Shown in pieces: positions 1 to 64,000 of a stretch of DNA of 64,000 nucleotides (position 1 is the stretch's first letter; each line of letters starts with the position of its first letter). The stretch covers positions 41,561-105,560 of the forward strand of contig JALOLF010000001.1 in assembly GCA_025456085.1 (NCBI GenBank). Reading direction: 5' to 3'. Position numbers and translations under genes: made by a program. Under the pieces are notes generated by a model. That model was given only the letters and a program-made list of their open reading frames with translations. It was not told the origin of the DNA and did not search any database. Origin of the DNA: Acidimicrobiales bacterium (GTDB lineage Bacteria; Actinomycetota; Acidimicrobiia; Acidimicrobiales; Acidimicrobilacustridaceae).

Positions 1-2
1 CC

Positions 3-542
3 TCACAGGACGACGAGGAGCAGTTCCGTGCCGTGGGCAGCGGGATCGAGAGCCAGCAGCGCTCGGACACCGCGGACGGGGCAGACGCCGCCGCGCCGGA
101 GACACCCGCCTTCGAGGACGACGAGGAGTCCTCCGCCGTCGCCGAAGCCGGTTCTGCGGACTCGGCGACGGGCGAGGCGCCCACGACGACCGGTGGTGCC
201 GCCCCGACCGAGCTGGGCGATCTCGGCGAGGTCGACGATCCCGCCGATCTCCGAGCTCCGGCGCTGGACGCGCTGGCGCGATCCGCCGCCGCCGAAGCTG
301 ACCCCGGCGATGCCGCGCCCACCACGACCGCGCCGCCGTCGGCCACGGTGACGTCGACCCGACCGGGCGGACCGGTCTGCGATCCCCTCGCCGCGGGCTC
401 GGTCGATCCGGCCTCGCTGGTCGGCGAGGGCACGGCCACGGTCGACGGAGCTCCGGTCGTCGTGCTGGTGGTGAGTCGCGGGACCGAGCGCGTGGTGGTC
501 GTGGTGGACGCGACCACGTGCGGCGTGCTGGCCCGCGGCTGA
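3..542 (+). CDS. C-terminal part of an Ala/Thr/Asp-rich protein, possibly the extracytoplasmic part of an anti-sigma factor (partial)
   Basis: The frame is already open at the left edge of the window, so the N-terminus lies upstream. The visible 179 residues are acidic and low in complexity for about 110 residues (many Ala, Thr, Asp, Glu), then form a short folded-looking end with two Cys, one in PGGPVCDPL and one in DATTCGVLARG. I recognise no domain. In mycobacteria a sigma factor and its anti-sigma factor precede trxB, so this could be the outer part of an anti-sigma factor. That rests on gene order only; no membrane segment is visible in the part present. Confidence 0.5.
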   Translation, partial: SQDDEEQFRAVGSGIESQQRSDTADGADAAAPETPAFEDDEESSAVAEAGSADSATGEAPTTTGGAAPTELGDLGEVDDPADLRAPALDALARSAAAEADPGDAAPTTTAPPSATVTSTRPGGPVCDPLAAGSVDPASLVGEGTATVDGAPVVVLVVSRGTERVVVVVDATTCGVLARG

Positions 543-602
543 CTCGGCGCGACGCGCGCAGCCCCTGCGGCCCCACGCGACGAAGCCCACTACGATGCGG
601 CC

Positions 603-986
603 ATGGCGACGACCACCGGGCCCGGCACGAGCGGCGGCACCAACCCACCGCAGGTGGCCACCGCCCCCGACAGCGACGTCGACTGGCCCAGGCAGGCGAC
701 CGACTCGATCGTGCGCATGGTCGACACCGTGCGGGCCAAGACCACCGGTCCGGCGTTGTCCGCAGCGTCGATCGCCGCTTACGGCCTGACGCTGCTCATC
801 CTGGTGCTGCCCCTGGTGGTGCTGCTGCTGCTGGTGCTCATGCGGGCGACGGAGCGGTTGTTCATCGCCATCGGCCTCGAGGACCCGATCTGGCTGGTCT
901 ACCTGCTCTACGGTGGCATGTTCTGCCTGGCGGGTCTCACGCTGTGGGCGAGGCGCACCAAGCCCGTGGATCACGCCGCCACCTGA
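603..986 (+). CDS. Small two-helix membrane protein of unknown function
   Basis: The product has 127 residues. The first 55 are polar and probably cytoplasmic, followed by two strongly hydrophobic stretches at about residues 60-80 ([16 protein letters not shown]) and 100-118. A short basic tail (RRTKP) suggests that both ends are in the cytoplasm. The ATG follows the upstream gene by 60 bases and trxB starts 67 bases later. I do not recognise the family. A membrane role next to a possible anti-sigma factor and trxB is all the context offers. Confidence 0.6.
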
Positions 987-1053
987 GCGGGAATACCCCC
1001 GCAGGTATCCATGTTGGCGTGCGCGCACGCTTCCGGCTGAAGAGGATCGATCC

Positions 1054-2022
1054 ATGACTGCTCCCGACGTCCGCAACGTCGTCATCATCGGTTCAGGCCC
1101 TGCCGGCCTGACCGCTGCGATCTACACGGCGCGCGCCAACCTGGCCCCGCTGGTGATCGAGGGTGAGCCGTCCTCCACCAGCGACCAGCCGGGTGGCCAG
1201 CTCATGCTGACCACCGAGGTGGAGAACTTCCCCGGCTTCCCCGAGGGCGTGATGGGGCCCGAGCTCATGACCCGGTTCCGAGAGCAGGCGCTGCGCTTCG
1301 GAGCCGAGATCCTCACCGAGAAGGTCAGCCGCGTCGATCTGTCGGCCCAGCCCTACGGCGTGTGGATCGGTGATCCGCAGGCCGCCGAACCGACCTACCG
1401 TGCCCATGCGGTGATCGTCTCCACCGGGGCCCAGTCCATCATGCTGGGACTCGAGGCGGAGAAGCGACTGCTCGGCCATGGGCTGTCCACCTGCGCCACC
1501 TGCGACGGCTTCTTCTTCCGCGACCACGACATCGCCGTCGTGGGCGGCGGCGACTCTGCGCTGGAGGAAGCCACCTTCCTCACCAAGTTCGCCCGATCGG
1601 TGACCATCATCCACCGTCGTGACCAGCTCCGTGCCTCGAAGATCATGCAGGACCGGGCCTTCGCCAACGACAAGATCCGCTTCCACTGGAACGCCGTCGT
1701 GGAGGACATCCTGGGCGAGGAGACCGTCGAGGGCGTGGTGGTCCGCGACGTCCACAGCGACGAGCGCACCACCCTTCCGGTGACCGGGGTCTTCGTGGCC
1801 ATCGGCCACAAGCCCAACACCGACCTCTTCAAGGGCATCCTCGACATGGAGGACTCCGGCTACCTGGTCACCGGCCCCGGTACGGCGACCAACGTCGACG
1901 GGGTGTTCGCATGCGGCGACGTCCAGGACAGCACGTACCGCCAGGCCATCACCGCCGCCGGCTCCGGCTGCATGGCGGCCATCGACGCCGAGCGCTGGCT
2001 CGAGGCCCGCGGCGTGCACTGA
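1054..2022 (+). CDS. trxB: Thioredoxin-disulfide reductase
   Basis: This FAD enzyme uses NADPH to reduce thioredoxin in the cytoplasm. The 322 residues show the FAD-binding GSGPAG at 13-18, the redox pair in CATC at 147-150 followed by DGFFF, and the NADPH-binding GGGDSA. The length is normal for low-molecular-weight TrxB. I chose the ATG at 1054 because the protein then begins directly before the FAD fold and an AGAGG-like site lies just upstream; an in-frame extension upstream has no family counterpart. Its partner trxA follows after a 141-base gap containing a hairpin. Confidence 0.96.
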
Positions 2023-2026
2023 CCCC

Positions 2027-2047
2027 GGCCGACTAGCGTTGTCGGCC
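2027..2047 (+). terminator. Hairpin between trxB and trxA
   Basis: GGCCGAC at 2027-2033 pairs with GTCGGCC at 2041-2047 across a 7-base loop, five bases after the trxB stop. No T-run follows, so it may stop or pause transcription, or protect the trxB end and uncouple trxA expression from trxB. Confidence 0.45.
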
Positions 2048-2163
2048 AGGAATGCGGTTGCGACGGGGTGGGTTGACGATGCCAGCCCCCGCCGCACACG
2101 GCGCCGGACCACCAACGCACACCCCGTGAACCCGGGGATCCCCGCTACCGACGAGGCTTGCAG

Positions 2164-2490
2164 ATGTCCGAACACATCACGAACCTGACCGAGGCCACCT
2201 TCGACGAGGAGGTCGGTTCCGCCGACGGTCCCCTGCTCGTCGACTTCTGGGCGGAGTGGTGCGGCCCGTGCAAGATGATCGAGCCCATCCTCGAGGAGAT
2301 CGCGGCGGAGAACGTCGGCAGGATCCGCATCGCCAAGCTGAACGTCGACGACAGCCCCGACGTCGCCCGCCGCTTCCAGGTCATGGCCATCCCCACCATG
2401 ATCGTGTTCCAGGACGGGCAGCCCGCCAAGCGCCTCAAAGGCGCCAAGGGCAAGAACAGCCTCCTGCAGGATCTCGCCGAGTTCCTCTGA
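2164..2490 (+). CDS. trxA: Thioredoxin
   Basis: This small cytoplasmic disulfide reductant is recycled by TrxB just upstream. It has 108 residues with the catalytic WCGPC at 32-36 inside the usual VDFWAEWCGPCKMI context and the cis-proline loop AIPTM. The in-frame TTG six bases upstream is less likely than this ATG, because GAGG sits seven bases before the ATG. The cwlM-like gene follows 28 bases later, so the two may share a transcript. The length and motifs are fully typical. Confidence 0.96.
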   Translation: MSEHITNLTEATFDEEVGSADGPLLVDFWAEWCGPCKMIEPILEEIAAENVGRIRIAKLNVDDSPDVARRFQVMAIPTMIVFQDGQPAKRLKGAKGKNSLLQDLAEFL

Positions 2491-2518
2491 CCCCCCCGAC
2501 CGGGCTACAACGGGCGGG

Positions 2519-3514
2519 ATGGCAACCGAGGGTCTGCCACTTCGTGAAGGCGTCCACGGCGTTGCGGTGCGCGACCTGCAGCACCGACTCACGGCGCTGG
2601 GCTTCGAGTGCGCCGGCGAGACGGCCGGGTTCGGCGCGCGCACCCGCGCCGCGGTCGAGGCCTTCCAACGCCACCGGGGGCTCGTCGACGACGGGGTGTG
2701 CGGCACGGACACGTGGTCGGCGCTCGTCGAAGCCGGATACCGACTCGGTGACCGCCTCCTGTACCTGCGTGCACCGATGCTGCGCGGCGACGACGTCGTC
2801 GACCTGCAACTCCACCTCGACTCGCTGGGCTTCGACGCCGGGCGACCCGACGGCATCTTCGGGCCCGACACCGAACGGGCCCTCCGGGACTTCCAACGCA
2901 ACGCCGGGCTGAGCGTCGACGGGGTCTGCGGTCCCGACGTGCTCGCCGCCCTCCGTCGCCTGGGCGCCGCCACGACAGGCCCCTCGGGCGTCGCCGGTGT
3001 GCGCGAGCGCAACCGCCTGCTGTCGGCGTCGCGGGCCCACCGGGGACGTCGCATCGCCATCGGGCAGGACGGCCAGCTCGGTGGGATCGCCCGGGCAGTC
3101 GAGCGTGCCCTGGCCGCGGACGGCGTCGAGGTCCGGTGCCTGGCCGACGCCGACCCGTCGGGCCAGGCCGGCGCAGCCAACGACTTCGACGCCGAGCTCT
3201 TCGTGGGTCTCGCCCTCAGCCCCGACACCACGCGCCGAGCCGCCTACTACGCGGCGCCCGGCTTCGAATCAGCAGGGGGTCGCCATCTGGCGGAGCTGCT
3301 CGCCGAGCGGGTCGGCCCGGTCGTCGAGTCGAGCTTCGCAGTCGTCGGGATGCGCGTTCCGGTGCTGCGCGAGACCCGGATGCCGGCGGTGCTGTGCCAT
3401 CTCGGCCCCACCGTTCCCCCCGCCCAGTGCAGCACCGACGTCGCCGAAGCCGTGGCGCATGCCCTGCTGTGCTGGCTCGACGAGCCGCTCGGTGAGGACT
3501 CCCAGCCGACCTGA
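2519..3514 (+). CDS. cwlM: CwlM-like protein: two peptidoglycan-binding domains and a degenerate amidase_3 fold
   Basis: The 331 residues hold two peptidoglycan-binding type 1 repeats (about 10-65 and 90-145, each with a GxxTRxAVExFQ-like motif) and then an N-acetylmuramoyl-L-alanine amidase_3-like fold from about 175 to 325. The zinc site of active enzymes appears lost. The N-terminal DPGHGG is replaced by AIGQDGQLGG, the SIHAN histidine by GLALS, and the catalytic Glu position in PAVLxE by PAVLCH. Mycobacterial CwlM, in the same trxA-cwlM-parB-parA neighbourhood, is known mainly as a regulator of MurA rather than an enzyme. A regulatory role here is inferred from that and from the missing ligands. 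Confidence 0.8.
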   Translation: MATEGLPLREGVHGVAVRDLQHRLTALGFECAGETAGFGARTRAAVEAFQRHRGLVDDGVCGTDTWSALVEAGYRLGDRLLYLRAPMLRGDDVVDLQLHLDSLGFDAGRPDGIFGPDTERALRDFQRNAGLSVDGVCGPDVLAALRRLGAATTGPSGVAGVRERNRLLSASRAHRGRRIAIGQDGQLGGIARAVERALAADGVEVRCLADADPSGQAGAANDFDAELFVGLALSPDTTRRAAYYAAPGFESAGGRHLAELLAERVGPVVESSFAVVGMRVPVLRETRMPAVLCHLGPTVPPAQCSTDVAEAVAHALLCWLDEPLGEDSQPT

Positions 3515-3549
3515 GCAACCGCCGCAGGCGCCGCAACGAACAGCGCCCG

Positions 3550-3774
3550 TTCTCCACAGATTTCCCCAGGCTGTGGCCCAGACCTGAGGACAACCTGTCG
3601 ATCCTCACGAAAGCCCCTGTTCAGGCCCCGTTCCGGTGCCTTCGTTGCGGCTGCAAGCTCCGGCCCAGAGCAGTGATCCACACCTTGTCCACAGCTAGCG
3701 GCGGGGTGTGGACACCGCTTCGAGCAGTGACGAGGGTAGAGATACCCACAGGCTTTGACACAGCATGTGGATGT
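3550..3774. promoter_or_regulatory. DnaA-box-rich gap between the cwlM-like gene and parB
   Basis: The 329 bases between the two convergent genes (3515-3843) contain no gene that I can support. They hold one exact actinobacterial DnaA box, TTGTCCACA at 3685-3693, and several near matches: TTCTCCACA at 3550-3558, TGATCCACA at 3674-3682, TGTGGACAC at 3707-3715 and TGTGGATGT at 3766-3774. That density matches the dnaA region itself. The cluster could titrate DnaA, contribute to the origin, or be a relic of a larger origin. No AT-rich melting segment is obvious. Confidence 0.5.
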
Positions 3775-3843
3775 TCACCTTCAGCTCTGCTGACGGTCAC
3801 CTGCCCATGACGGTGAGACTTCCGTCACATCGGTGCAGATCGG

Positions 3844-4737
3844 TCACCGATCGACGTCACGACCCTCGGTGAGAACCCGGAAGACACGCTCCAGGTCGTC
3901 GAGATCGGCGAACTCGATGACGACTCGACCCCGCCGGCGGCCCATCTGGACCGACACCCGGGTGTCGAGGTGCGCCGAGAGGAGGTGTTCCAACTCCAGG
4001 AGCGCCGCGGGTCTGGAGGGCGCCTCGACCACTGCTGCGGGATCGAGCGGCTGTCGGGCCTCGTGGAGCTCCCCCTGGCGGCGCTTCACCAGCCGTTCGG
4101 TCTCGCGGACGTTCAAGGCCTCTCGCACCACGCGGGCCGCGAGCTGCTCCATCTCCCGCACGTCTTCGAAGGACAGCAGCGGGCGGGCGTGCCCCGCCGA
4201 CAGCTCCCCTCGGTTCACCAACTCCTGGACCGACAGGGGCAGGTTCAGCAGTCGCAGGGTGTTGGCGACCGCGGATCGGGACCGGCCCACCCGACCGGCG
4301 ACCTGCTCCTGGGTGAGGTGGAACTCCTCCATGAGCTGCAGGAAGGCCCGAGCCTCCTCGATGGGGGTGAGGTCGTCACGCTGGAGGTTCTCGACCAGCG
4401 CCTGCTCGAGGGAGACGGCGTCGTCGACGATGCGCACCAGCGCCGGGATCACCGGGAGGCCTGCACGTTGCGAGGCCCGCCAGCGGCGCTCACCGGCGAT
4501 GAGCTCGAACTCCTCGCCGTCCTGTCGAACCAGGATCGGCTGCAGCACGCCCAACTCGCGAATGGAGTCCGCGAGGTCCTCGAGGCTCGCCTCGTCGAAC
4601 TGCTTGCGAGGCTGGAACCGGTTGGGTCGAACGGCACTCACGGGGATCTCACGCAGCTCCGTGAGCCCATCGGCGGTCCGATCACCCGTCGGGATCAGGG
4701 CCCCGAGGCCCCTACCCAACCCGCCGCGGCGCTCCAC
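3844..4737 (-). CDS. parB: Chromosome partitioning protein ParB
   Basis: ParB binds parS, loads by CTP-dependent clamping and organises the origin for segregation with ParA. The 297 residues contain the N-terminal GLGRGLGALIP box that contacts ParA, the CTP-binding GERRWRA motif in the ParB/Srx domain, a helix-turn-helix around GRSRSAVANTLRLL and a C-terminal dimer region. I chose the GTG at 4737 because AAGGAGGT ends six bases upstream and this gives the standard family N-terminus; a longer ATG start at 4791 would add an unsupported leader inside parA. It overlaps the end of parA by 26 bases, so the two are translationally linked. Confidence 0.95.
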   Translation of the reverse strand: MERRGGLGRGLGALIPTGDRTADGLTELREIPVSAVRPNRFQPRKQFDEASLEDLADSIRELGVLQPILVRQDGEEFELIAGERRWRASQRAGLPVIPALVRIVDDAVSLEQALVENLQRDDLTPIEEARAFLQLMEEFHLTQEQVAGRVGRSRSAVANTLRLLNLPLSVQELVNRGELSAGHARPLLSFEDVREMEQLAARVVREALNVRETERLVKRRQGELHEARQPLDPAAVVEAPSRPAALLELEHLLSAHLDTRVSVQMGRRRGRVVIEFADLDDLERVFRVLTEGRDVDR

Positions 4738-5617
4738 CGCTGACCTCCTTCGCAAGCGACCGGTAGGCGATGGCACCTCGGGAGGTGCCATCGAAGACGC
4801 TGATGGGCTGACCGAACGACGGGGCCTCGGACAGCCGGACAGACCGGGGCACCACGGTGCGGCAGACCTTGTCGCCGAAGTGGGTGCGTACCTCCTGTGC
4901 GACCTGATCGGCCAGCTTCGTGCGGGCGTCGTACATGACGAGCACCATGGTGCTGACCTCCAGACCGGGGTTGAGGTTGCGTCGCACCAGATCGACGTTG
5001 TGCAGGAGCTGACCGAGGCCCTCGAGCGCGTAGTACTCGCACTGGATCGGAACGAGCACCTCGTCCGCGGCAGCCAGAGCGTTGATGGTCAGCAACCCCA
5101 GCGACGGCGGGCAGTCGACCAGCACGTAGTCGAAGTCGTCGTGGACCTGCGTGATGGCCTGACGCAGCTTGAGCTCGCGACTGAAGGCGGGTACGAGCTC
5201 GATCTCGGCACCCGCCAGATCGAGGCTGGCCGGCGCCACCTGGAGCCCGGCCACCATCGTCTCCACGAGGCACTCGTGCATGGGGACGTCGTCGAGGATC
5301 ACGTCGTACATCGACACCGCCAACTCCCGGGTGTTGATCCCCAGCCCGGTGCTGGCGTTGCCCTGCGGGTCGAAGTCGACGACGAGCACCCGGTGGCCCA
5401 GGTCCGCCAGCGCCGCCCCCAGGTTCACCGCGGTCGTGGTCTTGCCCACCCCGCCCTTCTGGTTGGCCACGGCGATCACACGGTGGCGTGACCCGGTATC
5501 CCCGACGGAGCCGGCAGCCACCTGCCCGTCGCCCGCCTCGGGGGTCATGTCATCCACATCGTCGGGCACGCGGCCATCCTTCTCGCTGTCCCTTTTCTGG
5601 TCAAGGGGCTCCGCCAT
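4712..5617 (-). CDS. parA: Chromosome partitioning ATPase ParA
   Basis: This Walker-type ATPase binds nucleoid DNA non-specifically and pulls ParB-parS complexes. In 301 residues it has a poorly conserved N-terminal tail, the deviant Walker A KGGVGKTTT starting at residue 54, the switch FDPQGNAS, and YVLVDCPPS as Walker B. The ATG at 5617 was preferred to one at 5710 because the longer version would read through a parS site and add an odd leader. Two parS sites lie immediately upstream. parB follows with an overlap. Confidence 0.94.
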   Translation of the reverse strand: MAEPLDQKRDSEKDGRVPDDVDDMTPEAGDGQVAAGSVGDTGSRHRVIAVANQKGGVGKTTTAVNLGAALADLGHRVLVVDFDPQGNASTGLGINTRELAVSMYDVILDDVPMHECLVETMVAGLQVAPASLDLAGAEIELVPAFSRELKLRQAITQVHDDFDYVLVDCPPSLGLLTINALAAADEVLVPIQCEYYALEGLGQLLHNVDLVRRNLNPGLEVSTMVLVMYDARTKLADQVAQEVRTHFGDKVCRTVVPRSVRLSEAPSFGQPISVFDGTSRGAIAYRSLAKEVSGGAPRRVG

Positions 5618-5654
5618 CGCACCCGGCCCCTCGGGATCGGGCCGACCGTGGTCC

Positions 5655-5670
5655 TGTTTCACGTGAAACA
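5655..5670. promoter_or_regulatory. parS site 1, perfect
   Basis: TGTTTCACGTGAAACA is an exact match to the widely conserved bacterial parS palindrome that ParB binds. It lies 38 bases upstream of the chosen parA start, in the gap between parA and rsmG. Confidence 0.95.
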
Positions 5671-5702
5671 GGACCCGGAGCGGCGCTCGGAGCAGCGGTG
5701 GG

Positions 5703-5718
5703 GGTTTCACGTGAAACA
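5703..5718. promoter_or_regulatory. parS site 2, one mismatch
   Basis: GGTTTCACGTGAAACA differs from the parS consensus only at the first base. It lies 32 bases from the perfect site, so the two can load ParB together near the origin. Confidence 0.9.
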
Positions 5719-5792
5719 GTTGGATCGTCCTCGGTCACAGCGGCCACCGCTCGGTGGGGCGGCCAGATGCTCATCCCTCGTCGGAGCTGCGG

Positions 5793-6464
5793 TCAACTCC
5801 CGAAGAGCGGACGGCGACGAGGGACACCCGGACGACGAGGATACCGATCCGGGCAGGGGCTGACCCGACGGAACACCCGGATGCGGGCCGGACCCCGGTC
5901 GTCCCGGCGCAGGCCGACCGCTTGGAGGTCGCTGGTCGTCCCCCAGCGCTCCGGACCGCCGCCCGGTGGCTCGCTCACCAGCAGCAGACCGTCGTCGGCC
6001 AGGAACGCCGCTGCACACTCCACGACGACCGCCGGCGGACCGAAGCTCCGGGCGACCACGAGCTGGAACCTGCCCCGCATCTCCGGCTGGCGAGCGGCGG
6101 TCTCCGCCGCGGCCAGCTCGACACGGACACGATCACCGAGGCGGAGACGACCACGGGCCTCGAGGAGCCAGTCGGTGCGACGCTCGCTGACGTCGAGGAG
6201 CGTCCCCCTGCTCGCGGGCCACGCCAGGGCGAGCACGAGCCCGGGGATACCACCTCCACTGCCCAGGTCGAGGAAGCGACCAGGCACGCCCCCCGAGGCC
6301 ACGGCCGGCCACACCTCGGGAGCGGCTCGCTCCGCGGCCGCCGCGAAGGCGAGGGCCTGCTCCAGGTGCTCGTCAACGGGTGTCGGGCCGAGGAAGCCGC
6401 GACGCCGGGCCTCTTCGAGCACCTCGAGCAGCGATGCCCGAGCCGGAGCGGCCAACTCGACCAT
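5793..6464 (-). CDS. rsmG: 16S rRNA (guanine-527-N7)-methyltransferase
   Basis: RsmG (GidB) methylates G527 of 16S rRNA using SAM; its loss often gives low-level streptomycin resistance. The 223-residue protein has the SAM-binding FLDLGSGGGIPGL at 64-76, then DVSERRTDWL and VVARSFGPP, as in family members. It sits 12 bases after jag in the leftward rpmH-to-rsmG operon, a usual actinobacterial position just before parA. The C-terminal 20 residues are Arg/Pro-rich and poorly conserved. Nothing key is missing. Confidence 0.93.
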   Translation of the reverse strand: MVELAAPARASLLEVLEEARRRGFLGPTPVDEHLEQALAFAAAAERAAPEVWPAVASGGVPGRFLDLGSGGGIPGLVLALAWPASRGTLLDVSERRTDWLLEARGRLRLGDRVRVELAAAETAARQPEMRGRFQLVVARSFGPPAVVVECAAAFLADDGLLLVSEPPGGGPERWGTTSDLQAVGLRRDDRGPARIRVFRRVSPCPDRYPRRPGVPRRRPLFGS

Positions 6465-6476
6465 GTGCGGCCGGCG

Positions 6477-7385
6477 TCAGGCGCTCGGAACGATCACCAC
6501 CCGCCGATTGGGCTCCTGACCCTCCGACAGGGTCGACACACCGTCGATCTCGTTGATCGTGTCGTGCACGACCTTCCGGTCGGCGGGACTCATCGGTTCG
6601 AGGGCCTTCTGCACACCGGAGGACAGCACGTCGTCGGCGACCTGGTGGGCGAACCGAGCCAGCGCCTCCCGGCGCCGCTGCCGGTAGCCACCGATGTCGA
6701 GTCGCACCTTGCCGTGGTGGCGTCCGGTCGCCTTGCGCTGCACGTAGGTGCGGGCGAGCTCCTGCACGGCCGTGTAGGTGTTGCCCTTGGGGCCGATGAG
6801 CAGGCCGAGGTCGTTGCCGGCGACGTCGATCTCCACGACGTCCTCTTCCACCTGGTTCCGCTGGATGTCGGCCTCCAGGCCGAAGGCTGCGAGCAGCCCC
6901 TCCAGGAACTCCACCGTCAGGTCGGCCTGCGTCGCCACGTCCACCACATCGTCTGTCATCGGTTCTCCTTCACGCTGCGCGGATACCTTCCGACGCGCCG
7001 GCTCCTGCTTCCTCTGCACCGGCGGCGCCCCCCCATCGGGCACCGCGTCCTTCGTCGACTCCTCCGGGGCGGAGACCGGTGCTCCGCCATCCGTCGGTTC
7101 GGCGTCCCCGCCACGGCCGGATCGCGACCCGCCGCCGCGCCGCTCGGAACCCGGTCGGCGCTCGGGTCCCTTGCGCTTGCGATCACGCCGATCGACCTTG
7201 GGCCGAGGTCGGGTCGGACGGACACGGGCGCGCACGCGGGCTTCGCGACGCACCAGACCGAACAGACCGGCCTTCGGCTCCTCCAGGATCTCGAACTCTG
7301 CCTCTTGCTCGTCGACACCCAACTGATCGAGCGCGGCATCCTTCGCCTCGTCGATGGTGCGACCGGTGGTCTCCACCCACTCCAC
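6477..7385 (-). CDS. jag: Jag/KhpB RNA-binding protein (Jag_N, KH and R3H domains)
   Basis: Jag proteins bind RNA and are linked to cell-envelope growth, often alongside YidC. The 302 residues show a Jag_N domain at about 1-55 ending in KAGLFGLVRREARV, a long basic and acidic linker at about 55-145, a KH domain with GLLIGPKGNT, and a C-terminal R3H domain (EALARFAHQVADDVL onward). The start lies four bases after the yidC stop, so the genes are probably cotranslated. The long linker is a common actinobacterial feature. Confidence 0.92.
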   Translation of the reverse strand: MEWVETTGRTIDEAKDAALDQLGVDEQEAEFEILEEPKAGLFGLVRREARVRARVRPTRPRPKVDRRDRKRKGPERRPGSERRGGGSRSGRGGDAEPTDGGAPVSAPEESTKDAVPDGGAPPVQRKQEPARRKVSAQREGEPMTDDVVDVATQADLTVEFLEGLLAAFGLEADIQRNQVEEDVVEIDVAGNDLGLLIGPKGNTYTAVQELARTYVQRKATGRHHGKVRLDIGGYRQRRREALARFAHQVADDVLSSGVQKALEPMSPADRKVVHDTINEIDGVSTLSEGQEPNRRVVIVPSA

Positions 7386-7388
7386 TGC

Positions 7389-8564
7389 TCACCTCTTCTT
7401 CGTCTTGCGCGCCCTCGGTTGCAGCGTTGGTGCCTGGGTTCCCCCGGCTCGCGAAGAATCCGACGACGACTTCTTGGACTGACCGCCGCTCTTGGTGGGA
7501 GCGGGCGGTCGTGACGACTTCTTGGCCCGATCGGCAGCGATCGCATCGGCCTTGGCTCGGGCAGAGCCGACCAACGAGGTCGGCTTCGTGGTCTCGGACT
7601 TGCCGGCCGCCTTCCCGCCACCGGCGGCGGTCCCGGTCTTGTCGGCCGGCGCGCCCTTGGCCGCCTTGCCGGCCTTGGCGGCGCCTGCCTCCTTGCCCGA
7701 CTTCGAACCGTCGCCCTTGGCGTCGGCGTCCCCCCGGCGCATGCCGTAGATGTGCCGGGAGATGATCCACTGCTGACCGACCCGATAGGTGTTCGAGACC
7801 GCGAAGTAGAGCACGAGACCGCCGGGCAGGCCGAAGGAGAAGACCGGCAGGAAGAACGGCATGATCTTCATGATCTGCTGCTGCTGCGCGGCGGCAGGGG
7901 TCTGCGGCTGGCTCGACGCCCGGCCCTGGATCTGGCGCTGCTGGACCACACCGGTCACCAGCACGATGAAGATCAGCACGAAGTAGGGCAGCGCCGAGAC
8001 GATCCCGTCCTGACCCATGACCTTGCTCGCCGAAGACGCGAGGTCGATGCCGAACCAGTTCATGGAAGTGGACTCGTGCAGGCTCTGCCACAGCGCCGAG
8101 TCCTCGTGCAGGTAGGCGGGGTCGAAGGGCACGTTCTGGGAGAAGTCAGGCGCCTTCACGGGTGTCGCCCCACCGGGGAGCTGCCCCGTGAACCACCCGC
8201 TGTAGGCGCCGGTGACCGAATCCCTCCGGGTCAGGCCCCGCAGGACCTGGTAGAGCACGATGAAGACCGGCATCTGCACCAGCAGCGGCAGACAGCCACC
8301 CATCGGGTTCAGGTTGTTCTCGCGGTAGAACTTCAGCAGCTCCTCGTTGAGCTTCTGCCGGTCGTCCTTGTACTTGGACTGGATCTTGCGGATCTCCGGC
8401 TGGAGCTGCTGCATCATCATCATCGAGCGGGTGCCCTTGAGCGTGAGCGGCGTCAGGGCCACCATCACCAGCAGCGTCAACCCGATGATGGCGAAGCCAT
8501 ACGAGGGCACGAGCTCGTAGAAGAACGCGAGCGCTTGGGCGAACGCGTCGAAGAGGAAACTCAT
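7389..8564 (-). CDS. yidC: Membrane protein insertase YidC/OxaA
   Basis: YidC inserts and folds inner-membrane proteins, alone or with SecYEG. The 391 residues begin with a membrane helix (about 5-40), then a coiled-coil region ([16 protein letters not shown]) and the conserved [20 protein letters not shown] helix, further helices around 190-205 and 235-260, and a highly basic, disordered tail of about 110 residues rich in Lys, Ala and Gly. It has no large periplasmic P1 domain, as is normal for Gram-positive YidC. Start and yidD stop overlap as ATGA. Confidence 0.95.
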
Positions 8565-8821
8565 CGCACGGCCTTCCGTTCAGGCACGGGGTCGTAGCCG
8601 AAGCCGCCCCAGGGGTGACAACGTCCGAGGCGCCTCATCGTCAGCCACGTCCCGCGCAGGACCCCGTGGCAGCGATAGGCCTCCATCGCGTAGGAGGAAC
8701 AGGTGGGGTCGAACCGACAGGGGGACGGCCGACCGGCGCGAAGCACCTGGTAGACGTGCACGAACCACATGGCGACCCGCGCCGGGTAGGCCGGCCGCGA
8801 CGCGACCGGTGCGTCGCTCAC
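8561..8821 (-). CDS. yidD: Membrane protein insertion efficiency factor YidD
   Basis: YidD is a small membrane-associated helper that raises YidC-dependent insertion. The 86 residues contain the family block [15 protein letters not shown] and GxxL...[18 protein letters not shown] chose the GTG at 8821 because it overlaps the rnpA stop as GTGA and gives the normal family length; a longer upstream start would lie within rnpA. It is the middle gene of rnpA-yidD-yidC, each pair overlapping by four bases. Confidence 0.92.
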
Positions 8822-9198
8822 CTGCCGGCCCCCTCCGCGATGTGTGCCACTGCTCGTTGCACGAACCGCCTCAACTCCTCGAAGGAACACTCGACTGCGT
8901 CCGGACTGGCTGTGACCAGGTAGACCCCGGCCGGCACCCGCCCCTGGGACACGAGCTCCGTGAAGACGTGGCGCAGGCGCCGTCGGAGCCGATTCCGCTG
9001 CACAGCATTGCCGACCTTCCTCCCCAGGGCGAATGCCAGCTGCACCTGGGACCCCGACCTGCTCCTCCGCCCGAGCCGGACACCGTCGGCCCGGTCGGCG
9101 AGGGGCAGGTGGACGACCGTGATCGGCCCGCTCCGGCGACGGCGACCGGACCGCCGGAGCTCGGCGAAGGTCGACCGCTCACCGACGGCACCGATCAG
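8818..9198 (-). CDS. rnpA: Ribonuclease P protein component (non-standard start)
   Basis: RnpA is the protein subunit that helps RNase P RNA cut the 5' leader from pre-tRNA. The 126 residues contain the ERSTFAEL N-terminal block and the signature [19 protein letters not shown]. No ATG, GTG or TTG in this frame lies between position 9384 and a GTG well inside the conserved part. The best short start is CTG at 9198, which overlaps the rpmH stop as CTGA and gives the usual (M)IGxxxERSTF beginning. The alternative is ATG at 9384, which would make a 188-residue protein spanning all of rpmH in another frame. The product is sure; the start is not. Confidence 0.85.
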
Positions 9199-9329
9199 GC
9201 GGACAGGCGCGTCCGCCCCTTGAGACGGCGGGACCGGACGACTGCACGGCCGGCGCGTGTGGACATGCGGTGCCGGAAACCGTGCCTCTTGGCACGGCGC
9301 CGGTTGTTCGGTTGGTACGTGCGCTTCAC
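9195..9329 (-). CDS. rpmH: 50S ribosomal protein L34
   Basis: This 44-residue ribosomal protein begins [20 protein letters not shown] after its start residue and ends in [10 protein letters not shown], essentially the textbook L34 sequence. It starts at a GTG preceded by AGGAGG (9338-9343) with an eight-base spacer. It is the first gene of the leftward rpmH-rnpA-yidD-yidC-jag-rsmG operon and is divergent from dnaA, the standard bacterial arrangement. Its stop overlaps the proposed CTG start of rnpA. Confidence 0.96.
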
Positions 9330-9367
9330 GTCGACGTCCTCCTGTGCGCCCGACCGGGGCACGATGC

Positions 9368-9734
9368 TGTGGAAAAACCTTCATCACGGTCGGCGGCAAC
9401 CCCGGACGTGTGCAGCACAGCGGGGACGGAGCGCCCTCGGAGAAGGCACCCGCGCGGTAGCGAACGACAACCGCCGCGAACCGGGACAGCCTAGACGGGG
9501 ACGCCTCCGCTCGCCAACCGCGCCGCTCGGGACACCTCCGCTCGACCCGCACCACGCCTGTCCACAGCCCGTGTGCGCGCCCTGCCCACCGGTGCTACGG
9601 TCGCTCTCGCTCTGGGGCGGCACCGGCCGCACTCGTGGGTGAACCCAGGGCCTCGAAACAGACAATGGTGCACGTCGGGCGAGGTCGTCCGGCACGTCCA
9701 CTTGGTCCACAGCTGTGGATGGTCCTGTGGACGT
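9368..9734. promoter_or_regulatory. rpmH-dnaA divergent region with DnaA boxes
   Basis: The 433 bases between rpmH and dnaA hold no gene. DnaA-box-like sites are TGTGGAAAA (9368-9376), CTGTCCACA (9558-9566), TGGTCCACA (9703-9711), TGTGGATGG (9714-9722) and TGTGGACGT (9726-9734). Two of them form the 14-base palindrome TCCACAGCTGTGGA at 9706-9719, close to the dnaA start. This fits DnaA autoregulation and part of the origin. Promoters for both operons must lie here, but I could not place them reliably. Confidence 0.6.
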
Positions 9735-9762
9735 TCGACGGGCTGGGGAGGCGTTCACGCTG

Positions 9763-11163
9763 GTGAGCGAGGCTGAAGTCCTGTGGAGATCCTGTGCGGA
9801 ACTGCTCCGCGGACAGGTGTCGGAGGCCGTCTGGCTGACGTCGTTCAGCGCCGTCGAACCGCGGTCGCTCGATGGCACCCGACTCGTGCTCGCGGTGCCG
9901 AGCAGCGTCGTGCGCGACCGCATCGAGGGCCGCTACCTGGCGCTCGTGGAGGGAGCCCTGGCCGACACCGGAGCCGACGGCATCCAGGTCGCGATCGAGG
10001 TGCGCACCGATCCGTCGCCGGTCGTCGACTACGACACGGAGCTCGGTCCCGACGAGCACGAGACACCCGGCCCGTCCGCCGTCCCGGAACTGACCGAGCC
10101 CGCCGGGCCCAACCGGGACGGGGACCAGACGCCCGGAGCCGGAGGCGCGACGCGCTACACCTTCGACGCCTTCGTCATCGGCACGTCGAACCGCTTCGCG
10201 CACGCGGCCGCACTGGCCGTGGCCGAGACGCCCGCCCGGTCCTACAACCCGTTGTTCATCTACGGCGGCGCCGGACTCGGCAAGACGCATCTCCTGCAGG
10301 CCATCGCTCACTACGTGGGTGAGCACTACCCCACCTACACGGTCCGCTACGTCTCGACCGAGTACTTCCTCAACCAGTACGTGGACGCGATCCGCACCGG
10401 TGAGATGGCCGACTTCAAGAAGCGCTACCGCGACGTCGACGTCCTGCTGCTCGACGACATCCAGTTCATCGAGGGCAAGGAGGGCCTCCAGGAGGAGCTG
10501 TTCCACACCTTCAACGCCATCTACGAGCACAACCGCCAGATCGTGCTCTCCTCGGATCGGCCACCCGATGCCATCTCCACCCTCGAGGACCGTCTGCGCA
10601 GCCGGTTCCGCATGGGTCTCACCACCGAGATCAACCCACCGGACCTCGAGACCCGGCTGGCCATCCTGCGCAAGAAGGCCGAGGGTGAGCACTCCCCGGT
10701 GCCGGCCGACGTGCTCGAGTTCATCGCCACCCACATCACCAACAACATCCGCGAGCTCGAGGGAGCGCTCATCCGGGTCACCGCCTACGCCAGCCTCACC
10801 GGCGAGGAGCTCTCGCTGGACCTGGCCGAGAAGGTGCTGGGTGACCTGCTCAAGGACAGCGAACCCCGCCCCATCACGCCCGACCTCATCCTGCGCAAGA
10901 CCTCCGAGATGTTCGGGTTCAGCATCGAGGAGATCAAGGGCAAGAGCCGACGGCGGCCGCTCGTCACCGCCCGCCAGATCGGCATGTACGTCTTCCGCGA
11001 GATGACCGACCTCAGCTACCCGGCGATCGCGAGGGAGTTCGGCGGGCGCGACCACACCACGGTGATCCACGCCGTGGAGAAGGTCGGCGGCCTGATGAAG
11101 GAACGGCGTCAGATCTACGACCAGGTGACCTCGCTCACCCAGAGCATCCGCAACGGGAGCTGA
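9763..11163 (+). CDS. dnaA: Chromosomal replication initiator DnaA
   Basis: DnaA binds DnaA boxes, melts oriC and helps load the replicative helicase. With the GTG at 9763 the protein has 466 residues: an N-terminal domain I (SEAEVLWRSCAELLRGQ), a variable acidic linker, the AAA+ core with Walker A GGAGLGKTH at 168-176 and Walker B LLLDDIQF near 228-235, and the DNA-binding domain IV with GGRDHTTVIHA from about 427. GGGGAGG lies upstream, a little far at 11 bases. An earlier GTG at 9715 is possible but would start inside the palindromic box region. Confidence 0.96.
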   Translation: MSEAEVLWRSCAELLRGQVSEAVWLTSFSAVEPRSLDGTRLVLAVPSSVVRDRIEGRYLALVEGALADTGADGIQVAIEVRTDPSPVVDYDTELGPDEHETPGPSAVPELTEPAGPNRDGDQTPGAGGATRYTFDAFVIGTSNRFAHAAALAVAETPARSYNPLFIYGGAGLGKTHLLQAIAHYVGEHYPTYTVRYVSTEYFLNQYVDAIRTGEMADFKKRYRDVDVLLLDDIQFIEGKEGLQEELFHTFNAIYEHNRQIVLSSDRPPDAISTLEDRLRSRFRMGLTTEINPPDLETRLAILRKKAEGEHSPVPADVLEFIATHITNNIRELEGALIRVTAYASLTGEELSLDLAEKVLGDLLKDSEPRPITPDLILRKTSEMFGFSIEEIKGKSRRRPLVTARQIGMYVFREMTDLSYPAIAREFGGRDHTTVIHAVEKVGGLMKERRQIYDQVTSLTQSIRNGS

Positions 11164-11441
11164 GCGGTGGCCGGCGCGCTCCCGAGGGTGACGACCACCC
11201 CTCCCGGTCCTGGGGGCAACACCGTGGACCGTGGTGTGGACGACGCCGTTCACGGCGTGGACAACTCCGGGCCAATCCCCCGTCGCCGCCGCGTTGCATG
11301 CCAACCTGTGAGATCTGGGGATGTTCGCCGGACAACCGAACCCGGCCTGACCAGCGAAAACCGCTGTTCTCCACAATCCACAGCCCTTATCACCATCATT
11401 GGCTGAGGAACAGCTGACCAGTAGGAAAGAGAGCTCGACCG
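11164..11441. other. Probable chromosome origin oriC between dnaA and dnaN
   Basis: This 278-base gap is where actinobacterial origins usually lie. DnaA-box-like sites are TGTGGACGA (11235-11243), CGTGGACAA (11256-11264), TTCTCCACA (11367-11375) and the adjoining CAATCCACA (11374-11382). A comparatively AT-rich stretch (CCCTTATCACCATCATTGG, from 11384) follows and could be the unwinding element. All boxes deviate by one or more bases from TTGTCCACA, and the region is short, so the true origin may include the rpmH-dnaA gap. Confidence 0.65.
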
Positions 11442-12539
11442 GTGAAGTTCCGATGTGAACGCGACGTCCTGGCCGACGTGCTCGGCACCGCGGGCAAGGC
11501 CGTCTCGGCCAGGGGTGGCGCGCTGCCCGTGCTCAGCTGTCTGCGGCTCGCCCTCGTGGGCGACACCCTCCGGGTCACCGGCAGTGACCTCGACCTGACC
11601 ATCACCGCCACCGCCGAGGTCGACGGCACGGCCGACGGCGAGGCAGTCATCCCGTCCAAGCTGGCAGCCGACATCGTCCGGGTGCTCGAGCCCGGAGCCG
11701 TCGAGCTGGAGGTCGGTGACGACGAGGCCACGATCACCCTCGGACGGGCCCAGTTCAACGTGCGGACGATCCCGGGCACGGAGTACCCGCGTCTGCAGGA
11801 ACCTCCCCAGCACGGGGTGACCCTGCCGTCGCACTCGCTGGCCGAGGCCCTGCGTCAGGTCGTCGCCGCAGCCAGCACCGACGACTCGCGCCCCATCCTG
11901 ACCGGCGTGCTCATCACCACCGAGGGCGACGGCCTGCGCCTGGTGGCGACGGACTCCTACCGCCTGGCCATCCGGGATCTGCCCGGCACGTCCCTGCTGG
12001 CCGAGGGCCAGAGCGTGCTGGTTCCGCGCACGGCGCTGCAGGAGCTGGCCCGGGTCGCCGACAAGTCCGCGGAGGTGACGGTTCGCCTCGGCGATCGGGA
12101 TGCTGCGTTCGACGTGGGCGGTGTGTCGCTGATGACCAGGCTCATCGAAGGCGAGTTCCCGCCCTACCGGAGCCTGATCCCCGCCGCGCAGCCGAACCGT
12201 CTCACGATCGGGCGGGAGGCGTTGCTCGACGCGGTGCGTCGGGTGAAGGTGGTGGCCCGCGAGCCGTCGACGCCGGTTCGCCTGGCGTTGCGGGCTGACG
12301 GTGTGGACCTGAGCGCCACGGCCCAGGATGTCGGTACGGCCTTCGAGCAGCTCGACGCCAAGTACGAGGGCACCGAGATGAGCGTGGCCTTCAACCCGGA
12401 CTACCTCATGGCGGGCATCGAGGCGGCCACCGGGGACGAGATCACCCTGGAGACGGTCGACGCGCTCAAGCCGGCACTGCTGCGCTCGGTCGACGTGGCT
12501 GAGTTCCTCTACCTGCTCATGCCGGTGCGCGTCGCCTGA
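11442..12539 (+). CDS. dnaN: DNA polymerase III beta sliding clamp
   Basis: The beta clamp encircles DNA and tethers polymerase III. The 365-residue length fits three clamp domains. Visible landmarks are the N-terminal FRCERDVLADVLG, NVRTIPGTEYPRL in domain 1, DSRPILTGVLI with LVATDSYRLA in domain 2, and the C-terminal YLLMPVRV end typical of the clamp. It starts at a GTG after oriC with AGGAAAGAG upstream. recF follows after 16 bases, so the two are very likely cotranscribed. Confidence 0.96.
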   Translation: MKFRCERDVLADVLGTAGKAVSARGGALPVLSCLRLALVGDTLRVTGSDLDLTITATAEVDGTADGEAVIPSKLAADIVRVLEPGAVELEVGDDEATITLGRAQFNVRTIPGTEYPRLQEPPQHGVTLPSHSLAEALRQVVAAASTDDSRPILTGVLITTEGDGLRLVATDSYRLAIRDLPGTSLLAEGQSVLVPRTALQELARVADKSAEVTVRLGDRDAAFDVGGVSLMTRLIEGEFPPYRSLIPAAQPNRLTIGREALLDAVRRVKVVAREPSTPVRLALRADGVDLSATAQDVGTAFEQLDAKYEGTEMSVAFNPDYLMAGIEAATGDEITLETVDALKPALLRSVDVAEFLYLLMPVRVA

Positions 12540-12555
12540 GCAGCGGCGCGTCGCC

Positions 12556-13644
12556 GTGCACCTGCGCCGACTCTGGCTGCGTGACTTCCGCTGCTACGAG
12601 CAGGCGGAGCTCGTCTTCGACGAGGGTCTCACGGCCCTGTTGGGCCCCAACGGCCACGGCAAGACCAACGTGCTCGAGGCCATCGGGTACCTGGCGTCCC
12701 TGTCGTCGTTCCGGGGTGCTCCCAACGAGGCCCTCGTGCGTGCCGGGGCCACGCAGGCGATCGTGCGGGGCGAGGTGGACAACGCCGGTCGATCGGTGTT
12801 GATCGAGGCCGAGATCAACGCGGTGGGTCGCGGTCGGGTGCAGGTCAACAAGCAGCGCCTGCCTCGTGCCCGGGACCTCTTGGGGGCGCTGCGGGTGACG
12901 GTGTTCTCTCCCGACGATCTCGAGCTCGTCAAGGGCGGGCCGGGGCTGCGGCGAGGGTTCCTCGACGACACGCTCGTGTCCCTGCACCCCCGCTACGACG
13001 CCCTGCGAAGCGATCTGGACCGGGTGTTGCGGCAACGCAACACCCTGCTGAAGCAGGCTGGCGGGCGGTTGTCGGATGACGTGGCGACCACGCTCGACGT
13101 GTGGGACGCCAAGCTGGCGGAGTCCGGCGAAGCGCTCGCCGCCGCTCGCACCGAGCTCGTCGATCGGCTGCGTCCGGCCATGGCCGGTGCGTACGACCGG
13201 GTGGCCGGCCGGCACGCCGAGGTGGCGGCCGTCTACCAGCGCTGCTGGGGCGACGGCTCGCTGGCCGAGGCCGTGGCGGCGTCGCGTCGCGACGATCTGC
13301 GCCGCGGCCTGACCCTGGTCGGTCCGCACCGCGACGAGCTGGCCCTCTCCGTGGGTGCTCTCCCGGCCCGTACCCACGCCTCCCAGGGCGAGCAGCGCTC
13401 ACTCGCCCTGGCCATGCGCCTGGCCTCCCACGAGATCGTGCTGGCCGAGACCGGCACGGCACCGGTGCTGCTGCTCGACGACGTCTTCTCCGAGCTCGAC
13501 CCCGCCCGCAGCGATGCCTTGCTGGCCAACCTCCCGGTCGGGCAGGCGGTTCTGAGCTCCGCCGCCGGACTGCCCCAGGGGGCCCAGCCCGGGCGCGTCT
13601 ACCGGGTGGAGCACGGCCACCTGGCGGTCGCGCCGGCGGCGTGA
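12556..13644 (+). CDS. recF: DNA replication and repair protein RecF
   Basis: RecF is an SMC-like ATPase that loads RecA at gaps through RecOR. The 362 residues begin with LRRLWLRDFRCY, carry Walker A GPNGHGKT at 30-37, and near the C-terminus the signature SQGEQRSLALAMRLA and Walker B LLLDDVFSELD. The start is a GTG shortly after dnaN. dciA follows 33 bases later. Length and motifs are standard. Confidence 0.95.
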   Translation: MHLRRLWLRDFRCYEQAELVFDEGLTALLGPNGHGKTNVLEAIGYLASLSSFRGAPNEALVRAGATQAIVRGEVDNAGRSVLIEAEINAVGRGRVQVNKQRLPRARDLLGALRVTVFSPDDLELVKGGPGLRRGFLDDTLVSLHPRYDALRSDLDRVLRQRNTLLKQAGGRLSDDVATTLDVWDAKLAESGEALAAARTELVDRLRPAMAGAYDRVAGRHAEVAAVYQRCWGDGSLAEAVAASRRDDLRRGLTLVGPHRDELALSVGALPARTHASQGEQRSLALAMRLASHEIVLAETGTAPVLLLDDVFSELDPARSDALLANLPVGQAVLSSAAGLPQGAQPGRVYRVEHGHLAVAPAA

Positions 13645-13677
13645 GCTGCGCCGGAGCGGCCGCGCCACACTGGTGCC

Positions 13678-14028
13678 ATGCCCTGGGAACCGCTGCGCGG
13701 ACCGCGAGACGACCAACCGGCACCGTTCGGCGACGGCCTCGACCGGCTCCTGCGCAACCTGGGGGGGCCGTCCGCTGCCTCGGTGGGCGGGTTGTTCGAG
13801 GACTGGGTGGCGATCGTCGGGGAGGGGGTGGCGGCCCACGCGCAGCCCGGCGTGCTGCGCCAGGGTGCGCTCGTCGTGCTGGTCGACGATCCAGCGTGGG
13901 CCAGTCAGCTCAAGTACCTGCGAACCGACCTGCTCTACAAGCTGCACGCTGCTGGTCACGCGGAGATCACCTCGCTCGAGTTGCGGGTACGCGGCGAGGA
14001 ACGCGGCGGTGGACGCCGACGCAGTTGA
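13678..14028 (+). CDS. dciA: DUF721 protein, DciA-like helicase-loading factor
   Basis: The 116-residue protein carries a DUF721 core (LFEDWVAIVGEGVAAHAQP, GALVVLVDDPAWASQLKYL, LLYKL), the domain of DciA, which is regarded as the widespread bacterial operator of replicative helicase loading. Its place between recF and gyrB matches other actinobacteria. The C-terminus is a short basic tail (GRRRS). The ATG lies 33 bases after recF. The family assignment is by eye; the helicase role is family knowledge. Confidence 0.85.
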   Translation: MPWEPLRGPRDDQPAPFGDGLDRLLRNLGGPSAASVGGLFEDWVAIVGEGVAAHAQPGVLRQGALVVLVDDPAWASQLKYLRTDLLYKLHAAGHAEITSLELRVRGEERGGGRRRS

Positions 14029-14086
14029 GGGCGTCCCGTGGTCGCGCGCGCCCGACGAGGTGTCCCTCGCACGGGCACCGGGCTGG

Positions 14087-14092
14087 TACACT
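14087..14092 (+). promoter_or_regulatory. Weak -10-like hexamer upstream of gyrB
   Basis: TACACT at 14087-14092 lies in the 214-base gap before gyrB and resembles an actinobacterial -10 element. I see no good -35 partner. It is offered only as the best candidate gyrB promoter element in the gap. Confidence 0.3.
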
Positions 14093-14158
14093 GACCGAAT
14101 CGTGATTTCGGCCGCTGACCAGCACTTTTGTCGATGCGGGGCGCCGTGCATCACCTGA

Positions 14159-16177
<2,019 letters not shown>

Positions 16178-16204
16178 GCTGCACACCCTCTTGTTCGGAG
16201 CACC

Positions 16205-18664
16205 ATGAGCGATACCCCACCCGAAGCACCCGGCGACGGCGCCGGCCATGTCGGCGTCGAGCCCATCGAGATCCAGGAGGAGATGGAGCGGTCCTTCCTG
16301 GACTACGCCATGTCCGTCATCACGGCCCGGGCGCTGCCCGACGCCCGCGATGGCCTCAAGCCGGTGCACCGCCGGATCCTCTGGGGCATGTACGACCTGC
16401 GGGTCCTGCCCGACCGACCCACCATGAAGTGCGCCCGCATCACCGGCGAGGTGATGGGGAAGTACCACCCCCACGGCGACTCGGCGATCTACGACGCGCT
16501 GGTGCGCATGGGACAGAGCTTCAGCCTGCGTCATCCACTCATCCACCCCAAGGGCAACTTCGGGTCACCCGACGACCCGCCCGCCGCGGCCCGCTACACC
16601 GAGTGCCGGCTGGCGCCCATCGCCCTGCACATGCTCGACGGCATCGACGAGGACACGGTCGACTTCCTCGACAACTACTCGGGTGAGGTGACCGAGCCGG
16701 TCGTGCTGCCGGCGCGGTTCCCGAACCTGTTGGTGAACGGCTCCCAGGGCATCGCCGTGGGCATGGCGACCAACGTCCCCCCGCACAACCTGGCCGAGGT
16801 CATCGACGCCACCACCCACCTCATCGACAACCCCGACGCCACGCCCGACGACCTGATGGCGTTCGTGAAGGGTCCGGACTTCCCCACCGGCGCGTCCATC
16901 ATGGGGCGCCAGGGCATCCTCGACGCCTATCGCACCGGACGGGGCTCCATCCGTCTGCGGGGCAAGGCCGAGATCGAGGAGGGCAAGCGCAACGACCAGA
17001 TCGTCGTCACCGAGCTGCCCTACCAGGTGAGCCCGAACCAGGTGCTGACCAAGATCCGCGAGCTGGTCGAGTCACGCGAGCTCGAGGGCATCGCCGACCT
17101 GAACGACGAGTCGGCCAAGGGGAAGCTCCGCCTGGTCATCAAGCTGAAGAAGGACGCGCCCGGGCTCGTCATCCTGAACAACCTCTACAAGCGCACACCG
17201 TTGCAGACGAACTTCGCCGTGAACACCGTGGCTCTCGTCGATGGCGTGCCGCGTCTGCTCAACCTGCGCGACGCGCTGCGCGCCTACATCGACCACCAGG
17301 TCGAGGTCATCCGTCGTCGTTCCGAGTACCGGCTCGCCCAGGCCCGGGCCAGGGCCCACATCGTCGAGGGCCTGCTGAAGGCGCTCGACCTCATCGACGA
17401 GATCATCGCCACGATCCGCGCCTCCGAGGACAAGGCGGCGGCCCGCGACGCGCTCATGGCGGCGCCGTTCGAGTTCAGCGAGATCCAGGCCAACCACATC
17501 CTGGACATGCAGCTCTCGCGACTCACCCGCCTGGGACGCGCTCAACTCGAGGAGGAGATGGCCCAGTTGCGCGAGACGATCGCCGAGCTCGAGGCCATCC
17601 TCGCCGACGAGGGCCGGCTGCGCGGCGTGATCAAGACCGAGCTGGGCGAGGTCCGCGAGAAGTACCTGCAGCCCCGCCGCACCGAGGTCACCTACGACAT
17701 CGGTGACATCGACCTCGAGGACCTCATCGAGGACGAGGACCTCGTCGTCACCATGAGCGCCCGGGGTTACATCAAGACCATCACCGCCGACGCGTTCCGC
17801 ACCCAGGCCCGGGGCGGCAAGGGGGTGAAGGGCGGCAAGCTCAAGGACGAGGACTACGTCAGCCACATCATCCACACGTCCGCCCACGCCTACCTGCTGT
17901 TCTTCTCCAGCCTCGGGCGGGTGTACCGCCTGAAGGGGCATGAGATCCCCATGAAGGACCGCACGGCGCGTGGCACGGCGATCGTCAACCTGCTGCCGTT
18001 GCAGCCGAACGAGACGATCCAGTCCATCATCGACACCCGCGACTACGAGACGAACCGCTACCTGTTCTTCGCCACCCGCAACGGCCAGGTGAAGAAGACC
18101 AAGTTCACCGAGTACGACTCGTCGCGTCGCGACGGCCTCATCGCCATCAACCTGAAGGACGGCGACGAGTTGGTGCGGGTGATCCCCACCAACGGCGGCG
18201 ACGACATCTTCATGGTGAGCCGTGCGGGCATGACCATCCGCTTCTCGGAGGACGAGGTGCGTGACATGGGTCGTGCCGCAGCCGGCGTGCGGGGCATGCG
18301 GTTGCGGGCCGAGGACGAGGTGGTCTCCTGCGACGTGGCCCGTGACGACGCGGCCATCCTGTTGGTCACCGACGGCGGCTACGGCAAGCGCACCCAGCTC
18401 GACAAGTTCAACCAGCAGGGTCGCGGCGGCCAGGGCGTGCGCGGCATCAGGATCACGGCGCGCAAGGGCCGCGTGGTGTCCGCCTTCATGGTGGGCATCG
18501 ACGACGAGATCCTCGTGATCGCCTCCGACGGGCAGGTCATCCGTTCCGCAGTGCGGCAGATCTCCTCGCAGGGTCGTGACGCCACCGGCGTGCGGATCAT
18601 GAACCTCGACGAGGGACAGTCGGTGGCATCGGTCGCACTGGTGCTCCAGACCGACGAGGACTGA
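16205..18664 (+). CDS. gyrA: DNA gyrase subunit A
   Basis: GyrA breaks and rejoins DNA in the gyrase heterotetramer. The 819 residues include the winged-helix region with HPHGDSAIYDALVRM, where the quinolone-contact Ser and Asp positions both look wild-type, the catalytic Tyr131 in AARYTECRL, and a C-terminal beta-pinwheel containing the GyrA box QARGGKG. No long acidic tail is present. The ATG follows gyrB closely. The DUF3566 membrane-protein gene downstream is the usual actinobacterial neighbour. Confidence 0.97.
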   Translation: MSDTPPEAPGDGAGHVGVEPIEIQEEMERSFLDYAMSVITARALPDARDGLKPVHRRILWGMYDLRVLPDRPTMKCARITGEVMGKYHPHGDSAIYDALVRMGQSFSLRHPLIHPKGNFGSPDDPPAAARYTECRLAPIALHMLDGIDEDTVDFLDNYSGEVTEPVVLPARFPNLLVNGSQGIAVGMATNVPPHNLAEVIDATTHLIDNPDATPDDLMAFVKGPDFPTGASIMGRQGILDAYRTGRGSIRLRGKAEIEEGKRNDQIVVTELPYQVSPNQVLTKIRELVESRELEGIADLNDESAKGKLRLVIKLKKDAPGLVILNNLYKRTPLQTNFAVNTVALVDGVPRLLNLRDALRAYIDHQVEVIRRRSEYRLAQARARAHIVEGLLKALDLIDEIIATIRASEDKAAARDALMAAPFEFSEIQANHILDMQLSRLTRLGRAQLEEEMAQLRETIAELEAILADEGRLRGVIKTELGEVREKYLQPRRTEVTYDIGDIDLEDLIEDEDLVVTMSARGYIKTITADAFRTQARGGKGVKGGKLKDEDYVSHIIHTSAHAYLLFFSSLGRVYRLKGHEIPMKDRTARGTAIVNLLPLQPNETIQSIIDTRDYETNRYLFFATRNGQVKKTKFTEYDSSRRDGLIAINLKDGDELVRVIPTNGGDDIFMVSRAGMTIRFSEDEVRDMGRAAAGVRGMRLRAEDEVVSCDVARDDAAILLVTDGGYGKRTQLDKFNQQGRGGQGVRGIRITARKGRVVSAFMVGIDDEILVIASDGQVIRSAVRQISSQGRDATGVRIMNLDEGQSVASVALVLQTDED

Positions 18665-18721
18665 GCCGCACCCCACCATCGCCGCGCCTGCGGCCGCTCT
18701 TCCCCCCGCCAGTACGACTCG

Positions 18722-18740
18722 CCGGCGCAGCAGGCGCCGG
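18722..18740. other. Hairpin just upstream of the TadE/G-like gene
   Basis: CCGGCGC (18722-18728) and GCGCCGG (18734-18740) form a 7-bp stem with a 5-base loop, immediately before the GAAGGGAG ribosome binding site at 18741-18748. It could act as a terminator for gyrA or modulate translation of the next gene. Confidence 0.45.
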
Positions 18741-18753
18741 GAAGGGAGCCGTC

Positions 18754-19131
18754 ATGCGACGGGATGGCTCGCCAGGCCGTGAGTGCGGACAGGTGCTCCC
18801 GCTCGTGGCGCTCGTGATGGTGGTGGCGCTCGGGGCGGCGTTGCTCGTGGCCCACCTGGGCACGGTGGCCGTCGACCGGGCGGCTGCACGTTCGGCCGCC
18901 GACGCAGCGGCGTTGGCCGGCGCGGCAGAGGGCGAGGTGGCGGCCCGATGGGCCGCGGGCGCGAACGGCGGCACGCTCGAGCGCTTCGTGTGGGACGGCG
19001 CGCAGGTGGAGGTGACGGTCAGGGTGGGCCGAGCTCGGGCGAGCGCCCGCGCGGTCGCCACGAAGGGTGTTCGACCACCGGTCACAGCCGCCGTGCGCGG
19101 TGACACCGGTGGGGTGGTCGCCATCCCGTAG
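18754..19131 (+). CDS. TadE/TadG-like membrane-anchored secretory protein
   Basis: The 125 residues begin with a short basic region and ECGQVLPLVALVMVVALGAALLV, matching the TadE/TadG (Flp pilus-associated) N-terminal segment in which a Gly precedes a long hydrophobic helix, followed by RSAADAAALAGA, the hallmark of TadG-like proteins. The rest is a short extracytoplasmic part. No other Flp/Tad genes are nearby, so it is an isolated member. GGGAG lies upstream of the ATG. The next gene begins 10 bases later. Confidence 0.75.
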   Translation: MRRDGSPGRECGQVLPLVALVMVVALGAALLVAHLGTVAVDRAAARSAADAAALAGAAEGEVAARWAAGANGGTLERFVWDGAQVEVTVRVGRARASARAVATKGVRPPVTAAVRGDTGGVVAIP

Positions 19132-19141
19132 ACTCTCCGGG

Positions 19142-19867
19142 ATGGCGTCTCCCGAGCCGCAGCCCCTGGTCGATGACCCGTCGCCGTCCGTGGGCGAGCG
19201 GGGCGGTTCGCGGTCCGCAGCGCCCGTCTCGGAGCTGGACGCCGAGTTCTGGGGTGAGCAACGCAGGCCGCGGAGCCGCAAGAACCGCTCGAAGGACAGC
19301 GGCGGTCCCGCCGTGGTGACCGTTGCACCACCACCACCCCCGATTTCGCCGGTGACCGAGGTCGACGCCTCGGCCGAGGTGGAGGTGCCGGCTCCGATGC
19401 AGGCCCCGGCCGAGGTCGAGGCGCCGGTCGACCGGGGAGACGCCAAGGCCGTGGGTCGGCTCAAAGCCCGCAAGGTGCGTCGCATCGTGCGCCACGTGTC
19501 GCCGTGGTCGGTGTTCAAGGTGGCGTTGCTGTTCTACGTCTGCCTCTGGTTGATCCTCATGGTGGCCGGCGTCATCCTCTGGCGGGTCGCCCAGGACGTG
19601 GGCGTCGTGACCAACGTCGAGGACTTCTACGCGGAGTTGATGGGCAAGGAGTTCTACGAGTTCGACGGTCGCCGCATCTTCCGGGCCGGGGCGGTCATCG
19701 GCGGCATCCTCGCCGTGGCATCGACCGGTTTCACCGTGCTGATGACGGTGCTGTTCAACGTCATCAGTGACTTCACGGGCGGGATCCGCTTGTCGGTCAT
19801 CGAGCTCGAGGAAGCTCGGCGGGAGACGCGCCGGCCTCGTGCGGTTCGGGGTGGGTCGGCGGAGTGA
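19142..19867 (+). CDS. DUF3566 transmembrane protein
   Basis: The 241-residue protein has about 110 disordered N-terminal residues rich in Pro, Glu and Val, then a DUF3566-like membrane domain: KVALLFYVCLWLILMVAGVI as the first helix, an external loop with NVEDFYAELMGKEFYEFDG, and a second helix with GGILAVASTGFTVLMTVLFN, ending in a basic tail. DUF3566 proteins sit after gyrA in many actinobacteria. The exact role is unknown to me. The ATG at 19142 overlaps the TadE/G-like gene neither in frame nor in sequence. Confidence 0.85.
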   Translation: MASPEPQPLVDDPSPSVGERGGSRSAAPVSELDAEFWGEQRRPRSRKNRSKDSGGPAVVTVAPPPPPISPVTEVDASAEVEVPAPMQAPAEVEAPVDRGDAKAVGRLKARKVRRIVRHVSPWSVFKVALLFYVCLWLILMVAGVILWRVAQDVGVVTNVEDFYAELMGKEFYEFDGRRIFRAGAVIGGILAVASTGFTVLMTVLFNVISDFTGGIRLSVIELEEARRETRRPRAVRGGSAE

Positions 19868-19921
19868 GTCCGGCTTTCTCCCTCTGGCGGGCAGCGGCTA
19901 TGGTTCGCCTTCCGATGATCC

Positions 19922-19995
<74 letters not shown>

Positions 19996-20003
19996 CGTTT
20001 CCG

Positions 20004-20028
20004 CGGCGGCGCACTCGGGGCGCCGCCG
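20004..20028 (+). terminator. Strong GC hairpin after tRNA-Ile
   Basis: CGGCGGCGC (20004-20012) pairs perfectly with GCGCCGCCG (20020-20028) across a 7-base loop, nine bases after the tRNA. No T-run follows, as is common in GC-rich actinobacteria. It probably ends the tRNA transcript. Confidence 0.65.
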
Positions 20029-20075
20029 TCGTCGTCCACCGCCCCTGACGGGTGCGAGCGGGGAGCGAGTCGTCC

Positions 20076-20213
20076 ATGAAGATGTTGCGCCGAGCGTTGG
20101 TTGCCCTCGGCATCGCAGGCATGGTGGCTGCGGTGCTCCGGATGCGGGGCACGGGGGGGACGCCGCCGCAGGAAGGCGGCTGGCGCGAGTTGTCGGACTC
20201 CGAGCTCACCTGA
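20076..20213 (+). CDS. Small membrane-anchored protein, 45 residues
   Basis: The ATG at 20076 follows GGGAGCGAG and opens a 45-codon frame: a basic start (MKMLRR), a hydrophobic helix (ALVALGIAGMVAAVL), then a short polar tail ending in WRELSDSELT. The position just after tRNA-Ile and the layout recall the DLW-39 small-protein family of other actinobacteria, but I cannot confirm this by eye. The next gene begins 12 bases later, so the two are probably cotranscribed. Confidence 0.6.
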   Translation: MKMLRRALVALGIAGMVAAVLRMRGTGGTPPQEGGWRELSDSELT

Positions 20214-20224
20214 TCGGCTGCCCG

Positions 20225-21235
20225 GTGCGATTCGCCGTCCTCGGACTCGGCGCCGTCGGCGCCCGCCTCGCCCGCCAGCTCGTGTCGACCGAAGGCGTCG
20301 AACGCGTCGTGCTGCGCGAGGAGCGCCGTGACCGGGTCGTCGCGCTGGGTGAGTCGCTCGGGGATCACGCCGAGGTCGACCTGTCCCGCTACGACGAGCC
20401 CGTGGACGCCGACGTCGTGATCCTGGCCGGCCCGGCCGGCACGCACGTCGAGGCCGCGGCGGCCTTCGTGCGCCGGGGTCAGCCCGTCGTGTCGGTGGGT
20501 GACGCCGTGGACGACGTGCGAGGGTTGTTGGACCTGGATGCGGAGGCGGCCGAGCGGGGGGTCACCGTGGTGGTCGGTGCCGGGTTCGCGCCGGGCCTCA
20601 CGTGCGTGCTGGCTCGCCACGCCGCCGGTCGTTTCGAGGCGATCGACGAGATCCACGTCGCGAAGGCCGGCACGGGTGGCCCCGCCTGCGCCCGCCAGCA
20701 TCACGCGGCGCTGGCCCGGTCGGCGCTCGACTGGCGTGACGGCGGGTGGGTGCAGCGATCGGGCGGGTCGGGCCGCGAGCTGTGCTGGTTCCCCGACCCG
20801 GTCGGCGGCCTCGACTGCTATCGGGCCGCCATGCCCGACGCCCTGCTGCTGGTGCCTGCGTTCCCCGGTGTGGGCCGGGTGACCTCCCGCATGGCGGCAA
20901 ACCGGCGTGACCGACTGACCGCGCGGTTGCCGATGTTGCGCCCGCCCCACCCCGAGGGTGGGCCAGGTGGTGTCCGGGTGGAGGTCCGCGGCCGTCGTGG
21001 TGCGGGTCGAGACGTGGTCGTCCTCGGTGCCATGGACCGGCCCGCCGTCGCTGCGGGTGCGGTCGGCGCCCTGAGTGCCCTGTGGTTGGCGGGGGGACGG
21101 GTGTCGCGTCCCGGCGCGTCCGGGCTGGCGTCGCTCGTCGATCCCGTCCCCTTCCTGGCCGAGCTCCGCCGGCGGGGGGTCCGGGCCGCCGTGTTCCAGG
21201 GTGACGCCACGGAACGCGACGTGGAGCAGGGCTGA
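20225..21235 (+). CDS. NAD(P)-binding oxidoreductase, saccharopine-dehydrogenase-like
   Basis: The 336 residues open with a Rossmann motif (VLGLGAVGARLARQL) and continue with VDADVVILAGPAGTHVEAAAAFVRRGQPVVSVGD, the pattern of saccharopine/homoserine dehydrogenase-like proteins. A second motif, VVGAGFAPGLTCVLAR, precedes a poorly conserved C-terminal half. Substrate and pathway are not evident. It starts at a GTG. A tight 12-base link to the upstream small membrane protein gene suggests one transcript. I am fairly sure of the fold class and unsure of the activity. Confidence 0.7.
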   Translation: MRFAVLGLGAVGARLARQLVSTEGVERVVLREERRDRVVALGESLGDHAEVDLSRYDEPVDADVVILAGPAGTHVEAAAAFVRRGQPVVSVGDAVDDVRGLLDLDAEAAERGVTVVVGAGFAPGLTCVLARHAAGRFEAIDEIHVAKAGTGGPACARQHHAALARSALDWRDGGWVQRSGGSGRELCWFPDPVGGLDCYRAAMPDALLLVPAFPGVGRVTSRMAANRRDRLTARLPMLRPPHPEGGPGGVRVEVRGRRGAGRDVVVLGAMDRPAVAAGAVGALSALWLAGGRVSRPGASGLASLVDPVPFLAELRRRGVRAAVFQGDATERDVEQG

Positions 21236-21290
21236 TCTCACGCATCGCGCGTGGTGGATGGGCCGTTGGACCCACGCCGCGAATTACATC

Positions 21291-21304
21291 GATGAGATTT
21301 CATC
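21291..21304. promoter_or_regulatory. Inverted repeat upstream of the FliA/WhiG-type sigma gene
   Basis: GATGA (21291-21295) and TCATC (21300-21304) flank a GATT spacer, in an unusually AT-rich patch of an otherwise GC-rich region, 73 bases before the sigma-factor start. A further TGAGATT copy follows at 21313-21319. This could be an operator or part of the promoter. Confidence 0.4.
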
Positions 21305-21377
21305 AGATCGCGTGAGATTCCTCTAAAGTCCGGCCCGGACGGAGTCGACATCGGTGCAGGTCCGAGGGGAGGGGCGC

Positions 21378-22259
21378 ATGCCCGAGCGCACCACGACAGG
21401 CGATGTCCAGGATGTGTCCCGGCTCATCGAGCACAACCTGCCACTCGTGAAGCACATCGTGTTCCAGGTCGCGGTGCACTTCCCGCGCCACGTCGACCGA
21501 GACGAGCTGGCCCGGGCGGGGGCGTTGGGACTGGTCGAGGCGGCCCGTCGCTATGACGAGTCCCGTGGCGTTCCGTTCGAGCGCTTCGCGGCGCAGCGCA
21601 TCCGGGGAGCGATCCTCGACGCCGTCAGGGCGGCGGACTGGGCACCGCGTTCGGTGCGCACGTTGGCCCGCCGGCTCGAAGGTGTGGAGCAGCGCCTGGC
21701 GACCGAGCTGGGTCGGGTGCCGTCGGTCAACGAGATGGCCGAGGCGCTGGGGATGACGCGCAGCGAGCTGAACCGGCTGCAGGATCGTCTGTTCCGGTCG
21801 GTCGTGCTGGCGCTCGAGCACGAGGTCTCCGAGGCCGGTGAAGAGGACCTGACCCTTGTCGACGTGCTGAGCGACCGCAGCGCGGTGGAGCCTCTCGAAG
21901 AGCTCGAGACCCGTGAGCTGCACGCCTACCTCCGTGACGCGGTGACCCTCCTGCCGGAGCGGCACCGACTGGTCATCGTCGGCTACTTCCTGGAGGGTCG
22001 GACCTCACAGGAGCTCGCCCGGTTCCTGGGCGTGACGGAGTCCCGGGTGTCCCAGCTCCGCTCCGAGGCCCTGCTGATGCTCAAGGAAGGCATCGAGGCG
22101 CAGTACGCGGGTTCGACCCACCAGCGCGCCGAGCAGACGGTTGGGCGCGTCGCACGCCGCAAGGCGAGCTACGCCGCGGCCATCGCCGAAGCCAGTGAGT
22201 GGCGCAACCGGCTCGGGACGCAGCGCCATCCGGCGACCGTGCCCTCGGCCGCTCGCTGA
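21378..22259 (+). CDS. FliA/WhiG-family sigma factor (sigma-70 group 3)
   Basis: The 293-residue protein has sigma region 2 (HNLPLVKHIVFQVAVHF, DELARAGALGLVEAARRYD, FAAQRIRGAILDAVR), region 3 (RRLEGVEQRLATELGRVPS) and region 4 with a helix-turn-helix (TSQELARFLGVTESRVSQLRSEAL). This layout matches the flagellar/sporulation FliA/WhiG group. No flagellar or sporulation genes are nearby, so its regulon is unknown. The ATG at 21378 has GAGGGG upstream; an in-frame start eight codons earlier is less likely. The last 40 residues are an unconserved basic tail. Confidence 0.85.
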   Translation: MPERTTTGDVQDVSRLIEHNLPLVKHIVFQVAVHFPRHVDRDELARAGALGLVEAARRYDESRGVPFERFAAQRIRGAILDAVRAADWAPRSVRTLARRLEGVEQRLATELGRVPSVNEMAEALGMTRSELNRLQDRLFRSVVLALEHEVSEAGEEDLTLVDVLSDRSAVEPLEELETRELHAYLRDAVTLLPERHRLVIVGYFLEGRTSQELARFLGVTESRVSQLRSEALLMLKEGIEAQYAGSTHQRAEQTVGRVARRKASYAAAIAEASEWRNRLGTQRHPATVPSAAR

Positions 22260-22286
22260 CCCCCGGTCCGCTCGCTGACCCCGGCC
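22249..22286 (+). repeat. Two-copy 19-base tandem repeat at the sigma gene end
   Basis: The unit CCGCTCGCTGACCCCSGG appears twice in direct succession; the first copy holds the sigma-factor stop codon. It looks like a small duplication and has no obvious function. Confidence 0.55.
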
Positions 22287-22360
22287 CGCTCCCGGCGCGC
22301 GCCTGCCTCCACACCCGGCGGCGCGCGCCGCCTCGTCGGGCGCGCCCCGGTCCCGCACGG

Positions 22361-22388
22361 TTGTCCTCCTCCTCATTACGTGTAATCT
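22361..22388 (+). promoter_or_regulatory. Predicted promoter giving a leaderless transcript
   Basis: TTGTCC (22361-22366) and TAATCT (22383-22388) are spaced by 16 bases and resemble -35 and -10 boxes. The ATG of the next gene is only 7 bases after the -10, so transcription would start at or next to the start codon. There is no Shine-Dalgarno sequence. The -10 overlaps the imperfect dyad ATTACGTGTAAT (22375-22386). Confidence 0.55.
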
Positions 22389-22395
22389 TGTAAGC

Positions 22396-22911
22396 ATGAC
22401 GACCAACAAGCGAGATGACGTGATGGGATGGTTCGCGGGTCGGGTGCCGGACGGGTGGTTCGTCGACACCCCCTCGGTCCTGGTCGACCGGGAGGAGATC
22501 CTCGTCGTGGGCACCCTCGCGGAGCCGGACCTCGAGGCCGACGCTTCCGAGGATGCGCGCAGGATGGCTGCCCTCGGTCGGGTCAAGCGCTTCCGCGAGG
22601 AGACCCGCAACGAGCGCATGCGCCTGGCCGACGAAGCCGAGCTGGCGTGGGGCCGGAAGGTCTCGTGGGGCGCGATCTGCGGCGACCACGAGGTGCTGTT
22701 CACCACGCAGAGCGTGCCGGTGATGACCCGGCTGCGGATGCGGGAGCGGGCGGTGCTCGACACGCTGATCGACGCCGGCGTGGCGAGGAGCCGCAGCGAG
22801 GCACTGGCGTGGTGCGTGCGCCTCGTCGCCCGTAACGAGCAGGAGTGGATCAGCCAGCTTCGCGAGGCCGTGCAGCGGGTGCACCAGGTCCGTTCCGACG
22901 GGCCGGCCTGA
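22396..22911 (+). CDS. Hypothetical protein with a ribbon-helix-helix-like C-terminus
   Basis: The 171 residues are not a family I recognise. The N-terminal half has WFVDTPSVLVDREEILVVGTL, the middle is charged and probably helical (RVKRFREETRNERMRLADEAE), and the C-terminal part (PVMTRLRMRERAVLDTLIDAG, then RSRSEALAWCVRLV) resembles an Arc/CopG ribbon-helix-helix, with a strand followed by two helices. The gene appears leaderless and is preceded by a dyad, so autoregulation is conceivable. It ends six bases before the convergent MDMPI-like gene. Confidence 0.65.
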   Translation: MTTNKRDDVMGWFAGRVPDGWFVDTPSVLVDREEILVVGTLAEPDLEADASEDARRMAALGRVKRFREETRNERMRLADEAELAWGRKVSWGAICGDHEVLFTTQSVPVMTRLRMRERAVLDTLIDAGVARSRSEALAWCVRLVARNEQEWISQLREAVQRVHQVRSDGPA

Positions 22912-22917
22912 GGCAGA

Positions 22918-23640
22918 TCACACCCGCAACGCGTCGACCAGCCCGACCGCCAGGTCCTCGTCGCCGAACACCTCGACGTCCGCCGGGGGCCGGCGCCGCC
23001 ACAGCACCAGCAGCAGGGACCACGCCGGACCCCGCAGTGCGACGTCGCCCTTGGCGTGTTCGCGTCGAACGGAGGCTCCCTCTGGGTCGAGGGTGACCAG
23101 CCACTCGCCCGGGACATCGCTGGCGTGCACGTGGACCGTCCCGGTGAGGCTCTCCCGGCCTGCGGGCGCCACCCGGGCGAGGAACACCTCGAACAGCTCG
23201 TCGATCCCGTCGGCGGCGAGCTCGCCGTCCGCCCTGAAGGGCGTCCCGAGGGAGACCGTGGCGTCCCAGGCGTGGATCGTGGTCTCGTGCGCCAGCCGGC
23301 GCAGCCACCAACGGCGTGTCCGCTCACCGGCCCAGGTGTCGCACGGTCCGTCCAGATCAGAGTTGGCGAGGGTGGCCAGGACCGCCTCCACTCCCTCGTC
23401 GAACCAGTCGAGGAGCGCCGCGCCGTGCGGCGGGTCGACGCGAGGCCGGGGCTCCTGACCGAGCGAGGTGCGCAGGCGCTTGTCCGCCCACCGGTGCACC
23501 GTGCCGGTGTGGCGGATCAGTTCGGCGACCGTCCAGCCAGGGCAGGAGGGCACCGCGGTCTCGAGCTCCCCGCGGCCGACGGCACCGAGTGCCCGGCCGG
23601 AGGTGGCCAGGCCGTCGAGCAGGACCTCGTCGGCGGTCAT
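22918..23640 (-). CDS. Maleylpyruvate isomerase family (MDMPI) protein
   Basis: The family includes mycothiol-dependent maleylpyruvate isomerases and many uncharacterised relatives. The 240 residues have the N-terminal DinB-like bundle with CPGWTVAELIRHTGTVHRW, the second metal-ligand block RRLAHETTIHAWDA, and a C-terminal MDMPI_C region (GTVHVHASDVPGEW, DVALRGPAWSLLLVLWRR). The three usual His ligands are plausible at RHTG, the HRW/HET region and IHAWDA. The substrate cannot be told. The start overlaps the upstream gene as ATGA. Confidence 0.85.
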   Translation of the reverse strand: MTADEVLLDGLATSGRALGAVGRGELETAVPSCPGWTVAELIRHTGTVHRWADKRLRTSLGQEPRPRVDPPHGAALLDWFDEGVEAVLATLANSDLDGPCDTWAGERTRRWWLRRLAHETTIHAWDATVSLGTPFRADGELAADGIDELFEVFLARVAPAGRESLTGTVHVHASDVPGEWLVTLDPEGASVRREHAKGDVALRGPAWSLLLVLWRRRPPADVEVFGDEDLAVGLVDALRV

Positions 23641-23918
23641 CGCGTCTCCTTCCGCGCGATCGCGTTGGTGCCGCGTCCCCGGTAGCGCAGGTACAGGAAG
23701 GCGGCGGTGGCAGCGATGACGAGGGACACGACCACGAACACGACGAGTCCGGCCGTTCCGCCTCCGTAGGAGCCCTCCTCGGGCGCCGTCGTCGGGGTCA
23801 CGAGACCACTGGGGACGGTCGTGGTGGTGCCTGCCTGGGCGAGCGCGGTGCCGGCACCGGTGGCGGCGATCAGCAGCACCACTGCCGCGCCGGCGCTCAC
23901 GTGGCTGAGACGGGCCAT
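23637..23918 (-). CDS. Small exported membrane protein
   Basis: The 93 residues comprise a signal peptide (VVLLIAATGAGTALAQA), a Thr/Pro/Gly-rich extracellular linker of about 30 residues, one transmembrane helix (GLVVFVVVSLVIAATAAFLYL) and a short basic tail (RYRGRGTNAIARKETR). It lies four bases after the CopC-CopD fusion stop and overlaps the following MDMPI-like gene, so all three form an operon. A copper-related role is suggested only by that context. I do not recognise the family. Confidence 0.7.
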   Translation of the reverse strand: MARLSHVSAGAAVVLLIAATGAGTALAQAGTTTTVPSGLVTPTTAPEEGSYGGGTAGLVVFVVVSLVIAATAAFLYLRYRGRGTNAIARKETR

Positions 23919-23922
23919 GTCG

Positions 23923-25812
23923 TCATCCGATCGAAGCGGGGAAGGTGGCGTCGTACTGGGTGAAGTCGTCGACCCGCGCCACGATCCGCACGCTCCACGA
24001 GCCGGGGATGCTCAGGTCGTCGAACTGCTCGAGGGTGAAGTGCCCGGCCCCGGCCTTGGTGAGCTCTCGGGTGATGGGTCCCACCTCCGCCGCCGGCAGC
24101 ATGAACTCCGCCGTCATGGAGCGGGCGATGTCGGCCGGTCGGCCCTCTGGAGCGAGGAGTGTGACGTGCATCGTGTTGGTGCCCGCGGCCCCGGGTGTGA
24201 TCACCACATCGACCGTGGTCGCGCCGTCGGAGAGCTCCGCTCGCTCCTGCACGATCGTGCCGGAGCCGGTCGGCTCGGCCTCCGACACGTTGCGGATCGG
24301 GGTGACCACCACCAGCACCGCCGTGATCGCGATGGCCGCCACGATGGCAAGGGCCTCCCAGCGCACCGACGCCACCAGCTCGCCCCAGCGACGAAGCTCG
24401 CGGTGCTCGTGTCGCTCGCCGCTGGCGGTGTCGGCGGCCTGTTCGGCCTCGATCCAGGGGATGAGCCGGAAGCGGTTGTAGCCCGCGATGAACAGGGCGA
24501 GCCCGACGGCCAGGAGCTTGGCCACGAGCACGTAGCCGTAGGTGCCGTCGAACAGGGCGGAGAGGTTGCCGATGGTTGCCCAGGACAGGACCCCACCAGT
24601 GAGGACGAGCAGCACCACGGAGATGGCGGCAGCGGTGGAGTAGCGGTTCACGATGGTCGCTGTCGCCGCTGCGGAGCCGACAGCGGGTCGTTCGGCGCCG
24701 CGGGCCTCCTCCGCCTCCTTGTCCGGCTCGTCGGTGGTGCCGACCCGGCTCTCGCTCTCGGTGTCGGTGTTGGTGTCGGTGTCGAGGTCGAGGGTTGCGA
24801 GCAGGCGTTCGGTCGCCCAGCGGGACCGGTAGTGCAGCACGACGTAGAGGCCGACGAGCCCACCGAACCACAGCGCGGCCACACCGACGTGGATCGCGTC
24901 GGCGGGGATGGTGGCCAGTCGGTGCTCCTCCTGGGTGGAGTGACCCCACAGGGCGAAGGACACGACGGTGGTGAGCGCCCCGTAGAACGCCAGGCCCTGG
25001 GACCAGGTGCGGTTGTTCGTGGTGACGGACAGGTTGAGCAGGGCGAGGCCCACGAGCAGGGCCACCGTGGAGGCACCCAACCCGGTGCGCAGCACGGGCC
25101 CGAGGACATCGGTGTCGGTCACCGCCGAGAGGGCGCCGTCGCCGGTCAGGGCGGTCTGGGTGACGACGACGCCGAGCCCGCCGAGTGCGCCCAGCGCGGC
25201 GGCGCGGCGCACGAGCCGGCACAGGCGCGCCCCGTCAGGTGCCGCCCAGTCGTGGAAGAAGGCGGCGAAGATGCCCACACCGGCGGCCAGGAGGGCACCC
25301 AGGTAGGTGGCGAACCGGGCCACCCAGCCCGCGGTCTCCCAGCCGATGGGAGTCGCCTCCTCCAGGTCGGACACGTCTGCGAGCTCGACGTCGCCGACGC
25401 CGAACACGACCGAGCCGTTCACGACGTGGCCGTCGGGTGAGAGCACTTCGTAGTTGGCGAGATAGGTGCCGTCGGGCAGGCCCTCGACCAGCCCGACCTG
25501 CACCTGGTCGGGGGCGAGCCGGCTCGCGTCCCCGCGATCGACCTGGGTTCCCTCGCTGTCGAGGACCCGGAAGGTCATGGCGGTCACCCGCTCGCTGAAC
25601 ACGAGGGTCACCTGGGAGGGTGGGACGGCGAGGGTGGCGCCATCGGCAGGATCGGACGAGACCAGCACGGCATGGGCCTCGGCTCGACCGGTGCCGACGA
25701 GGAGCACCGCGAGGCACAGCCCGACCACGAGGGCCAGGCGGCTCAGCAGCGGGAGGCGGATCGGGGACGTGGGCAAGGGAACGGTTGAAGGGTCCGGGGG
25801 TTCGACTGCCAC
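23923..25812 (-). CDS. CopC-CopD fusion with a C-terminal YtkA-like domain, predicted copper importer or binding protein
   Basis: In CopC-CopD proteins an extracellular copper-binding CopC domain feeds the CopD membrane domain. The product of about 629 residues has a signal sequence ending near AEAHA, a CopC domain (HAVLVSSDPADGATL, VSPDGHVVNGS with its second His), eight or more hydrophobic segments of CopD, and a last 110-residue soluble part resembling YtkA. A Glu/Asp-rich cytoplasmic loop (about residues 340-370) interrupts CopD. The start is uncertain: I used GTG at 25812; TTG at 25776 would also keep the signal peptide. It is divergent from a metal-ABC ATPase. Confidence 0.85.
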   Translation of the reverse strand: MAVEPPDPSTVPLPTSPIRLPLLSRLALVVGLCLAVLLVGTGRAEAHAVLVSSDPADGATLAVPPSQVTLVFSERVTAMTFRVLDSEGTQVDRGDASRLAPDQVQVGLVEGLPDGTYLANYEVLSPDGHVVNGSVVFGVGDVELADVSDLEEATPIGWETAGWVARFATYLGALLAAGVGIFAAFFHDWAAPDGARLCRLVRRAAALGALGGLGVVVTQTALTGDGALSAVTDTDVLGPVLRTGLGASTVALLVGLALLNLSVTTNNRTWSQGLAFYGALTTVVSFALWGHSTQEEHRLATIPADAIHVGVAALWFGGLVGLYVVLHYRSRWATERLLATLDLDTDTNTDTESESRVGTTDEPDKEAEEARGAERPAVGSAAATATIVNRYSTAAAISVVLLVLTGGVLSWATIGNLSALFDGTYGYVLVAKLLAVGLALFIAGYNRFRLIPWIEAEQAADTASGERHEHRELRRWGELVASVRWEALAIVAAIAITAVLVVVTPIRNVSEAEPTGSGTIVQERAELSDGATTVDVVITPGAAGTNTMHVTLLAPEGRPADIARSMTAEFMLPAAEVGPITRELTKAGAGHFTLEQFDDLSIPGSWSVRIVARVDDFTQYDATFPASIG

Positions 25813-25878
25813 GCTACACGGGGGGTGCGGCGGGGAGGGAGTCGCCGGACGGCCCGCTCCTCGGCCACAATCCTGTGC

Positions 25879-26703
25879 GTGAGCACTTCGGCGGAACTGC
25901 ACCAGGTTGCCGTGCACGCCGAATCGGTCGGCCTCGCCTACGGCGATCACCGGGCCCTCGCACCCTCGTCGTTCCTGCTTCCCAGCGGGGCCGTCACCGC
26001 CCTCATCGGGCCCAACGGTTCGGGAAAGTCGACGCTGTTGCACGCCATCGCAGGGCTGCTGGCACCGGTGTCGGGCCGCCTGGAGGTGTTGGGGTGCACG
26101 CCCGCCGAGGCGCGTGGCCGGGTCGCCTACGTGTTGCAGGCGGCGAAGGTCAACGAGCGGATGCCGGCCACCGTGTGGGAGGTGGTGTCCATGGCGCGCT
26201 TCGCCACCGTGGGGACCTTCCGGCGTCTGCGGGCCGCGGACCGGGCCGCGGTCGACGACGCGCTGCGTCGGCTGGACGTGGCGGACCTCGCCCAACGCCA
26301 GGTGCGGGACCTCTCCGGTGGCCAACGCCAGCGGGTCTTCGTGGCGCAGGGCCTGGCGCAGGAGGCGGACGTCCTCCTGCTCGACGAGCCGGTCACCGGG
26401 CTGGACGTGGTCTCGCGGGGTCGCATCCTGGACGTGGTCGCCGAGGAGCGGGCTTCGGGCCACACGGTGGTGCTGACCACGCACGACCTGGGGGAGGCGG
26501 CAGCGGCCGACCACGTGTTGCTGGTGGCGGGTCGGCTGGTGGCCAGCGGCCCTCCCGGGGAGGTTCTCACCCCGGAGCACCTCACCGCGGCGTACGGGGG
26601 GCAGCTGCTACGTCTGGAGGACGGCGGCGTCGTGCTGCTCGACGACCCGCACCATCACGCCCCGGGTCATGACCACGGGGTCTGCGCGGACGACGACGAG
26701 TAG
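25879..26703 (+). CDS. ABC transporter ATPase of the zinc/manganese (ZnuC/MntB-type) family, orphan
   Basis: The 274 residues carry Walker A GPNGSGKS at 44-51, Q-loop VLQAAKVNERMPATVWEVV, signature LSGGQRQRV, Walker B VLLLDEP and the H-loop TTHD. Metal-uptake ATPases have this arrangement with WEVVSMAR after the Q-loop. The C-terminus ends in a His/Asp tail (DDPHHHAPGHDHG), likely to bind metal. No permease or solute-binding protein gene is adjacent; the next gene is a convergent phosphatase. It starts at a GTG, divergent from the CopC-CopD operon with a 66-base gap. Confidence 0.87.
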   Translation: MSTSAELHQVAVHAESVGLAYGDHRALAPSSFLLPSGAVTALIGPNGSGKSTLLHAIAGLLAPVSGRLEVLGCTPAEARGRVAYVLQAAKVNERMPATVWEVVSMARFATVGTFRRLRAADRAAVDDALRRLDVADLAQRQVRDLSGGQRQRVFVAQGLAQEADVLLLDEPVTGLDVVSRGRILDVVAEERASGHTVVLTTHDLGEAAAADHVLLVAGRLVASGPPGEVLTPEHLTAAYGGQLLRLEDGGVVLLDDPHHHAPGHDHGVCADDDE

Positions 26704-26705
26704 CG

Positions 26706-27485
26706 CTACGAACCGGAGCGACCCAGCACGGCCAGCAGCTCGTCGTGGAGGTGGCCGTTGGTGGCCACCCCGGAGCCGCCGTCGGGCCCGGGTCGGCCGG
26801 TGAAATCGGTGAAGCGGCCACCCGCCTCGGTGATGATCACGGGCATGGGGGCCATGTCCCACAGGGCGACCTCGGGGTCGACCATGGCGTCGAGACGGCC
26901 CGTGGCGACGAGGGCGTAGCCGTAGCCGTCGCCCCAGGTGCGCAGCACGGCGCCGGCGTGCTTCACCCCGAGGAGCAGCTCGTCGGACCAGTGCTCGTAG
27001 CCGCAGGCGGACAGGTAGGCGCCGTCGAGCGACGACGTGGTCGACACCCGGGCGGGCCGCCCGTCGACGAAGCACCCCAGGCCGCGCCCGGCGTACACCG
27101 TCTCGGCCAGTCCGGGGAGGTGGATGACGCCGACTGCCGCGCCGTGGGGGTCGTAGCAGGCGAGCAGGGTCGAGTAGAGCGGCACGCCGTGGGTGAAGGC
27201 CTTGGTGCCGTCAATGGGGTCGATGATCCACGTGCGGCCGCTGGTGCCGGCCCGATCGGCCTCCTCCTCGCCCACGACGGCGTCGTGGGGGTAGCGCTCG
27301 GCGAGCTGTTCGCGCAGGAAGCGCTCGGCGGCCCGGTCGGCCGCGGTCACCGGCGTGCCGTCCTGCTTCGCCTCCACGTCCAGGGTGCCGCTGCGGAACC
27401 ACCGCAGCGTCAGCTCGCCGGCCGCCCGGGCCAGCTCGACGGCGGTGTCCAGCAGGTCGGGGTCGGTGTCGGGTGTCGTCGACAT
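26706..27485 (-). CDS. hisN: Inositol monophosphatase family phosphatase, HisN-like
   Basis: Family members are Mg-dependent phosphatases; the actinobacterial HisN branch removes phosphate from histidinol phosphate. The 259 residues show the metal ligands GEEE, then WIIDPIDGTKAF, and the C-terminal WDMAPMPVIITEAGG. The DGTKAFTHGVP variant is typical of HisN rather than of SuhB. I chose the second ATG (27485), with CAGG nine bases upstream, over one three codons earlier. No other his gene is adjacent, so histidinol phosphate as substrate is inference. Confidence 0.82.
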   Translation of the reverse strand: MSTTPDTDPDLLDTAVELARAAGELTLRWFRSGTLDVEAKQDGTPVTAADRAAERFLREQLAERYPHDAVVGEEEADRAGTSGRTWIIDPIDGTKAFTHGVPLYSTLLACYDPHGAAVGVIHLPGLAETVYAGRGLGCFVDGRPARVSTTSSLDGAYLSACGYEHWSDELLLGVKHAGAVLRTWGDGYGYALVATGRLDAMVDPEVALWDMAPMPVIITEAGGRFTDFTGRPGPDGGSGVATNGHLHDELLAVLGRSGS

Positions 27486-27529
27486 CGTGTGCATCCTGCC
27501 ATGCCGTCGGCTTGGCGGGGTCGGCCGGG

Positions 27530-28839
27530 TCAGCCCGCCTCGAGGAGGTGGTGTTGGATCACGTCGTGGGCGAAGGTCGTGAGGCGATCGCCGGACGAGG
27601 GGGTTCGATGGGGCGCGGAGCCAGGTCGGGCTCCTGGTGGGTGACCGCCCGGCGGTGGTCGCTCCCCGGGTCCGACCCGGGTGCCGTCAGATCTGGCGAC
27701 CATGGCGCTGCCGCCCGCCTCTCGGGTGAGCGCCCATCCGGGTTTGTGCACGAGGGTGTGATGCTGCTGACACAACAGCACCAGGTTGTCGACGTGCGTC
27801 GGGCCGCCATGGGCGGCGTGCACGATGTGGTGGGCCTTCAGGCGCAGGGTGTGTCCGCAGCCGGGGAACTGGCAGTGCCGGTCGCGCGCCTGCAGCGCGA
27901 GGCGCTGCAGCTTCGACACGAACCGGGTCGGCGCGGTGGCGGTGACGGGCTTGCCCTCCCGGACCAGGACCGCAGCGATCCACGCCTCGCAGGCCAACTC
28001 GGACAGCTCGGAGGGGGAGAGCGCGGTGTAGCCGGCCAGGGCACAGGCGTCGTCGAGGCCGCCCGGTCGTCGGGCTCGTCGCGGCCGGCTCGGGCTCGGG
28101 CGGCGTGGGCGGCGAGCTTGTCGGCGTCGGCCGTGACGAGCACGAGGAAGCGCTCGGGGAGGACGCCGTCGCTGTCGGCCTGGGCGGCCTGCAGTGCCTG
28201 GTCGATCTGTGCACCCCAGGCCGCGGGGAGATCCGCGTGCAGCCGCCAGCGGCCGTCGTCGTCGACGTGGGAGTGCACCGTGTTCTCCCGCTCCCGAGGC
28301 ACGTCGGATACGTGGGTGTCGCCGTCGTGTCCGGGGTCGACCCCGTCGCCTCGGCGTGCGCGCCGCCGGGGCCGCACCTTCTGGGAGCCGCGCACGACCG
28401 TCTGGAGCTGCGCGCCGGTCGTCTCACCTTCGACGGCGAGGAGCTTCTCCTCGTTGGAGGGGGTCGCGACGCGCGCCAGGAGCACCGCCGTCGCTTCCGA
28501 GAGCTCGCCCGATGCGAAGGCGTCGTGGAGCTTCGGCAACCTGGGGAGCCGCTTGGCGAGACTCACCAGACGATGCGCCTCCGAGGGGAGGAACCGGCAC
28601 TCGAGGCCCAGCCACTGGGCCAGCGGCATGCCCGACGACGACTCGTCAGCGGCCAGCGGGGCCAGGGTCTCGACGAGTTGGGACTGGAGGGCACCGATGT
28701 CGGCCGCCAGACCCCGGACTCGCTCCGACGCGGCGACGGCGCTCTCCGCTGCTGCTTGCTGTCCGTGACCGTCGTGCGGGCTGGCCGGCTCCGAAGGGTC
28801 CGTTGCACGTGGAGAGGTGCCCTCGATGTGACCGAACAT
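27530..28839 (-). pseudogene. DUF222/HNH endonuclease (13E12-type) gene split by a frameshift
   Basis: The first part (start to about 28060) encodes a DUF222 region: SQLVETLAPLAADES, AQWLGLECRFLPSEAHRLV and FASGELSEATAVLLARVAT. The family then requires a shift to a second frame near 28058-28072, where the reading becomes GGLDDACALAGYTALSPSEL and runs into the HNH domain (HCQFPGCGHTLRLKAHHIVH, then LVLLCQQHHTLVH). One base seems missing in a G/C-rich run. Either the gene is broken, the base call is wrong, or ribosomes slip. A LexA-type box overlaps its start codon. Confidence 0.8.
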
Positions 28840-28846
28840 ATGTTCG
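28833..28846. promoter_or_regulatory. LexA (SOS) box overlapping the DUF222/HNH start
   Basis: CGAACATATGTTCG is a perfect 14-base palindrome matching the actinobacterial LexA consensus CGAAC-N4-GTTCG. It contains the start codon of the DUF222/HNH gene. In mycobacteria several 13E12-family genes carry SOS boxes, so the match in place and sequence is meaningful. Confidence 0.85.
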
Positions 28847-28991
28847 TATCGTAGCCACCCGACTCCCTGTCGGCAAGGGTCGTCCCGGACCGGATGCACG
28901 GGCACTCGGGATCCCGTCACCGGGCGGGGCGGTAGCGTGAGCGGGACCGTCCGCAGCGCTGGCTGCGGCAGGAGCGATCCCGGGGGGACAC

Positions 28992-30092
28992 ATGCGAGCA
29001 GCCGTGCTCGACGCGCAGGGCCAGCCACTCACCGTCCACGACGACGTGGAGATCGACGCGCCCCGCGCCGGCGAGGTTCGCGTGCGCATCGCCCACTGCG
29101 GGGTGTGCCACAGCGACATCACGATCGCGGATGCCGCGGTGCCCTTCGCCACGCCCATCGTGCTGGGCCACGAGGCCTCCGGCGTGGTCGAGGAGGTCGG
29201 CCCCGGCGTGACGACCGTGGCGGTGGGCGATCGGGTCGTCCTCTCGCCCGTCCCCCCGTGCGGTCGCTGCTACTACTGCGTGCGGGGCGAGTGGAACATC
29301 TGCGTCAACAGCATGCAGATCCTCACGGGGACTCACCTGGACGGCACGACGGGACTCTCCCGCAACGGCGAGACGGTCTACCGGGGGCTCGGCGTCGGCG
29401 CCTTCGGCGAGTCGGTCGTCGTGCAGGAGACCGCCGCCATCCCCATCGGCGACGACCTGCCCCTCGACGTGGCCTGCGTGCTGGGCTGCGCGGTGCAGAC
29501 CGGCGTCGGTGCCGCGCTGTACACGGCCAAGGTGGGTCCCGGCGACAGCGTGCTGGTCATGGGCCTGGGCGGCGTGGGTCTGTCGATCGTGCAGGGAGCG
29601 GTGCTGGCCGGAGCGTCGACGATCATCGTGTCCGACCCGGTGGCCGAACGCCGTGAGGCGGGTCTGCGCTTCGGCGCCACCCACGCGCTCGATCCGACCG
29701 ACACCGAGGTGATCGCAGCCACCTACGACCTCACCGGCGGCATCGGCGCCGACGTGGCCTTCGATGCGGTGGGCAACGCTGCGTTGATCGACACCGGGGT
29801 GCAGGCGACACGGTTCGGCGGCACGACGGTGCTGGTGGGCGCACCTCCCATCGACCAGGGCATCAACATCGCCTCCGCGGCCGTGTTCGGTGCGACCGAG
29901 AAGAAGCTGGTCGGCTGCCTGTTGGGTGGGGTCAACTCGGTGCGGGACATCCCCCGCTTCATCGAGCTGTGGCGGTCGGGTCGTCTCGACCTCGAGGGAC
30001 TCATCACCTCGCGCCGACCGCTGGCCGAGGTCAACGACGCCTGCGACGACCTGCGCGCCGGCCGCGGCATCCGCACCGTGCTCGACCTGTAG
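28992..30092 (+). CDS. Zinc-dependent alcohol dehydrogenase (medium-chain, NAD-dependent)
   Basis: The 366 residues carry the catalytic-zinc block HCGVCHSDITIAD and GHEASGVVEEVGPGV, the structural-zinc Cys cluster (CGRCYYCVRGEWNIC), and the cofactor-binding GLGGVGLSIVQGA. DP at the end of the second strand (IIVSDPVAERR) suggests NAD rather than NADP. It resembles the class III-like enzymes common in actinobacteria; the substrate alcohol is unknown. The ATG follows GGGGG about six bases upstream. A palindromic repeat lies just after its stop. Confidence 0.9.
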   Translation: MRAAVLDAQGQPLTVHDDVEIDAPRAGEVRVRIAHCGVCHSDITIADAAVPFATPIVLGHEASGVVEEVGPGVTTVAVGDRVVLSPVPPCGRCYYCVRGEWNICVNSMQILTGTHLDGTTGLSRNGETVYRGLGVGAFGESVVVQETAAIPIGDDLPLDVACVLGCAVQTGVGAALYTAKVGPGDSVLVMGLGGVGLSIVQGAVLAGASTIIVSDPVAERREAGLRFGATHALDPTDTEVIAATYDLTGGIGADVAFDAVGNAALIDTGVQATRFGGTTVLVGAPPIDQGINIASAAVFGATEKKLVGCLLGGVNSVRDIPRFIELWRSGRLDLEGLITSRRPLAEVNDACDDLRAGRGIRTVLDL

Positions 30093-30109
30093 ACCTCGCC
30101 CTCTTCCGC

Positions 30110-30162
30110 CCGAAATCGGGTCCCACGTGGTCGGTCTCCGGCGTCGAAACGCGCGATTTCGG
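30110..30162. repeat. Palindromic intergenic repeat, copy A1
   Basis: CCGAAATCG (30110-30118) and CGATTTCGG (30154-30162) bound a 35-base loop containing GGTCGGTCTCCGGCGTC at 30129-30145. The same 17-mer occurs inverted in copy A2. The end sequence CGAAATC...GATTTCG is shared with copies B1 and B2. It lies between two convergent genes and may double as a bidirectional terminator. Confidence 0.75.
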
Positions 30163-30205
30163 CAGGCGGGGTGGGCCGGGTCGGCAGGAGGGGTGGGCGC
30201 GTGGG

Positions 30206-30871
30206 TCAGGCCGGCCAGCCCTGCGCGCCGATGAGGGGCACGAAGGCCACGCCGCCGAGCTCGTCCTGCTCGTAGGTCGGATCTTCCCCGGGCCGCCCGT
30301 CGTCGACGCGGCGGACCCGGACGAGGTGCTGGGCGCCGAGCGGGCCGACGGGCATGACGAGGAAGCCGCCGGGCGCGAGTTGGCCGACCAGCGCCTCGGG
30401 CACCGACGGCCCGCCGGCGGTGGCGACGATCCCGTCGTAGGGTGCGTCGGGTGGCCAGCCCAGGGTGCCGTCGCCCAGGTGGACCTCGACGTCGGCGTAC
30501 CCCAGACGGGCCAGGCGCTCGGCCGCCCGCCCGGCGAGTCGGGCGATGCGCTCGACCGTGACGACCCGGGCGCACACAAGCGACAGCACCGCAGCGGCGT
30601 AGCCGGAGCCCGTGCCGATCTCCAACGCCGTGCCGTCGGCGGGCATGTCGAGGGCCTCGATCATGAAGGCCACGACGAAGGGCTGCGAGATGGTCTGCCC
30701 GTCCTCGATGGGCAGGGCCCGGTCGGCGTAGGCGTGGTCGCGGTGTGCCAGCCCCACGAACTCCTCCCGGGGGACGGCCTCCATGGCGGCGAGGACGCGG
30801 GGGTCGCGCACGCCCCGTCCGGCGAGGTCGTGGGCGACCATGTCGCGGCGGCGCCGTGCGTGGTCGATCAC
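30206..30871 (-). CDS. pcm: Protein-L-isoaspartate O-methyltransferase
   Basis: Pcm methylates isoaspartyl residues so that damaged proteins can be repaired. The 221 residues have the family N-terminus (VPREEFVGLAHRDHAYADRALPIEDGQTIS), the SAM-binding LEIGTGSGYAAAVLS, and post-motifs (HLGDGTLGWPPDAPYDGIVAT, LAPGGFLVMPVG). The start is a GTG seven bases after the upstream lipoprotein gene, so the two may be cotranscribed. The length is typical for the enzyme. Confidence 0.92.
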   Translation of the reverse strand: MIDHARRRRDMVAHDLAGRGVRDPRVLAAMEAVPREEFVGLAHRDHAYADRALPIEDGQTISQPFVVAFMIEALDMPADGTALEIGTGSGYAAAVLSLVCARVVTVERIARLAGRAAERLARLGYADVEVHLGDGTLGWPPDAPYDGIVATAGGPSVPEALVGQLAPGGFLVMPVGPLGAQHLVRVRRVDDGRPGEDPTYEQDELGGVAFVPLIGAQGWPA

Positions 30872-30878
30872 CGGCAGG

Positions 30879-31565
30879 TCACGGGACGGCGAGGTCGACG
30901 ACGAGTCGGCTCGGGTCCGCCAGGGTCGACACGGCGAACGGGGCCTCCGCCTCGACGCCGATGACCCAGGTGAGCACGGCCTCGAAGTCCCCGGTGCGGA
31001 CCACCTCGGTGACCGCCGCGGTGTCGCCGTCCACCCGGTCGGACCCGGTGTAGACCTCCTCGAAGTCCTCCGAGAGGTCCACGCCCGAGGCCGGCGTCAG
31101 GCGCACCTCCAGGAACGCCCCGCCCGCGACGTCGACCTCGGCGCCTTCGCCGTCGGAGAGTATCGGCGGGTCGACGTAGCCGACCTGCCAGCCCGGGACG
31201 CCCTCGCCCCGGAACTCGAACACCACCCGGTCGTAGCCAGCCTGACCGGCGACGCGGACGTCGGACAGCAGGCTCGTGCCGCTGGCCGTGGCGGTTCCCT
31301 CGGCGTCTTCGAGACCGGCGTCGGCGAGGGGATCGACCGCTTCACCGGCCTCGTCGGTTCCCGGTGGCGCGGTGTCGGCGGTTCCCGGTGTCGTGCCGTC
31401 CGACAAGGTGCTGCTCGCGGTGTCACCGGCTCCGGTGCGGGCCACGTCGCCGCCCTCGTCACCACAGGCGGTGGTGGTGACGAGGAGGAGCAGGGCGAGG
31501 GCCGCAGCCGTCAGGATCCTGCGACGACGGCCGTCCGCAGCGCCGCCGGTCAGCGTGGCCTCCAC
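30879..31565 (-). CDS. Lipoprotein with an AMIN-like domain
   Basis: The product of about 228 residues begins with RRRR, a hydrophobic stretch (LTAAALALLLLVTTT) and a lipobox ending in TTAC, so it should be a membrane-anchored lipoprotein. A Thr/Asp/Ala-rich linker of about 50 residues leads to a beta-rich domain (SDVRVAGQAGYDRVVFEFRG ... VVRTGDFEAVLTWVIGV ... DPSRLVVDL) like the AMIN-like domains of actinobacterial surface proteins. The start is uncertain; GTG at 31565 was chosen because an upstream TTG would overlap the previous gene. Confidence 0.75.
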   Translation of the reverse strand: MEATLTGGAADGRRRRILTAAALALLLLVTTTACGDEGGDVARTGAGDTASSTLSDGTTPGTADTAPPGTDEAGEAVDPLADAGLEDAEGTATASGTSLLSDVRVAGQAGYDRVVFEFRGEGVPGWQVGYVDPPILSDGEGAEVDVAGGAFLEVRLTPASGVDLSEDFEEVYTGSDRVDGDTAAVTEVVRTGDFEAVLTWVIGVEAEAPFAVSTLADPSRLVVDLAVP

Positions 31566-31584
31566 TGCGGGAGCGTGTCCGCGA

Positions 31585-31959
31585 TCAGCCTCGTGCGGCA
31601 AGGCGTTCGCCGATGAACCAGGCGATGTCGTGGCGGTCGGGCAACTGGAGCACCACCCGGCAGGGGCTGTCGCGGGTGGTCTCGATGACGAGCACCTCGG
31701 GATCGCGGTAGACCGACAGGAGCTGACGGGTCCCCGGGCGGTCGGGCACCAGATACCAGCCCGCGGCCACCCGACCGGGGAAGTACGTCCCGCCGACGCG
31801 CCAGGAGAGCTGCTTGCGCAGATCCTCGGCGGGCTGCACGGAGGCCGAGACGATCTCGTCGAGGCCGAGGGTCAGACCCTTGGACAGCGCCCACAGGCTG
31901 TCCCATCCGTCGATCTTGATCTCGACCGTTGCGTCGCCGACGTTCACGTGCACTGCCAT
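31585..31959 (-). CDS. Hypothetical protein, possibly PH-like
   Basis: The 124-residue protein starts MAVHVNVGDATVEIKIDGWDS and ends in a helix (HDIAWFIGERLA), with alternating strands between (GGTYFPGRVAAGWYLV, LLSVYRDPEVLVIETT, CRVVLQL). A set of strands closed by a helix resembles a pleckstrin-homology-like fold. I do not recognise a named family. The gene is 19 bases before the lipoprotein gene on the same strand. The ATG choice is simple; a longer frame upstream has no support. Confidence 0.6.
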   Translation of the reverse strand: MAVHVNVGDATVEIKIDGWDSLWALSKGLTLGLDEIVSASVQPAEDLRKQLSWRVGGTYFPGRVAAGWYLVPDRPGTRQLLSVYRDPEVLVIETTRDSPCRVVLQLPDRHDIAWFIGERLAARG

Positions 31960-32057
31960 GCCGTGCAGGCTAGCGGTGGACGTCCGGACCTCCGAAAGCC
32001 GGTCACGGGACGTGACGAGACCAGCACCCACCGATGACGGTAGGGAGGCTGATCCGG

Positions 32058-32852
32058 TCAGGCCCCGTCCGTGCCATCGTCCGGGTGGCCGAAGATGGCT
32101 CGGAGCTCGGCCACCCCCTCGTCGTGGATCGTCGCCCGGACTCGCGGATCGGCGAGCCGGTCGAGCAGCGCGTCGAGGTCGGGACGACGCGTCCGCTGGT
32201 CGTCGCTCGCCACGATCGCCAGCCCGGCCAACACCTCGATCACCAGGCAGCGCACGTCCGGGCCCTCGGATGGCAGGTCCGCCAGGAAGTCCTCCAGCGC
32301 GGTGCGCACGCCGTTGCGGGGCCCTCCCTCGTGAGCGGCGTTGGCGATCCAGCCGTTGGTGCCGCCGTCGGCGACCAGCTCGGACCTGCCGGGCACCATG
32401 CCCTGGTAGGCGAAGGGCTGACGGTGCTCGGCGGGCACCGTCTCGGGTGCGTAGTACCCGTCGCGGCGCCCGTAGGGCCAGCACACGTCGTGGAGCACGA
32501 GCACTGGGAGCGGGCGACCCGCGGACGCCGCGGTCCGACGCAGCACGTCGAGCTCGTTGCTCACCGTGAACCAGTTGTGGTCGCCGTCGACGAGGGCCAG
32601 GTCGACGGGCGGGAGGGAAGGGAGCACGTCGAGGCTGAGCGCCCGGTGGAACACGAACCGCTCGCCGTGGCGGGTCTGCCAGGCCTCGACGTCGAAGCCG
32701 GGCGCGGGGTCGATCACGTGCAGCTCGGCGGTGGGCAGCGCGGCCAGCACCTGCTGGGTGGTCTCGCCGTGCTGGGAGCCGATCTCGAGCACGGTCGCCG
32801 GCCGCACGACCTCGAGCAACGGCGCGATGGCGTGGGACCAGAAGGGGAACAC
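32058..32852 (-). CDS. Class I SAM-dependent methyltransferase-like protein
   Basis: About 264 residues contain VVRPATVLEIGSQHGETTQQVL as SAM motif I, HVIDPAPGF as the acidic loop after strand 2 and VDLALVDGDHNWFTVSNELDVL, which matches the Methyltransf_24 family. A later LVLHDVCWPYGRRDGYY block is typical of the group found near polysaccharide genes. The target is unknown. The GTG at 32852 was chosen; an upstream frame would overlap the hemerythrin-like gene. The last 60 residues look like a helical extension. Confidence 0.72.
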   Translation of the reverse strand: MFPFWSHAIAPLLEVVRPATVLEIGSQHGETTQQVLAALPTAELHVIDPAPGFDVEAWQTRHGERFVFHRALSLDVLPSLPPVDLALVDGDHNWFTVSNELDVLRRTAASAGRPLPVLVLHDVCWPYGRRDGYYAPETVPAEHRQPFAYQGMVPGRSELVADGGTNGWIANAAHEGGPRNGVRTALEDFLADLPSEGPDVRCLVIEVLAGLAIVASDDQRTRRPDLDALLDRLADPRVRATIHDEGVAELRAIFGHPDDGTDGA

Positions 32853-32901
32853 CGGCGCACCGTACCCCCGCTCCGGTCGGACCGGGACCGCCGGGTACGC
32901 C

Positions 32902-33645
32902 TCAGGACGCCAGGCGGTTCTCGAGCTCCAGCACCTGCGGGAACAGCACGTTGTTCTCCTTGTGCACATGGAGGTGCAGGTCGCCCTCGAGCTGTTCGAG
33001 CTCCTCGTAGAGCAGGCGATACGACGCGCAGCCGTCCTCGGGCACCGTGTAGCCGTTCGACAGCCGGCGGAGCTCGGCCAGCGCCTCACCGGCGTGGTCG
33101 TGCTCCAGCAGCATCACCCGGATGGGGTTGGCGATCCTCCCGCAGTGGAACGCGGGCGCCCGGTCACCGGCGGCCTCGGCCTCGGTGAGCTGCAGGGTGA
33201 GGGGGAACAGGATCTGCTCCTCCTTGCGGAGGTGGCCGTCGAGCTCGTCGAGCAGCGCGGTGGTGATGCGCCGGATCTCGATCAGCTCCGGATGGTGGTC
33301 GCCGTGCACCGAGGCGACCTTGTCGGCGAGCTCCCGGATGGCCGGCATCCGCTCCCAGAGATAGGTGTGGTGCACGTCGAGGATGTGTTCGATCAGCTCG
33401 GGCACGTTCGCATCTGCCCAGGCCGGCCTTGCCGTCGCGACGGCCGAGTCGGCGAGCGCCGTGCGGTCGGCCTCGGCGAGCGCCGCCACGACGTCCTCGA
33501 CCGGGCGGCCGATCTCCTCGCTCCAGGCGGCCAGGCTGCGCTGGCCGCCGCAGCAGAAGTCGATGCCGAGGTCGTTCAGGAGGCGGGCCCGGCGAGGATC
33601 GTCGGTGACCAGGTCGGCGACGGGTCGGTCGGTGTCGATGCTCAT
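32902..33645 (-). CDS. Iron-sulfur cluster repair di-iron protein, RIC/ScdA/YtfE type
   Basis: RIC proteins repair iron-sulfur clusters after nitrosative or oxidative stress. The 247 residues have the N-terminal DUF542/ScdA_N domain with DFCCGG, then a hemerythrin bundle whose ligands are visible: HHTYLWE, HGDHHPEL, HLRKEEQILFP, EHDHAGEAL and HLHVHKENNVLFP. All expected His and Glu positions appear present. An inverted repeat sits eight bases upstream of the ATG, so stress control is likely. The next gene upstream starts 1.5 kb away and reads the same way. Confidence 0.92.
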   Translation of the reverse strand: MSIDTDRPVADLVTDDPRRARLLNDLGIDFCCGGQRSLAAWSEEIGRPVEDVVAALAEADRTALADSAVATARPAWADANVPELIEHILDVHHTYLWERMPAIRELADKVASVHGDHHPELIEIRRITTALLDELDGHLRKEEQILFPLTLQLTEAEAAGDRAPAFHCGRIANPIRVMLLEHDHAGEALAELRRLSNGYTVPEDGCASYRLLYEELEQLEGDLHLHVHKENNVLFPQVLELENRLAS

Positions 33646-33652
33646 GGCGAAA

Positions 33653-33670
33653 TTCTATGCTCTGCTAGAA
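33653..33670. promoter_or_regulatory. Inverted repeat at the RIC gene promoter
   Basis: TTCTA (33653-33657) and TAGAA (33666-33670) are perfect 5-base arms with an 8-base spacer in a locally AT-rich patch just upstream of the RIC start. This shape suits a dimeric repressor such as an NO-sensing Rrf2 protein. The regulator itself is not in the window. Confidence 0.5.
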
Positions 33671-33672
33671 AA

Positions 33673-35229
33673 TCATGCCACCGTGCCGGTGGTGGGCCGA
33701 GTCTGCGCGCCTTCGGCCTCGCCCACGATGCTCTCGACGAGGCCGGGGAACACGAAGCGGTGGAACGGGGCGACCGAGAGCCAGTAGGCCCGACCGAGCA
33801 GACCCCGGGGGTGGAACCGGGCGAGCTGGTGCAGCGTGCAGCCGGTTCCATCGGGGTCCGGGTCGACCCGCCACTCGAGCCAGGCGTCCCCGGGGAGCTT
33901 CATCTCGGCGCGCAGGCGCAGCAGCCGACCGGGTTCGATGGCCTCCACCCGCCAGAAGTCGACCGCGTCGCCCACGCGCAGTTCGGTGGGGTGGCGGCGG
34001 CCCCGACGCAACCCCACGCCGCCGATGAGCGTGTCGAGCAGGCCCCGGATCCGCCACAGCCAGTCGCTGCCGTACCAGCCCTTCTCGCCGCCGATGGACG
34101 ACGCCACGGCGAACACCGCATCGCACGGAGCTTCTGTGTGACGGGTGCGGCGGTCGGCCAGCACGGTGCCGCCCGACCAGCCGGGATCGGTCGGCATCGG
34201 GTCGGCGGGACGACGGCCCCCCAGCTCGGCGCCGGCCCAGCTGGTGACGACTGCTCCGGCATGCATCTTGCCGAGCGCCGCCTCGACGGCGGTGCGGTAG
34301 TCGAACAGCGGTCCCGGGAGCAGCTCGGTGATGACGTCGTCGTGGACGACCACCTCGTGCACGAGGGAGTCGATGAGGGGCCGGGCCAGCGAGGGTGGGA
34401 GCGGCGTGACGAGCCCGACCCACAGCGACGACAGGCGCGGGGTGAGCACCGGCACGGGCTGCACGATCCGACGCCGCAGGCCGGCGGCCTCGGCGTAGGT
34501 GGTCATCATCTGGCGGTAGGTGAGCACCTGTGGGCCGCCGATGTCGAGCACCCGACTCGCGGTGCGCGGCTCGGCCAGGCACTGCACCAGGTAGCGCAGC
34601 ACGTCGCGCACCGCGATGGGCTGGCAGCGGGTGTCGACCCACTTCGGGGTCACCATCACCGGCAGCACCTCGACCAGGTAGCGCAGCATCTCGAACGAGG
34701 CGCTGCCCGAGCCGATGATGACCGCGGCCCGCAGCTCGGTGACCGGTACGGGGCCGTCGGCCAGGACGTGACCGACCTCGTGACGGCTGGTCAGGTGGGC
34801 CGAGAGGCCGCCGGACGCGTCCGGGGGTGGATCCTCGCCCAGTCCGCCGAGGTAGACGATGCGGCGCACGCCGGCCGCGGCGGCGGCGTCGCGGAAGTTC
34901 TCGGCGCCGCGGCGCTCCCGATCCACCCAGTCGGGTGAGGCGCCGATCGAGTGCACGAGGTAGTACGCCGCCTCGACGCCGTCGAAGGCACCGGTCAGGT
35001 CGGCCTCGACATCACCCTGGACGACGTCGGCCTCGCGGCGCCACGGTGCGGCGTCGACCTTGGCGGGGGTGCGCACGAGGCAGCGGACCCGGTACCCGGC
35101 GTCGAGCAGTTCCTGGACGAGCCGTCCGCCGATGTAGCCGGAGGCCCCCGTGACGAGCACCAGGGCGCCGGGTGCAACGGTCGACGAGTGCTCGGACGGA
35201 TCGGCGGTCGGGTCGGTGTGCGTCTCCAC
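33673..35229 (-). CDS. SDR-family NAD(P)-binding protein with a C-terminal DUF2867 domain
   Basis: The N-terminal 300 residues of about 518 form an atypical short-chain dehydrogenase fold (LVLVTGASGYIGGRLVQEL, AAYYLVHSIG, RRIVYLGGLGE). The C-terminal part (DWLWRIRGLLDTLIGGVGLRRGRRHP, FWRVEAIEPGRLLRLRAEMKLPGDAWLEW, FHPRGLLGRAYW) matches the DUF2867 tail that follows such domains in many actinobacteria. The activity is unknown. I used GTG at 35229, where the TGASG motif follows after about 27 residues. Copy A2 of the palindromic repeat lies just upstream. Confidence 0.82.
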   Translation of the reverse strand: METHTDPTADPSEHSSTVAPGALVLVTGASGYIGGRLVQELLDAGYRVRCLVRTPAKVDAAPWRREADVVQGDVEADLTGAFDGVEAAYYLVHSIGASPDWVDRERRGAENFRDAAAAAGVRRIVYLGGLGEDPPPDASGGLSAHLTSRHEVGHVLADGPVPVTELRAAVIIGSGSASFEMLRYLVEVLPVMVTPKWVDTRCQPIAVRDVLRYLVQCLAEPRTASRVLDIGGPQVLTYRQMMTTYAEAAGLRRRIVQPVPVLTPRLSSLWVGLVTPLPPSLARPLIDSLVHEVVVHDDVITELLPGPLFDYRTAVEAALGKMHAGAVVTSWAGAELGGRRPADPMPTDPGWSGGTVLADRRTRHTEAPCDAVFAVASSIGGEKGWYGSDWLWRIRGLLDTLIGGVGLRRGRRHPTELRVGDAVDFWRVEAIEPGRLLRLRAEMKLPGDAWLEWRVDPDPDGTGCTLHQLARFHPRGLLGRAYWLSVAPFHRFVFPGLVESIVGEAEGAQTRPTTGTVA

Positions 35230-35285
35230 GGGGATGCCAACACCCGGGGCGGTCCAGACCTTCCTCCGGACGGCAGCCCCACCTG

Positions 35286-35336
35286 CGTTCTGGCGCGTCC
35301 GGACGCCGGAGACCGACCTCGGAACGCGCGAGAACG
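35286..35336. repeat. Palindromic intergenic repeat, copy A2
   Basis: CGTTCTGGCGCGT (35286-35298) pairs at 12 of 13 positions with ACGCGCGAGAACG (35324-35336). The loop holds GACGCCGGAGACCGACC (35302-35318), the exact reverse complement of the 17-mer in A1. It lies between two same-strand genes. Confidence 0.7.
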
Positions 35337-35369
35337 GACGAGGCAGCTGGCGCGCCGGTCGCGGTGCAG

Positions 35370-36638
35370 TCAGCGGCGCAGGTCGCGGCGGAGGTCGCGG
35401 CGGACGGCTTCGGCGCAGCGGCGCCCCGAGTAGAGCGCTCCCTGGATCGACGCGGTGTCGCGGTGGTCGCCGCACACGTACCGGCCCGAAGCCAGGCGGA
35501 CCGGGCGCTTGGGGGAGAAGGGCGGCACCTGATCGGGGTGGCCGTGGGGGATGACGTGGGTGTGGACCACGTCCCAGGCGTCGACGGCGCCGCCGAACCA
35601 GCCCCGGAGCTGAGACCGGGCCGCTGGTTCCAACTCTGCGCCCAGTGCGTCGGCACCCGGTATGGCGGCGGCGACGAGGGCCCGTCCCGGCGGGGCGTAG
35701 TCGCGGGACACGTTCGACAGCACCGCCAGGTTCCTGACGGGTCCCGAGCGGGCACCGTCGAGCACCAGGACGGGCCGGTCGATCGGCGGTTGGGCGGCCG
35801 AGAACCACACGCAGGCCGCGGGACGCGAGCCCGGGTCGGGTAGATCGGTCAACCGGGCGGCGGTGGGCCCGTCGGTGGCGACCACCAGGGCCCGGCCGGT
35901 CACCCGCGCGCCGTCGGGGAGGACGGCGGTCGTGTCCTCGAGGCGCTCGACCGGGCTCCCGAGCCGAACGGTGCCGTCGGGCAGGCGTCCCAGGAGCTGT
36001 GCCGGGATCTCGCCCATGCCCAGTCGGGGGACGGCGGCGTCGCCGACCGCCAGCATCCGCAGGATCACGTCGAAGCGACGCCGGCTCACCTCCAGGTCGG
36101 GGTCGAGTTGGATGCCGGCGAACAGCGGTCGGAAGAACCGTTCGATCATGCGGGAGGAGAACCCCGCGTCTCGTAGCCGGCTCATGGTCGTGACGTCGGG
36201 ACGACGCAGCAGGTCCGCCGGTGTGCCCCGCCGCACGGATGCCACCAGACCCAGCACCCGCAGCTTGTCGGCGAACGACCCGATCGGCGCCCGCAGCGTC
36301 CCCACGGCGTCGAGCGGCCGTCGCAACGGGTCCCCGACACGGTGCATCCGGCCGTCGACCCACACCAGGGCGCCGGGCTCGAAGCGCTGGAGGTCGAGGG
36401 CGTCGTAGTCGAGCTGGGCCTGTGCCTCGGGGTAGGCGGTGAGCAGGATCTGGAAGCCTCGATCGAGCCGGAACCCGTCGACGTGGTCGGTGCGGACCCG
36501 GCCTCCGACCCCGTCGGCCGCCTCCAGCACGGTGCAGTGCAGCCCGGCCGCAGTCAGGGTGCGGGCGCACGCCAGACCGGCCAGGCCGGCGCCCACGATG
36601 ACCACGTCGGTGTCGGTCTCGGCGTTGGTGGGTGGCAT
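35370..36638 (-). CDS. FAD-dependent amine-oxidase/phytoene-desaturase-like protein
   Basis: The 422 residues begin with the dinucleotide-binding VVIVGAGLAGLACARTL, then VLEAADGVGGRVRTD, and end with RYVCGDHRDTASIQGALYSGRRCAEAV, the C-terminal FAD-binding block of the flavin amine oxidase superfamily. The middle has GFQILLTAYPEAQ and FFRPLFAGIQLD, as in the NAD(P)/FAD proteins annotated as carotenoid-like desaturases. The substrate is unknown. The C-terminus shows an RRDLRRDLRR repeat. It is on the same strand as the SDR-DUF2867 gene, 140 bases away. Confidence 0.83.
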   Translation of the reverse strand: MPPTNAETDTDVVIVGAGLAGLACARTLTAAGLHCTVLEAADGVGGRVRTDHVDGFRLDRGFQILLTAYPEAQAQLDYDALDLQRFEPGALVWVDGRMHRVGDPLRRPLDAVGTLRAPIGSFADKLRVLGLVASVRRGTPADLLRRPDVTTMSRLRDAGFSSRMIERFFRPLFAGIQLDPDLEVSRRRFDVILRMLAVGDAAVPRLGMGEIPAQLLGRLPDGTVRLGSPVERLEDTTAVLPDGARVTGRALVVATDGPTAARLTDLPDPGSRPAACVWFSAAQPPIDRPVLVLDGARSGPVRNLAVLSNVSRDYAPPGRALVAAAIPGADALGAELEPAARSQLRGWFGGAVDAWDVVHTHVIPHGHPDQVPPFSPKRPVRLASGRYVCGDHRDTASIQGALYSGRRCAEAVRRDLRRDLRR

Positions 36639-36701
36639 CGGGGCGAGGCTAGCCAGACCCGTGCCGGGGCTGGCAGTCGAACGGTCGGATCGGGGCGGGC
36701 T

Positions 36702-37430
36702 TCACGACAGCCGCACCCGGAGGCGTTTGTTGCCCTTCCCCTTGGACTCGGTCTTGACGACCTCGAAGTGCCCGATCTCGCCGGTCGAGGCGACGTGGGT
36801 GCCGCCGTCGGCCTGCTTGTCGAGGCCCACGATGTCGACGACCCGGATCGTTCGCACCGACTCGGGGACGAGGTTGACCTTCGTCCTGATCAACGCGTCA
36901 TCGGCGAGGGCCACCTCACGAGGCAGGAAGCTCACCTCGATGGGCCGGTCGGCGGCTATCTCGGCCCCGACCAGCTCCGTCACGCGCTCCTTGAACCCCT
37001 CGGGGAGCGGGTCGAACTCGAAGTCCATGCGGCCTTCGAGCGGCTCCATGTTCCCGCCGGTGACGGCCTTGCCCCACTCGTTCCAGATCACCCCGCACAG
37101 CACGTGCATGGCCGTGTGGGTGCGCATGAGGCGGTGCCGGCGGTCCCAGTCGAGGGTGCCGTGCACGGCGGTGCCGGTCTCGGGCAGCGCTGCGGCAGCG
37201 TCGACGGTGTGCCACACGAGGCCGTCGCGCTTGCGGACGTCGACGACCTCCGCCGTCGTGTCGTGCCAGATCAGCGTGCCGGTGTCGTGGGGTTGGCCAC
37301 CGCCCGTGGGATAGAAGGCCGAGCGGTCGAGGGCGACGGCGTGGGTGTCCTCGTCGACAGCCACCACCTCGGCATCGAAGGCTCGCAGGTAGGCGTCGGT
37401 CAGGTAGAGCGACTCGGTCTCGGTGGGCAT
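36702..37430 (-). CDS. AlaX-like alanyl-tRNA editing protein
   Basis: AlaX proteins are stand-alone editing domains that hydrolyse mischarged Ser- or Gly-tRNA-Ala. The 242 residues show FYPTGGGQPHDTG, the zinc motif RTHTAMHVL (HxxxH) and DGGTHVASTGEIG. The usual Cys before GGTH is Asp here, so the zinc site may have one fewer ligand or belong to an Asp-containing subtype. I chose the ATG at 37430, preceded by GAGGAAGGA. It reads divergently from the SCO6745-like gene. Confidence 0.83.
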   Translation of the reverse strand: MPTETESLYLTDAYLRAFDAEVVAVDEDTHAVALDRSAFYPTGGGQPHDTGTLIWHDTTAEVVDVRKRDGLVWHTVDAAAALPETGTAVHGTLDWDRRHRLMRTHTAMHVLCGVIWNEWGKAVTGGNMEPLEGRMDFEFDPLPEGFKERVTELVGAEIAADRPIEVSFLPREVALADDALIRTKVNLVPESVRTIRVVDIVGLDKQADGGTHVASTGEIGHFEVVKTESKGKGNKRLRVRLS

Positions 37431-37551
37431 GTCCCAGCGTCCTTCCTCGGGTGGCACGGGTCGGTCGGGCACGACCCGTCCCGTCGGCGCACGGTAGCGT
37501 TCGCGGTCGGTCCGATCGCCCCGCCGGGGCCGGAGCTGCAGGGGGACGACC

Positions 37552-38286
37552 ATGAAGCCGCAAGACGCCGCCATTGCCAGCGCCGAAGCCGTCGGCGGCC
37601 TGGGCAGCGGGTTCATGCTCGACATGGGCACCTACGCCAGGGGCGGCGAGCTCGGGTTCGAGGGCATGGACTTCTACGTCGCCGGTCGGGGTGGCGCGCT
37701 CGGCGACGTCCACGGTGACGTCGTCGCCGCGTCCTTCGTCTTCTTCGAGCCGGAGGGCGTGCGTCGGGCGTGGGACGCGAGCCGCGCCGTGCTGCCACCT
37801 CGCCAGGCGGCGACGGCGTTCATCGGCTGCGGCCATGCCTGGGCCGAGGACCACCTGGGTGTCGGCGTCGACTACCGGCGGCTGGCCGAGCTGGCCGGCC
37901 GGCTGGCCGCGGCCGCCAACCCGGCCGGCGCGCCGCTGTTCGCCGCCTGGCGGGCGATGCCCGAGCCCGAGTCCGCCTCGCCCGAGGCCCTGGCCCTGCA
38001 CCGTATGAACGTGCTGCGGGAGCTGCGGGGCGGGTGGCACGCCGCAGCCACGCTCGCCGTGGGGCTGGCCCCGCTGGACGCCGTGATGGTCAAGACCCCC
38101 TACATGGCGGGGATCTTCGGTTGGCCGGAGCCGTATCCCGAACCCGACGATGCCGCCCGGACCCGCTGGGCGCAGGCCGAGGAGATGACCAACCACCTGA
38201 TGGCCGTGCCGTTCGCGGCGCTCGCCGAAGCCGAGCGGGCCGAGCTGGTCGAGCTGGCCTCCGCCGCCCTCGCCGCCGTGACCTGA
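37552..38286 (+). CDS. SCO6745-like conserved protein
   Basis: The 244 residues resemble an actinobacterial family annotated after SCO6745: AAIASAEAVGGLGSGFMLDMGTYARGGELGF at the start, FYVAGRGGALGDVHGDVVAASFVFF, a Trp/His-rich middle (GGWHAAATLAVGLAPLDAVMVK) and FGWPEPYP near the end. The N-terminal part may be winged-helix-like. The function is unknown. The ATG has AGGGGGACG upstream. Palindromic repeat B1 lies 20 bases after the stop and could act as its terminator. Confidence 0.7.
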   Translation: MKPQDAAIASAEAVGGLGSGFMLDMGTYARGGELGFEGMDFYVAGRGGALGDVHGDVVAASFVFFEPEGVRRAWDASRAVLPPRQAATAFIGCGHAWAEDHLGVGVDYRRLAELAGRLAAAANPAGAPLFAAWRAMPEPESASPEALALHRMNVLRELRGGWHAAATLAVGLAPLDAVMVKTPYMAGIFGWPEPYPEPDDAARTRWAQAEEMTNHLMAVPFAALAEAERAELVELASAALAAVT

Positions 38287-38305
38287 CTGCCCTCGCCGCT
38301 GCTTT

Positions 38306-38356
38306 CGAAATCTCGTCACCTGACCCCGGAAGGCGGGGCTCTGTGACGAGATTTCG
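38306..38356. repeat. Palindromic intergenic repeat, copy B1
   Basis: CGAAATCTCGTCAC (38306-38319) and GTGACGAGATTTCG (38343-38356) form a perfect 14-bp stem. The loop has its own CCCCG/CGGGG stem. An outer pair, GCCCTCGCC (38289-38297) and GGCGAGGGC (38357-38365), can extend the structure. 48 of 51 bases match copy B2 about 1 kb away. Confidence 0.85.
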
Positions 38357-38460
38357 GGCGAGGGCGAAGGCGAGGGTGCGGGGTTTGCCGCGGCGCCCTC
38401 GGACCGGTACGGTCGCAGTCGCTTCCCCCTCCAATACGTCCCCCTGGGATCGGGGAAGCG

Positions 38461-39414
38461 ATGTCTGCGGATCGGGCAGCCGGGAAGCTCGCGATGGGCC
38501 AGCACGGACTCATCACACGGCAGCAGGCCGTCGCATGTGGGTTCTCGACGTCGGCCATCGACCGCCGTCTGGCTGCGGGGCGGTGGCTCCTGGTCCATCA
38601 GGGTGTGTACCTGGTGGCCGGCTCCCCGCGCACGTACCGGATGTCCCTGCTCGCAGCCTGTCTGGCAAGCGGCGGTGTGGCCTCTCACCGGAGTGCAGCC
38701 CACCTGCACGGCCTCGACGGGTTCCGACCGGGTCCGCCGGAGATCTCGGTTCCTGCTGGGACGCGGTGTCTGCGAGGCCAGGGTCGCATCCACGAGAGCA
38801 CGGACCTCCATCTCGCGCCGATCCTGACCATCGACGGCATTCCCGTGACGGGCCTGCTCCGACTCGCCGTCGATCTCGGCGGGGTGGTGTCCTTCGAGCG
38901 GTTGTCGCTCGTGCTCGACGAGCTCGTCCGCCGTGGCTGCTCGTGGGAGGAGCTGTACACGAGCCTGGTGCGCCACGCCCGCCGCGGCCGCACTGGCGTC
39001 GGGGCGCTGCGCGCAGCGCTGGAGGAGCGGTTCGGCGAACGTGTCGCGGACAGCGCGCTCGAGCGTGCGTTCGAGGCCCGGGTCGCGGATGCGGGACTGC
39101 CCCTGCCCCATTGGCAGGTCGAGATCTTCGACGCAGAGGGTTTCGTGGCCAGGGTCGACTACGCGTACGTGCCCGAACGGATCGTGATCGAGGTCGACAG
39201 CGTGGCCCATCACCTCAACATCCGGTCGTTCTCGGAAGACCCACGGAAACGGAACCGCCTCGCCCTGGGTGGCTGGCTGGTGATCGAGGTGACGCATCGG
39301 CTGCTCGTCGACGAACCATGGGTGATCGTCGGACAGATCCGACACGCACTTCGTGAGCGCAGCGCCCCGCTCCCGAAATCCCGTCACCTGACCCCGGAAG
39401 GCGGGGCTGGGTGA
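38461..39414 (+). CDS. AbiEi-type winged-helix and DUF559 (Vsr-like nuclease fold) protein
   Basis: The 317 residues begin with an AbiEi-like winged helix (GLITRQQAVACGFSTSAIDR, RWLLVHQGVYLVAG) and end with a DUF559 domain, whose VDYAYVPERIVIEVDSVAHH and KRNRLALGGWLVIEVTHRLL carry the Asp/Glu-X-Asp pattern of Vsr-like nucleases. This pairing is common in actinobacteria; the role (defence, housekeeping nuclease or none) is unsettled. The last 11 residues, SRHLTPEGGAG, are encoded by palindromic repeat B2, so the gene end seems to have been replaced or extended by the repeat. Confidence 0.8.
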   Translation: MSADRAAGKLAMGQHGLITRQQAVACGFSTSAIDRRLAAGRWLLVHQGVYLVAGSPRTYRMSLLAACLASGGVASHRSAAHLHGLDGFRPGPPEISVPAGTRCLRGQGRIHESTDLHLAPILTIDGIPVTGLLRLAVDLGGVVSFERLSLVLDELVRRGCSWEELYTSLVRHARRGRTGVGALRAALEERFGERVADSALERAFEARVADAGLPLPHWQVEIFDAEGFVARVDYAYVPERIVIEVDSVAHHLNIRSFSEDPRKRNRLALGGWLVIEVTHRLLVDEPWVIVGQIRHALRERSAPLPKSRHLTPEGGAG

Positions 39415-39424
39415 CGAGATTTCG
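39374..39424. repeat. Palindromic intergenic repeat, copy B2, overlapping a gene end
   Basis: CGAAATCCCGTCAC (39374-39387) and GTGACGAGATTTCG (39411-39424) form a 14-position stem with one mismatch; the loop is as in B1. The stop codon of the AbiEi/DUF559 gene (39412-39414) lies inside the right arm. Confidence 0.85.
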
Positions 39425-39439
39425 CCAGAAGGGGCCGGG

Positions 39440-40411
39440 TCAGAGCCAGCCGGCGCGGCGGAAGCCGCGGTACATGACGCTGCACACCAGGAACATGAGG
39501 CCCAGCACCATCGGATAGCCGAAGATCGATCCCAGCTCCGGCATGTGCTCGAAGTTCATGCCGTAGATGCCCGCGATCATCGTGGGGACCGCGGCGATGG
39601 CGACCCAGGCCGAGATCTTGCGCATGTCCTCGTTCTGGCGGATGGAGACCCGCGTCAGGTTGGCGCTCAGGATCGAGTTGAGCAGGTCGTCCATGGTGCG
39701 GACCTCGGCCAGCATGCGCTCCAGGTGGTCGTGGACGTCGCGGAAGTACTCCTCCATGTCCTCGTGCACGTAGGGCACTCGGTTGTGGGCCAGCGCCTCC
39801 AGGGGCTGCAGCAACGGCTGTAGGGCCTGGGTGGTCTCGAGGACCTCGCGCTTGAGGAAGTAGATGCGCTGGACCGGGTTGTCGCCGTGCTCGGAGAACA
39901 CCTGGAACTCGAGCTCGCGGATGTCGTTCTCGAGACCGGCGATGACGGGCTCGTAGCTGTCCACCACCCGGTCGGCGATGGCGTGCAGCACCGACGAGGG
40001 ACCGTGTGCCAGGCGGTCGGGGTGTCGTTCGAGGTCGCGACGCACGTCCACCATCGGAGCGGCCATCCCGTGGCGCACGTGGACGAGGAACCCCGGGCCG
40101 ATGAAGATCTGGATCTCGCCGAAGTCGACCGTCTCCTCCTCGTCGAGGTACCGGGCCGTCTTGAGCACAATGAAGACCGACTCGTCGTAGATCTCGAGCT
40201 TGGGCCGCTGGTGGGCGCTGACCGAGTCCTCCACGGCCAGCTCGTGCAGCTCGAAGTACTTCTGGGCGTCGGAGAACTCGGCCTCGGTCGGCTCGTACAG
40301 CCCGATCCACACGAAGGAGTGCCCGTTGGCGACGGTGCCCGGGACCTCCGCTATGTCGAACAGGCCGGACTGACGGACGCCCTTCTCGTACAGCGCGCAG
40401 TCGACGATCAC
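39440..40411 (-). CDS. corA: CorA-type magnesium/cobalt transporter
   Basis: CorA is a pentameric divalent-cation channel. The 323-residue protein has a large cytoplasmic domain (KLEIYDESVFIVLKTARYLD, FGEIQIFIGPGFLVHVRHG), a long stalk helix, and two C-terminal transmembrane helices with the signature YGMNFEHMPEL between them. The basic tail (RGFRRAGWL) is normal. The length matches the family. It is convergent with the AbiEi/DUF559 gene, with the B2 repeat in between. Confidence 0.94.
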   Translation of the reverse strand: MIVDCALYEKGVRQSGLFDIAEVPGTVANGHSFVWIGLYEPTEAEFSDAQKYFELHELAVEDSVSAHQRPKLEIYDESVFIVLKTARYLDEEETVDFGEIQIFIGPGFLVHVRHGMAAPMVDVRRDLERHPDRLAHGPSSVLHAIADRVVDSYEPVIAGLENDIRELEFQVFSEHGDNPVQRIYFLKREVLETTQALQPLLQPLEALAHNRVPYVHEDMEEYFRDVHDHLERMLAEVRTMDDLLNSILSANLTRVSIRQNEDMRKISAWVAIAAVPTMIAGIYGMNFEHMPELGSIFGYPMVLGLMFLVCSVMYRGFRRAGWL

Positions 40412-40550
40412 GCGGGCATTGTCGCGCCGGGACGGGACGGAGGGGGCTGGGTCCTGCTCCGTTCACCTTCCGTTGGTGTTCCGTTCAGGCCCCGCGGGAT
40501 CCCGACTGTGCTGCTCGGGCCTGCGGTACGGTCCGCGGGGAGGTCGATCC

Positions 40551-41720
40551 GTGAACAACCCCATCGGTCCCCTGGGCCCCGCCGACGAGTCCTTCCACCA
40601 CCAGATCACCGACACCTTCGCCGTGGTCGGCCAGAGCGACCCGTCCTGGACGGAGAAGGTGTGCGCCATGGCGGCGCGCCGGGACGGCACGCTGCAGCTG
40701 GGCTTCGGGCTCGGCAAGTACGTCAACCGCAACGTGCTCGACGGCTACGCCGGTGTGTCCCGGGGTGTCGAGCAGGTCACGGTGCGGGCCAGCCGTCGCC
40801 TGGTCCCCGAGCACGACCGCACCACGGTGGGCCCGGTCCACTACGAGGTGCTCGAGCCCCTGCGGCGTGTCCGCTTCCGGCTCGAGCCCAACGACTGCCA
40901 GCCCATCGCCTTCGACTGGGTCTTCGAGGCGGAGCTCCCGGCCCGGCTCGAGGAGCGGACCCACCTGCGCTCGCCGAGCGGACTACGGGTACAGGCCGAG
41001 CTGGTCCGCTACCACCAGATCGGTCGGGCCTCCGGGTGGGTGGAGATCGACGGCGAACGCCACGACCTCGACCCGACGGAGTGGGTCTCCACCCGCGACC
41101 ACTCCTGGGGGGTCCGCTACGACGTGGGGCGTCCGCCCGCCGACGTGGAGGACGTCGACCCCATGGCCGGTCTGTCGTTCCTGATGTTCTGGAGCCCGAG
41201 CCTGCTCGAGCGTCCGGACGGCTCGACCTACGGTCTGTTCTTCCACCTGGTGCGTGTCGACGTGCCCGGCATGGGCCCTGCGCACGTCCAGGCCATCGGC
41301 GGGTTCGAGCATCCCGACGGGCGGGTCGAGGCGATCCTCGGGATCGAGCCGGAGATCGCCTTCGATCCGTCGAATCGCCGCCTCCGGTCCGGTCGCCTCC
41401 ACTTCGCCATGGCCGACGGCTCCCGCCGGACCGTCGAGCTCGAGGTGCTGGGCGACACCGGGTTCCACCTCGGAGCCGGCCTCTACTTCGGCTGGCAGGG
41501 CCACCACCACGGCGAGTTCCGGGGCGAGCTCCACGTCGACGGCGAGCGCCTCGCCGACTGCTCGGATCCGACACTCGTCCGCGGCCTGCACCAGATCCGC
41601 GACACGGTCGTGCGCATCGTCGACCCGGTCGGCGGGGGCACGGGTGTGGGCAACTGCCAGCCCATCGCCGTAGGGGCCTGGCCGTCGTTCGGGCTCGACG
41701 AGGCCGACTCGTTCTGGTGA
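40551..41720 (+). CDS. Conserved protein of unknown function, beta-rich (AttH/DUF7064-like)
   Basis: The 389 residues start at a GTG behind GGGGAGG. The sequence is rich in strands, with TRDHSWGVRYDVG, LFFHLVRVDVPG, HVQAIGGFEHPDGRV and GLYFGWQGHHHGEFRGELHVDG, a pattern I associate with the AttH/DUF7064 group of lipocalin-like two-domain proteins often found with lipid or terpenoid metabolism. The reaction is unknown. The DHSWG motif and the HHH cluster may be catalytic or ligand sites. It is convergent with the DUF2510 gene. Confidence 0.6.
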   Translation: MNNPIGPLGPADESFHHQITDTFAVVGQSDPSWTEKVCAMAARRDGTLQLGFGLGKYVNRNVLDGYAGVSRGVEQVTVRASRRLVPEHDRTTVGPVHYEVLEPLRRVRFRLEPNDCQPIAFDWVFEAELPARLEERTHLRSPSGLRVQAELVRYHQIGRASGWVEIDGERHDLDPTEWVSTRDHSWGVRYDVGRPPADVEDVDPMAGLSFLMFWSPSLLERPDGSTYGLFFHLVRVDVPGMGPAHVQAIGGFEHPDGRVEAILGIEPEIAFDPSNRRLRSGRLHFAMADGSRRTVELEVLGDTGFHLGAGLYFGWQGHHHGEFRGELHVDGERLADCSDPTLVRGLHQIRDTVVRIVDPVGGGTGVGNCQPIAVGAWPSFGLDEADSFW

Positions 41721-41776
41721 GCCGGGGGCCCGGACCGTGCCGGGTCCGTCGCACGACCCGTCCTGATCGGCGACCC

Positions 41777-42520
41777 TCAGGGCCCGGCGGCCGTCGTGGA
41801 GGTCGAGGCGTCGGGCGCCGCCGTCGTGGACGTGGACGTGGACGTGGTCGACGTCGACGGCCGGGTGGTGGTGGTCGGCCGGGTCGTGGTGGTGGTCGTC
41901 CGCTCGGTGGTGGTCGTGGCCTCCCGTTCGGTGGTGGTGGTGGTCGTCGACGACGTGGTGGTGGAGCTCGTCGTGGTGCCGTCGGCGCCGTTGCGTTCGT
42001 CGCGCACCGCGCCGATGCCGAGGAACAGCGCGCCGATCACGACCAGCACGAACACGGCCAGCAGGATCGACGCCACGTGGCTGCGGTGCGGGGGCGGCTC
42101 GGACCCCGGAACCATGGGGGCGGTCCGCTTGGTCCAGTCGATGCCGTCCCAGTAGCGCAAGCGGTCCGCGTCACGCGCGTCGGGGTACCAACCGGGCGTG
42201 GGGTTGTCGCCGGCCGGACGCGTGTCGTCGGTCCAGCGACTGCCGCTCCAGCGGCGCAGGAGCTGGGTGTGCACCGGGTCGGGATACCAGCCGGCGGCCG
42301 GCGCGGCGCCCTCGGGCCGACTGTCTCGGGTCCAGGCGCTGCCGTCCCAGTAGCGCACCAGACCGTCCTGGACGGGGTGGGGGTACCAACCGGGCGAGCC
42401 GTCGCCGGCGGGTTGCGTGCGATCGACGAACCGGTTGCCGTCGAAGTAGCGCTCCAGGCCGGGTCGACCCGTCGGATCGGGGAACCAACCGGGCTGTCCG
42501 GGGACGGGGGTCGTTGCCAT
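41777..42520 (-). CDS. Four-repeat DUF2510 membrane protein with a Thr-rich tail
   Basis: The first 145 of 247 residues hold four tandem DUF2510 units, each with a PGWxPDP and a (R)YWDGxxWT motif: at GWFPDPTGRPGLERYFDG, GWYPHPVQDGLVRYWDG, GWYPDPVHTQLLRRWSG and GWYPDARDADRLRYWDG. One transmembrane helix (ASILLAVFVLVVIGALFLGI) follows, then an extracellular tail of about 75 residues, mostly Thr and Ser. DUF2510 is a short actinobacterial module of unknown role. The Thr-rich DNA looks like a simple repeat but is coding. Confidence 0.85.
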   Translation of the reverse strand: MATTPVPGQPGWFPDPTGRPGLERYFDGNRFVDRTQPAGDGSPGWYPHPVQDGLVRYWDGSAWTRDSRPEGAAPAAGWYPDPVHTQLLRRWSGSRWTDDTRPAGDNPTPGWYPDARDADRLRYWDGIDWTKRTAPMVPGSEPPPHRSHVASILLAVFVLVVIGALFLGIGAVRDERNGADGTTTSSTTTSSTTTTTTEREATTTTERTTTTTTRPTTTTRPSTSTTSTSTSTTAAPDASTSTTAAGP

Positions 42521-42605
42521 GGCGGGCAGGATGGTTCGGCACCGCCCCGTGGTCAAGCCGTGCCCGTCGAGTCGGTCCGACGGTCGGGCCACCCTGACCC
42601 GGTGC

Positions 42606-43049
42606 TCAGCTGGCGAGACCGGCGGCGAGGAGCACGACCAGCACCGAGGCCGCCAGCCCGGCCAGCGCGAAGTTCCGTGACGCCACGGAGTTCCGCTTGG
42701 CAGCCATGACACCGTGCGCGCCGGCGAAACCGATGCTCACCAACACCACCAGCAGCTTGGCGCCGAGCAGCTCACCCCAGCCGTCGACCTCGAACTTGTT
42801 GCTGTCCACGCCCCAGTGGAACGTCAGCGCCAGTCCCGTGGCCAGCTGCAGTGGCAGCGCGATGGCGTTGGTGACGAAGGCGTAGCGCTTGCCGGCCGTG
42901 CGCATGACCACCGCTCGCTGCTCTTCGGGGAGCAGCTCGCGGGCGACGGGTGTGACGACGAGGGTGAGGGTGAGCTGCCCGCCCACCCACACGATGGCGC
43001 CCAGGATGTGGACGAACAGCACGAAGGTCCAGATGTCGAAGAAGTCCAT
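42606..43049 (-). CDS. Small CopD-like membrane protein
   Basis: The 147 residues hold four hydrophobic segments: TFVLFVHILGAIVWVGGQLTL, NAIALPLQLATGLALTF, GAKLLVVLVSIGFAGAHGV and FALAGLAASVLVVLLAAG. The His in FVHILGA, with the Trp-Val-Gly-Gly motif, and a second His in TFHWG recall the CopD/DUF2269-like families that bind haem or copper. The function is unknown. Its promoter region is shared with the divergent regulator gene at 43264. Confidence 0.65.
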   Translation of the reverse strand: MDFFDIWTFVLFVHILGAIVWVGGQLTLTLVVTPVARELLPEEQRAVVMRTAGKRYAFVTNAIALPLQLATGLALTFHWGVDSNKFEVDGWGELLGAKLLVVLVSIGFAGAHGVMAAKRNSVASRNFALAGLAASVLVVLLAAGLAS

Positions 43050-43150
43050 GGGGCTCCGATGGTGGATCGTCGGACTGCCTCGGTGACCGGACCCGCTGTT
43101 CCCGGGCGCCCGTCGCGTCGAGGCGGCGAGCGGCTGACCGCCGACCCCGG

Positions 43151-43164
43151 TAAGGTTAGGTTCT
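43151..43164. promoter_or_regulatory. Possible DtxR/IdeR half-site
   Basis: TAAGGTTAGGTTCT resembles one half of the DtxR/IdeR iron box (TTAGGTTAG). The other half is poor. It sits between the CopD-like gene and the divergent regulator gene. Confidence 0.25.
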
Positions 43165-43263
43165 TCCAGTCGACGGCGGACAATCGCGCCGGTGTGGTTC
43201 CGCCGTTGCGTTCGACCGCTGCGATCGCCCGTCGCGGGCGCTCCCGAGGGGAGGAGGTGGGAC

Positions 43264-43911
43264 ATGGCCAGTCCGAGCGTGCAGGAGCAGGCTCGCGCCC
43301 TCGGGGATCCGACCCGACACCGAATCTTCCGCCTCGTGGTCGACTCGGACCACCCCGTGATGATCGCCGAGCTGACCGAGGCCATGGGGCTGCACCACAA
43401 CGCGGTGCGCCAGCACCTCGCCCAACTGGTCGCGGCCGGTCTGGTGCTCGAGGAGCAGGAGGAGCGCCATCGTCCCGGACGTCCCCGGCTCCAGTACCGA
43501 CCGACGCCCGGGGCCGGGTCCTGGGGTGGTGCCGACCACTACGAGCAGCTGGCGTTGGTGCTGCTCGAGATGCGCCGCACCGGCGAGTCGCCGGTCGAGG
43601 TCGGTCGGCGAGTGGGTCACCACCTCGGTCGGGCGGCCCGTGGCGGATCCGACCCGGTCGAGGCCATCGTGGAGGAGGTGACGAACCAGGGCTTCGACCC
43701 TGTGGTGCGGCGCCGGGGCTCGCAGGTGGAGCTGATCCTGCAATCCTGCCCGTACGTCCGCGCCGCCGAGCTGGACGGCGAGGTGGTGTGTGACCTGCAC
43801 CGTGGCCTGGCCGAGGGTCTGGCTGCGGCCAACGGCTCGGTCGTCGTCGACGGGCTGGACGTGCGCAATCCCCGCGAGGCAGGTTGCCGGCTACATATGC
43901 ACGTGACCTGA
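43264..43911 (+). CDS. Winged-helix transcriptional regulator with a Cys-containing C-terminal domain (SufR-like)
   Basis: The 215 residues begin with an ArsR/MarR-like DNA-binding domain (ARALGDPTRHRIFRLVV, LTEAMGLHHNAVRQHLAQLVAAGLV). The C-terminal region has CPYVRAAELDGEVVCDLHRGL and a later GCRL, a spacing seen in regulators that bind an iron-sulfur cluster through Cys. A redox or iron sensing role is inference. The ATG has GAGGAGG upstream. It is divergent from a CopD-like gene, and a truncated haemoglobin gene follows 106 bases later. Confidence 0.8.
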   Translation: MASPSVQEQARALGDPTRHRIFRLVVDSDHPVMIAELTEAMGLHHNAVRQHLAQLVAAGLVLEEQEERHRPGRPRLQYRPTPGAGSWGGADHYEQLALVLLEMRRTGESPVEVGRRVGHHLGRAARGGSDPVEAIVEEVTNQGFDPVVRRRGSQVELILQSCPYVRAAELDGEVVCDLHRGLAEGLAAANGSVVVDGLDVRNPREAGCRLHMHVT

Positions 43912-44017
43912 GCCGGCACCATCGGTCGAGGTCGGCGGCGGGAGGGGCGATCCGGGCGTGGCAGGCTGGAGCCACTGTTGAGGACCCCGAACGGGGTGAG
44001 AGGCAGGGAGGCCTGCG

Positions 44018-44401
44018 GTGAGCGACAGCGACCAGAGCCTGTACGACCGGATCGGGGGCGAGGCGACGATCGACCGGGTCGTCGACGACTTCTACGGACG
44101 GGTGCTGAGCGACCCCGTGCTCGGGTCCTACTTCCACGACGCCCGCATGGAGCGCCTGCGCCGCATGCAGAAGGAGCTCTTCACCCAGGCGCTCGGCGGC
44201 GCGCCCCACTACTCCGGCATGGATCTCACCGACGCCCACCGGGGACGGGGCATCAGCCCGGCCGAGGTCTCGCGCTTCACCGAGCACCTCCTCGAGACCC
44301 TCGAGGAGGTCGGGCTGGCCCGCGAGGACATCGACGAGGTGCTGCACCACATCGCGCTGCTCTCCGACGACGTGGTGGGCGGCACGGCCGACGCGGAGTG
44401 A
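44018..44401 (+). CDS. Truncated haemoglobin (group I-like)
   Basis: Truncated haemoglobins bind O2 or NO and may detoxify NO. The 127 residues contain LYDRIGGEATIDRVVDDFYGRVLSDPVLGSYF, FTQALGGAPHYSGMDLTDAHRG (with the proximal His in AHRG) and a C-terminal helix (LLETLEEVGLAREDIDEVLHHI), all typical of group I. The start is a GTG with GGGAGG upstream. The neighbouring SufR-like regulator could control it, but this is only suggested by position. Confidence 0.9.
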   Translation: MSDSDQSLYDRIGGEATIDRVVDDFYGRVLSDPVLGSYFHDARMERLRRMQKELFTQALGGAPHYSGMDLTDAHRGRGISPAEVSRFTEHLLETLEEVGLAREDIDEVLHHIALLSDDVVGGTADAE

Positions 44402-44532
44402 CCCCGACCGGACGGCACCGGAAGGGGTGACGTTCGGCCCCTGACAGGTCGCTCCCGTCGTTCTACGGTCAGGGGTACCGGTAGCAGTCGATCGCGTGGG
44501 GCCCCGGGGCCCGCGGCGCGGGGGGAGTGACC

Positions 44533-45948
44533 ATGGAGCGGCTGAGCACACTCGACGCCGAGTTCCTCCACATGGAGGACGGCATCGTGCACATGCACAT
44601 CGCCGGGGTATCCGTGTTCGAGGGCCCGTGCCCGCCGGCCGATCGGCTCGTCGCCCTCCTCGACGCCAAGCTGCACCTGATCCCCCGCTACCGCCAGCGG
44701 GTCCGCACGGTGCCCTTCGAGTTGGGACGCCCGGTGTGGGTCGACGACCCGCACTTCAACCTCGAGTACCACGTGCGCCACACCGCGCTCCCGTCGCCGG
44801 GTGACGAGGAGACCCTTCGCCGGCTCATGGGCCGGTTGATGTCCCAACCGCTCGACCGCAACCGGCCCCTGTGGGAGACGTGGTTGGTGGAGGGGCTGCC
44901 CGAGGGTCGGTGGGCGCTCATCTCGAAGGTGCACCACTGCATGGTCGACGGCATCTCGGGAGTGGATCTGCTCTCCGTGCTGCTCGACCTGGAGCGCGAT
45001 GCGCCCATCCCCGAACCACCGCCGTGGACCCCGTCACCCGAGCCCTGGGGCCCGGCCAAGGTCGTCGACGCCTGGGCCGGTCTGGCGGGCGACGTGAGCA
45101 GCCAGGTCGTCTCCCTGCCGGGCAAGCTGCGCGACCCCGCCGGCTTCGCCCGGACGCTCGGCGACGCGGGATCGGGCCTGGTCGCCCTGGGCCGCCACCT
45201 GGGCAACACGCCGCTGCTGTCCATCGAGGGGGCCATCGGCCCGCACCGCTCGTGGGCCGGTTCGTCGTGCACCATCGACGACATTCGCACCATCCGCAAG
45301 GCGTTCGGCGGCACGCTCAACGACGTCGTGCTGGCCGCGGTGAGCGGCGCCTACCGCGGGTACCTGGAGTCGCGCGGCGACGACCCCGACGCCGCCGTCG
45401 TGCGGACCCTGGTGCCGGTGTCGGTGCGGGCCGCGGATGCCCGTGGTGTGCTCGACAACCGGGTCTCGTCGATCCTGTTCGAGATGCCGGTGCACCTCGC
45501 CGATCCGCTCGACCGCCTGGAGGCGGTTCGAGCGACGATGGGTGAGCTGAAGGGCTCGCACATGGCCGAGGCCGGTGAGCTGGTCACGAGCCTCGGCAAC
45601 CTGGCGCCGCCGTTCGTGGTGGGTACCGTGACCCGGCTCGGGACGCGGCTGATGCACCAGCTCCCGCAGCGTTCGATCAACACCGTGACCACCAACGTGC
45701 CCGGTCCCCAGTTCCCGCTGTACTGCTGCGGTCGGGAGATGCTCACGTACTACCCGTTCGTGCCCATCAGCCACGGTCTGCGGGTGGGCACCGCCATCCT
45801 CTCCTACAACGGGCGGCTGGCCTTTGGCGTGACCGGCGACTTCGACTCGGCGTCGGACGTGGCGGTGCTCGCCGACGGGATGTCGGGCGGCATCAGCGAC
45901 CTGCGCGACCTGGCCGGATCGGGCGCCCGCGAGGGCGCCGGGGCCTGA
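44533..45948 (+). CDS. Wax ester synthase/diacylglycerol acyltransferase
   Basis: WS/DGAT enzymes make storage wax esters or triacylglycerol from acyl-CoA. The 471 residues have the catalytic HHCMVDG (His134-Gly140) with GISGVDLL after it, the N-terminal STLDAEFLHMEDG, PLDRNRPLWETWLVEGL before the motif and the C-terminal NTVTTNVPGPQFPLY. All are family hallmarks. ATG at 44533 is preferred over GTG at 44527 because GGGGAG is better spaced. It implies neutral-lipid storage in this bacterium. Confidence 0.93.
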   Translation: MERLSTLDAEFLHMEDGIVHMHIAGVSVFEGPCPPADRLVALLDAKLHLIPRYRQRVRTVPFELGRPVWVDDPHFNLEYHVRHTALPSPGDEETLRRLMGRLMSQPLDRNRPLWETWLVEGLPEGRWALISKVHHCMVDGISGVDLLSVLLDLERDAPIPEPPPWTPSPEPWGPAKVVDAWAGLAGDVSSQVVSLPGKLRDPAGFARTLGDAGSGLVALGRHLGNTPLLSIEGAIGPHRSWAGSSCTIDDIRTIRKAFGGTLNDVVLAAVSGAYRGYLESRGDDPDAAVVRTLVPVSVRAADARGVLDNRVSSILFEMPVHLADPLDRLEAVRATMGELKGSHMAEAGELVTSLGNLAPPFVVGTVTRLGTRLMHQLPQRSINTVTTNVPGPQFPLYCCGREMLTYYPFVPISHGLRVGTAILSYNGRLAFGVTGDFDSASDVAVLADGMSGGISDLRDLAGSGAREGAGA

Positions 45949-45975
45949 GCCTCGACGCCCTCGGCCGGGCCGGCA

Positions 45976-48513
45976 TCAGCCCTCGACCACCACCTCGGTC
46001 AGCTCGGGGTCGGCGGCGATGTCCTCCTCGGTGAAGACCACCGTGCGCCAGTCCTTGTCGGAGAAGCGCTGCGTGGCCGACGTGAACAGCGGCGACTCCC
46101 GGTCCTCGGTCTCGCCGTAGGTGAGGAAGGCCCTGGCCTGGGGACCGTCCTCACCGTAGGACAGCGCCAGCAGGAAGCTCGTGCCGTTGTTGATCAGGTA
46201 GCCGTCGGCCGACAGCCCGGAGCGGGGTGCGAAGGTCGGGCCCCGTCGGGGGATCTCCTCCATCGTGTCCTTGCCGGTGCTGTAGCCGACGATGTTGGTG
46301 GTGCCGTCGTTGTTGTCGCCACCGTGGATGGGGACCATCGTCCCGTTGCGGTCGGCGAGCTGCACCTCGCCCAGGGGCGCGTCAACGGGGATGCCGGCGG
46401 CCTCGAGGATCTGGACCGCCCGGGCCAGGTTCACCAGCACCGTGTCGTTGCTGGCCCCACCGTCGGGCGGCGGTGCCAGGCCCGAAGGCGTCTCCACGGG
46501 CTGGGCCGGGTCGAAGGGCTCGGCCCACAGCGGGCCGGCCTCGGTGAGCTCGGTGAAGGTGAAGCGGGTGACGAACTCGCGCCACACCACGGCGCCGACG
46601 CTGTCGAGGTCGTAGATGCCGTCCCAGTCGGCCAGCACGTCACAGGCCTTGGTGATGTCGACGTCCGCGGCGGGGAGCGCCTCGCTGCCGTCGTTGGCCG
46701 CCAGCGGGGGCACGCTCACGGTGCCGACACCCTCGCAGCGCGCCGCCACGTCCTCGCGCAGCGCCCGGGCCGTATAGCCGCCGTTGCGCAGCGCGGCATC
46801 GGCCAGCTCGTCGAGGGAGAACGCCCCGTCGTCGCCGGCCGGCCCCTCGGCGCTGGTGTCGTCCAGCACGGCCGCGTTCTCCCGCGTGCGCGGGGAGCGG
46901 GCCGTGTCCTGGCGGCCGTGCAAGGGCGAGTAGTCGCCCTCCAGCACCTCGTCGGCGTTCGCCACCCAGAAGCTGTCGTTGGCGTTGAAGACGTAGTCGG
47001 ACCGCTCCACCTGGGGCATGTCCGCGTAGGGGACCAGGCCCGGATCGCGTGCGCCCTCCTCGTCGACCCACTCGAACAGCGGGTCCGAACCGTCGAGCAG
47101 GATGGCCCGGCTCTGCGCGGCCGCGGCCACCAGCGGATCGGCGGTGAGCGAGGTCTCGTAGGCCACCAGGGCCTCGTCGGACAGGTTGGGCGTGGCCGAG
47201 GTGTCGGCGTACCAGGCCCGACCGTCGGCGCTCACCGCGACGGTGTTGAACAGTGGGACGCCCTGGAACTCCTCGTGGGCGGCCATGAGCTCGTCGAGGC
47301 TCTCGGCGCGGTCCATGGCCAGGTACTGGTCGATGAACTCGTCGTTGTCGATGTTGGCGTCGCGGTAGGTGATGACCTGCTCGGCGGTCCAGCCCACACC
47401 GGGGAAGTCGAGGATGGGCCCGTAGTGGGAGGACCACATGGTGCGGGTCTCCTCGGTCACCGTGCCGTCGGGTTGGAGCACCTCGACGGTGACCTCCTCC
47501 GAGGTCATCTCCCGTTCCTCGTCGCCGTAGCGGTAGGTGGTGGGTGCGCCCGGCACCAGGTCGAGCGAGTAGGCGGTGAAGCGGTTGCCGGCCGACACGG
47601 TGTGGGTCCAACCGAACGTCTCGGTGAAGCCGATGCCCACGCCGGGCAGGCCACCGAGCTGGGCGCCGTAGATGTTCTGCTCACCGGGGATGGTGAGGTG
47701 CACCTCCCAGAACCGCAGCGCACCCTCCCACGGGAAGTGCGGGTTGGCGATGAGCATGCCGCCACCGTTCTCGCTGCGGTCGGTGCCGATGGCCCAGCCG
47801 TTGGAGGCCGTCACCTCGGGCACCAGCGAGACGGGCTGGCCGACGGCGCCTTCGGAGGTGCCCGTGGTGGTGTCCGTCGCCGGCGGTTGCGCCTTGGCGA
47901 TGTAGTCGAGCAGGCGACTGCTGCTGGCCTGGAGGGTGATGGCCCGGGCGTAGGCGTACACGTCCTCGCCGGTGACGGGCTCCACCCACTCGGCCCCCGC
48001 ACACCAGCCCGGTACCTCGTCGACGCCGGTCTCGGTCAGGTAGTCGCTCCAGCCGGCGGCGAACCCGTCGAGCAGGGAGCGCACCTCCTCGGACTTCTCG
48101 GGGTATTCGGCCACGGCGGTCTCGTAGACGCCGAGCGAGCGCCAGGCCAGATCGGAGTTGAGGTTGGCGTCGTTCTCGCCGGGGCCGAACCACTTCGCCC
48201 GCTCGCCCCTGATGCGCACGAGCTGGTCGGCCAGGTCGCACAGGCGGTCCTGACCGCTGGCGTAGCCCTGCCCGAAGCTGAGGCTGCCCAGGTCGTCGGC
48301 GGTGATGTGGGGCACCCCGTCGGTGGTGCGCCGGATCGTGGCCGAGTAGGTGCCGTCACCGGTGGTGGTGCCGCCGTCGGCCGCCGTGGAGCCGTCCGTG
48401 GTGCCCGGCGAGGACGCCTCCTCGGCGTCGTCGCTGCAGGCCGCGGTCACCAGCAGGCAGGCAGCGAGGAGCGCGACGAGCGGTCGGCGGACGCGTGGCG
48501 GCGCGATGTGCAT
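45976..48513 (-). CDS. Penicillin acylase family (Ntn-hydrolase) lipoprotein
   Basis: Members are self-cleaving amidases that act on penicillins, N-acyl-homoserine lactones or other acyl amides. The 845-residue precursor has a lipoprotein signal ([14 protein letters not shown]), an alpha-chain region of about 200 residues, then the N-terminal nucleophile Ser237 in [11 protein letters not shown], where the beta chain should begin. Later blocks ([30 protein letters not shown]) match the family. The substrate is not evident. The gene is followed by a sulfotransferase gene on the same strand. Confidence 0.9.
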
Positions 48514-48591
48514 GGGTCCTCCCCAGGTCTTCCCCTGACCGGCACCTTACGCCGTCTGTCGCGGGCGGGTGCACCGCGTGTCGCCCGTGGC

Positions 48592-49338
48592 TCAGGACAA
48601 CTGGGCCTCGAACCGCTCGTCGAGGCGCTCGAGCGCCTCGACGTCGCGCTGCCGCTCGATCTCCTCGATCTCCCCCGGGGCCAGGACCAGGGGCTTCGTC
48701 GAGCGCGCCTCCCAGTTGGCCGTCAGGTAGGCGAAGGCGCTGCGCACCTCGGGGGTGGTCGGCAACCCCAGGAAGCGGAACACGGCATCGCACACGCTCT
48801 CGTCGCCGTTGAAGAGACGCTCGTAGCGCACGACGAAGACCCGCTCGGGGCCGGCCAGTTCGTCCAGGACATCGGCGGCGCGGACGGCCCGTTGCCAGAA
48901 CACCGGGGCCTCCGAGTAGTGCTTCTGCCAGCGGTCGTCCGGTCGGCGGGCACGGATCTCGAAGGAGTTCGCGACGTGGAGGAGGTCGCGGTAGATGAAG
49001 AAGTACTTCGGAGCCGGCATGGTGCGCTCGACGGTGCGGAGCAGGACGGGCTGCGCCTTCAGCTTGTCGCCGGCATAGCGCACGGAACCATCGGCGATGC
49101 GTCCCGCGGCCTCGCGGCAGTAGGTCAGGCGTTCCTCGGAGCGCAGGTTCGTGTCGGTGGGCCGTAGGTCCGCGAACCGCTCGGGCTCGAACAGGGCCGG
49201 CCCCGCGGCTTCCCAGTCGGCGGCGCGGAGGTACTTGTAGCGTTCCGTGCCCATCACGATCTCCGGGTGGCTGCGGATGAGGCGCACCAGTGCGGTCGTA
49301 CCTGACCGCTGGCAACCGAAGATGAAGCAGTACTGCAC
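48592..49338 (-). CDS. Sulfotransferase
   Basis: Sulfotransferases move sulfate from PAPS to an acceptor. The 248 residues begin with CFIFGCQRSGTTALVRLIRSHP, the 5'-phosphosulfate loop at about residues 8-14, and contain the 3'-phosphate contact YFFIYRDLLHVANSFE and a C-terminal VVRYERLF block. The acceptor is unknown. I chose the GTG at 49338 because it puts the loop at the usual distance from the N-terminus. It faces away from the DUF4436 gene by 93 bases. Confidence 0.85.
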   Translation of the reverse strand: MQYCFIFGCQRSGTTALVRLIRSHPEIVMGTERYKYLRAADWEAAGPALFEPERFADLRPTDTNLRSEERLTYCREAAGRIADGSVRYAGDKLKAQPVLLRTVERTMPAPKYFFIYRDLLHVANSFEIRARRPDDRWQKHYSEAPVFWQRAVRAADVLDELAGPERVFVVRYERLFNGDESVCDAVFRFLGLPTTPEVRSAFAYLTANWEARSTKPLVLAPGEIEEIERQRDVEALERLDERFEAQLS

Positions 49339-49430
49339 GGCCGGGAGCCTAGTGGTGTGCCTGCTGGACCCCCTCTGCGCCGGACCGCTGGATGGGTGTC
49401 GGGATGACGGGACGCACCGCCCCGAGTGGC

Positions 49431-50447
49431 TCATCCGAGGTCGGTGTCTCCGACGCCGCGTGTGGCGGGGGAGGCGGGGGAGGCGGCGGTCTGCGCCGAG
49501 TCGCCGAGGCGCTGGAGCCGCCGGGTCCGGCGGATCCAGATCAGCACCAGCAGCAGCAGGGTGACGCCCACGATGGCGACCGACCAGTAGAAGGCCACGA
49601 AGTCGAGCAGCGTGCCGGGCGGGGGATCCCCGGGAAGCGAGTCGCGCAGCGGCGGGAGGGCGAAGAGCACACCGACGAAGAAGGCGTAGGCCCAGATCGG
49701 GGTGTCGGCGTCGCGGATCACCACGGACCACGCCATGAGGACGCCTGACATCGCCAACCCCCACATGAGCGCCATCATCCCGACCACGTAGACCTGGGTG
49801 ACCAGGCTCCGGTCCAGCGCCAACACGAGCTGGGGGATGGTGCTGGGATCGCCGATGGGGTCGGCCGCGGGCTCGGCCGAGACCTCGAAGCCGTTGATGG
49901 TGGAGCGCACGCCGAGGCTCACCGGGACCGTCTCGGCCTCGCCGTCGCCGGTCAGGGTGGCGGTGGCGATGAAGGGCGCCGTGTAGTCGTCGAAGGGGTA
50001 CACGCTGATGCTGCCGGTGGTGAGTGCGAGCGTGGCCTCGATCGACCCTGCGGGGGTGCCGGCGGGGAAGGTGGTCGACGAGGATCCCCGTGCGTCGTTG
50101 ACGCGCACGGTCAGGTCCTCGGCGAGCCCGCCGTCGCGGACCAGTGCCAGGTCGGGCTGCACGAGGATGCGGATGCCCAGCTCGCCGGTCGTCGGCGCCA
50201 TGCCGGTGAGGGTGGCGACCAGCGCGACCCCGCCGACCGGAGCGGGCGTCGGTTCGACCACCGTCTGGGTGGTGGTGCGGTCGGCGCGCAGCACCCCGAT
50301 CAGCCCGACGACGGGCCCCAGCGCGAAGACGGTGATCAACGCCAGCACGATCACGGCCGGCCAGTCCCGGCGGGCGCGCTTCACCAGGGCCGGACCGCCG
50401 GCCAGGAGGTCGTACAGCGGGCTCGGGGTGGAATCGTCGGGGCTCAC
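49431..50447 (-). CDS. DUF4436 membrane protein
   Basis: The 338-residue protein has one N-terminal transmembrane helix (AVIVLALITVFALGPVVGLIG), an extracellular beta-rich domain of about 170 residues (GMAPTTGELGIRILVQPDLA ... SVYPFDDYTAPFIATATL) and three C-terminal helices (YVVGMMALMWGLAMSGVLMAW, IWAYAFFVGVLFALPPL, VAFYWSVAIVGVTLLLLVLIW). The layout and the YPFDDYTA motif match DUF4436. The function is unknown. GTG at 50447 was chosen because it gives a short cytoplasmic start. Confidence 0.78.
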   Translation of the reverse strand: MSPDDSTPSPLYDLLAGGPALVKRARRDWPAVIVLALITVFALGPVVGLIGVLRADRTTTQTVVEPTPAPVGGVALVATLTGMAPTTGELGIRILVQPDLALVRDGGLAEDLTVRVNDARGSSSTTFPAGTPAGSIEATLALTTGSISVYPFDDYTAPFIATATLTGDGEAETVPVSLGVRSTINGFEVSAEPAADPIGDPSTIPQLVLALDRSLVTQVYVVGMMALMWGLAMSGVLMAWSVVIRDADTPIWAYAFFVGVLFALPPLRDSLPGDPPPGTLLDFVAFYWSVAIVGVTLLLLVLIWIRRTRRLQRLGDSAQTAASPASPATRGVGDTDLG

Positions 50448-50553
50448 CGCCCCATCCTGCCCGTCGTGGGGGATGGCGGGAGCCTCGGGCGGCGGCGCAG
50501 GGCGGTAGGGTCCCGGCGCGCGAACCGCGCACCGACACGATCGAGGGGGACCG

Positions 50554-52098
50554 GTGTTTCCAGGAGCGCACGCCGAGACGACGCCCGACAAGCCCGCCGT
50601 CATCATGGGCTCGACGGGCGAGACCATGACCTACGCGGAGCTCGACGCCGAGGCCAACCGGCTCTCGCAGCTGTTCCGTGCCGCCGGCCTGCAACCCGGC
50701 GACCACCTGGCGTTCTGCCTCGAGAACCATCCCAAGTTCCTGGCCGTGGCCTGGGGCGCGCACTACGCCGGGCTGTACTACACCGCGATCAGCAGCCGGC
50801 TCACGGCCGAGGAGGCGGCGTACATCGTCGGCGACTGCGGTGCCCAGGTGTTCATCACGTCCGCGTACAAGGCCGACCTGGCCGAGGCCATCGTGGCCGA
50901 CACCCCGAACGTGCGGGTCCGGCTCATGCTGGACGGGGTCGTCGACGGCTACGAGCCCTACGAGGAGGTCGTCGCCGGCTATCCGGCCACGCCGCTCGAC
51001 GAGGAGCGCATCGGCGGCAAGGACATGCTCTACTCCTCGGGCACCACCGGGCGCCCCAAGGGCGTGAAGCCGGCGATGCCCAGCGATGCGCTGGCCACCC
51101 CCACCGCCGTCACCGGGCTGTGCATGCTGCTGTTCGGCTACGACGCCGACACCGTGTACCTCAGCCCGGCGCCGCTGTACCACGCCGCGCCGTTGCGCTT
51201 CACCATGGCGGTGCACCAGGCGGGGGGCACGGCGGTGGTCATGGAGCACTTCGACCCCGAGCAGGCGCTGGCCCTCATCGAGCGCCACCGGGTGAGCCAC
51301 AGCCAGTGGGTGCCGACGATGTTCGTCCGCATGCTGAAGCTCCCGCCCGAGGTGCGCGAGCGGTACGACGTGTCGAGCCTGCGCTACGTGGTGCACGCCG
51401 CCGCGCCCTGCCCGGTGCCGGTGAAGGAGCAGATGATCGCCTGGTGGGGGCCGGTCATCCACGAGTACTACGCCGGGACCGAGGGCAACGGCTTCGTCTA
51501 CTGCAACAGCGAGGACTGGCTCGCCCACAAGGGCAGCGTCGGCAAGGCCCTGCTGGGTGCGGTGCACATCGTGGGCGAGGACGGCGTCGAGGTCCCCGTC
51601 GGGGAAGAGGGCACGGTGTACTTCGAGAGCGAGGCGGCCTTCGAGTACCACAACGACCCGGAGAAGACGAAGAGCGCCTACAACGAGCGGGGCTGGAGCA
51701 CGCTGGGCGACGTGGGCCGCCTCGACGAGGACGGCTTCCTGTACCTGACCGATCGCAAGGCGTACATGATCATCTCGGGTGGGGTGAACATCTACCCGCA
51801 GGAGACCGAGAACGTCCTCACCATGCACCCCAAGGTCTACGACGTCGCCGTGCTCGGCGTGCCCAACGAGGACTTCGGCGAGGAGGTCAAGGCCGTCGTG
51901 CAGCCCGTCGACATGGCCGACGCCGGCCCGGCGCTCGAGCGCGAGCTCATCGAGTTCTGCCGGGAGCACCTCGCCCACTACAAGTGCCCGCGCTCGGTGG
52001 ACTTCCTGCCCGAGCTGCCGCGGCACCCCACGGGCAAGCTCTACAAGCGGCTGCTGCGCGACCGGTACTGGGAGGGCCACCAGTCGAAGCTGGTGTGA
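50554..52098 (+). CDS. Acyl-CoA synthetase (AMP-binding, FadD-like)
   Basis: The 514-residue enzyme should activate a carboxylic acid as acyl-AMP and then acyl-CoA. Motifs in order are YSSGTTGRPKGVKPA (P-loop), WVPTMFVRMLKLP, YYAGTEGNGFVYCN, GWSTLGDVGRLDEDGFLYLTDR and the terminal PRHPTGKLYKRLLRD with the catalytic Lys. The substrate is not evident. It starts at a GTG. The RiPP cluster begins 48 bases after its stop on the same strand, but it could be a separate housekeeping gene. Confidence 0.92.
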   Translation: MFPGAHAETTPDKPAVIMGSTGETMTYAELDAEANRLSQLFRAAGLQPGDHLAFCLENHPKFLAVAWGAHYAGLYYTAISSRLTAEEAAYIVGDCGAQVFITSAYKADLAEAIVADTPNVRVRLMLDGVVDGYEPYEEVVAGYPATPLDEERIGGKDMLYSSGTTGRPKGVKPAMPSDALATPTAVTGLCMLLFGYDADTVYLSPAPLYHAAPLRFTMAVHQAGGTAVVMEHFDPEQALALIERHRVSHSQWVPTMFVRMLKLPPEVRERYDVSSLRYVVHAAAPCPVPVKEQMIAWWGPVIHEYYAGTEGNGFVYCNSEDWLAHKGSVGKALLGAVHIVGEDGVEVPVGEEGTVYFESEAAFEYHNDPEKTKSAYNERGWSTLGDVGRLDEDGFLYLTDRKAYMIISGGVNIYPQETENVLTMHPKVYDVAVLGVPNEDFGEEVKAVVQPVDMADAGPALERELIEFCREHLAHYKCPRSVDFLPELPRHPTGKLYKRLLRDRYWEGHQSKLV

Positions 52099-52146
52099 TC
52101 ACGTCGGGACCTGTAACCGCGCGGGGTCGGACCCGTCTCGTTCGGC

Positions 52147-54087
52147 GTGACGCCCGGCCACGGGCACAACGTCAGGTGGGCTGCATTGACGACGCACGAG
52201 GTGGTGCTGCGAGCCCGTCGTGGTCCGACGAGCCGATCGGCTCGGGTGGTGCTGGTCAACGCGCCGTGGGCGTCGGCCCACCGCCCGTCGATCCAGTGCG
52301 GCCTCCTCAAGTCGATCCTGTGCCGCGCCGGCCATCACGCCCGGGTCCGCTACCTCAACCTGGACCTCTCCCACCGCCTGGGGCCGCAGGCGTACAGCAC
52401 CCTCAGCGACAAGCGGCGCACCGACCTCCTCCTCGGGGAGTGGCTGTTCTCGGTGGCGGCGTTCGGCGAACAGGTGGACACCGACGCGACCGGCTACCGC
52501 AGCGTGGCCGACGGGATCGACGAGGTCTGTGCCGACCTGGGCATCACCTTCGACGAGCTGTGCCGGTGGCGCCGGGAGGTCTTCCCCGCCGTGGTGGAGG
52601 ACTGGGTCGCCGGCACCGACTGGGCCTCGTTCGACCTCGTGGGGTTCTCGTCGACCTTCGAGCAGACCGTGCCGTCGCTGGCGCTGGCCCGTCGGGTCAA
52701 GGAGGAGCATCCGCAGGTGGTGACCCTTTTCGGCGGCGCCAACTTCGATGGCGAGATGGGTCCCGAGCTCGTGCGGAGCTTCGAGCAGATCGACTACGCC
52801 GTGGTGGGGGAGGGCGACCGGGCGATCCTGGACGTGGTCGATGCCGTCGTGCGGGGCGAGTCCGCTCTCGGATCACCGGGAGTGATCGGTCGTCGCGACG
52901 GCCGCGTCGTCCTCGAGGGTCGGGCTCCCAACACCGAGTCGCTCGACGAGCTGCCCGACCCGGACTACGACGAGTACTTCGCGGTGCTCGACGAGCTCGG
53001 CTCATCGAGTGTCGTGGGCACGGTCGAGCCCCTGTTGCCGATCGAGTCGGCGCGGGGCTGCTGGTGGGGTCAGAAGCACCACTGCACCTTCTGCGGCCTC
53101 AACGGGGACACGCTCACGTTCCGGTCGAAGTCCCCCGAGCGGGTGCTCGAGGAGCTGCGCCGCCTGTCCGGCCGGTACCGGCGCCTCGGGTTCGAGGCCG
53201 TCGACAACATCATGGACATGCGGTACCTGCCCCGGGTGCTGCAGCCGCTGCGCGAGGCTCCCTACGACTACCGGTTGTTCTACGAGGTGAAGGCCAACCT
53301 CAAGCGTGAGCAGCTCGAGCTCATGGCCGACGCGGGGGTGGTGGCGGTCCAACCTGGCATCGAGAGCCTCAGCACGAACGTGCTGCGCCTCATGCGCAAA
53401 GGAACGACCGTGCTGCAGAACCTGCGTGTGCTCAAGTGGTCGCTGTTCCACGGCATCCGGGTGGGTTGGAACCTGATCATGGGCTTCCCCGGCGAGACCG
53501 TCGAGGACTATCGCGACCAGCTCGACCTGCTTCCGCTCGTCGCCCACCTCGAGCCGCCCGCGGGCGCCGGCCCGGTGTGGCTCGAACGGTTCAGCCCCTT
53601 CTTCACGGATCCGACCCTGGGCATCGAACCGCTGGGCCCGAACGCGGCCTACCGCCACATCTACCCGGCTCACGTCGACCCGGCGCGGGTGGCGTACTTC
53701 TTCGAGCACGCCTGGAAGGAGCGCGTGCCGGAGTCGCAGTTCCGGGAGCTGGCCGCCGCGGTCGAGGTGTGGAGGTCCCGTTGGCACGGCGAGGACAGGC
53801 CGGTGTTGTCCATGCAGCGCAGCCCCGACTGGCTGGAGATCGTGGACACCCGCACCGAGGGCCGGCCGGTGGTGCACGGCCTCGCGGGGGTCGAGGCCGA
53901 GGTCTACGCCTCCTGTGGCGACCGGGAGCTCGAGCCCGCCCAGGTCGTGGAACAGCTCGCGGCGCAGGGGATCGACACGCGGGTCCGCTGGGTGGAAGCC
54001 GTGTTGGACGCCTGCTGCGACCGCGGCCTGATGGCGGCCGACGGCGGTCGGTACCTGGCACTGGCCATACCGAGCGGAGGGCGATGA
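52147..54087 (+). CDS. B12-binding radical SAM enzyme, RiPP maturation type 1
   Basis: The 646 residues start with a cobalamin-binding-like Rossmann region (SARVVLVNAPWASAHRPS, VGFSSTFEQTVPSLALARRV, VVTLFGGANFDGEMG) followed by the radical SAM core. The cluster motif is RGCWWGQKHHCTFCGLNG with Cys305, Cys313 and Cys316, a CX7CX2C variant used by the RiPP-maturation radical SAM family 1. Such enzymes methylate unactivated carbons or modify precursor peptides. The start is uncertain: GTG at 52147, TTG at 52186 (AGGTGG upstream) or GTG at 52201. The stop overlaps ATG at 54084 as ATGA. Confidence 0.9.
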   Translation: MTPGHGHNVRWAALTTHEVVLRARRGPTSRSARVVLVNAPWASAHRPSIQCGLLKSILCRAGHHARVRYLNLDLSHRLGPQAYSTLSDKRRTDLLLGEWLFSVAAFGEQVDTDATGYRSVADGIDEVCADLGITFDELCRWRREVFPAVVEDWVAGTDWASFDLVGFSSTFEQTVPSLALARRVKEEHPQVVTLFGGANFDGEMGPELVRSFEQIDYAVVGEGDRAILDVVDAVVRGESALGSPGVIGRRDGRVVLEGRAPNTESLDELPDPDYDEYFAVLDELGSSSVVGTVEPLLPIESARGCWWGQKHHCTFCGLNGDTLTFRSKSPERVLEELRRLSGRYRRLGFEAVDNIMDMRYLPRVLQPLREAPYDYRLFYEVKANLKREQLELMADAGVVAVQPGIESLSTNVLRLMRKGTTVLQNLRVLKWSLFHGIRVGWNLIMGFPGETVEDYRDQLDLLPLVAHLEPPAGAGPVWLERFSPFFTDPTLGIEPLGPNAAYRHIYPAHVDPARVAYFFEHAWKERVPESQFRELAAAVEVWRSRWHGEDRPVLSMQRSPDWLEIVDTRTEGRPVVHGLAGVEAEVYASCGDRELEPAQVVEQLAAQGIDTRVRWVEAVLDACCDRGLMAADGGRYLALAIPSGGR

Positions 54088-54110
54088 GGCGCGATGAGGA
54101 GCGACACCCG

Positions 54111-55688
54111 ATGAGTACGACCTCTTCCACCAGACCTGCGAGTGATCAGCCCACCCGCACCGAGCTGGACTGGCTGCGGTCGTGGGAACGCTCGGGCAGC
54201 CGGGCGGCTGCGGCCCCGGATGATCCCGGGGCACAGGCGAGCCTCGCTTCGCTTACCGAGCGCCTCGACGAGTTCGGGCGTGGTCTCCCACCAGGTGAGC
54301 AGGCAGCCCTGGCCCTGTTGGTCGACCGGGCGCGGCAGCCCGACGCCCTCCGGCGGCTGGCCGAGCTGCCGCCGGAGACGGTGCTCACCGACGACGAGGT
54401 TGCGGTGTTCGACGCGCTCTGTGCTGAGCCGATCCCCGACCAGGCCGTGCTGCGACCCCAGCTCAACGTCGTCATGAAGGCGACGCGGCTGTGCAACCTG
54501 CGCTGCACCTACTGCAACTACTGGCGCGAGGGTCCGGGCCAGGTCATGTCCTTCGAGGTGCTGGCCCGACTGCTGCACGACGTCCTCGTGGATCCGGGTG
54601 TCGAGCGCGTGGAGTTCATCTGGCACGGTGGCGAGCCGACCCTGCTCGGCACCGAGTGGTTCCGCAAGGCGTTCTGGCTCCAGCAGCAGTTCCGCCGCCC
54701 GGGACAGGTCGTGGCCAACCGCACCCAGACCAACGCCACCCGACTGGAGGACGACTTCATCGACTTCTGGAAGGAGCACGACGTGATCGTCGGAGTCAGC
54801 CTCGACGGCCCGCCCGAGGTGCACGACCGCCGGCGCGTCGACCGGGTGGGCCGCCCGACGGCAGCTCGGGCCCGATCCGGGCTCGAACGGCTCCAGTCGG
54901 CCGGACTGGAACCGCGGGTGCTGCTGGTGTGCGACGAGGACGTGCTCGAGGTGGGGGCCCAGCGTGTCCTGGCGTACCTCCTCGAGCTCGGCGTCGAGCG
55001 CGTGGGGTTGCTCAACGTCGTGCCCGAGAACACCGTCGAAGGGGTCAGCGAGGGCAACGCCTACCTGGCCTGGCCCCGCTACGTGGCCTTCCTGACCGAG
55101 CTGTTCGACCTCTGGTGGCCGGCCCACGTGGCGGACATCAACCTGCGGGAGCTGGCCGACCTGGCCGGACAGCTCCTCGGTGGTCCGCCCCAGATCTGCA
55201 ACTTCGCCGGTGACTGCTTCGGTTCGGTCTTCACCGTGGAGCCCGACGGCCGGGTCGCCGCCTGCGACCGGTACGTGAACGTCGCCGCCAAGTCGTTCGG
55301 CTCCGTCGCCGAGCAGACGTTCCGTGATCTCGTCCTCGGCGAGCGGCTCGCCGCCGTCGCCACCGCCGAACGTGTGACGAGCCGTGCCACCGAGGAGTGC
55401 CGCTGGCGCCACGTCTGCCACGGCGGATGTCCACACGACCGGGACCTCTCGTCGGCGTTCGTCCCCGGTTGGGAGTCGAGCTGTTGCGGTCTCGGTCCCC
55501 TCCTCGATCACCTGGCGGCGTCGATGACCGAGGGCGGGTCCGAACTGGACGAGCCGAGCAGCGCCGCACGCTCGGCACCCCCGGCAGCTCCTCCGCCCTG
55601 GTACCCCGCCACGGCGCTCGCGCCCGTGGCGACACCCCTCGTCGCGACCGCTCCAGTGACGTTGCGCCCCCGGGGCCCGGCGTCCTGA
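54111..55688 (+). CDS. SPASM-type radical SAM enzyme with an N-terminal leader-like motif
   Basis: The 525-residue protein has radical SAM Cys128, Cys132 and Cys135 in TRLCNLRCTYCNYW, the core (FIWHGGEPTLLG, NATRLEDDFIDFW, VGVSLDGPPEVHD) and a SPASM C-terminus with extra cluster Cys residues (CNFAGDCFG, CDRYVN, ECRWRHVCHGGCPHD, CCGLG). Residues 52-76 repeat the precursor leader motif. A Pro/Ala-rich tail follows. SPASM enzymes install C-C or thioether/ether crosslinks. ATG at 54111 has GAGGAG nine bases upstream; ATG at 54084, which overlaps the previous stop, is the alternative. Confidence 0.9.
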   Translation: MSTTSSTRPASDQPTRTELDWLRSWERSGSRAAAAPDDPGAQASLASLTERLDEFGRGLPPGEQAALALLVDRARQPDALRRLAELPPETVLTDDEVAVFDALCAEPIPDQAVLRPQLNVVMKATRLCNLRCTYCNYWREGPGQVMSFEVLARLLHDVLVDPGVERVEFIWHGGEPTLLGTEWFRKAFWLQQQFRRPGQVVANRTQTNATRLEDDFIDFWKEHDVIVGVSLDGPPEVHDRRRVDRVGRPTAARARSGLERLQSAGLEPRVLLVCDEDVLEVGAQRVLAYLLELGVERVGLLNVVPENTVEGVSEGNAYLAWPRYVAFLTELFDLWWPAHVADINLRELADLAGQLLGGPPQICNFAGDCFGSVFTVEPDGRVAACDRYVNVAAKSFGSVAEQTFRDLVLGERLAAVATAERVTSRATEECRWRHVCHGGCPHDRDLSSAFVPGWESSCCGLGPLLDHLAASMTEGGSELDEPSSAARSAPPAAPPPWYPATALAPVATPLVATAPVTLRPRGPAS

Positions 55689-55722
55689 CCCTTCGTCGGA
55701 GCGGCACATGACGCTCCGTCGA

Positions 55723-55743
55723 CGCTCCGGACCGCCCGGAGTG
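55723..55743 (+). other. Hairpin between the SPASM enzyme and precursor genes
   Basis: CGCTCCGG (55723-55730) pairs with CCGGAGTG (55736-55743), with one G-T pair and a 5-base loop, 26 bases before the precursor start. It may be a processing or partial termination site that raises precursor RNA relative to the enzymes. Confidence 0.45.
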
Positions 55744-55768
55744 CTGCCGACCAACAAGGAGACAGCCG

Positions 55769-56041
55769 ATGGCACAGATCACGAACAGCGACATCGAATC
55801 CGTCGCCACGAAGCTCGAGGACTTCGCACAGAGCCTCAACCCGGAGGAGCGTGCCCTGCTGGGCTCGGTGCTCGCACGGGCCGAGGCGGCCGGTGAGGCA
55901 GAGGTGGAAGGCTTCGCCCTGCAGAGCTACCAGCTCGCGCCGATGAACAACCAGCTGTACAAGTCGGCGGGCCTGCGCCCCCAGGCCCTGAAGCCTGGTG
56001 TGGGGGACATGGCCTCGGTCACCGTCTCGTGGAGCTGGTGA
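55769..56041 (+). CDS. Putative RiPP precursor peptide, 90 residues
   Basis: The ATG has an excellent AAGGAG eight bases upstream. The first 49 residues are acidic and helical (IESVATKLEDF, NPEERALLGSVLARAEA, EAEVEGF), leader-like; the likely core is residues 50-90, rich in Gln, Leu, Ser, Tyr and Pro and ending in ASVTVSWSW. There is no Cys, so it is not a lanthipeptide or a sactipeptide of the usual kind. Its place between two radical SAM enzymes and a kinase and methyltransferase, and the motif shared with two of those, argue strongly for a substrate role. The family is not one I know. Confidence 0.85.
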   Translation: MAQITNSDIESVATKLEDFAQSLNPEERALLGSVLARAEAAGEAEVEGFALQSYQLAPMNNQLYKSAGLRPQALKPGVGDMASVTVSWSW

Positions 56042-57015
56042 GCGACGTCCGCAGGACAGCCGGCTCGGGGGTCGTCGACACGGCGCTGCCGTCGGTCGGC
56101 GGCCCTCGGGCGGGCGGCCGGTTCACCGCGACGGGGATCGTCCGACAGGGACGGTTCACCTCGGTCGAGCAGTGGCAGGACCAGCTCCTCGGACGACTCG
56201 TCGCCGCCAAGCAGGTGCGGTCGGACCTGCCCGCCGACCTCCGAGCGAGGGCTCGATCGCTGCTCGACGCAGAGGCGGCGCACCGCGCCGGACCCACGGT
56301 GCGTGGTCTCGTGCCGCTCTGGGACGTGGCCGGCGACGCGCGGGGGCCGGTGCTGCTGGGGCCATGGCTTCCCGCCTCGTTGGCGGGACTGGTCGTCGGA
56401 GAGCCACACCACGGGCACGTCCTGCGGGTGCTGGGCGATCTGGCGTGCACCCTGGACGCGTTGCACGACCGGGGGCTGTGGTTCGGCGACCTGTCGCTCG
56501 GGAACGTGCTGCTCGACGAGACCGGCCGGGCGTTGCTCGGCGACCTCGGGTCGATCCGGGTGCTCGGCTCGCAGCAGCCCGCAGACCGGCCCCTCGATCT
56601 CACCCCGGCCTTCGCCGCACCCGAGGTGTGGCGCAACGAGCCGGCGTCGCCGGCCAGCGATGTGTACGCGCTCGCCGTCACGGCGTTCTGGTTGCTCACA
56701 GGACGCCTGCCCTTCGACGCCGCCCACCCGGACCAGGTCCGCGACCTCCACCTGGCCGCCGCACGCCCGTCAGCGCGCGACGTCACTCCGGGTCTGCCCG
56801 CCGCTGCGGACCATGCCCTGGCGCAGGGGCTCGCCCCGCGCCCTTCCATCGCCCCCCGACGTGCGCGGCCTTCCTGGCGGAGCTCACCTCGGGGATGGAC
56901 GGCGAGGCGAGCGCTGGTGGGTCGTCACGCGTACCCCGGTCCGACGACCCCCGTGCAGACGAGGCGGAGCCGGCGACGGCGATCGACCTCCTGGAGCGCT
57001 TCGCAGGATCACTGA
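56038..57015 (+). CDS. Protein-kinase-fold enzyme of the RiPP cluster (frameshifted C-terminus)
   Basis: The GTG at 56038 overlaps the precursor stop as GTGA. The 325 residues contain the kinase core: Lys58 in RLVAAKQV, Asp151 and Asn156 in WFGDLSLGNVLL, Asp169-Leu-Gly as DFG equivalent, APE at 194-196 and SDVYALAVTAFWLLTGRLPFD. The catalytic residues look intact. After LAQGLAPRP the frame becomes arginine-rich, while the next frame gives the expected FHRPPTCAAFLAEL. One base seems missing at about 56838-56846. As written, the kinase ends as an abnormal tail. Confidence 0.8.
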   Translation: MSDVRRTAGSGVVDTALPSVGGPRAGGRFTATGIVRQGRFTSVEQWQDQLLGRLVAAKQVRSDLPADLRARARSLLDAEAAHRAGPTVRGLVPLWDVAGDARGPVLLGPWLPASLAGLVVGEPHHGHVLRVLGDLACTLDALHDRGLWFGDLSLGNVLLDETGRALLGDLGSIRVLGSQQPADRPLDLTPAFAAPEVWRNEPASPASDVYALAVTAFWLLTGRLPFDAAHPDQVRDLHLAAARPSARDVTPGLPAAADHALAQGLAPRPSIAPRRARPSWRSSPRGWTARRALVGRHAYPGPTTPVQTRRSRRRRSTSWSASQDH

Positions 57016-58067
57016 CCGACGAGGAACGGCGGGCGCTGGCGCTGCTCGTGGGGCGCGCCGTGGCGGCCGACCGGGACGGCGCCCGCCGGTTCGTGGCCCT
57101 GGCGGTGCGGCACCTGGCGGTCCCGGCCGCCCTGCAGGCGGCCGAGGAGACCGGGTTGTCCACGGTCCTCGTCGACCGCGCCGGTACCGCCGGTGATCTC
57201 GCCGTGCGCTCGGGGCTGGACGCCGATCGCGTGCGGACCGTGCTCGACTGCCTGGCTGCTGCCGGGTACGTCGAGCGGCAGGCGTCGCGGTACTCGGCCA
57301 GCGCGGCGTTGTCGGCGGTCTACGGGCCGATGGCGGCGCCGCAGCCGATAGCCGGGGCGCTGCGGTTCTGGGACGGCGCGACGACGTGGCTGCGGACGGG
57401 GTCGCCGGCCATCTCGATGCTCGACACCGACGGCAGCGCCTACGCCGCGGTGAGCGACGAACTGGCTGCCGCGCACCGGCAGCCCGCCGCTGCCCTGGCC
57501 GCCCGGCTCGTCGAACACGATCTCCTTCCGTCCCGGGCCCGGGTGGTCGATATCGGTGCGGGGTCGGGGGTGTGGGGCACCGAGCTGCTCGAGCGGGCGG
57601 CGGAGGCCAGCCTGGTCCTCGTCGACCGACCCCGGGTGCAGGAGCGGGCGATGGAGCGGGCCGAGCAGCTCGGTCTGGCCACCCGTGTGCGGTGCGGTCC
57701 GACCGACTGGCGGGACCTCGCATCGTCGTCGATCGATGCCGACATCGCCGTGCTCGCCAACGTCTGCCACGTCGAGTCCTCGTCCTCGGCGGCCGCGCTC
57801 GTGGCCGCGGCGGCGGGATGCGTGGTCCCCGGCGGCGCGGTCGTGGTGGTCGACACGATCCCCGAAGCCCCCGGCGTCGATCTCGACGCCTCGGCCCAGG
57901 CACTCCAGCTCGGCCTGCGCACCGGCTCCGGCACCGTCCACAGCGAACTCGACTACCGGCGTTGGTTCCACGCCGCCGGGCTCGCCGAGCCCTTCCCGTT
58001 GGAGCTCGAGGTGCCGGGCAGCCGACTGCGTGCGCTCGTCGGTCGTCACGGGTCGCGCGCGGGCTGA
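56895..58067 (+). CDS. SAM-dependent methyltransferase with an N-terminal leader-like motif
   Basis: From ATG 56895 the 390-residue protein has a short acidic N-terminus, the leader-like motif at 33-57 (LERFAGSLTDEERR onward), a winged-helix-like dimerisation region (STVLVDRAGTAGDLAVRSGL, VLDCLAAAGYVER) as in O-methyltransferase family 2, and the SAM-binding VVDIGAGSG at 217-225. Conserved DRPRVQERAMER and TIPEAPG follow. The same frame stays open upstream to the kinase end, so a kinase-methyltransferase fusion is possible. The substrate is presumably the precursor or its product. Confidence 0.85.
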   Translation: MDGEASAGGSSRVPRSDDPRADEAEPATAIDLLERFAGSLTDEERRALALLVGRAVAADRDGARRFVALAVRHLAVPAALQAAEETGLSTVLVDRAGTAGDLAVRSGLDADRVRTVLDCLAAAGYVERQASRYSASAALSAVYGPMAAPQPIAGALRFWDGATTWLRTGSPAISMLDTDGSAYAAVSDELAAAHRQPAAALAARLVEHDLLPSRARVVDIGAGSGVWGTELLERAAEASLVLVDRPRVQERAMERAEQLGLATRVRCGPTDWRDLASSSIDADIAVLANVCHVESSSSAAALVAAAAGCVVPGGAVVVVDTIPEAPGVDLDASAQALQLGLRTGSGTVHSELDYRRWFHAAGLAEPFPLELEVPGSRLRALVGRHGSRAG

Positions 58068-58076
58068 CGGAGCCGG

Positions 58077-59081
58077 TCAGGGTCGGGTGCGGGGTGTCTG
58101 CTCCGCGGTGAGTGCCGGATCGCGTACCACCACCTCGCCCAGAGCGGTGTCGACGGCGGCCAGCACGTCGGCCTCGAGGGTCACCCCGGACGCGGCCACG
58201 TTGTCGGCGACCTGCTCGGGCCGTGAGGCGCCGATGATGGCCGACGCCACGTTGTCGTGCTGGAGCACCCAGGCGATCGCCAACTGGGCCATGGTCAGGC
58301 CGCACTCCTGCGCGATCGGTTGCAGGCGCTGCACGGCTTCGAGCACCGGGTCGCGCAGCCAGCGGCGGATGAACAGCGCGCCACCGGTCTCGTCGGTGGC
58401 CCGGGACTCCTCGGGCACGCTGGCGCCGGGCGCGTACTTGCCGGTCAGCACCCCCTGGGCCACGGGTGACCACACGATCTGGCTGATGCCGAGCTCCTCG
58501 CAGGTGGGGACGACCTCGGCCTCGATGACCCGCCACAGCATCGAGTACTGGGGCTGATTCGACACGAACGGGATCCGCAGGTCCCGGGCGAGGGCATGGC
58601 CGGCCCGGAGCTGCTCCGCCGTCCACTCGGACACGCCGATGTAGAGCGCCTTGCCCTGGCGCACCAGGTCCGCGAAGGCCTCCATGGTCTCCTCGAGCGG
58701 CGTCTCGTGGTCGTAGCGGTGGGCCTGGTACAGGTCGACGTGGTCGGTGCCGAGCCGGCGCAGCGAGGCGTCGATCGACTCGGCGATGTGCTTGCGGGAC
58801 AGGCCCCGGTCGTTGGGGCCGGCTCCGGTGGGCCAGTACACCTTGGTGCACAGCTCGAGGCTCTCGCGGCGCACATCCCGCAGCGCCTCGCCCAGCACCA
58901 CTTCCGCCTTCGTGCCGGCGTAGACGTCGGCGGTGTCGAAGGTGGTGATGCCGGCGTCGAGCGCGGCGCGCACGCAACGGTGGGCGGTGTCGTCACCGAT
59001 CTGCGCGCCGTGGGTGATCCAGTTGCCGTAGGAGATCTCGGAGACCTTCAGGCCGCTGTTGCCGAGGAACCGGTGCTGCAT
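58077..59081 (-). CDS. Aldo/keto reductase
   Basis: The 334-residue protein is an NADPH-dependent carbonyl reductase of the Kv-beta/YghZ-like group. It has FDTADVYAGTKAEVVLGEAL (catalytic Asp and Tyr), CTKVYW (Lys), YQAHRYDHETP (His) and the C-terminal IIGASRPEQV cofactor site. All four AKR tetrad residues are visible. It ends nine bases after the RiPP methyltransferase but on the opposite strand, so it is unlikely to be in that operon. The substrate is unknown. Confidence 0.92.
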   Translation of the reverse strand: MQHRFLGNSGLKVSEISYGNWITHGAQIGDDTAHRCVRAALDAGITTFDTADVYAGTKAEVVLGEALRDVRRESLELCTKVYWPTGAGPNDRGLSRKHIAESIDASLRRLGTDHVDLYQAHRYDHETPLEETMEAFADLVRQGKALYIGVSEWTAEQLRAGHALARDLRIPFVSNQPQYSMLWRVIEAEVVPTCEELGISQIVWSPVAQGVLTGKYAPGASVPEESRATDETGGALFIRRWLRDPVLEAVQRLQPIAQECGLTMAQLAIAWVLQHDNVASAIIGASRPEQVADNVAASGVTLEADVLAAVDTALGEVVVRDPALTAEQTPRTRP

Positions 59082-59204
59082 GGGCCGCAGGCTACCGGTG
59101 GCCGCGCGGACCTGCTCGATGGGACGCAGCCGTGGATGGCCGCCACGGCGGGCGGCACTGCCCTAGAGTTCCGCTGCTCGTACGCCGACCGAGGGAGCGC
59201 CGCG

Positions 59205-59495
59205 ATGGGTTGTCTGATCCTCTTCATGGGCCTGGCGCTGCCGCGCTTCACCCTGTTCATGATGTGGCTGTTCGGCTACGACCGGATGGACCTCGCCATC
59301 GACTCGTGGTTCCTCGGGTTCATGGGCTTCCTGCTGCTGCCCTACACCACGCTGTTCTGGATCCTGGCATATGCCCCGGTGGGCGGCGTCTCCGGGCTCG
59401 GCTGGTTCTTCGTGGCGTTCGGGTTCCTGCTGGACATGGGCGCCCACTTCGGCGAGGGCGCCGAGGCGCGCCGGCGCCGGGCCGCGTCGTACTGA
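59205..59495 (+). CDS. Small membrane protein, 96 residues
   Basis: The ATG follows GAGGGAGCGCCGCG. Three hydrophobic segments are visible: CLILFMGLALPRFTLFMMWLF, FLGFMGFLLLPYTTLFWILAY and LGWFFVAFGFLLDMGAHFG, ending in a basic tail (EARRRRAASY). The arrangement is common in uncharacterised actinobacterial membrane proteins. It precedes the DJ-1-like gene by 14 bases and may share its transcript. I do not recognise a function. Confidence 0.7.
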   Translation: MGCLILFMGLALPRFTLFMMWLFGYDRMDLAIDSWFLGFMGFLLLPYTTLFWILAYAPVGGVSGLGWFFVAFGFLLDMGAHFGEGAEARRRRAASY

Positions 59496-59509
59496 TCCGA
59501 CTGTCCACC

Positions 59510-60148
59510 GTGCAGATCGCCGTCCCCCTCTTCGAGCGGGTCACCGCCCTCGATGCGGTGGGGCCCTACGAGGTCCTGCAACGCCTGCCCGACGCCGACG
59601 TGGTGTTCGTCGGCCACACCCCGGGCCCGGTGCGCACCGACAACGGCTTCCTGGGCCTGGTGGTCGACGCCGTCTTCGAGGACGTCGCCGCTCCCGACGT
59701 GGTCGTGGTCCCGGGCGGCGTCGGGACCCGTGCGCTCCTGCACGACGAGCGGGTCCTCGACTGGGTGCGCACCACCTACGCGAGGAGCCGCTACACCACC
59801 TCGGTGTGCACCGGCTCGCTGGTGCTGGCCGCAGCGGGCCTGCTCGACGGCCTGACGGCGACCACCCACTGGGGCGCCATGGACCTTCTGCGCGAGCACG
59901 GCGCGACACCCGTGTCCCAGCGCGTCGTCGAACACCTCGATCGCCGGCTCATCACCGCGGCGGGGGTTTCGTCGGGCATCGACATGGCACTGCGACTGTC
60001 GGAGCTGCTGGTGGACCGTACCGCGGCGGAGGCCATGCAGCTCATGATCGAGTACGACCCCGCGCCGCCCGTGGATGCGGGCAGCCTGGCCAAGGCGTCG
60101 GAGGCGGCGGTGACGCGGGCGATCGAGTACGCCGCGCACCGGGATTGA
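59510..60148 (+). CDS. DJ-1/PfpI family protein, isonitrile-hydratase-like
   Basis: The 212 residues contain the nucleophile elbow with Cys100 in TSVCTGSLVLAAAGLLDG, the acidic partner in VQIAVPLFERVTALDAVGPYEVL and GVSSGIDMALRLSELL, the layout of isonitrile hydratase and related transcription-regulator amidase domains. Most DJ-1 proteins with this spacing act on small molecules. The start is a GTG. The substrate is not evident. Confidence 0.83.
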   Translation: MQIAVPLFERVTALDAVGPYEVLQRLPDADVVFVGHTPGPVRTDNGFLGLVVDAVFEDVAAPDVVVVPGGVGTRALLHDERVLDWVRTTYARSRYTTSVCTGSLVLAAAGLLDGLTATTHWGAMDLLREHGATPVSQRVVEHLDRRLITAAGVSSGIDMALRLSELLVDRTAAEAMQLMIEYDPAPPVDAGSLAKASEAAVTRAIEYAAHRD

Positions 60149-60215
60149 GGGACCTTCGGCTCTGTCGCGTCGGGGCCGCGCCCCGTGGAATTGACGCATG
60201 GAAGGGGGGAACCCG

Positions 60216-61232
60216 ATGGATCAGCGCACCCCTGCGGGCGATGCCGCCGCCAGGGGGAACGGGAAGGGGAACGGCCACGCCGGCTCCGGCGAGCATCTCC
60301 TGACCCGACCCTTCCTCGACTTCGTCGAGCAGCGCATCGAGCAGGAGCTGGACGAACCGGTCCTGCAGCGCGACCCGGCCTTCATCGACCGGGTGCTGCC
60401 GGTCATGCGGGCCACCTCCGCCTACTTCGACCCCGAGGTCAGAGGCTTCGATCGGCTGCCCGACGCGGGACCGTTCCTGGTCATCAGCAACCATTCCGGC
60501 GGCATGTACATGCCGGACCTGTACGCCTTCATGTTGCGCTGGTTCACCGAACGGGGCACCGAGACGCCGCTGTACTCGCTGGCCTACGACTTCCTGTTCC
60601 AGATCCCGGGCATGGGAGCGATGGCTCGCCGGGTCGGTTCCCTGCCGGCGAGCCACGAGAACGCCGCCATGGTCCTGCGGGCGGGTGCGCCGGTGCTCGT
60701 GTACCCGGGAGGCGATGCCGATGCCTACCGGCCCTGGACGGAGCGCCACCGGGTCGACCTCCACGGCCGCAAGGGGTTCATCCGCCTCGCGCTCCGCGAG
60801 CAGGTGCCGATCGTGCCCATGGTCTCCCACGGCAGCCACGACATCTTCGTGGTGCTCACCCGGGGCGAGTGGATCGCCAAGGCTGCGGGCTTCGACGAGT
60901 TCAAGATGCACATCTTCCCCATCGTGGCGGGCCTGCCGTGGGGACTCGCCCCGGCCAACGTGCCCGTCTTCCCGTTGCCGGCAAAGGTCACGGTGCAGGT
61001 GTGCGAGCCCATGGCGTGGCCCCACCTGCCGCCCGAGGCCGCAGACGACGAGCAGGTGGTGCAGCACTGCTACGAAGAGGTGCTGGGTCGTATGCAGTCC
61101 AACCTCGACGAGTTGGTGTTGGAGCTCCCGCATCCGGTGGCGGCCCGGGTGGCGGGCCTCGCCGGCGGTGCCGTCCGCGGCCTCGGCCGTGCGGCCACGT
61201 CGCCGTTGCGTCGCCTGCGGGGCCGGCGCTGA
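60216..61232 (+). CDS. Lysophospholipid acyltransferase-like protein (PlsC-type)
   Basis: The 338 residues contain the acyltransferase block FLVISNHSGGMYMPDLYAF, where the usual HX4D is extended to a His-7-Asp spacing, and a second conserved block VLVYPGGDADAYRPW. Similar proteins with NHSGG are called lysophospholipid acyltransferases. The second ATG (60216) was chosen because AAGGGGGG is well spaced from it; the first ATG is six codons earlier. A basic tail (TSPLRRLRGRR) ends the protein. Confidence 0.82.
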   Translation: MDQRTPAGDAAARGNGKGNGHAGSGEHLLTRPFLDFVEQRIEQELDEPVLQRDPAFIDRVLPVMRATSAYFDPEVRGFDRLPDAGPFLVISNHSGGMYMPDLYAFMLRWFTERGTETPLYSLAYDFLFQIPGMGAMARRVGSLPASHENAAMVLRAGAPVLVYPGGDADAYRPWTERHRVDLHGRKGFIRLALREQVPIVPMVSHGSHDIFVVLTRGEWIAKAAGFDEFKMHIFPIVAGLPWGLAPANVPVFPLPAKVTVQVCEPMAWPHLPPEAADDEQVVQHCYEEVLGRMQSNLDELVLELPHPVAARVAGLAGGAVRGLGRAATSPLRRLRGRR

Positions 61233-61269
61233 GGGAGACCAGTCCGGCGCCGACCCCGTGGTGAGGCGA

Positions 61270-62103
61270 TCAGGCGTTGGCCAGGGCCAGGCCGGTGCCC
61301 GATCTCGTGATGACCGTCGACGTGTGCATGTAGTTGCCGCTGCCCGTGTGCGACACGCTCGAGTAGCCGACCTTGTTGGTCGTGGGAACCGTCATGTACT
61401 GCGCCGACGACAGTGGGACGACCCAGTCGCCGCTCGAACCCACGACCGTCCACTCGGTGCCGGAGCGACCTTGCGGGTTGCCGTTCAGGTTCAGCCACTT
61501 GATCTCGGAGGCCGAGGGCTTCAGGCCGGTGCACTGTCCCCACAGGCACAGGTTCGAGTACCAGGCGGCACCGTTGTGGGGGGTGCCGAGCGTGACCGCG
61601 TCCTCCACGTCGATCGGGGCCGAGAAGCCGCTCTCCGCCCGCTGCGCGCCGTGGACCGCCCCCCGGGCGATCAACCCGCCCATGGAGTAGCCGACGACGT
61701 CGACCGCGATGCCCTTCGAGGTGTACTCCGTGTACACGTAGCGTGAGAAGGCCTTCGAGATCTCCTTCCACGACGAGCTGTCGCCGAACGAGCCGTAGGA
61801 GCGGAGGTTGACGTTGCAGTTCACGTCACCGGAGTAGAAGCCCACCTTCACCATCGGTCCGGTGAAGCCCTCGGCCCGGAGCTGACTGATCATCTGGTCG
61901 AAGTCTCCGCCGCAGTTGGTGGAGTTCGACGTCGGGTTGTAGCCGTGCACGAACAGCACGGGCTTGGCCTTGTCGTTGGTGCGGGCCGACGCCGGGTTGG
62001 CGCCGACGATCCCGATGGCCACGAACGTGGTGGCCATCGCCAGCAGGAGACCGAAGACGGTTGCGGCGCGGCGCGCCCCAACCCCGCCGGGTCGGTGTGA
62101 CAT
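61270..62103 (-). CDS. Secreted triacylglycerol lipase-like alpha/beta hydrolase
   Basis: The 277-residue precursor has a signal sequence (AATVFGLLLAMATTFVAIGIV) ending near ASARTN, the oxyanion region KPVLFVHGYNPTSNS and the nucleophile Ser140 in DVVGYSMGGLIARG. Asp (GSSGDWVVP) and His (SVSHTGSGNYMHT) that could complete the triad follow. It resembles the secreted lipase (class 2) family of actinobacteria. The ATG has AAGGGG upstream. Substrate specificity is unknown. Confidence 0.87.
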   Translation of the reverse strand: MSHRPGGVGARRAATVFGLLLAMATTFVAIGIVGANPASARTNDKAKPVLFVHGYNPTSNSTNCGGDFDQMISQLRAEGFTGPMVKVGFYSGDVNCNVNLRSYGSFGDSSSWKEISKAFSRYVYTEYTSKGIAVDVVGYSMGGLIARGAVHGAQRAESGFSAPIDVEDAVTLGTPHNGAAWYSNLCLWGQCTGLKPSASEIKWLNLNGNPQGRSGTEWTVVGSSGDWVVPLSSAQYMTVPTTNKVGYSSVSHTGSGNYMHTSTVITRSGTGLALANA

Positions 62104-62206
62104 GTTGTTCCCCTTGTCGCATCGCTCGGGAGTCGCCCCTCCCGATGAAGCGATGGTGACACAGGTCACAGAACCTGTCGAGGGGCCAGTTCGGCTCGAC
62201 CGTGCG

Positions 62207-62692
62207 TCAGGCTTCCGGCGGCGGCGAGGGGCGGCGCCGTCGAGGCCCGCGGTTGCCCACCGCGGCGGCCCGATCGGCGGCCAGCTCGACACCTTCGAGG
62301 TCGAACACCCACCGGGTGCCGTCGCGTCGGACGCGGGCCAGTCGGGCGCCGGGGATGGCCCGGTCGGTCACCACCACAGCCCGCCACCCGTCCGTGGTGG
62401 CCTTGTCCACCGTCCGGGCGATGAAGCCGAGGTGGCCTCCGTCGCAGCCCGCGGGCGCGAGCAGGAGCGCACCGGTGCGGATGTCCTCTTCCATGCGGAG
62501 CCGATCCGACTCCGGGAGCGCCCACTTGAGCGCCGGGTCGCTGATGACGGCCACGACGGCGTCGGGAGCCTGGTGGCGCAGATCGTCGACCGCGGCGTGG
62601 AGCTGGTCGAGCGAGGAGGTGACGCGCCGCCACCCGGCGAGCATGTCGGCGTCGACGATCACCAGGCGGCGTGCATCCGCGTCTGCGGTCAT
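62207..62692 (-). CDS. Hypothetical protein, possibly PIN/NYN-like
   Basis: The 161 residues begin with LVIVDADMLAGWRRVTSSLDQL and contain AVVAVISDPALKWALP, APAGCDGGHLGFIARTVDK and GWRAVVVTDRAI. Scattered Asp residues on strand ends would suit a PIN- or NYN-type nuclease, but I cannot place it firmly. The C-terminus is Arg/Pro-rich. It overlaps the glycosyltransferase gene by four bases (ATGA), so the two are translated together. Confidence 0.55.
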   Translation of the reverse strand: MTADADARRLVIVDADMLAGWRRVTSSLDQLHAAVDDLRHQAPDAVVAVISDPALKWALPESDRLRMEEDIRTGALLLAPAGCDGGHLGFIARTVDKATTDGWRAVVVTDRAIPGARLARVRRDGTRWVFDLEGVELAADRAAAVGNRGPRRRRPSPPPEA

Positions 62693-63690
62693 GGGCCAGG
62701 ACGGTACCGCTCACCGACGGGAGTGGGAAGCGACGGCACCGGTACCGGGTCGAACACCACCGGTTGGGCCTCAGCGACCCAGCGGTCGAACGCCTCCGCG
62801 ACACCGGCGTCGTCGAGCACGCCGATGGCCCGCCAGTGCCGTCCGCCCCATTCGCCGTAGTGGGAGGCCGCCAGCGCCACCGCCCCGGTCCGCATCTTGC
62901 CCGCGTACTGCTGGCGGCTACGTACCGGGAAGTGGCGTATCTCGAGCCCGGTGCCCCGGTGCCCCGGTCGGCGCACGTGGTGGTTGCCGAGGGACAGCTG
63001 GGCCAGGGGGAAGGCGCGGAACGCGACCTTGCTCCAACGGCTCGGCTCGACGCAGCGGTGCCCGAGCCGGCGCACGGGATCCGCCTCGTCGGGGTCGTCG
63101 TCGGGCGAGGGCACGTGGTCGTAGACGACGGCCCGCACGACGTCGGCCCCGCTCGACGCGAAGAAGGAGGCGAGGTCACGGTGACCCGGCGCCCGCCAGA
63201 TCTCGTCGGCGTCGAAGGGCAGGATCCACGAGGCGCCGTGGCGAGCCGCGAGGCGGGCGAGGACCGTCATCTTGTACTCCTGGTCGTAGCTCACCAGCCG
63301 GTCGGTGACGACGGTGACCGGAGCGGATCGACCGAGCTCGCGCAGGATGTCGGGGGTGTCGTCGGTGGACAGGTTGTCGGCCACGACGACCCGCTCGACG
63401 CCCTGATCCAGGAGGTGGGTGATGGTCGTGGCGATGATGTCCTGCTCGTTCTTGACCATCGTCACGGCCCACACGCCGCCGGTGGAGCGTCTCGGCGACC
63501 AGGACGCGGGCGAAACCCACGACCGGTCCGGGCCGATGGCCAGCGGTCCGAGGTCGAGGGAGCGCACGACCCGATGCCGGATCCGACGCGACCGGGGACC
63601 GATCTCCCATCGGACGGCGCGGCCTGCGGCCCCGGCGACCCTGCGGATGCGGCCGATCGCTGCACCTGGCCCACCTGCGCTGCTCGCCAC
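62689..63690 (-). CDS. Glycosyltransferase family 2-like protein
   Basis: The 333 residues have WAVTMVKNEQDIIATTITHLLDQG, VVVADNLSTDDTPDILREL and the metal-binding WILPFDADEIW (a DXD-like motif), the pattern of the Glyco_tranf_2_4 group. A first 75 residues are basic and poorly conserved. A C-terminal part has HYGEWGGRHWRAIG. Donor and acceptor sugars are unknown; the target may be a cell-surface polymer. It is cotranslated with the following hypothetical gene. Confidence 0.83.
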   Translation of the reverse strand: MASSAGGPGAAIGRIRRVAGAAGRAVRWEIGPRSRRIRHRVVRSLDLGPLAIGPDRSWVSPASWSPRRSTGGVWAVTMVKNEQDIIATTITHLLDQGVERVVVADNLSTDDTPDILRELGRSAPVTVVTDRLVSYDQEYKMTVLARLAARHGASWILPFDADEIWRAPGHRDLASFFASSGADVVRAVVYDHVPSPDDDPDEADPVRRLGHRCVEPSRWSKVAFRAFPLAQLSLGNHHVRRPGHRGTGLEIRHFPVRSRQQYAGKMRTGAVALAASHYGEWGGRHWRAIGVLDDAGVAEAFDRWVAEAQPVVFDPVPVPSLPTPVGERYRPGP

Positions 63691-63799
63691 GGCGTGATGC
63701 TAGCCAGGGTGCCCTGCGCACCCGGGCGGCCGTGCTGTCGGCGGACGCCGCGACCCGGGTCGGTTGTGCGAGGATGCCGATCGAGCCGGGGGAGGAGCC

Positions 63800-64000
63800 A
63801 TGAGTGCACCACACGACGCAGCGGATTCGCGTGCCGCCGAGGTCAGGGCCGCGGTGGACGTCTATCTCGGGCTTCGGGACCGCATCGAGGCGGGTGAGGC
63901 CACCTGGGTGGCGCTCGCCGAGCTCTTCACCGACGACGCGGTGTACATCGATCCGGCCTGGGGACGGATCCAGGGCATCGAGGAGATCCGGTCGTTCCTG
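63800..64000 (+). CDS. SnoaL/NTF2-like protein (partial, N-terminal)
   Basis: The ATG has GGAGGAG upstream. The visible 67 residues include VDVYLGLRDRIEAGEATWVALAEL, FTDDAVYIDPAWGRIQGIEEIRSF, the early part of a SnoaL-like (NTF2) fold with the helix and the FTDDAVYIDP strand motif. The window ends inside the gene. Members are often ring-cyclases, isomerases or ligand-binding proteins; the activity is unknown. Confidence 0.75.
   Translation, partial: MSAPHDAADSRAAEVRAAVDVYLGLRDRIEAGEATWVALAELFTDDAVYIDPAWGRIQGIEEIRSFL

Follow-up and report, generated by a model that had tools for sequence, protein, structure and literature searches.

A candidate Trp-Ser-Trp peptide cluster with a divergent relative of the darobactin maturases and a leader-like hairpin on precursor and enzymes

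Among lead compounds against Gram-negative bacteria are the daropeptides (PMC9055067). In the account of that paper, their maturase DarE makes one C-C link among its crosslinks, the darobactin leader is removed by a protease outside the biosynthetic unit, and two kinds of DarE, Photorhabdus WNWSKSF and WTFRF, have been studied experimentally and are of known chemistry. Here we analyzed a stretch of 64,000 nucleotides from an Acidimicrobiales bacterium (the window), in which positions 52147-58067 hold genes for a B12-type radical SAM enzyme, a SPASM radical SAM enzyme, a precursor peptide, a kinase-fold protein and an O-methyltransferase-type enzyme, in that order (Table 1). Like daropeptide units (DarE family NF038005), this cluster combines a SPASM maturase of the same kin with a Trp-x-aromatic core and has no dedicated protease in the unit. 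However, the predicted core lies at the extreme C-terminus of the precursor without K/R-x-F, a B12 radical SAM enzyme, a kinase and a methyltransferase are added, the maturase bears a leader-like domain, and darBCD are missing, as they are from cluster IV daropeptides according to PMC9055067. With moderate confidence, we assign the locus to the darobactin-type RiPP clusters in the wider sense; W88 and W90 of the precursor would be crosslinked, the peptide would be methylated by the B12 enzyme and the precursor would be recruited by a leader-like hairpin carried on enzymes. Read in this manner, the locus extends the kin of the daropeptide maturases by a branch that comes from the phylum of Streptomyces and is tied to a B12 C-methylase; it also suggests a leader-recognition module, common to peptide and enzymes, that is directly testable.

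The five open reading frames and their order, proposed earlier in a sequence-only reading, were confirmed by an ORF check across the cluster. The same reading had described tiny gaps or overlaps throughout; this holds for the SPASM gene, which overlaps the preceding B12-type gene (ATGA), and for the kinase start, which overlaps the precursor stop (GTGA), but the SPASM gene and the precursor are 80 bases apart. It had also seen no peptidase or transporter in the unit, and none was present among the seven proteins scanned between 50554 and 59081; leader removal would fall to a protease outside the unit, as for darobactin. Both flanking genes were rejected as cluster members: the upstream CoA ligase (50554-52098) has homologues of 74-78% identity in G035, G779, G773, G328 and G774 (partial), all without a match to the B12 enzyme and, by blastn, with neither the window's flanks nor the cluster in the 1.5 kb on each side of the ligase, and the downstream aldo-keto reductase is present in six other genomes, of which the five compared by blastn gave the same picture.

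Table 1. Features of the cluster, in positions of the window
Feature	Position	Strand	Basis
B12-type (class B) radical SAM enzyme, predicted RiPP C-methyltransferase	52147..54087	+	TIGR03975
SPASM radical SAM maturase, DarE/DarW kind	54084..55688 (start maybe 54111)	+	PF04055 and PF13186
Leader-like hairpin, SPASM enzyme N-terminus (residues 52-91, 534-aa form)	54237..54356	+	44.1 bits, 0/3000 shuffles
Precursor peptide, 90 aa, Cys-free	55769..56041	+	AAGGAG site, homologous leader
Leader domain of precursor (residues 3-40)	55775..55888	+	39.2 bits, 0/3000 shuffles
Predicted core W88-S89-W90, extreme C-terminus	56030..56038	+	only Trp residues; related W-x-aromatic motifs
Protein-kinase-fold enzyme, frame shift at ~56,845	56029..57015	+	PF00069, E 4.5e-16; motifs
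O-methyltransferase-type enzyme	56895 (ATG)..58067	+	PF00891, E 6.8e-9
Leader-like hairpin, methyltransferase N-terminus (residues 19-55)	56949..57059	+	24.5 bits, 0/3000 shuffles

The SPASM enzyme carries both a radical SAM CxxxCxxC motif (CNLRCTYC at residue 137) and a SPASM domain that scores 25.4 bits against the PF13186 cut-off of 21.5. DarW (NF041300, 428 bits) and DarE (353.5 bits) were the first and second of its 44 NCBIfam matches, yet with cut-offs of 650 in both families the enzyme falls 222 to 297 bits short of them; anaerobic sulfatase maturase (221.6 bits) and DynA (180.1 bits) ranked between these two and the best family named as cyclophane-forming. In the tree, the window enzyme grouped with 13 database proteins of unseen neighborhood in a 14-row clade (support 86/65), which joined, at 81/89, a 36-row clade that includes both experimentally studied kinds of DarE. 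Of the 64 rows in this tree, 50 were locus rows (including three distant outgroups), 13 were relatives taken from the best 119 of 428 and one was the window; joined long branches, including L045 with L061, were flagged in it. By its sequence, the enzyme is related to the darobactin maturases DarE and DarW, but it is divergent and lies below the curated cut-offs. The 81/89 support at the fork toward DarE was counted against the preferred reading.

In the genome sets searched, no loci turned up for the closest SPASM relatives (50-65% identity); as these sets are samples, other genomes may hold such relatives. SPASM relatives were present in 2 of 395 genomes of the window's class (its own and G199, at 42%), in 2 of 396 of its phylum (its own and G714), and, at E up to 1e-50, in 8 of 289 of the Sorangium class (the two loci already known, at 1e-114 and 6e-97, plus six weaker matches, L097-L102, at 4e-60 to 1e-51). 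The phylum of L003 yielded 1 in 396, the starting locus itself, and the phylum of L051, a set without a known match as control, 0 in 400. Two plasmid records held SPASM relatives of 37-38% identity, while 20 pattern matches in viral contigs included none. The comparison of neighborhoods covered 48 loci, namely 45 of the 80 SPASM-relative loci (L003-L046 and L061) together with L088, L089 and L094; L047-L060 and L062-L082, mostly more distant and including the DarE-type L048, L049 and L075, were left out. L089 is from the same genome as L036, and the enzymes of L040 and L041 are identical.

The precursor was found as the sequence-only reading had described it, free of Cys and ending in Trp-Ser-Trp, with its ribosome site 7 bases upstream of the ATG and with W88 and W90 as its two Trp residues. 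These form a W-x-W/F/Y core motif, and in a survey of 47 loci (L089 dropped) such motifs lay within 7 residues of the precursor end in L005, L009, L014, L015 and L029 and within 12 residues in L012 and L013; W-S-W itself also occurs in a darobactin-like Vibrio precursor (L042, AWSWSRGF). Because the SPASM enzyme is kin to DarE and DarW, we take the WSW tail as the predicted core, in which W88 and W90 are, by analogy, most likely crosslinked as in darobactin; since loci of the closest clade were not found in the genomes searched, this assignment is based on the window itself and on relatives at greater distance. No curated RiPP family matched the precursor above its cut-off. The DynW-associated peptide family (NF041299, cut-off 40) matched the precursors of L005 (67.1 bits) and L015 (110.6 bits), which combine the leader domain with a W-x-Y motif, whereas the window precursor was not listed at a limit of E 10 under filters that drop most matches above 0.1. 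A sub-threshold overlap of residues 11-48 with the aroma-sacti domain (NF045560, 13.8 bits, cut-off 30) was set aside as chance-sized for the genome (E 0.32), and a sactipeptide or ranthipeptide was rejected as the precursor has no Cys donors. We consider it very improbable that the locus makes no RiPP and that the 90-residue frame encodes a regulatory or structural small protein: although its only match at E up to 0.01 was itself (word-based search of 5.8 billion proteins, 13 candidates scored), the strong ribosome site, the terminal W-S-W and a leader with homologues in peptides encoded next to peptide maturases argue for a precursor.

This leader domain recurs at the N-termini of the SPASM enzyme and the methyltransferase, as scored by a model of 26 segments, all from other genomes, with composition correction off; the same model reported nothing in the B12 enzyme, the kinase or the CoA ligase. 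AlphaFold2 placed helices at residues 39-57 and 61-74 of the SPASM enzyme (525-aa form, starting 9 residues later). A model of 12 enzyme N-termini, the window's excluded, recovered the window precursor at E 4.2e-4 among 13,990 ORFs, a set that contains the window's locus several times over, and all but one of its other matches to E 0.15 were the window enzyme or small ORFs adjoining SPASM genes. Furthermore, in the held-out L094 the precursor was matched at 2.9e-9 and a separate small protein at 4.6e-4 with composition correction on. The methyltransferase hairpin is the weakest of the three domains: the 12-enzyme model did not report it when composition correction was on, and it has low confidence in the structure model and is absent from all three homologues found.

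Across the comparison, the domain occurred as the leader of a nearby precursor, as a small protein directly before the SPASM gene, or as both in 17 of 48 loci, a count in which 14 of the 26 training segments come from loci later matched, L094 with two ORFs and L039 with its second ORF are the held-out cases, and L013, L035, L037, L041 and L089 closely duplicate training members. In 16 of the 48, ORFs that resemble a precursor and bear a homologous leader lay near SPASM relatives (L041 repeating L040, L089 repeating L036, and a B12 gene intervening in L045), and the remaining locus, L046, had a stand-alone leader-like protein only. Together with the fact that the two best enzyme families are peptide maturases, these sixteen loci lend good support to the RiPP cluster that the sequence-only reading had proposed. 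The darobactin kinship and the common leader domain had both escaped that reading. In the other 31 loci, darobactin loci included, no leader-domain match was found, so DarE chemistry in general does not require the domain.

A PqqD-like domain, the fold commonly used for recognition, had no Pfam match in any of the five cluster proteins. From the sequence relationships above, we propose that the enzymes may recruit the precursor by like-with-like leader pairing, in which the hairpins of the SPASM enzyme and the methyltransferase would likely be the docking partners. Only tentatively do we go further and suggest that a leader copied onto the maturase and the methyltransferase, or present as a free partner protein, replaces the canonical RiPP recognition element through hairpin pairing, and that a hypermodified Trp-Ser-Trp ring with B12-dependent C-methylation would be built in this way. 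The enzyme hairpins might alternatively not dock the precursor at all, and be a cis-activating fused leader or a leftover of duplication or fusion. Here the domain is present but sequence is silent on contacts, and engineered lanthipeptide and cyanobactin leader-enzyme fusions can be active on leaderless substrates; we nonetheless find this somewhat doubtful, as the precursor, a free small leader-like protein and the SPASM enzyme are kept as three distinct adjoining genes in L036, L037, L039, L040, L088 and L094, which suits a partner role. The free small proteins of L040, L088 and L094, the three scanned, matched no Pfam or NCBIfam family above cut-off. A leader-resembling segment on enzymes would be an unusual route to substrate recognition, and none on such enzymes was met in a literature search that consisted largely of titles and abstract openings, with many journals uncovered. 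If the like-with-like pairing holds, the hairpin would be a portable tag with which further enzymes could be directed to a peptide, and the free small proteins next to maturases of this sort would be partners that have gone unnoticed.

The kinase named in the sequence-only reading was recovered as a protein-kinase fold with the motifs VAAK, FGDLSLGN and GDLG and a start at GTG 56029 or 56038, but as assembled its frame of 328 residues is broken: the last ~56 residues are out of phase, and near 56,840 codon use switches from frame 1 to frame 0. The methyltransferase frame encodes a kinase-like C-terminus (HRPPTCAAFLAEL), and kinase and methyltransferase may therefore be one broken or fused gene. 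The kinase fold is like that of LanKC and LanL of class III/IV lanthipeptides, the LanL score of 61.2 being second to that of the MAD6 kinase (62.9) and far below the cut-off of 650. In contrast to those enzymes the window protein has no lyase or cyclase domain, and lanthipeptide-like dehydration was rejected as neither domain occurs in the five proteins. For the methyltransferase, the best PDB sequence match was MfnG, and the structure matches were O-methyltransferase folds. On the peptide, these enzymes might act, for example, by Ser phosphorylation and hydroxyl O-methylation. The conserved block of the same five genes envisaged earlier did not emerge, as relatives of the kinase and the methyltransferase were present in none of the 48 loci and the B12 enzyme in two, and tblastn over the SPASM-relative loci returned only the window's own kinase and methyltransferase. 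Combined with the broken kinase frame and with a scoring of 7997 candidates that gave only three other methyltransferases at E up to 1e-15, none of which carries the N-terminal extension, this would fit a kinase and a methyltransferase that stand outside the peptide pathway as decayed or chance neighbors. We hold that to be rather unlikely, given the GTGA overlap of kinase and precursor and the leader-like domain of the methyltransferase, which its homologues lack.

The B12-type enzyme, which may start at TTG 52186 instead of GTG 52147, matched TIGR03975 over its full length at 639.9 bits (cut-off 281.85), with a PF04055 match and a weak one to PF02310. By its family name it is predicted to methylate a peptide carbon, which would lie near the core, with V86 as a first candidate. 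Among 37 genomes of the window's own family, it was found in the window's own alone (E up to 1e-60). A DarW-like partner is rare for TIGR03975 C-methyltransferases, the pairing being seen at three loci with the window included; the candidate cores of the other two, both myxobacterial, are TVTWTN and GVTWSKS, which have V-T/S-W in common with the window's TVSWSW and have no second aromatic. In L061 the leader score is at chance level and the motif lies away from the C-terminus. If these myxobacterial peptides are true kin, the ring need not be an ether.

In the preferred reading, the SPASM enzyme would likely crosslink W88 to W90 at the precursor end, probably through a darobactin-type ether. 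It could instead form a three-residue C-C cyclophane (triceptide-like W-S-W), the remaining pathway being unchanged. The cyclophane maturases AmcB, GrrM, YhhB and FxsB also match it, at 107-129 bits and below their cut-offs (AmcB 128.7 of 425, GrrM 115 of 310), the closest solved RiPP maturase is ChlB (the ChlB-ChlA structure being judged by PDB title), the W-T-N and W-S-K of the B12-linked myxobacterial loci and the window's W-S-W all suit W-x-x, and DarE itself forms one C-C link (PMC9055067). We nevertheless think a cyclophane unlikely: DarE and DarW score ~225 and 300 bits above AmcB, the best family named as cyclophane-forming, and the neighboring clade is rich in W-x-W/F/Y, with two members for which ethers are reported in PMC9055067. 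A distant Clostridium locus (L053), left out of the comparison because its SPASM gene is not DarW-like, also has a TIGR03975-like gene together with a SPASM gene, at 30% and 27% identity.

Five ORFs stand in the order given by the sequence-only reading (see table), and their interpretation as a RiPP cluster is very likely real, the leader being shared with precursor-like ORFs that adjoin SPASM genes. The sequence also bears out the described Cys-free, 90-residue precursor with a terminal Trp-Ser-Trp; residues 88 and 90, the two ends of this motif, are its only Trp residues. One gap is larger than the tiny ones reported throughout, the spacing upstream of the precursor being 80 bases. Among solved structures, MfnG is nearest to the methyltransferase by sequence, and the structure model of this enzyme resembles O-methyltransferases. 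The kinase frame loses sense at about 56,845, where codon usage switches from frame 1 to frame 0. Because a kinase-like C-terminus continues in the methyltransferase frame with no intervening stop (frame change within 56820-57015), the two may be a single gene in which a base was lost or gained, either really or through assembly.

Features of the cluster and of related loci (positions in the window or in the locus named)
Feature	Location	Strand	Length	Observation
Five-ORF cluster	52147-58067	+
ORF 1, B12-type radical SAM enzyme		+		TIGR03975 over full length, 639.9 bits (cut-off 281.85)
ORF 2, SPASM enzyme		+		Radical SAM and SPASM domains detected
ORF 3, precursor		+	90 aa	AAGGAG site upstream; 0 Cys
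ORF 4, kinase-fold protein		+		Protein-kinase fold; has the Lys, the catalytic Asp-Asn loop and the D-L-G motif
ORF 5, O-methyltransferase-type enzyme		+		Methyltransf_2 match
Stretch near window end	63839-63999			Adjoins aldo-keto reductase homologue in genome G035; ~4.8 kb separates them in the window
Cupriavidus sp. KK10 plasmid p1	L094:5224-5981			Precursor-like and separate leader-like ORFs 5' of DarW-like enzyme; record without annotated features in this stretch
Streptomyces	L036:7320-7986			Long precursor-like ORF, QWAYVRPEKW; overlapped by leader-like ORF, adjoining DarW-like enzyme
Micromonospora	L037:3511-4213			Long precursor-like ORF, QWSYVRPERW; overlapped by leader-like ORF, adjoining DarW-like enzyme
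Vibrio qingdaonensis DarA-like precursor	L042:372-575			AWSWSRGF; WSWSRGF replaces WNWSKSF
Orphan peptide, window's genome	L090:7682-7972 (G000:C123:39699-39842)	+	97 aa	TIAWSP near end

The leader domain, a helical hairpin, follows a common pattern, L..F...L...E..AL..LL..A, in the precursor (residues 3-40), the SPASM enzyme (52-91) and the methyltransferase (19-55). A first model, built from 12 homologous enzyme N-termini with the window's own excluded, was searched against 13,990 ORFs from 92 sources and matched the window precursor at E 4.2e-4. Its further matches to E 0.15 comprised the window enzyme itself plus small ORFs immediately next to SPASM genes (loci L005, L012, L013, L035-L037, L039-L041, L046 and L084/L088; L086 and L089 are additional views of the L036 genome), the sole exception being an orphan peptide in the window's genome. 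The methyltransferase went unreported with composition correction and reached E 1.5e-4 without it. A second, broader model was built from 26 segments, all taken from genomes other than the window's, and was used to score the window proteins without composition correction, giving 44.1 bits for the SPASM enzyme, 39.2 for the precursor and 24.5 for the methyltransferase; none was reported for the B12 enzyme, the kinase or the CoA ligase, and a methyltransferase homologue received 3.1 bits. When the N-terminal 110 residues of the enzymes or the entire precursor were shuffled, 0 of 3000 shuffles matched the real score for each of the three proteins. AlphaFold2 models the domain of the SPASM enzyme as two helices (39-57 and 61-74 of the 525-residue form), with mean pLDDT 78-89 over residues 41-80 and 74.8 for the whole; the methyltransferase's domain is also modelled as helical, at pLDDT below 50.

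With correction on, the 26-segment model detected 25 ORFs at E <=0.01 in 17 of 48 related loci (9,760 ORFs), many of the detected ORFs being present in its training set, either as such or as near copies. All but one (24/25) were on the strand of the SPASM core and no more than 300 bases from it; at the remaining one, in myxobacterial L045, the B12 gene stands between ORF and core. L094, found after the model was made, had two such ORFs (E 2.9e-9 and 4.6e-4). The other 31 loci were free of the domain at this threshold, including every Gammaproteobacteria darobactin locus in the set, the WTFRF loci, L003, L009 and L061. SPASM enzymes of the window's clade bear the domain as a fusion; L036, L037, L039, L040, L088 and L094 carry a leader-bearing precursor-like ORF and a separate small domain protein, both 5' of the SPASM gene, and in L046 the small domain protein alone was seen. 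Compared with the odd enzyme set that drew the attention of the sequence-only reading, the shared leader is the broader finding and the easier one to test. The conserved five-gene block sought by the sequence-only reading was seen nowhere else: kinase and methyltransferase occurred in 0 of the 48 loci and the B12 enzyme in 2, L045 (46%) and myxobacterial L061 (36%), both exceeding 650 bits for TIGR03975. The B12 enzyme was present in 1 of 37 genomes of the family. The ligase and the aldo-keto reductase that flank the cluster have close homologues in relatives, where no cluster stands beside them; thus the cluster is sporadic, which would suit horizontal gain.

The top two of 44 NCBIfam matches to the SPASM enzyme were the darobactin-type maturase families DarW (428 bits) and DarE (353.5 bits). 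Both scores fall below the cut-off of 650, and the enzyme is outside DarE and DarW as set by curated cut-offs. In a 64-row tree it formed one clade with 13 database proteins (support 86/65), joined at 81/89 to the clade holding DarE and other W-x-aromatic loci. The cluster is very likely a divergent cousin of the daropeptides. The DarW-type enzymes of L040 and L041 are identical although their contigs are labelled Parcubacteria and Planctomycetes, probably through contamination of one bin.

Precursors near DarE-clade enzymes end in SWTYRF, WTWTFRF, EWTWTYRF, IWKYKF or IWKYQI, or have WFY near the end, and W-S-W occurs within a darobactin-type core, since the Vibrio precursor contains it. ORFs of 40-160 residues in 47 loci served as a control for W-x-W/F/Y in the last 12 residues. 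The motif was found in 10 of 124 ORFs that share the strand of the SPASM core and lie no more than 400 bases from it (two of the ten, in L016 and L019, being chance-like). For the rest of this strand the count was 41 of 1455, a figure that includes distant true DarA genes, and for the opposite strand it was 32 of 2159. According to PMC9055067, DarE links WNWSKSF by a W-O-W ether and by a carbon bond between W and K; WTFRF receives the ether only, by mass spectrometry. Our first guess is that an ether joins W88 and W90; the main rival is that the SPASM enzyme instead forms a C-C cyclophane.

From the sequences we infer that the hairpins of precursor and SPASM enzyme would pair much like the halves of a helix bundle, placing the C-terminal W-S-W in the active site of the SPASM enzyme. 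Ring closure would come first, after which the B12 enzyme would add a methyl to a carbon close by. The hairpin-bearing methyltransferase may methylate a hydroxyl or a carboxyl, and the kinase, if functional at all, may phosphorylate Ser or Thr. The product would be freed by a protease from elsewhere in the cell. V-T/S-W is common to the three B12-linked candidates (TVSWSW in the window, TVTWTN in L045, GVTWSKS in L061), which points, as a first guess from few cases, to the Val two positions before Trp as the methylation site; in L061 the motif lies away from the C-terminus and the leader score is at chance level.

The orphan peptide shares 46% identity with residues 4-53 of the window precursor (VEGYALP versus VEGFALQ). 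It had 0 Pfam or NCBIfam matches, no maturase was among the ORFs listed in the surrounding 3.1-kb stretch, and the genome yielded no second SPASM relative at E <=1e-60. Possibly it is a second substrate, acting at a distance.
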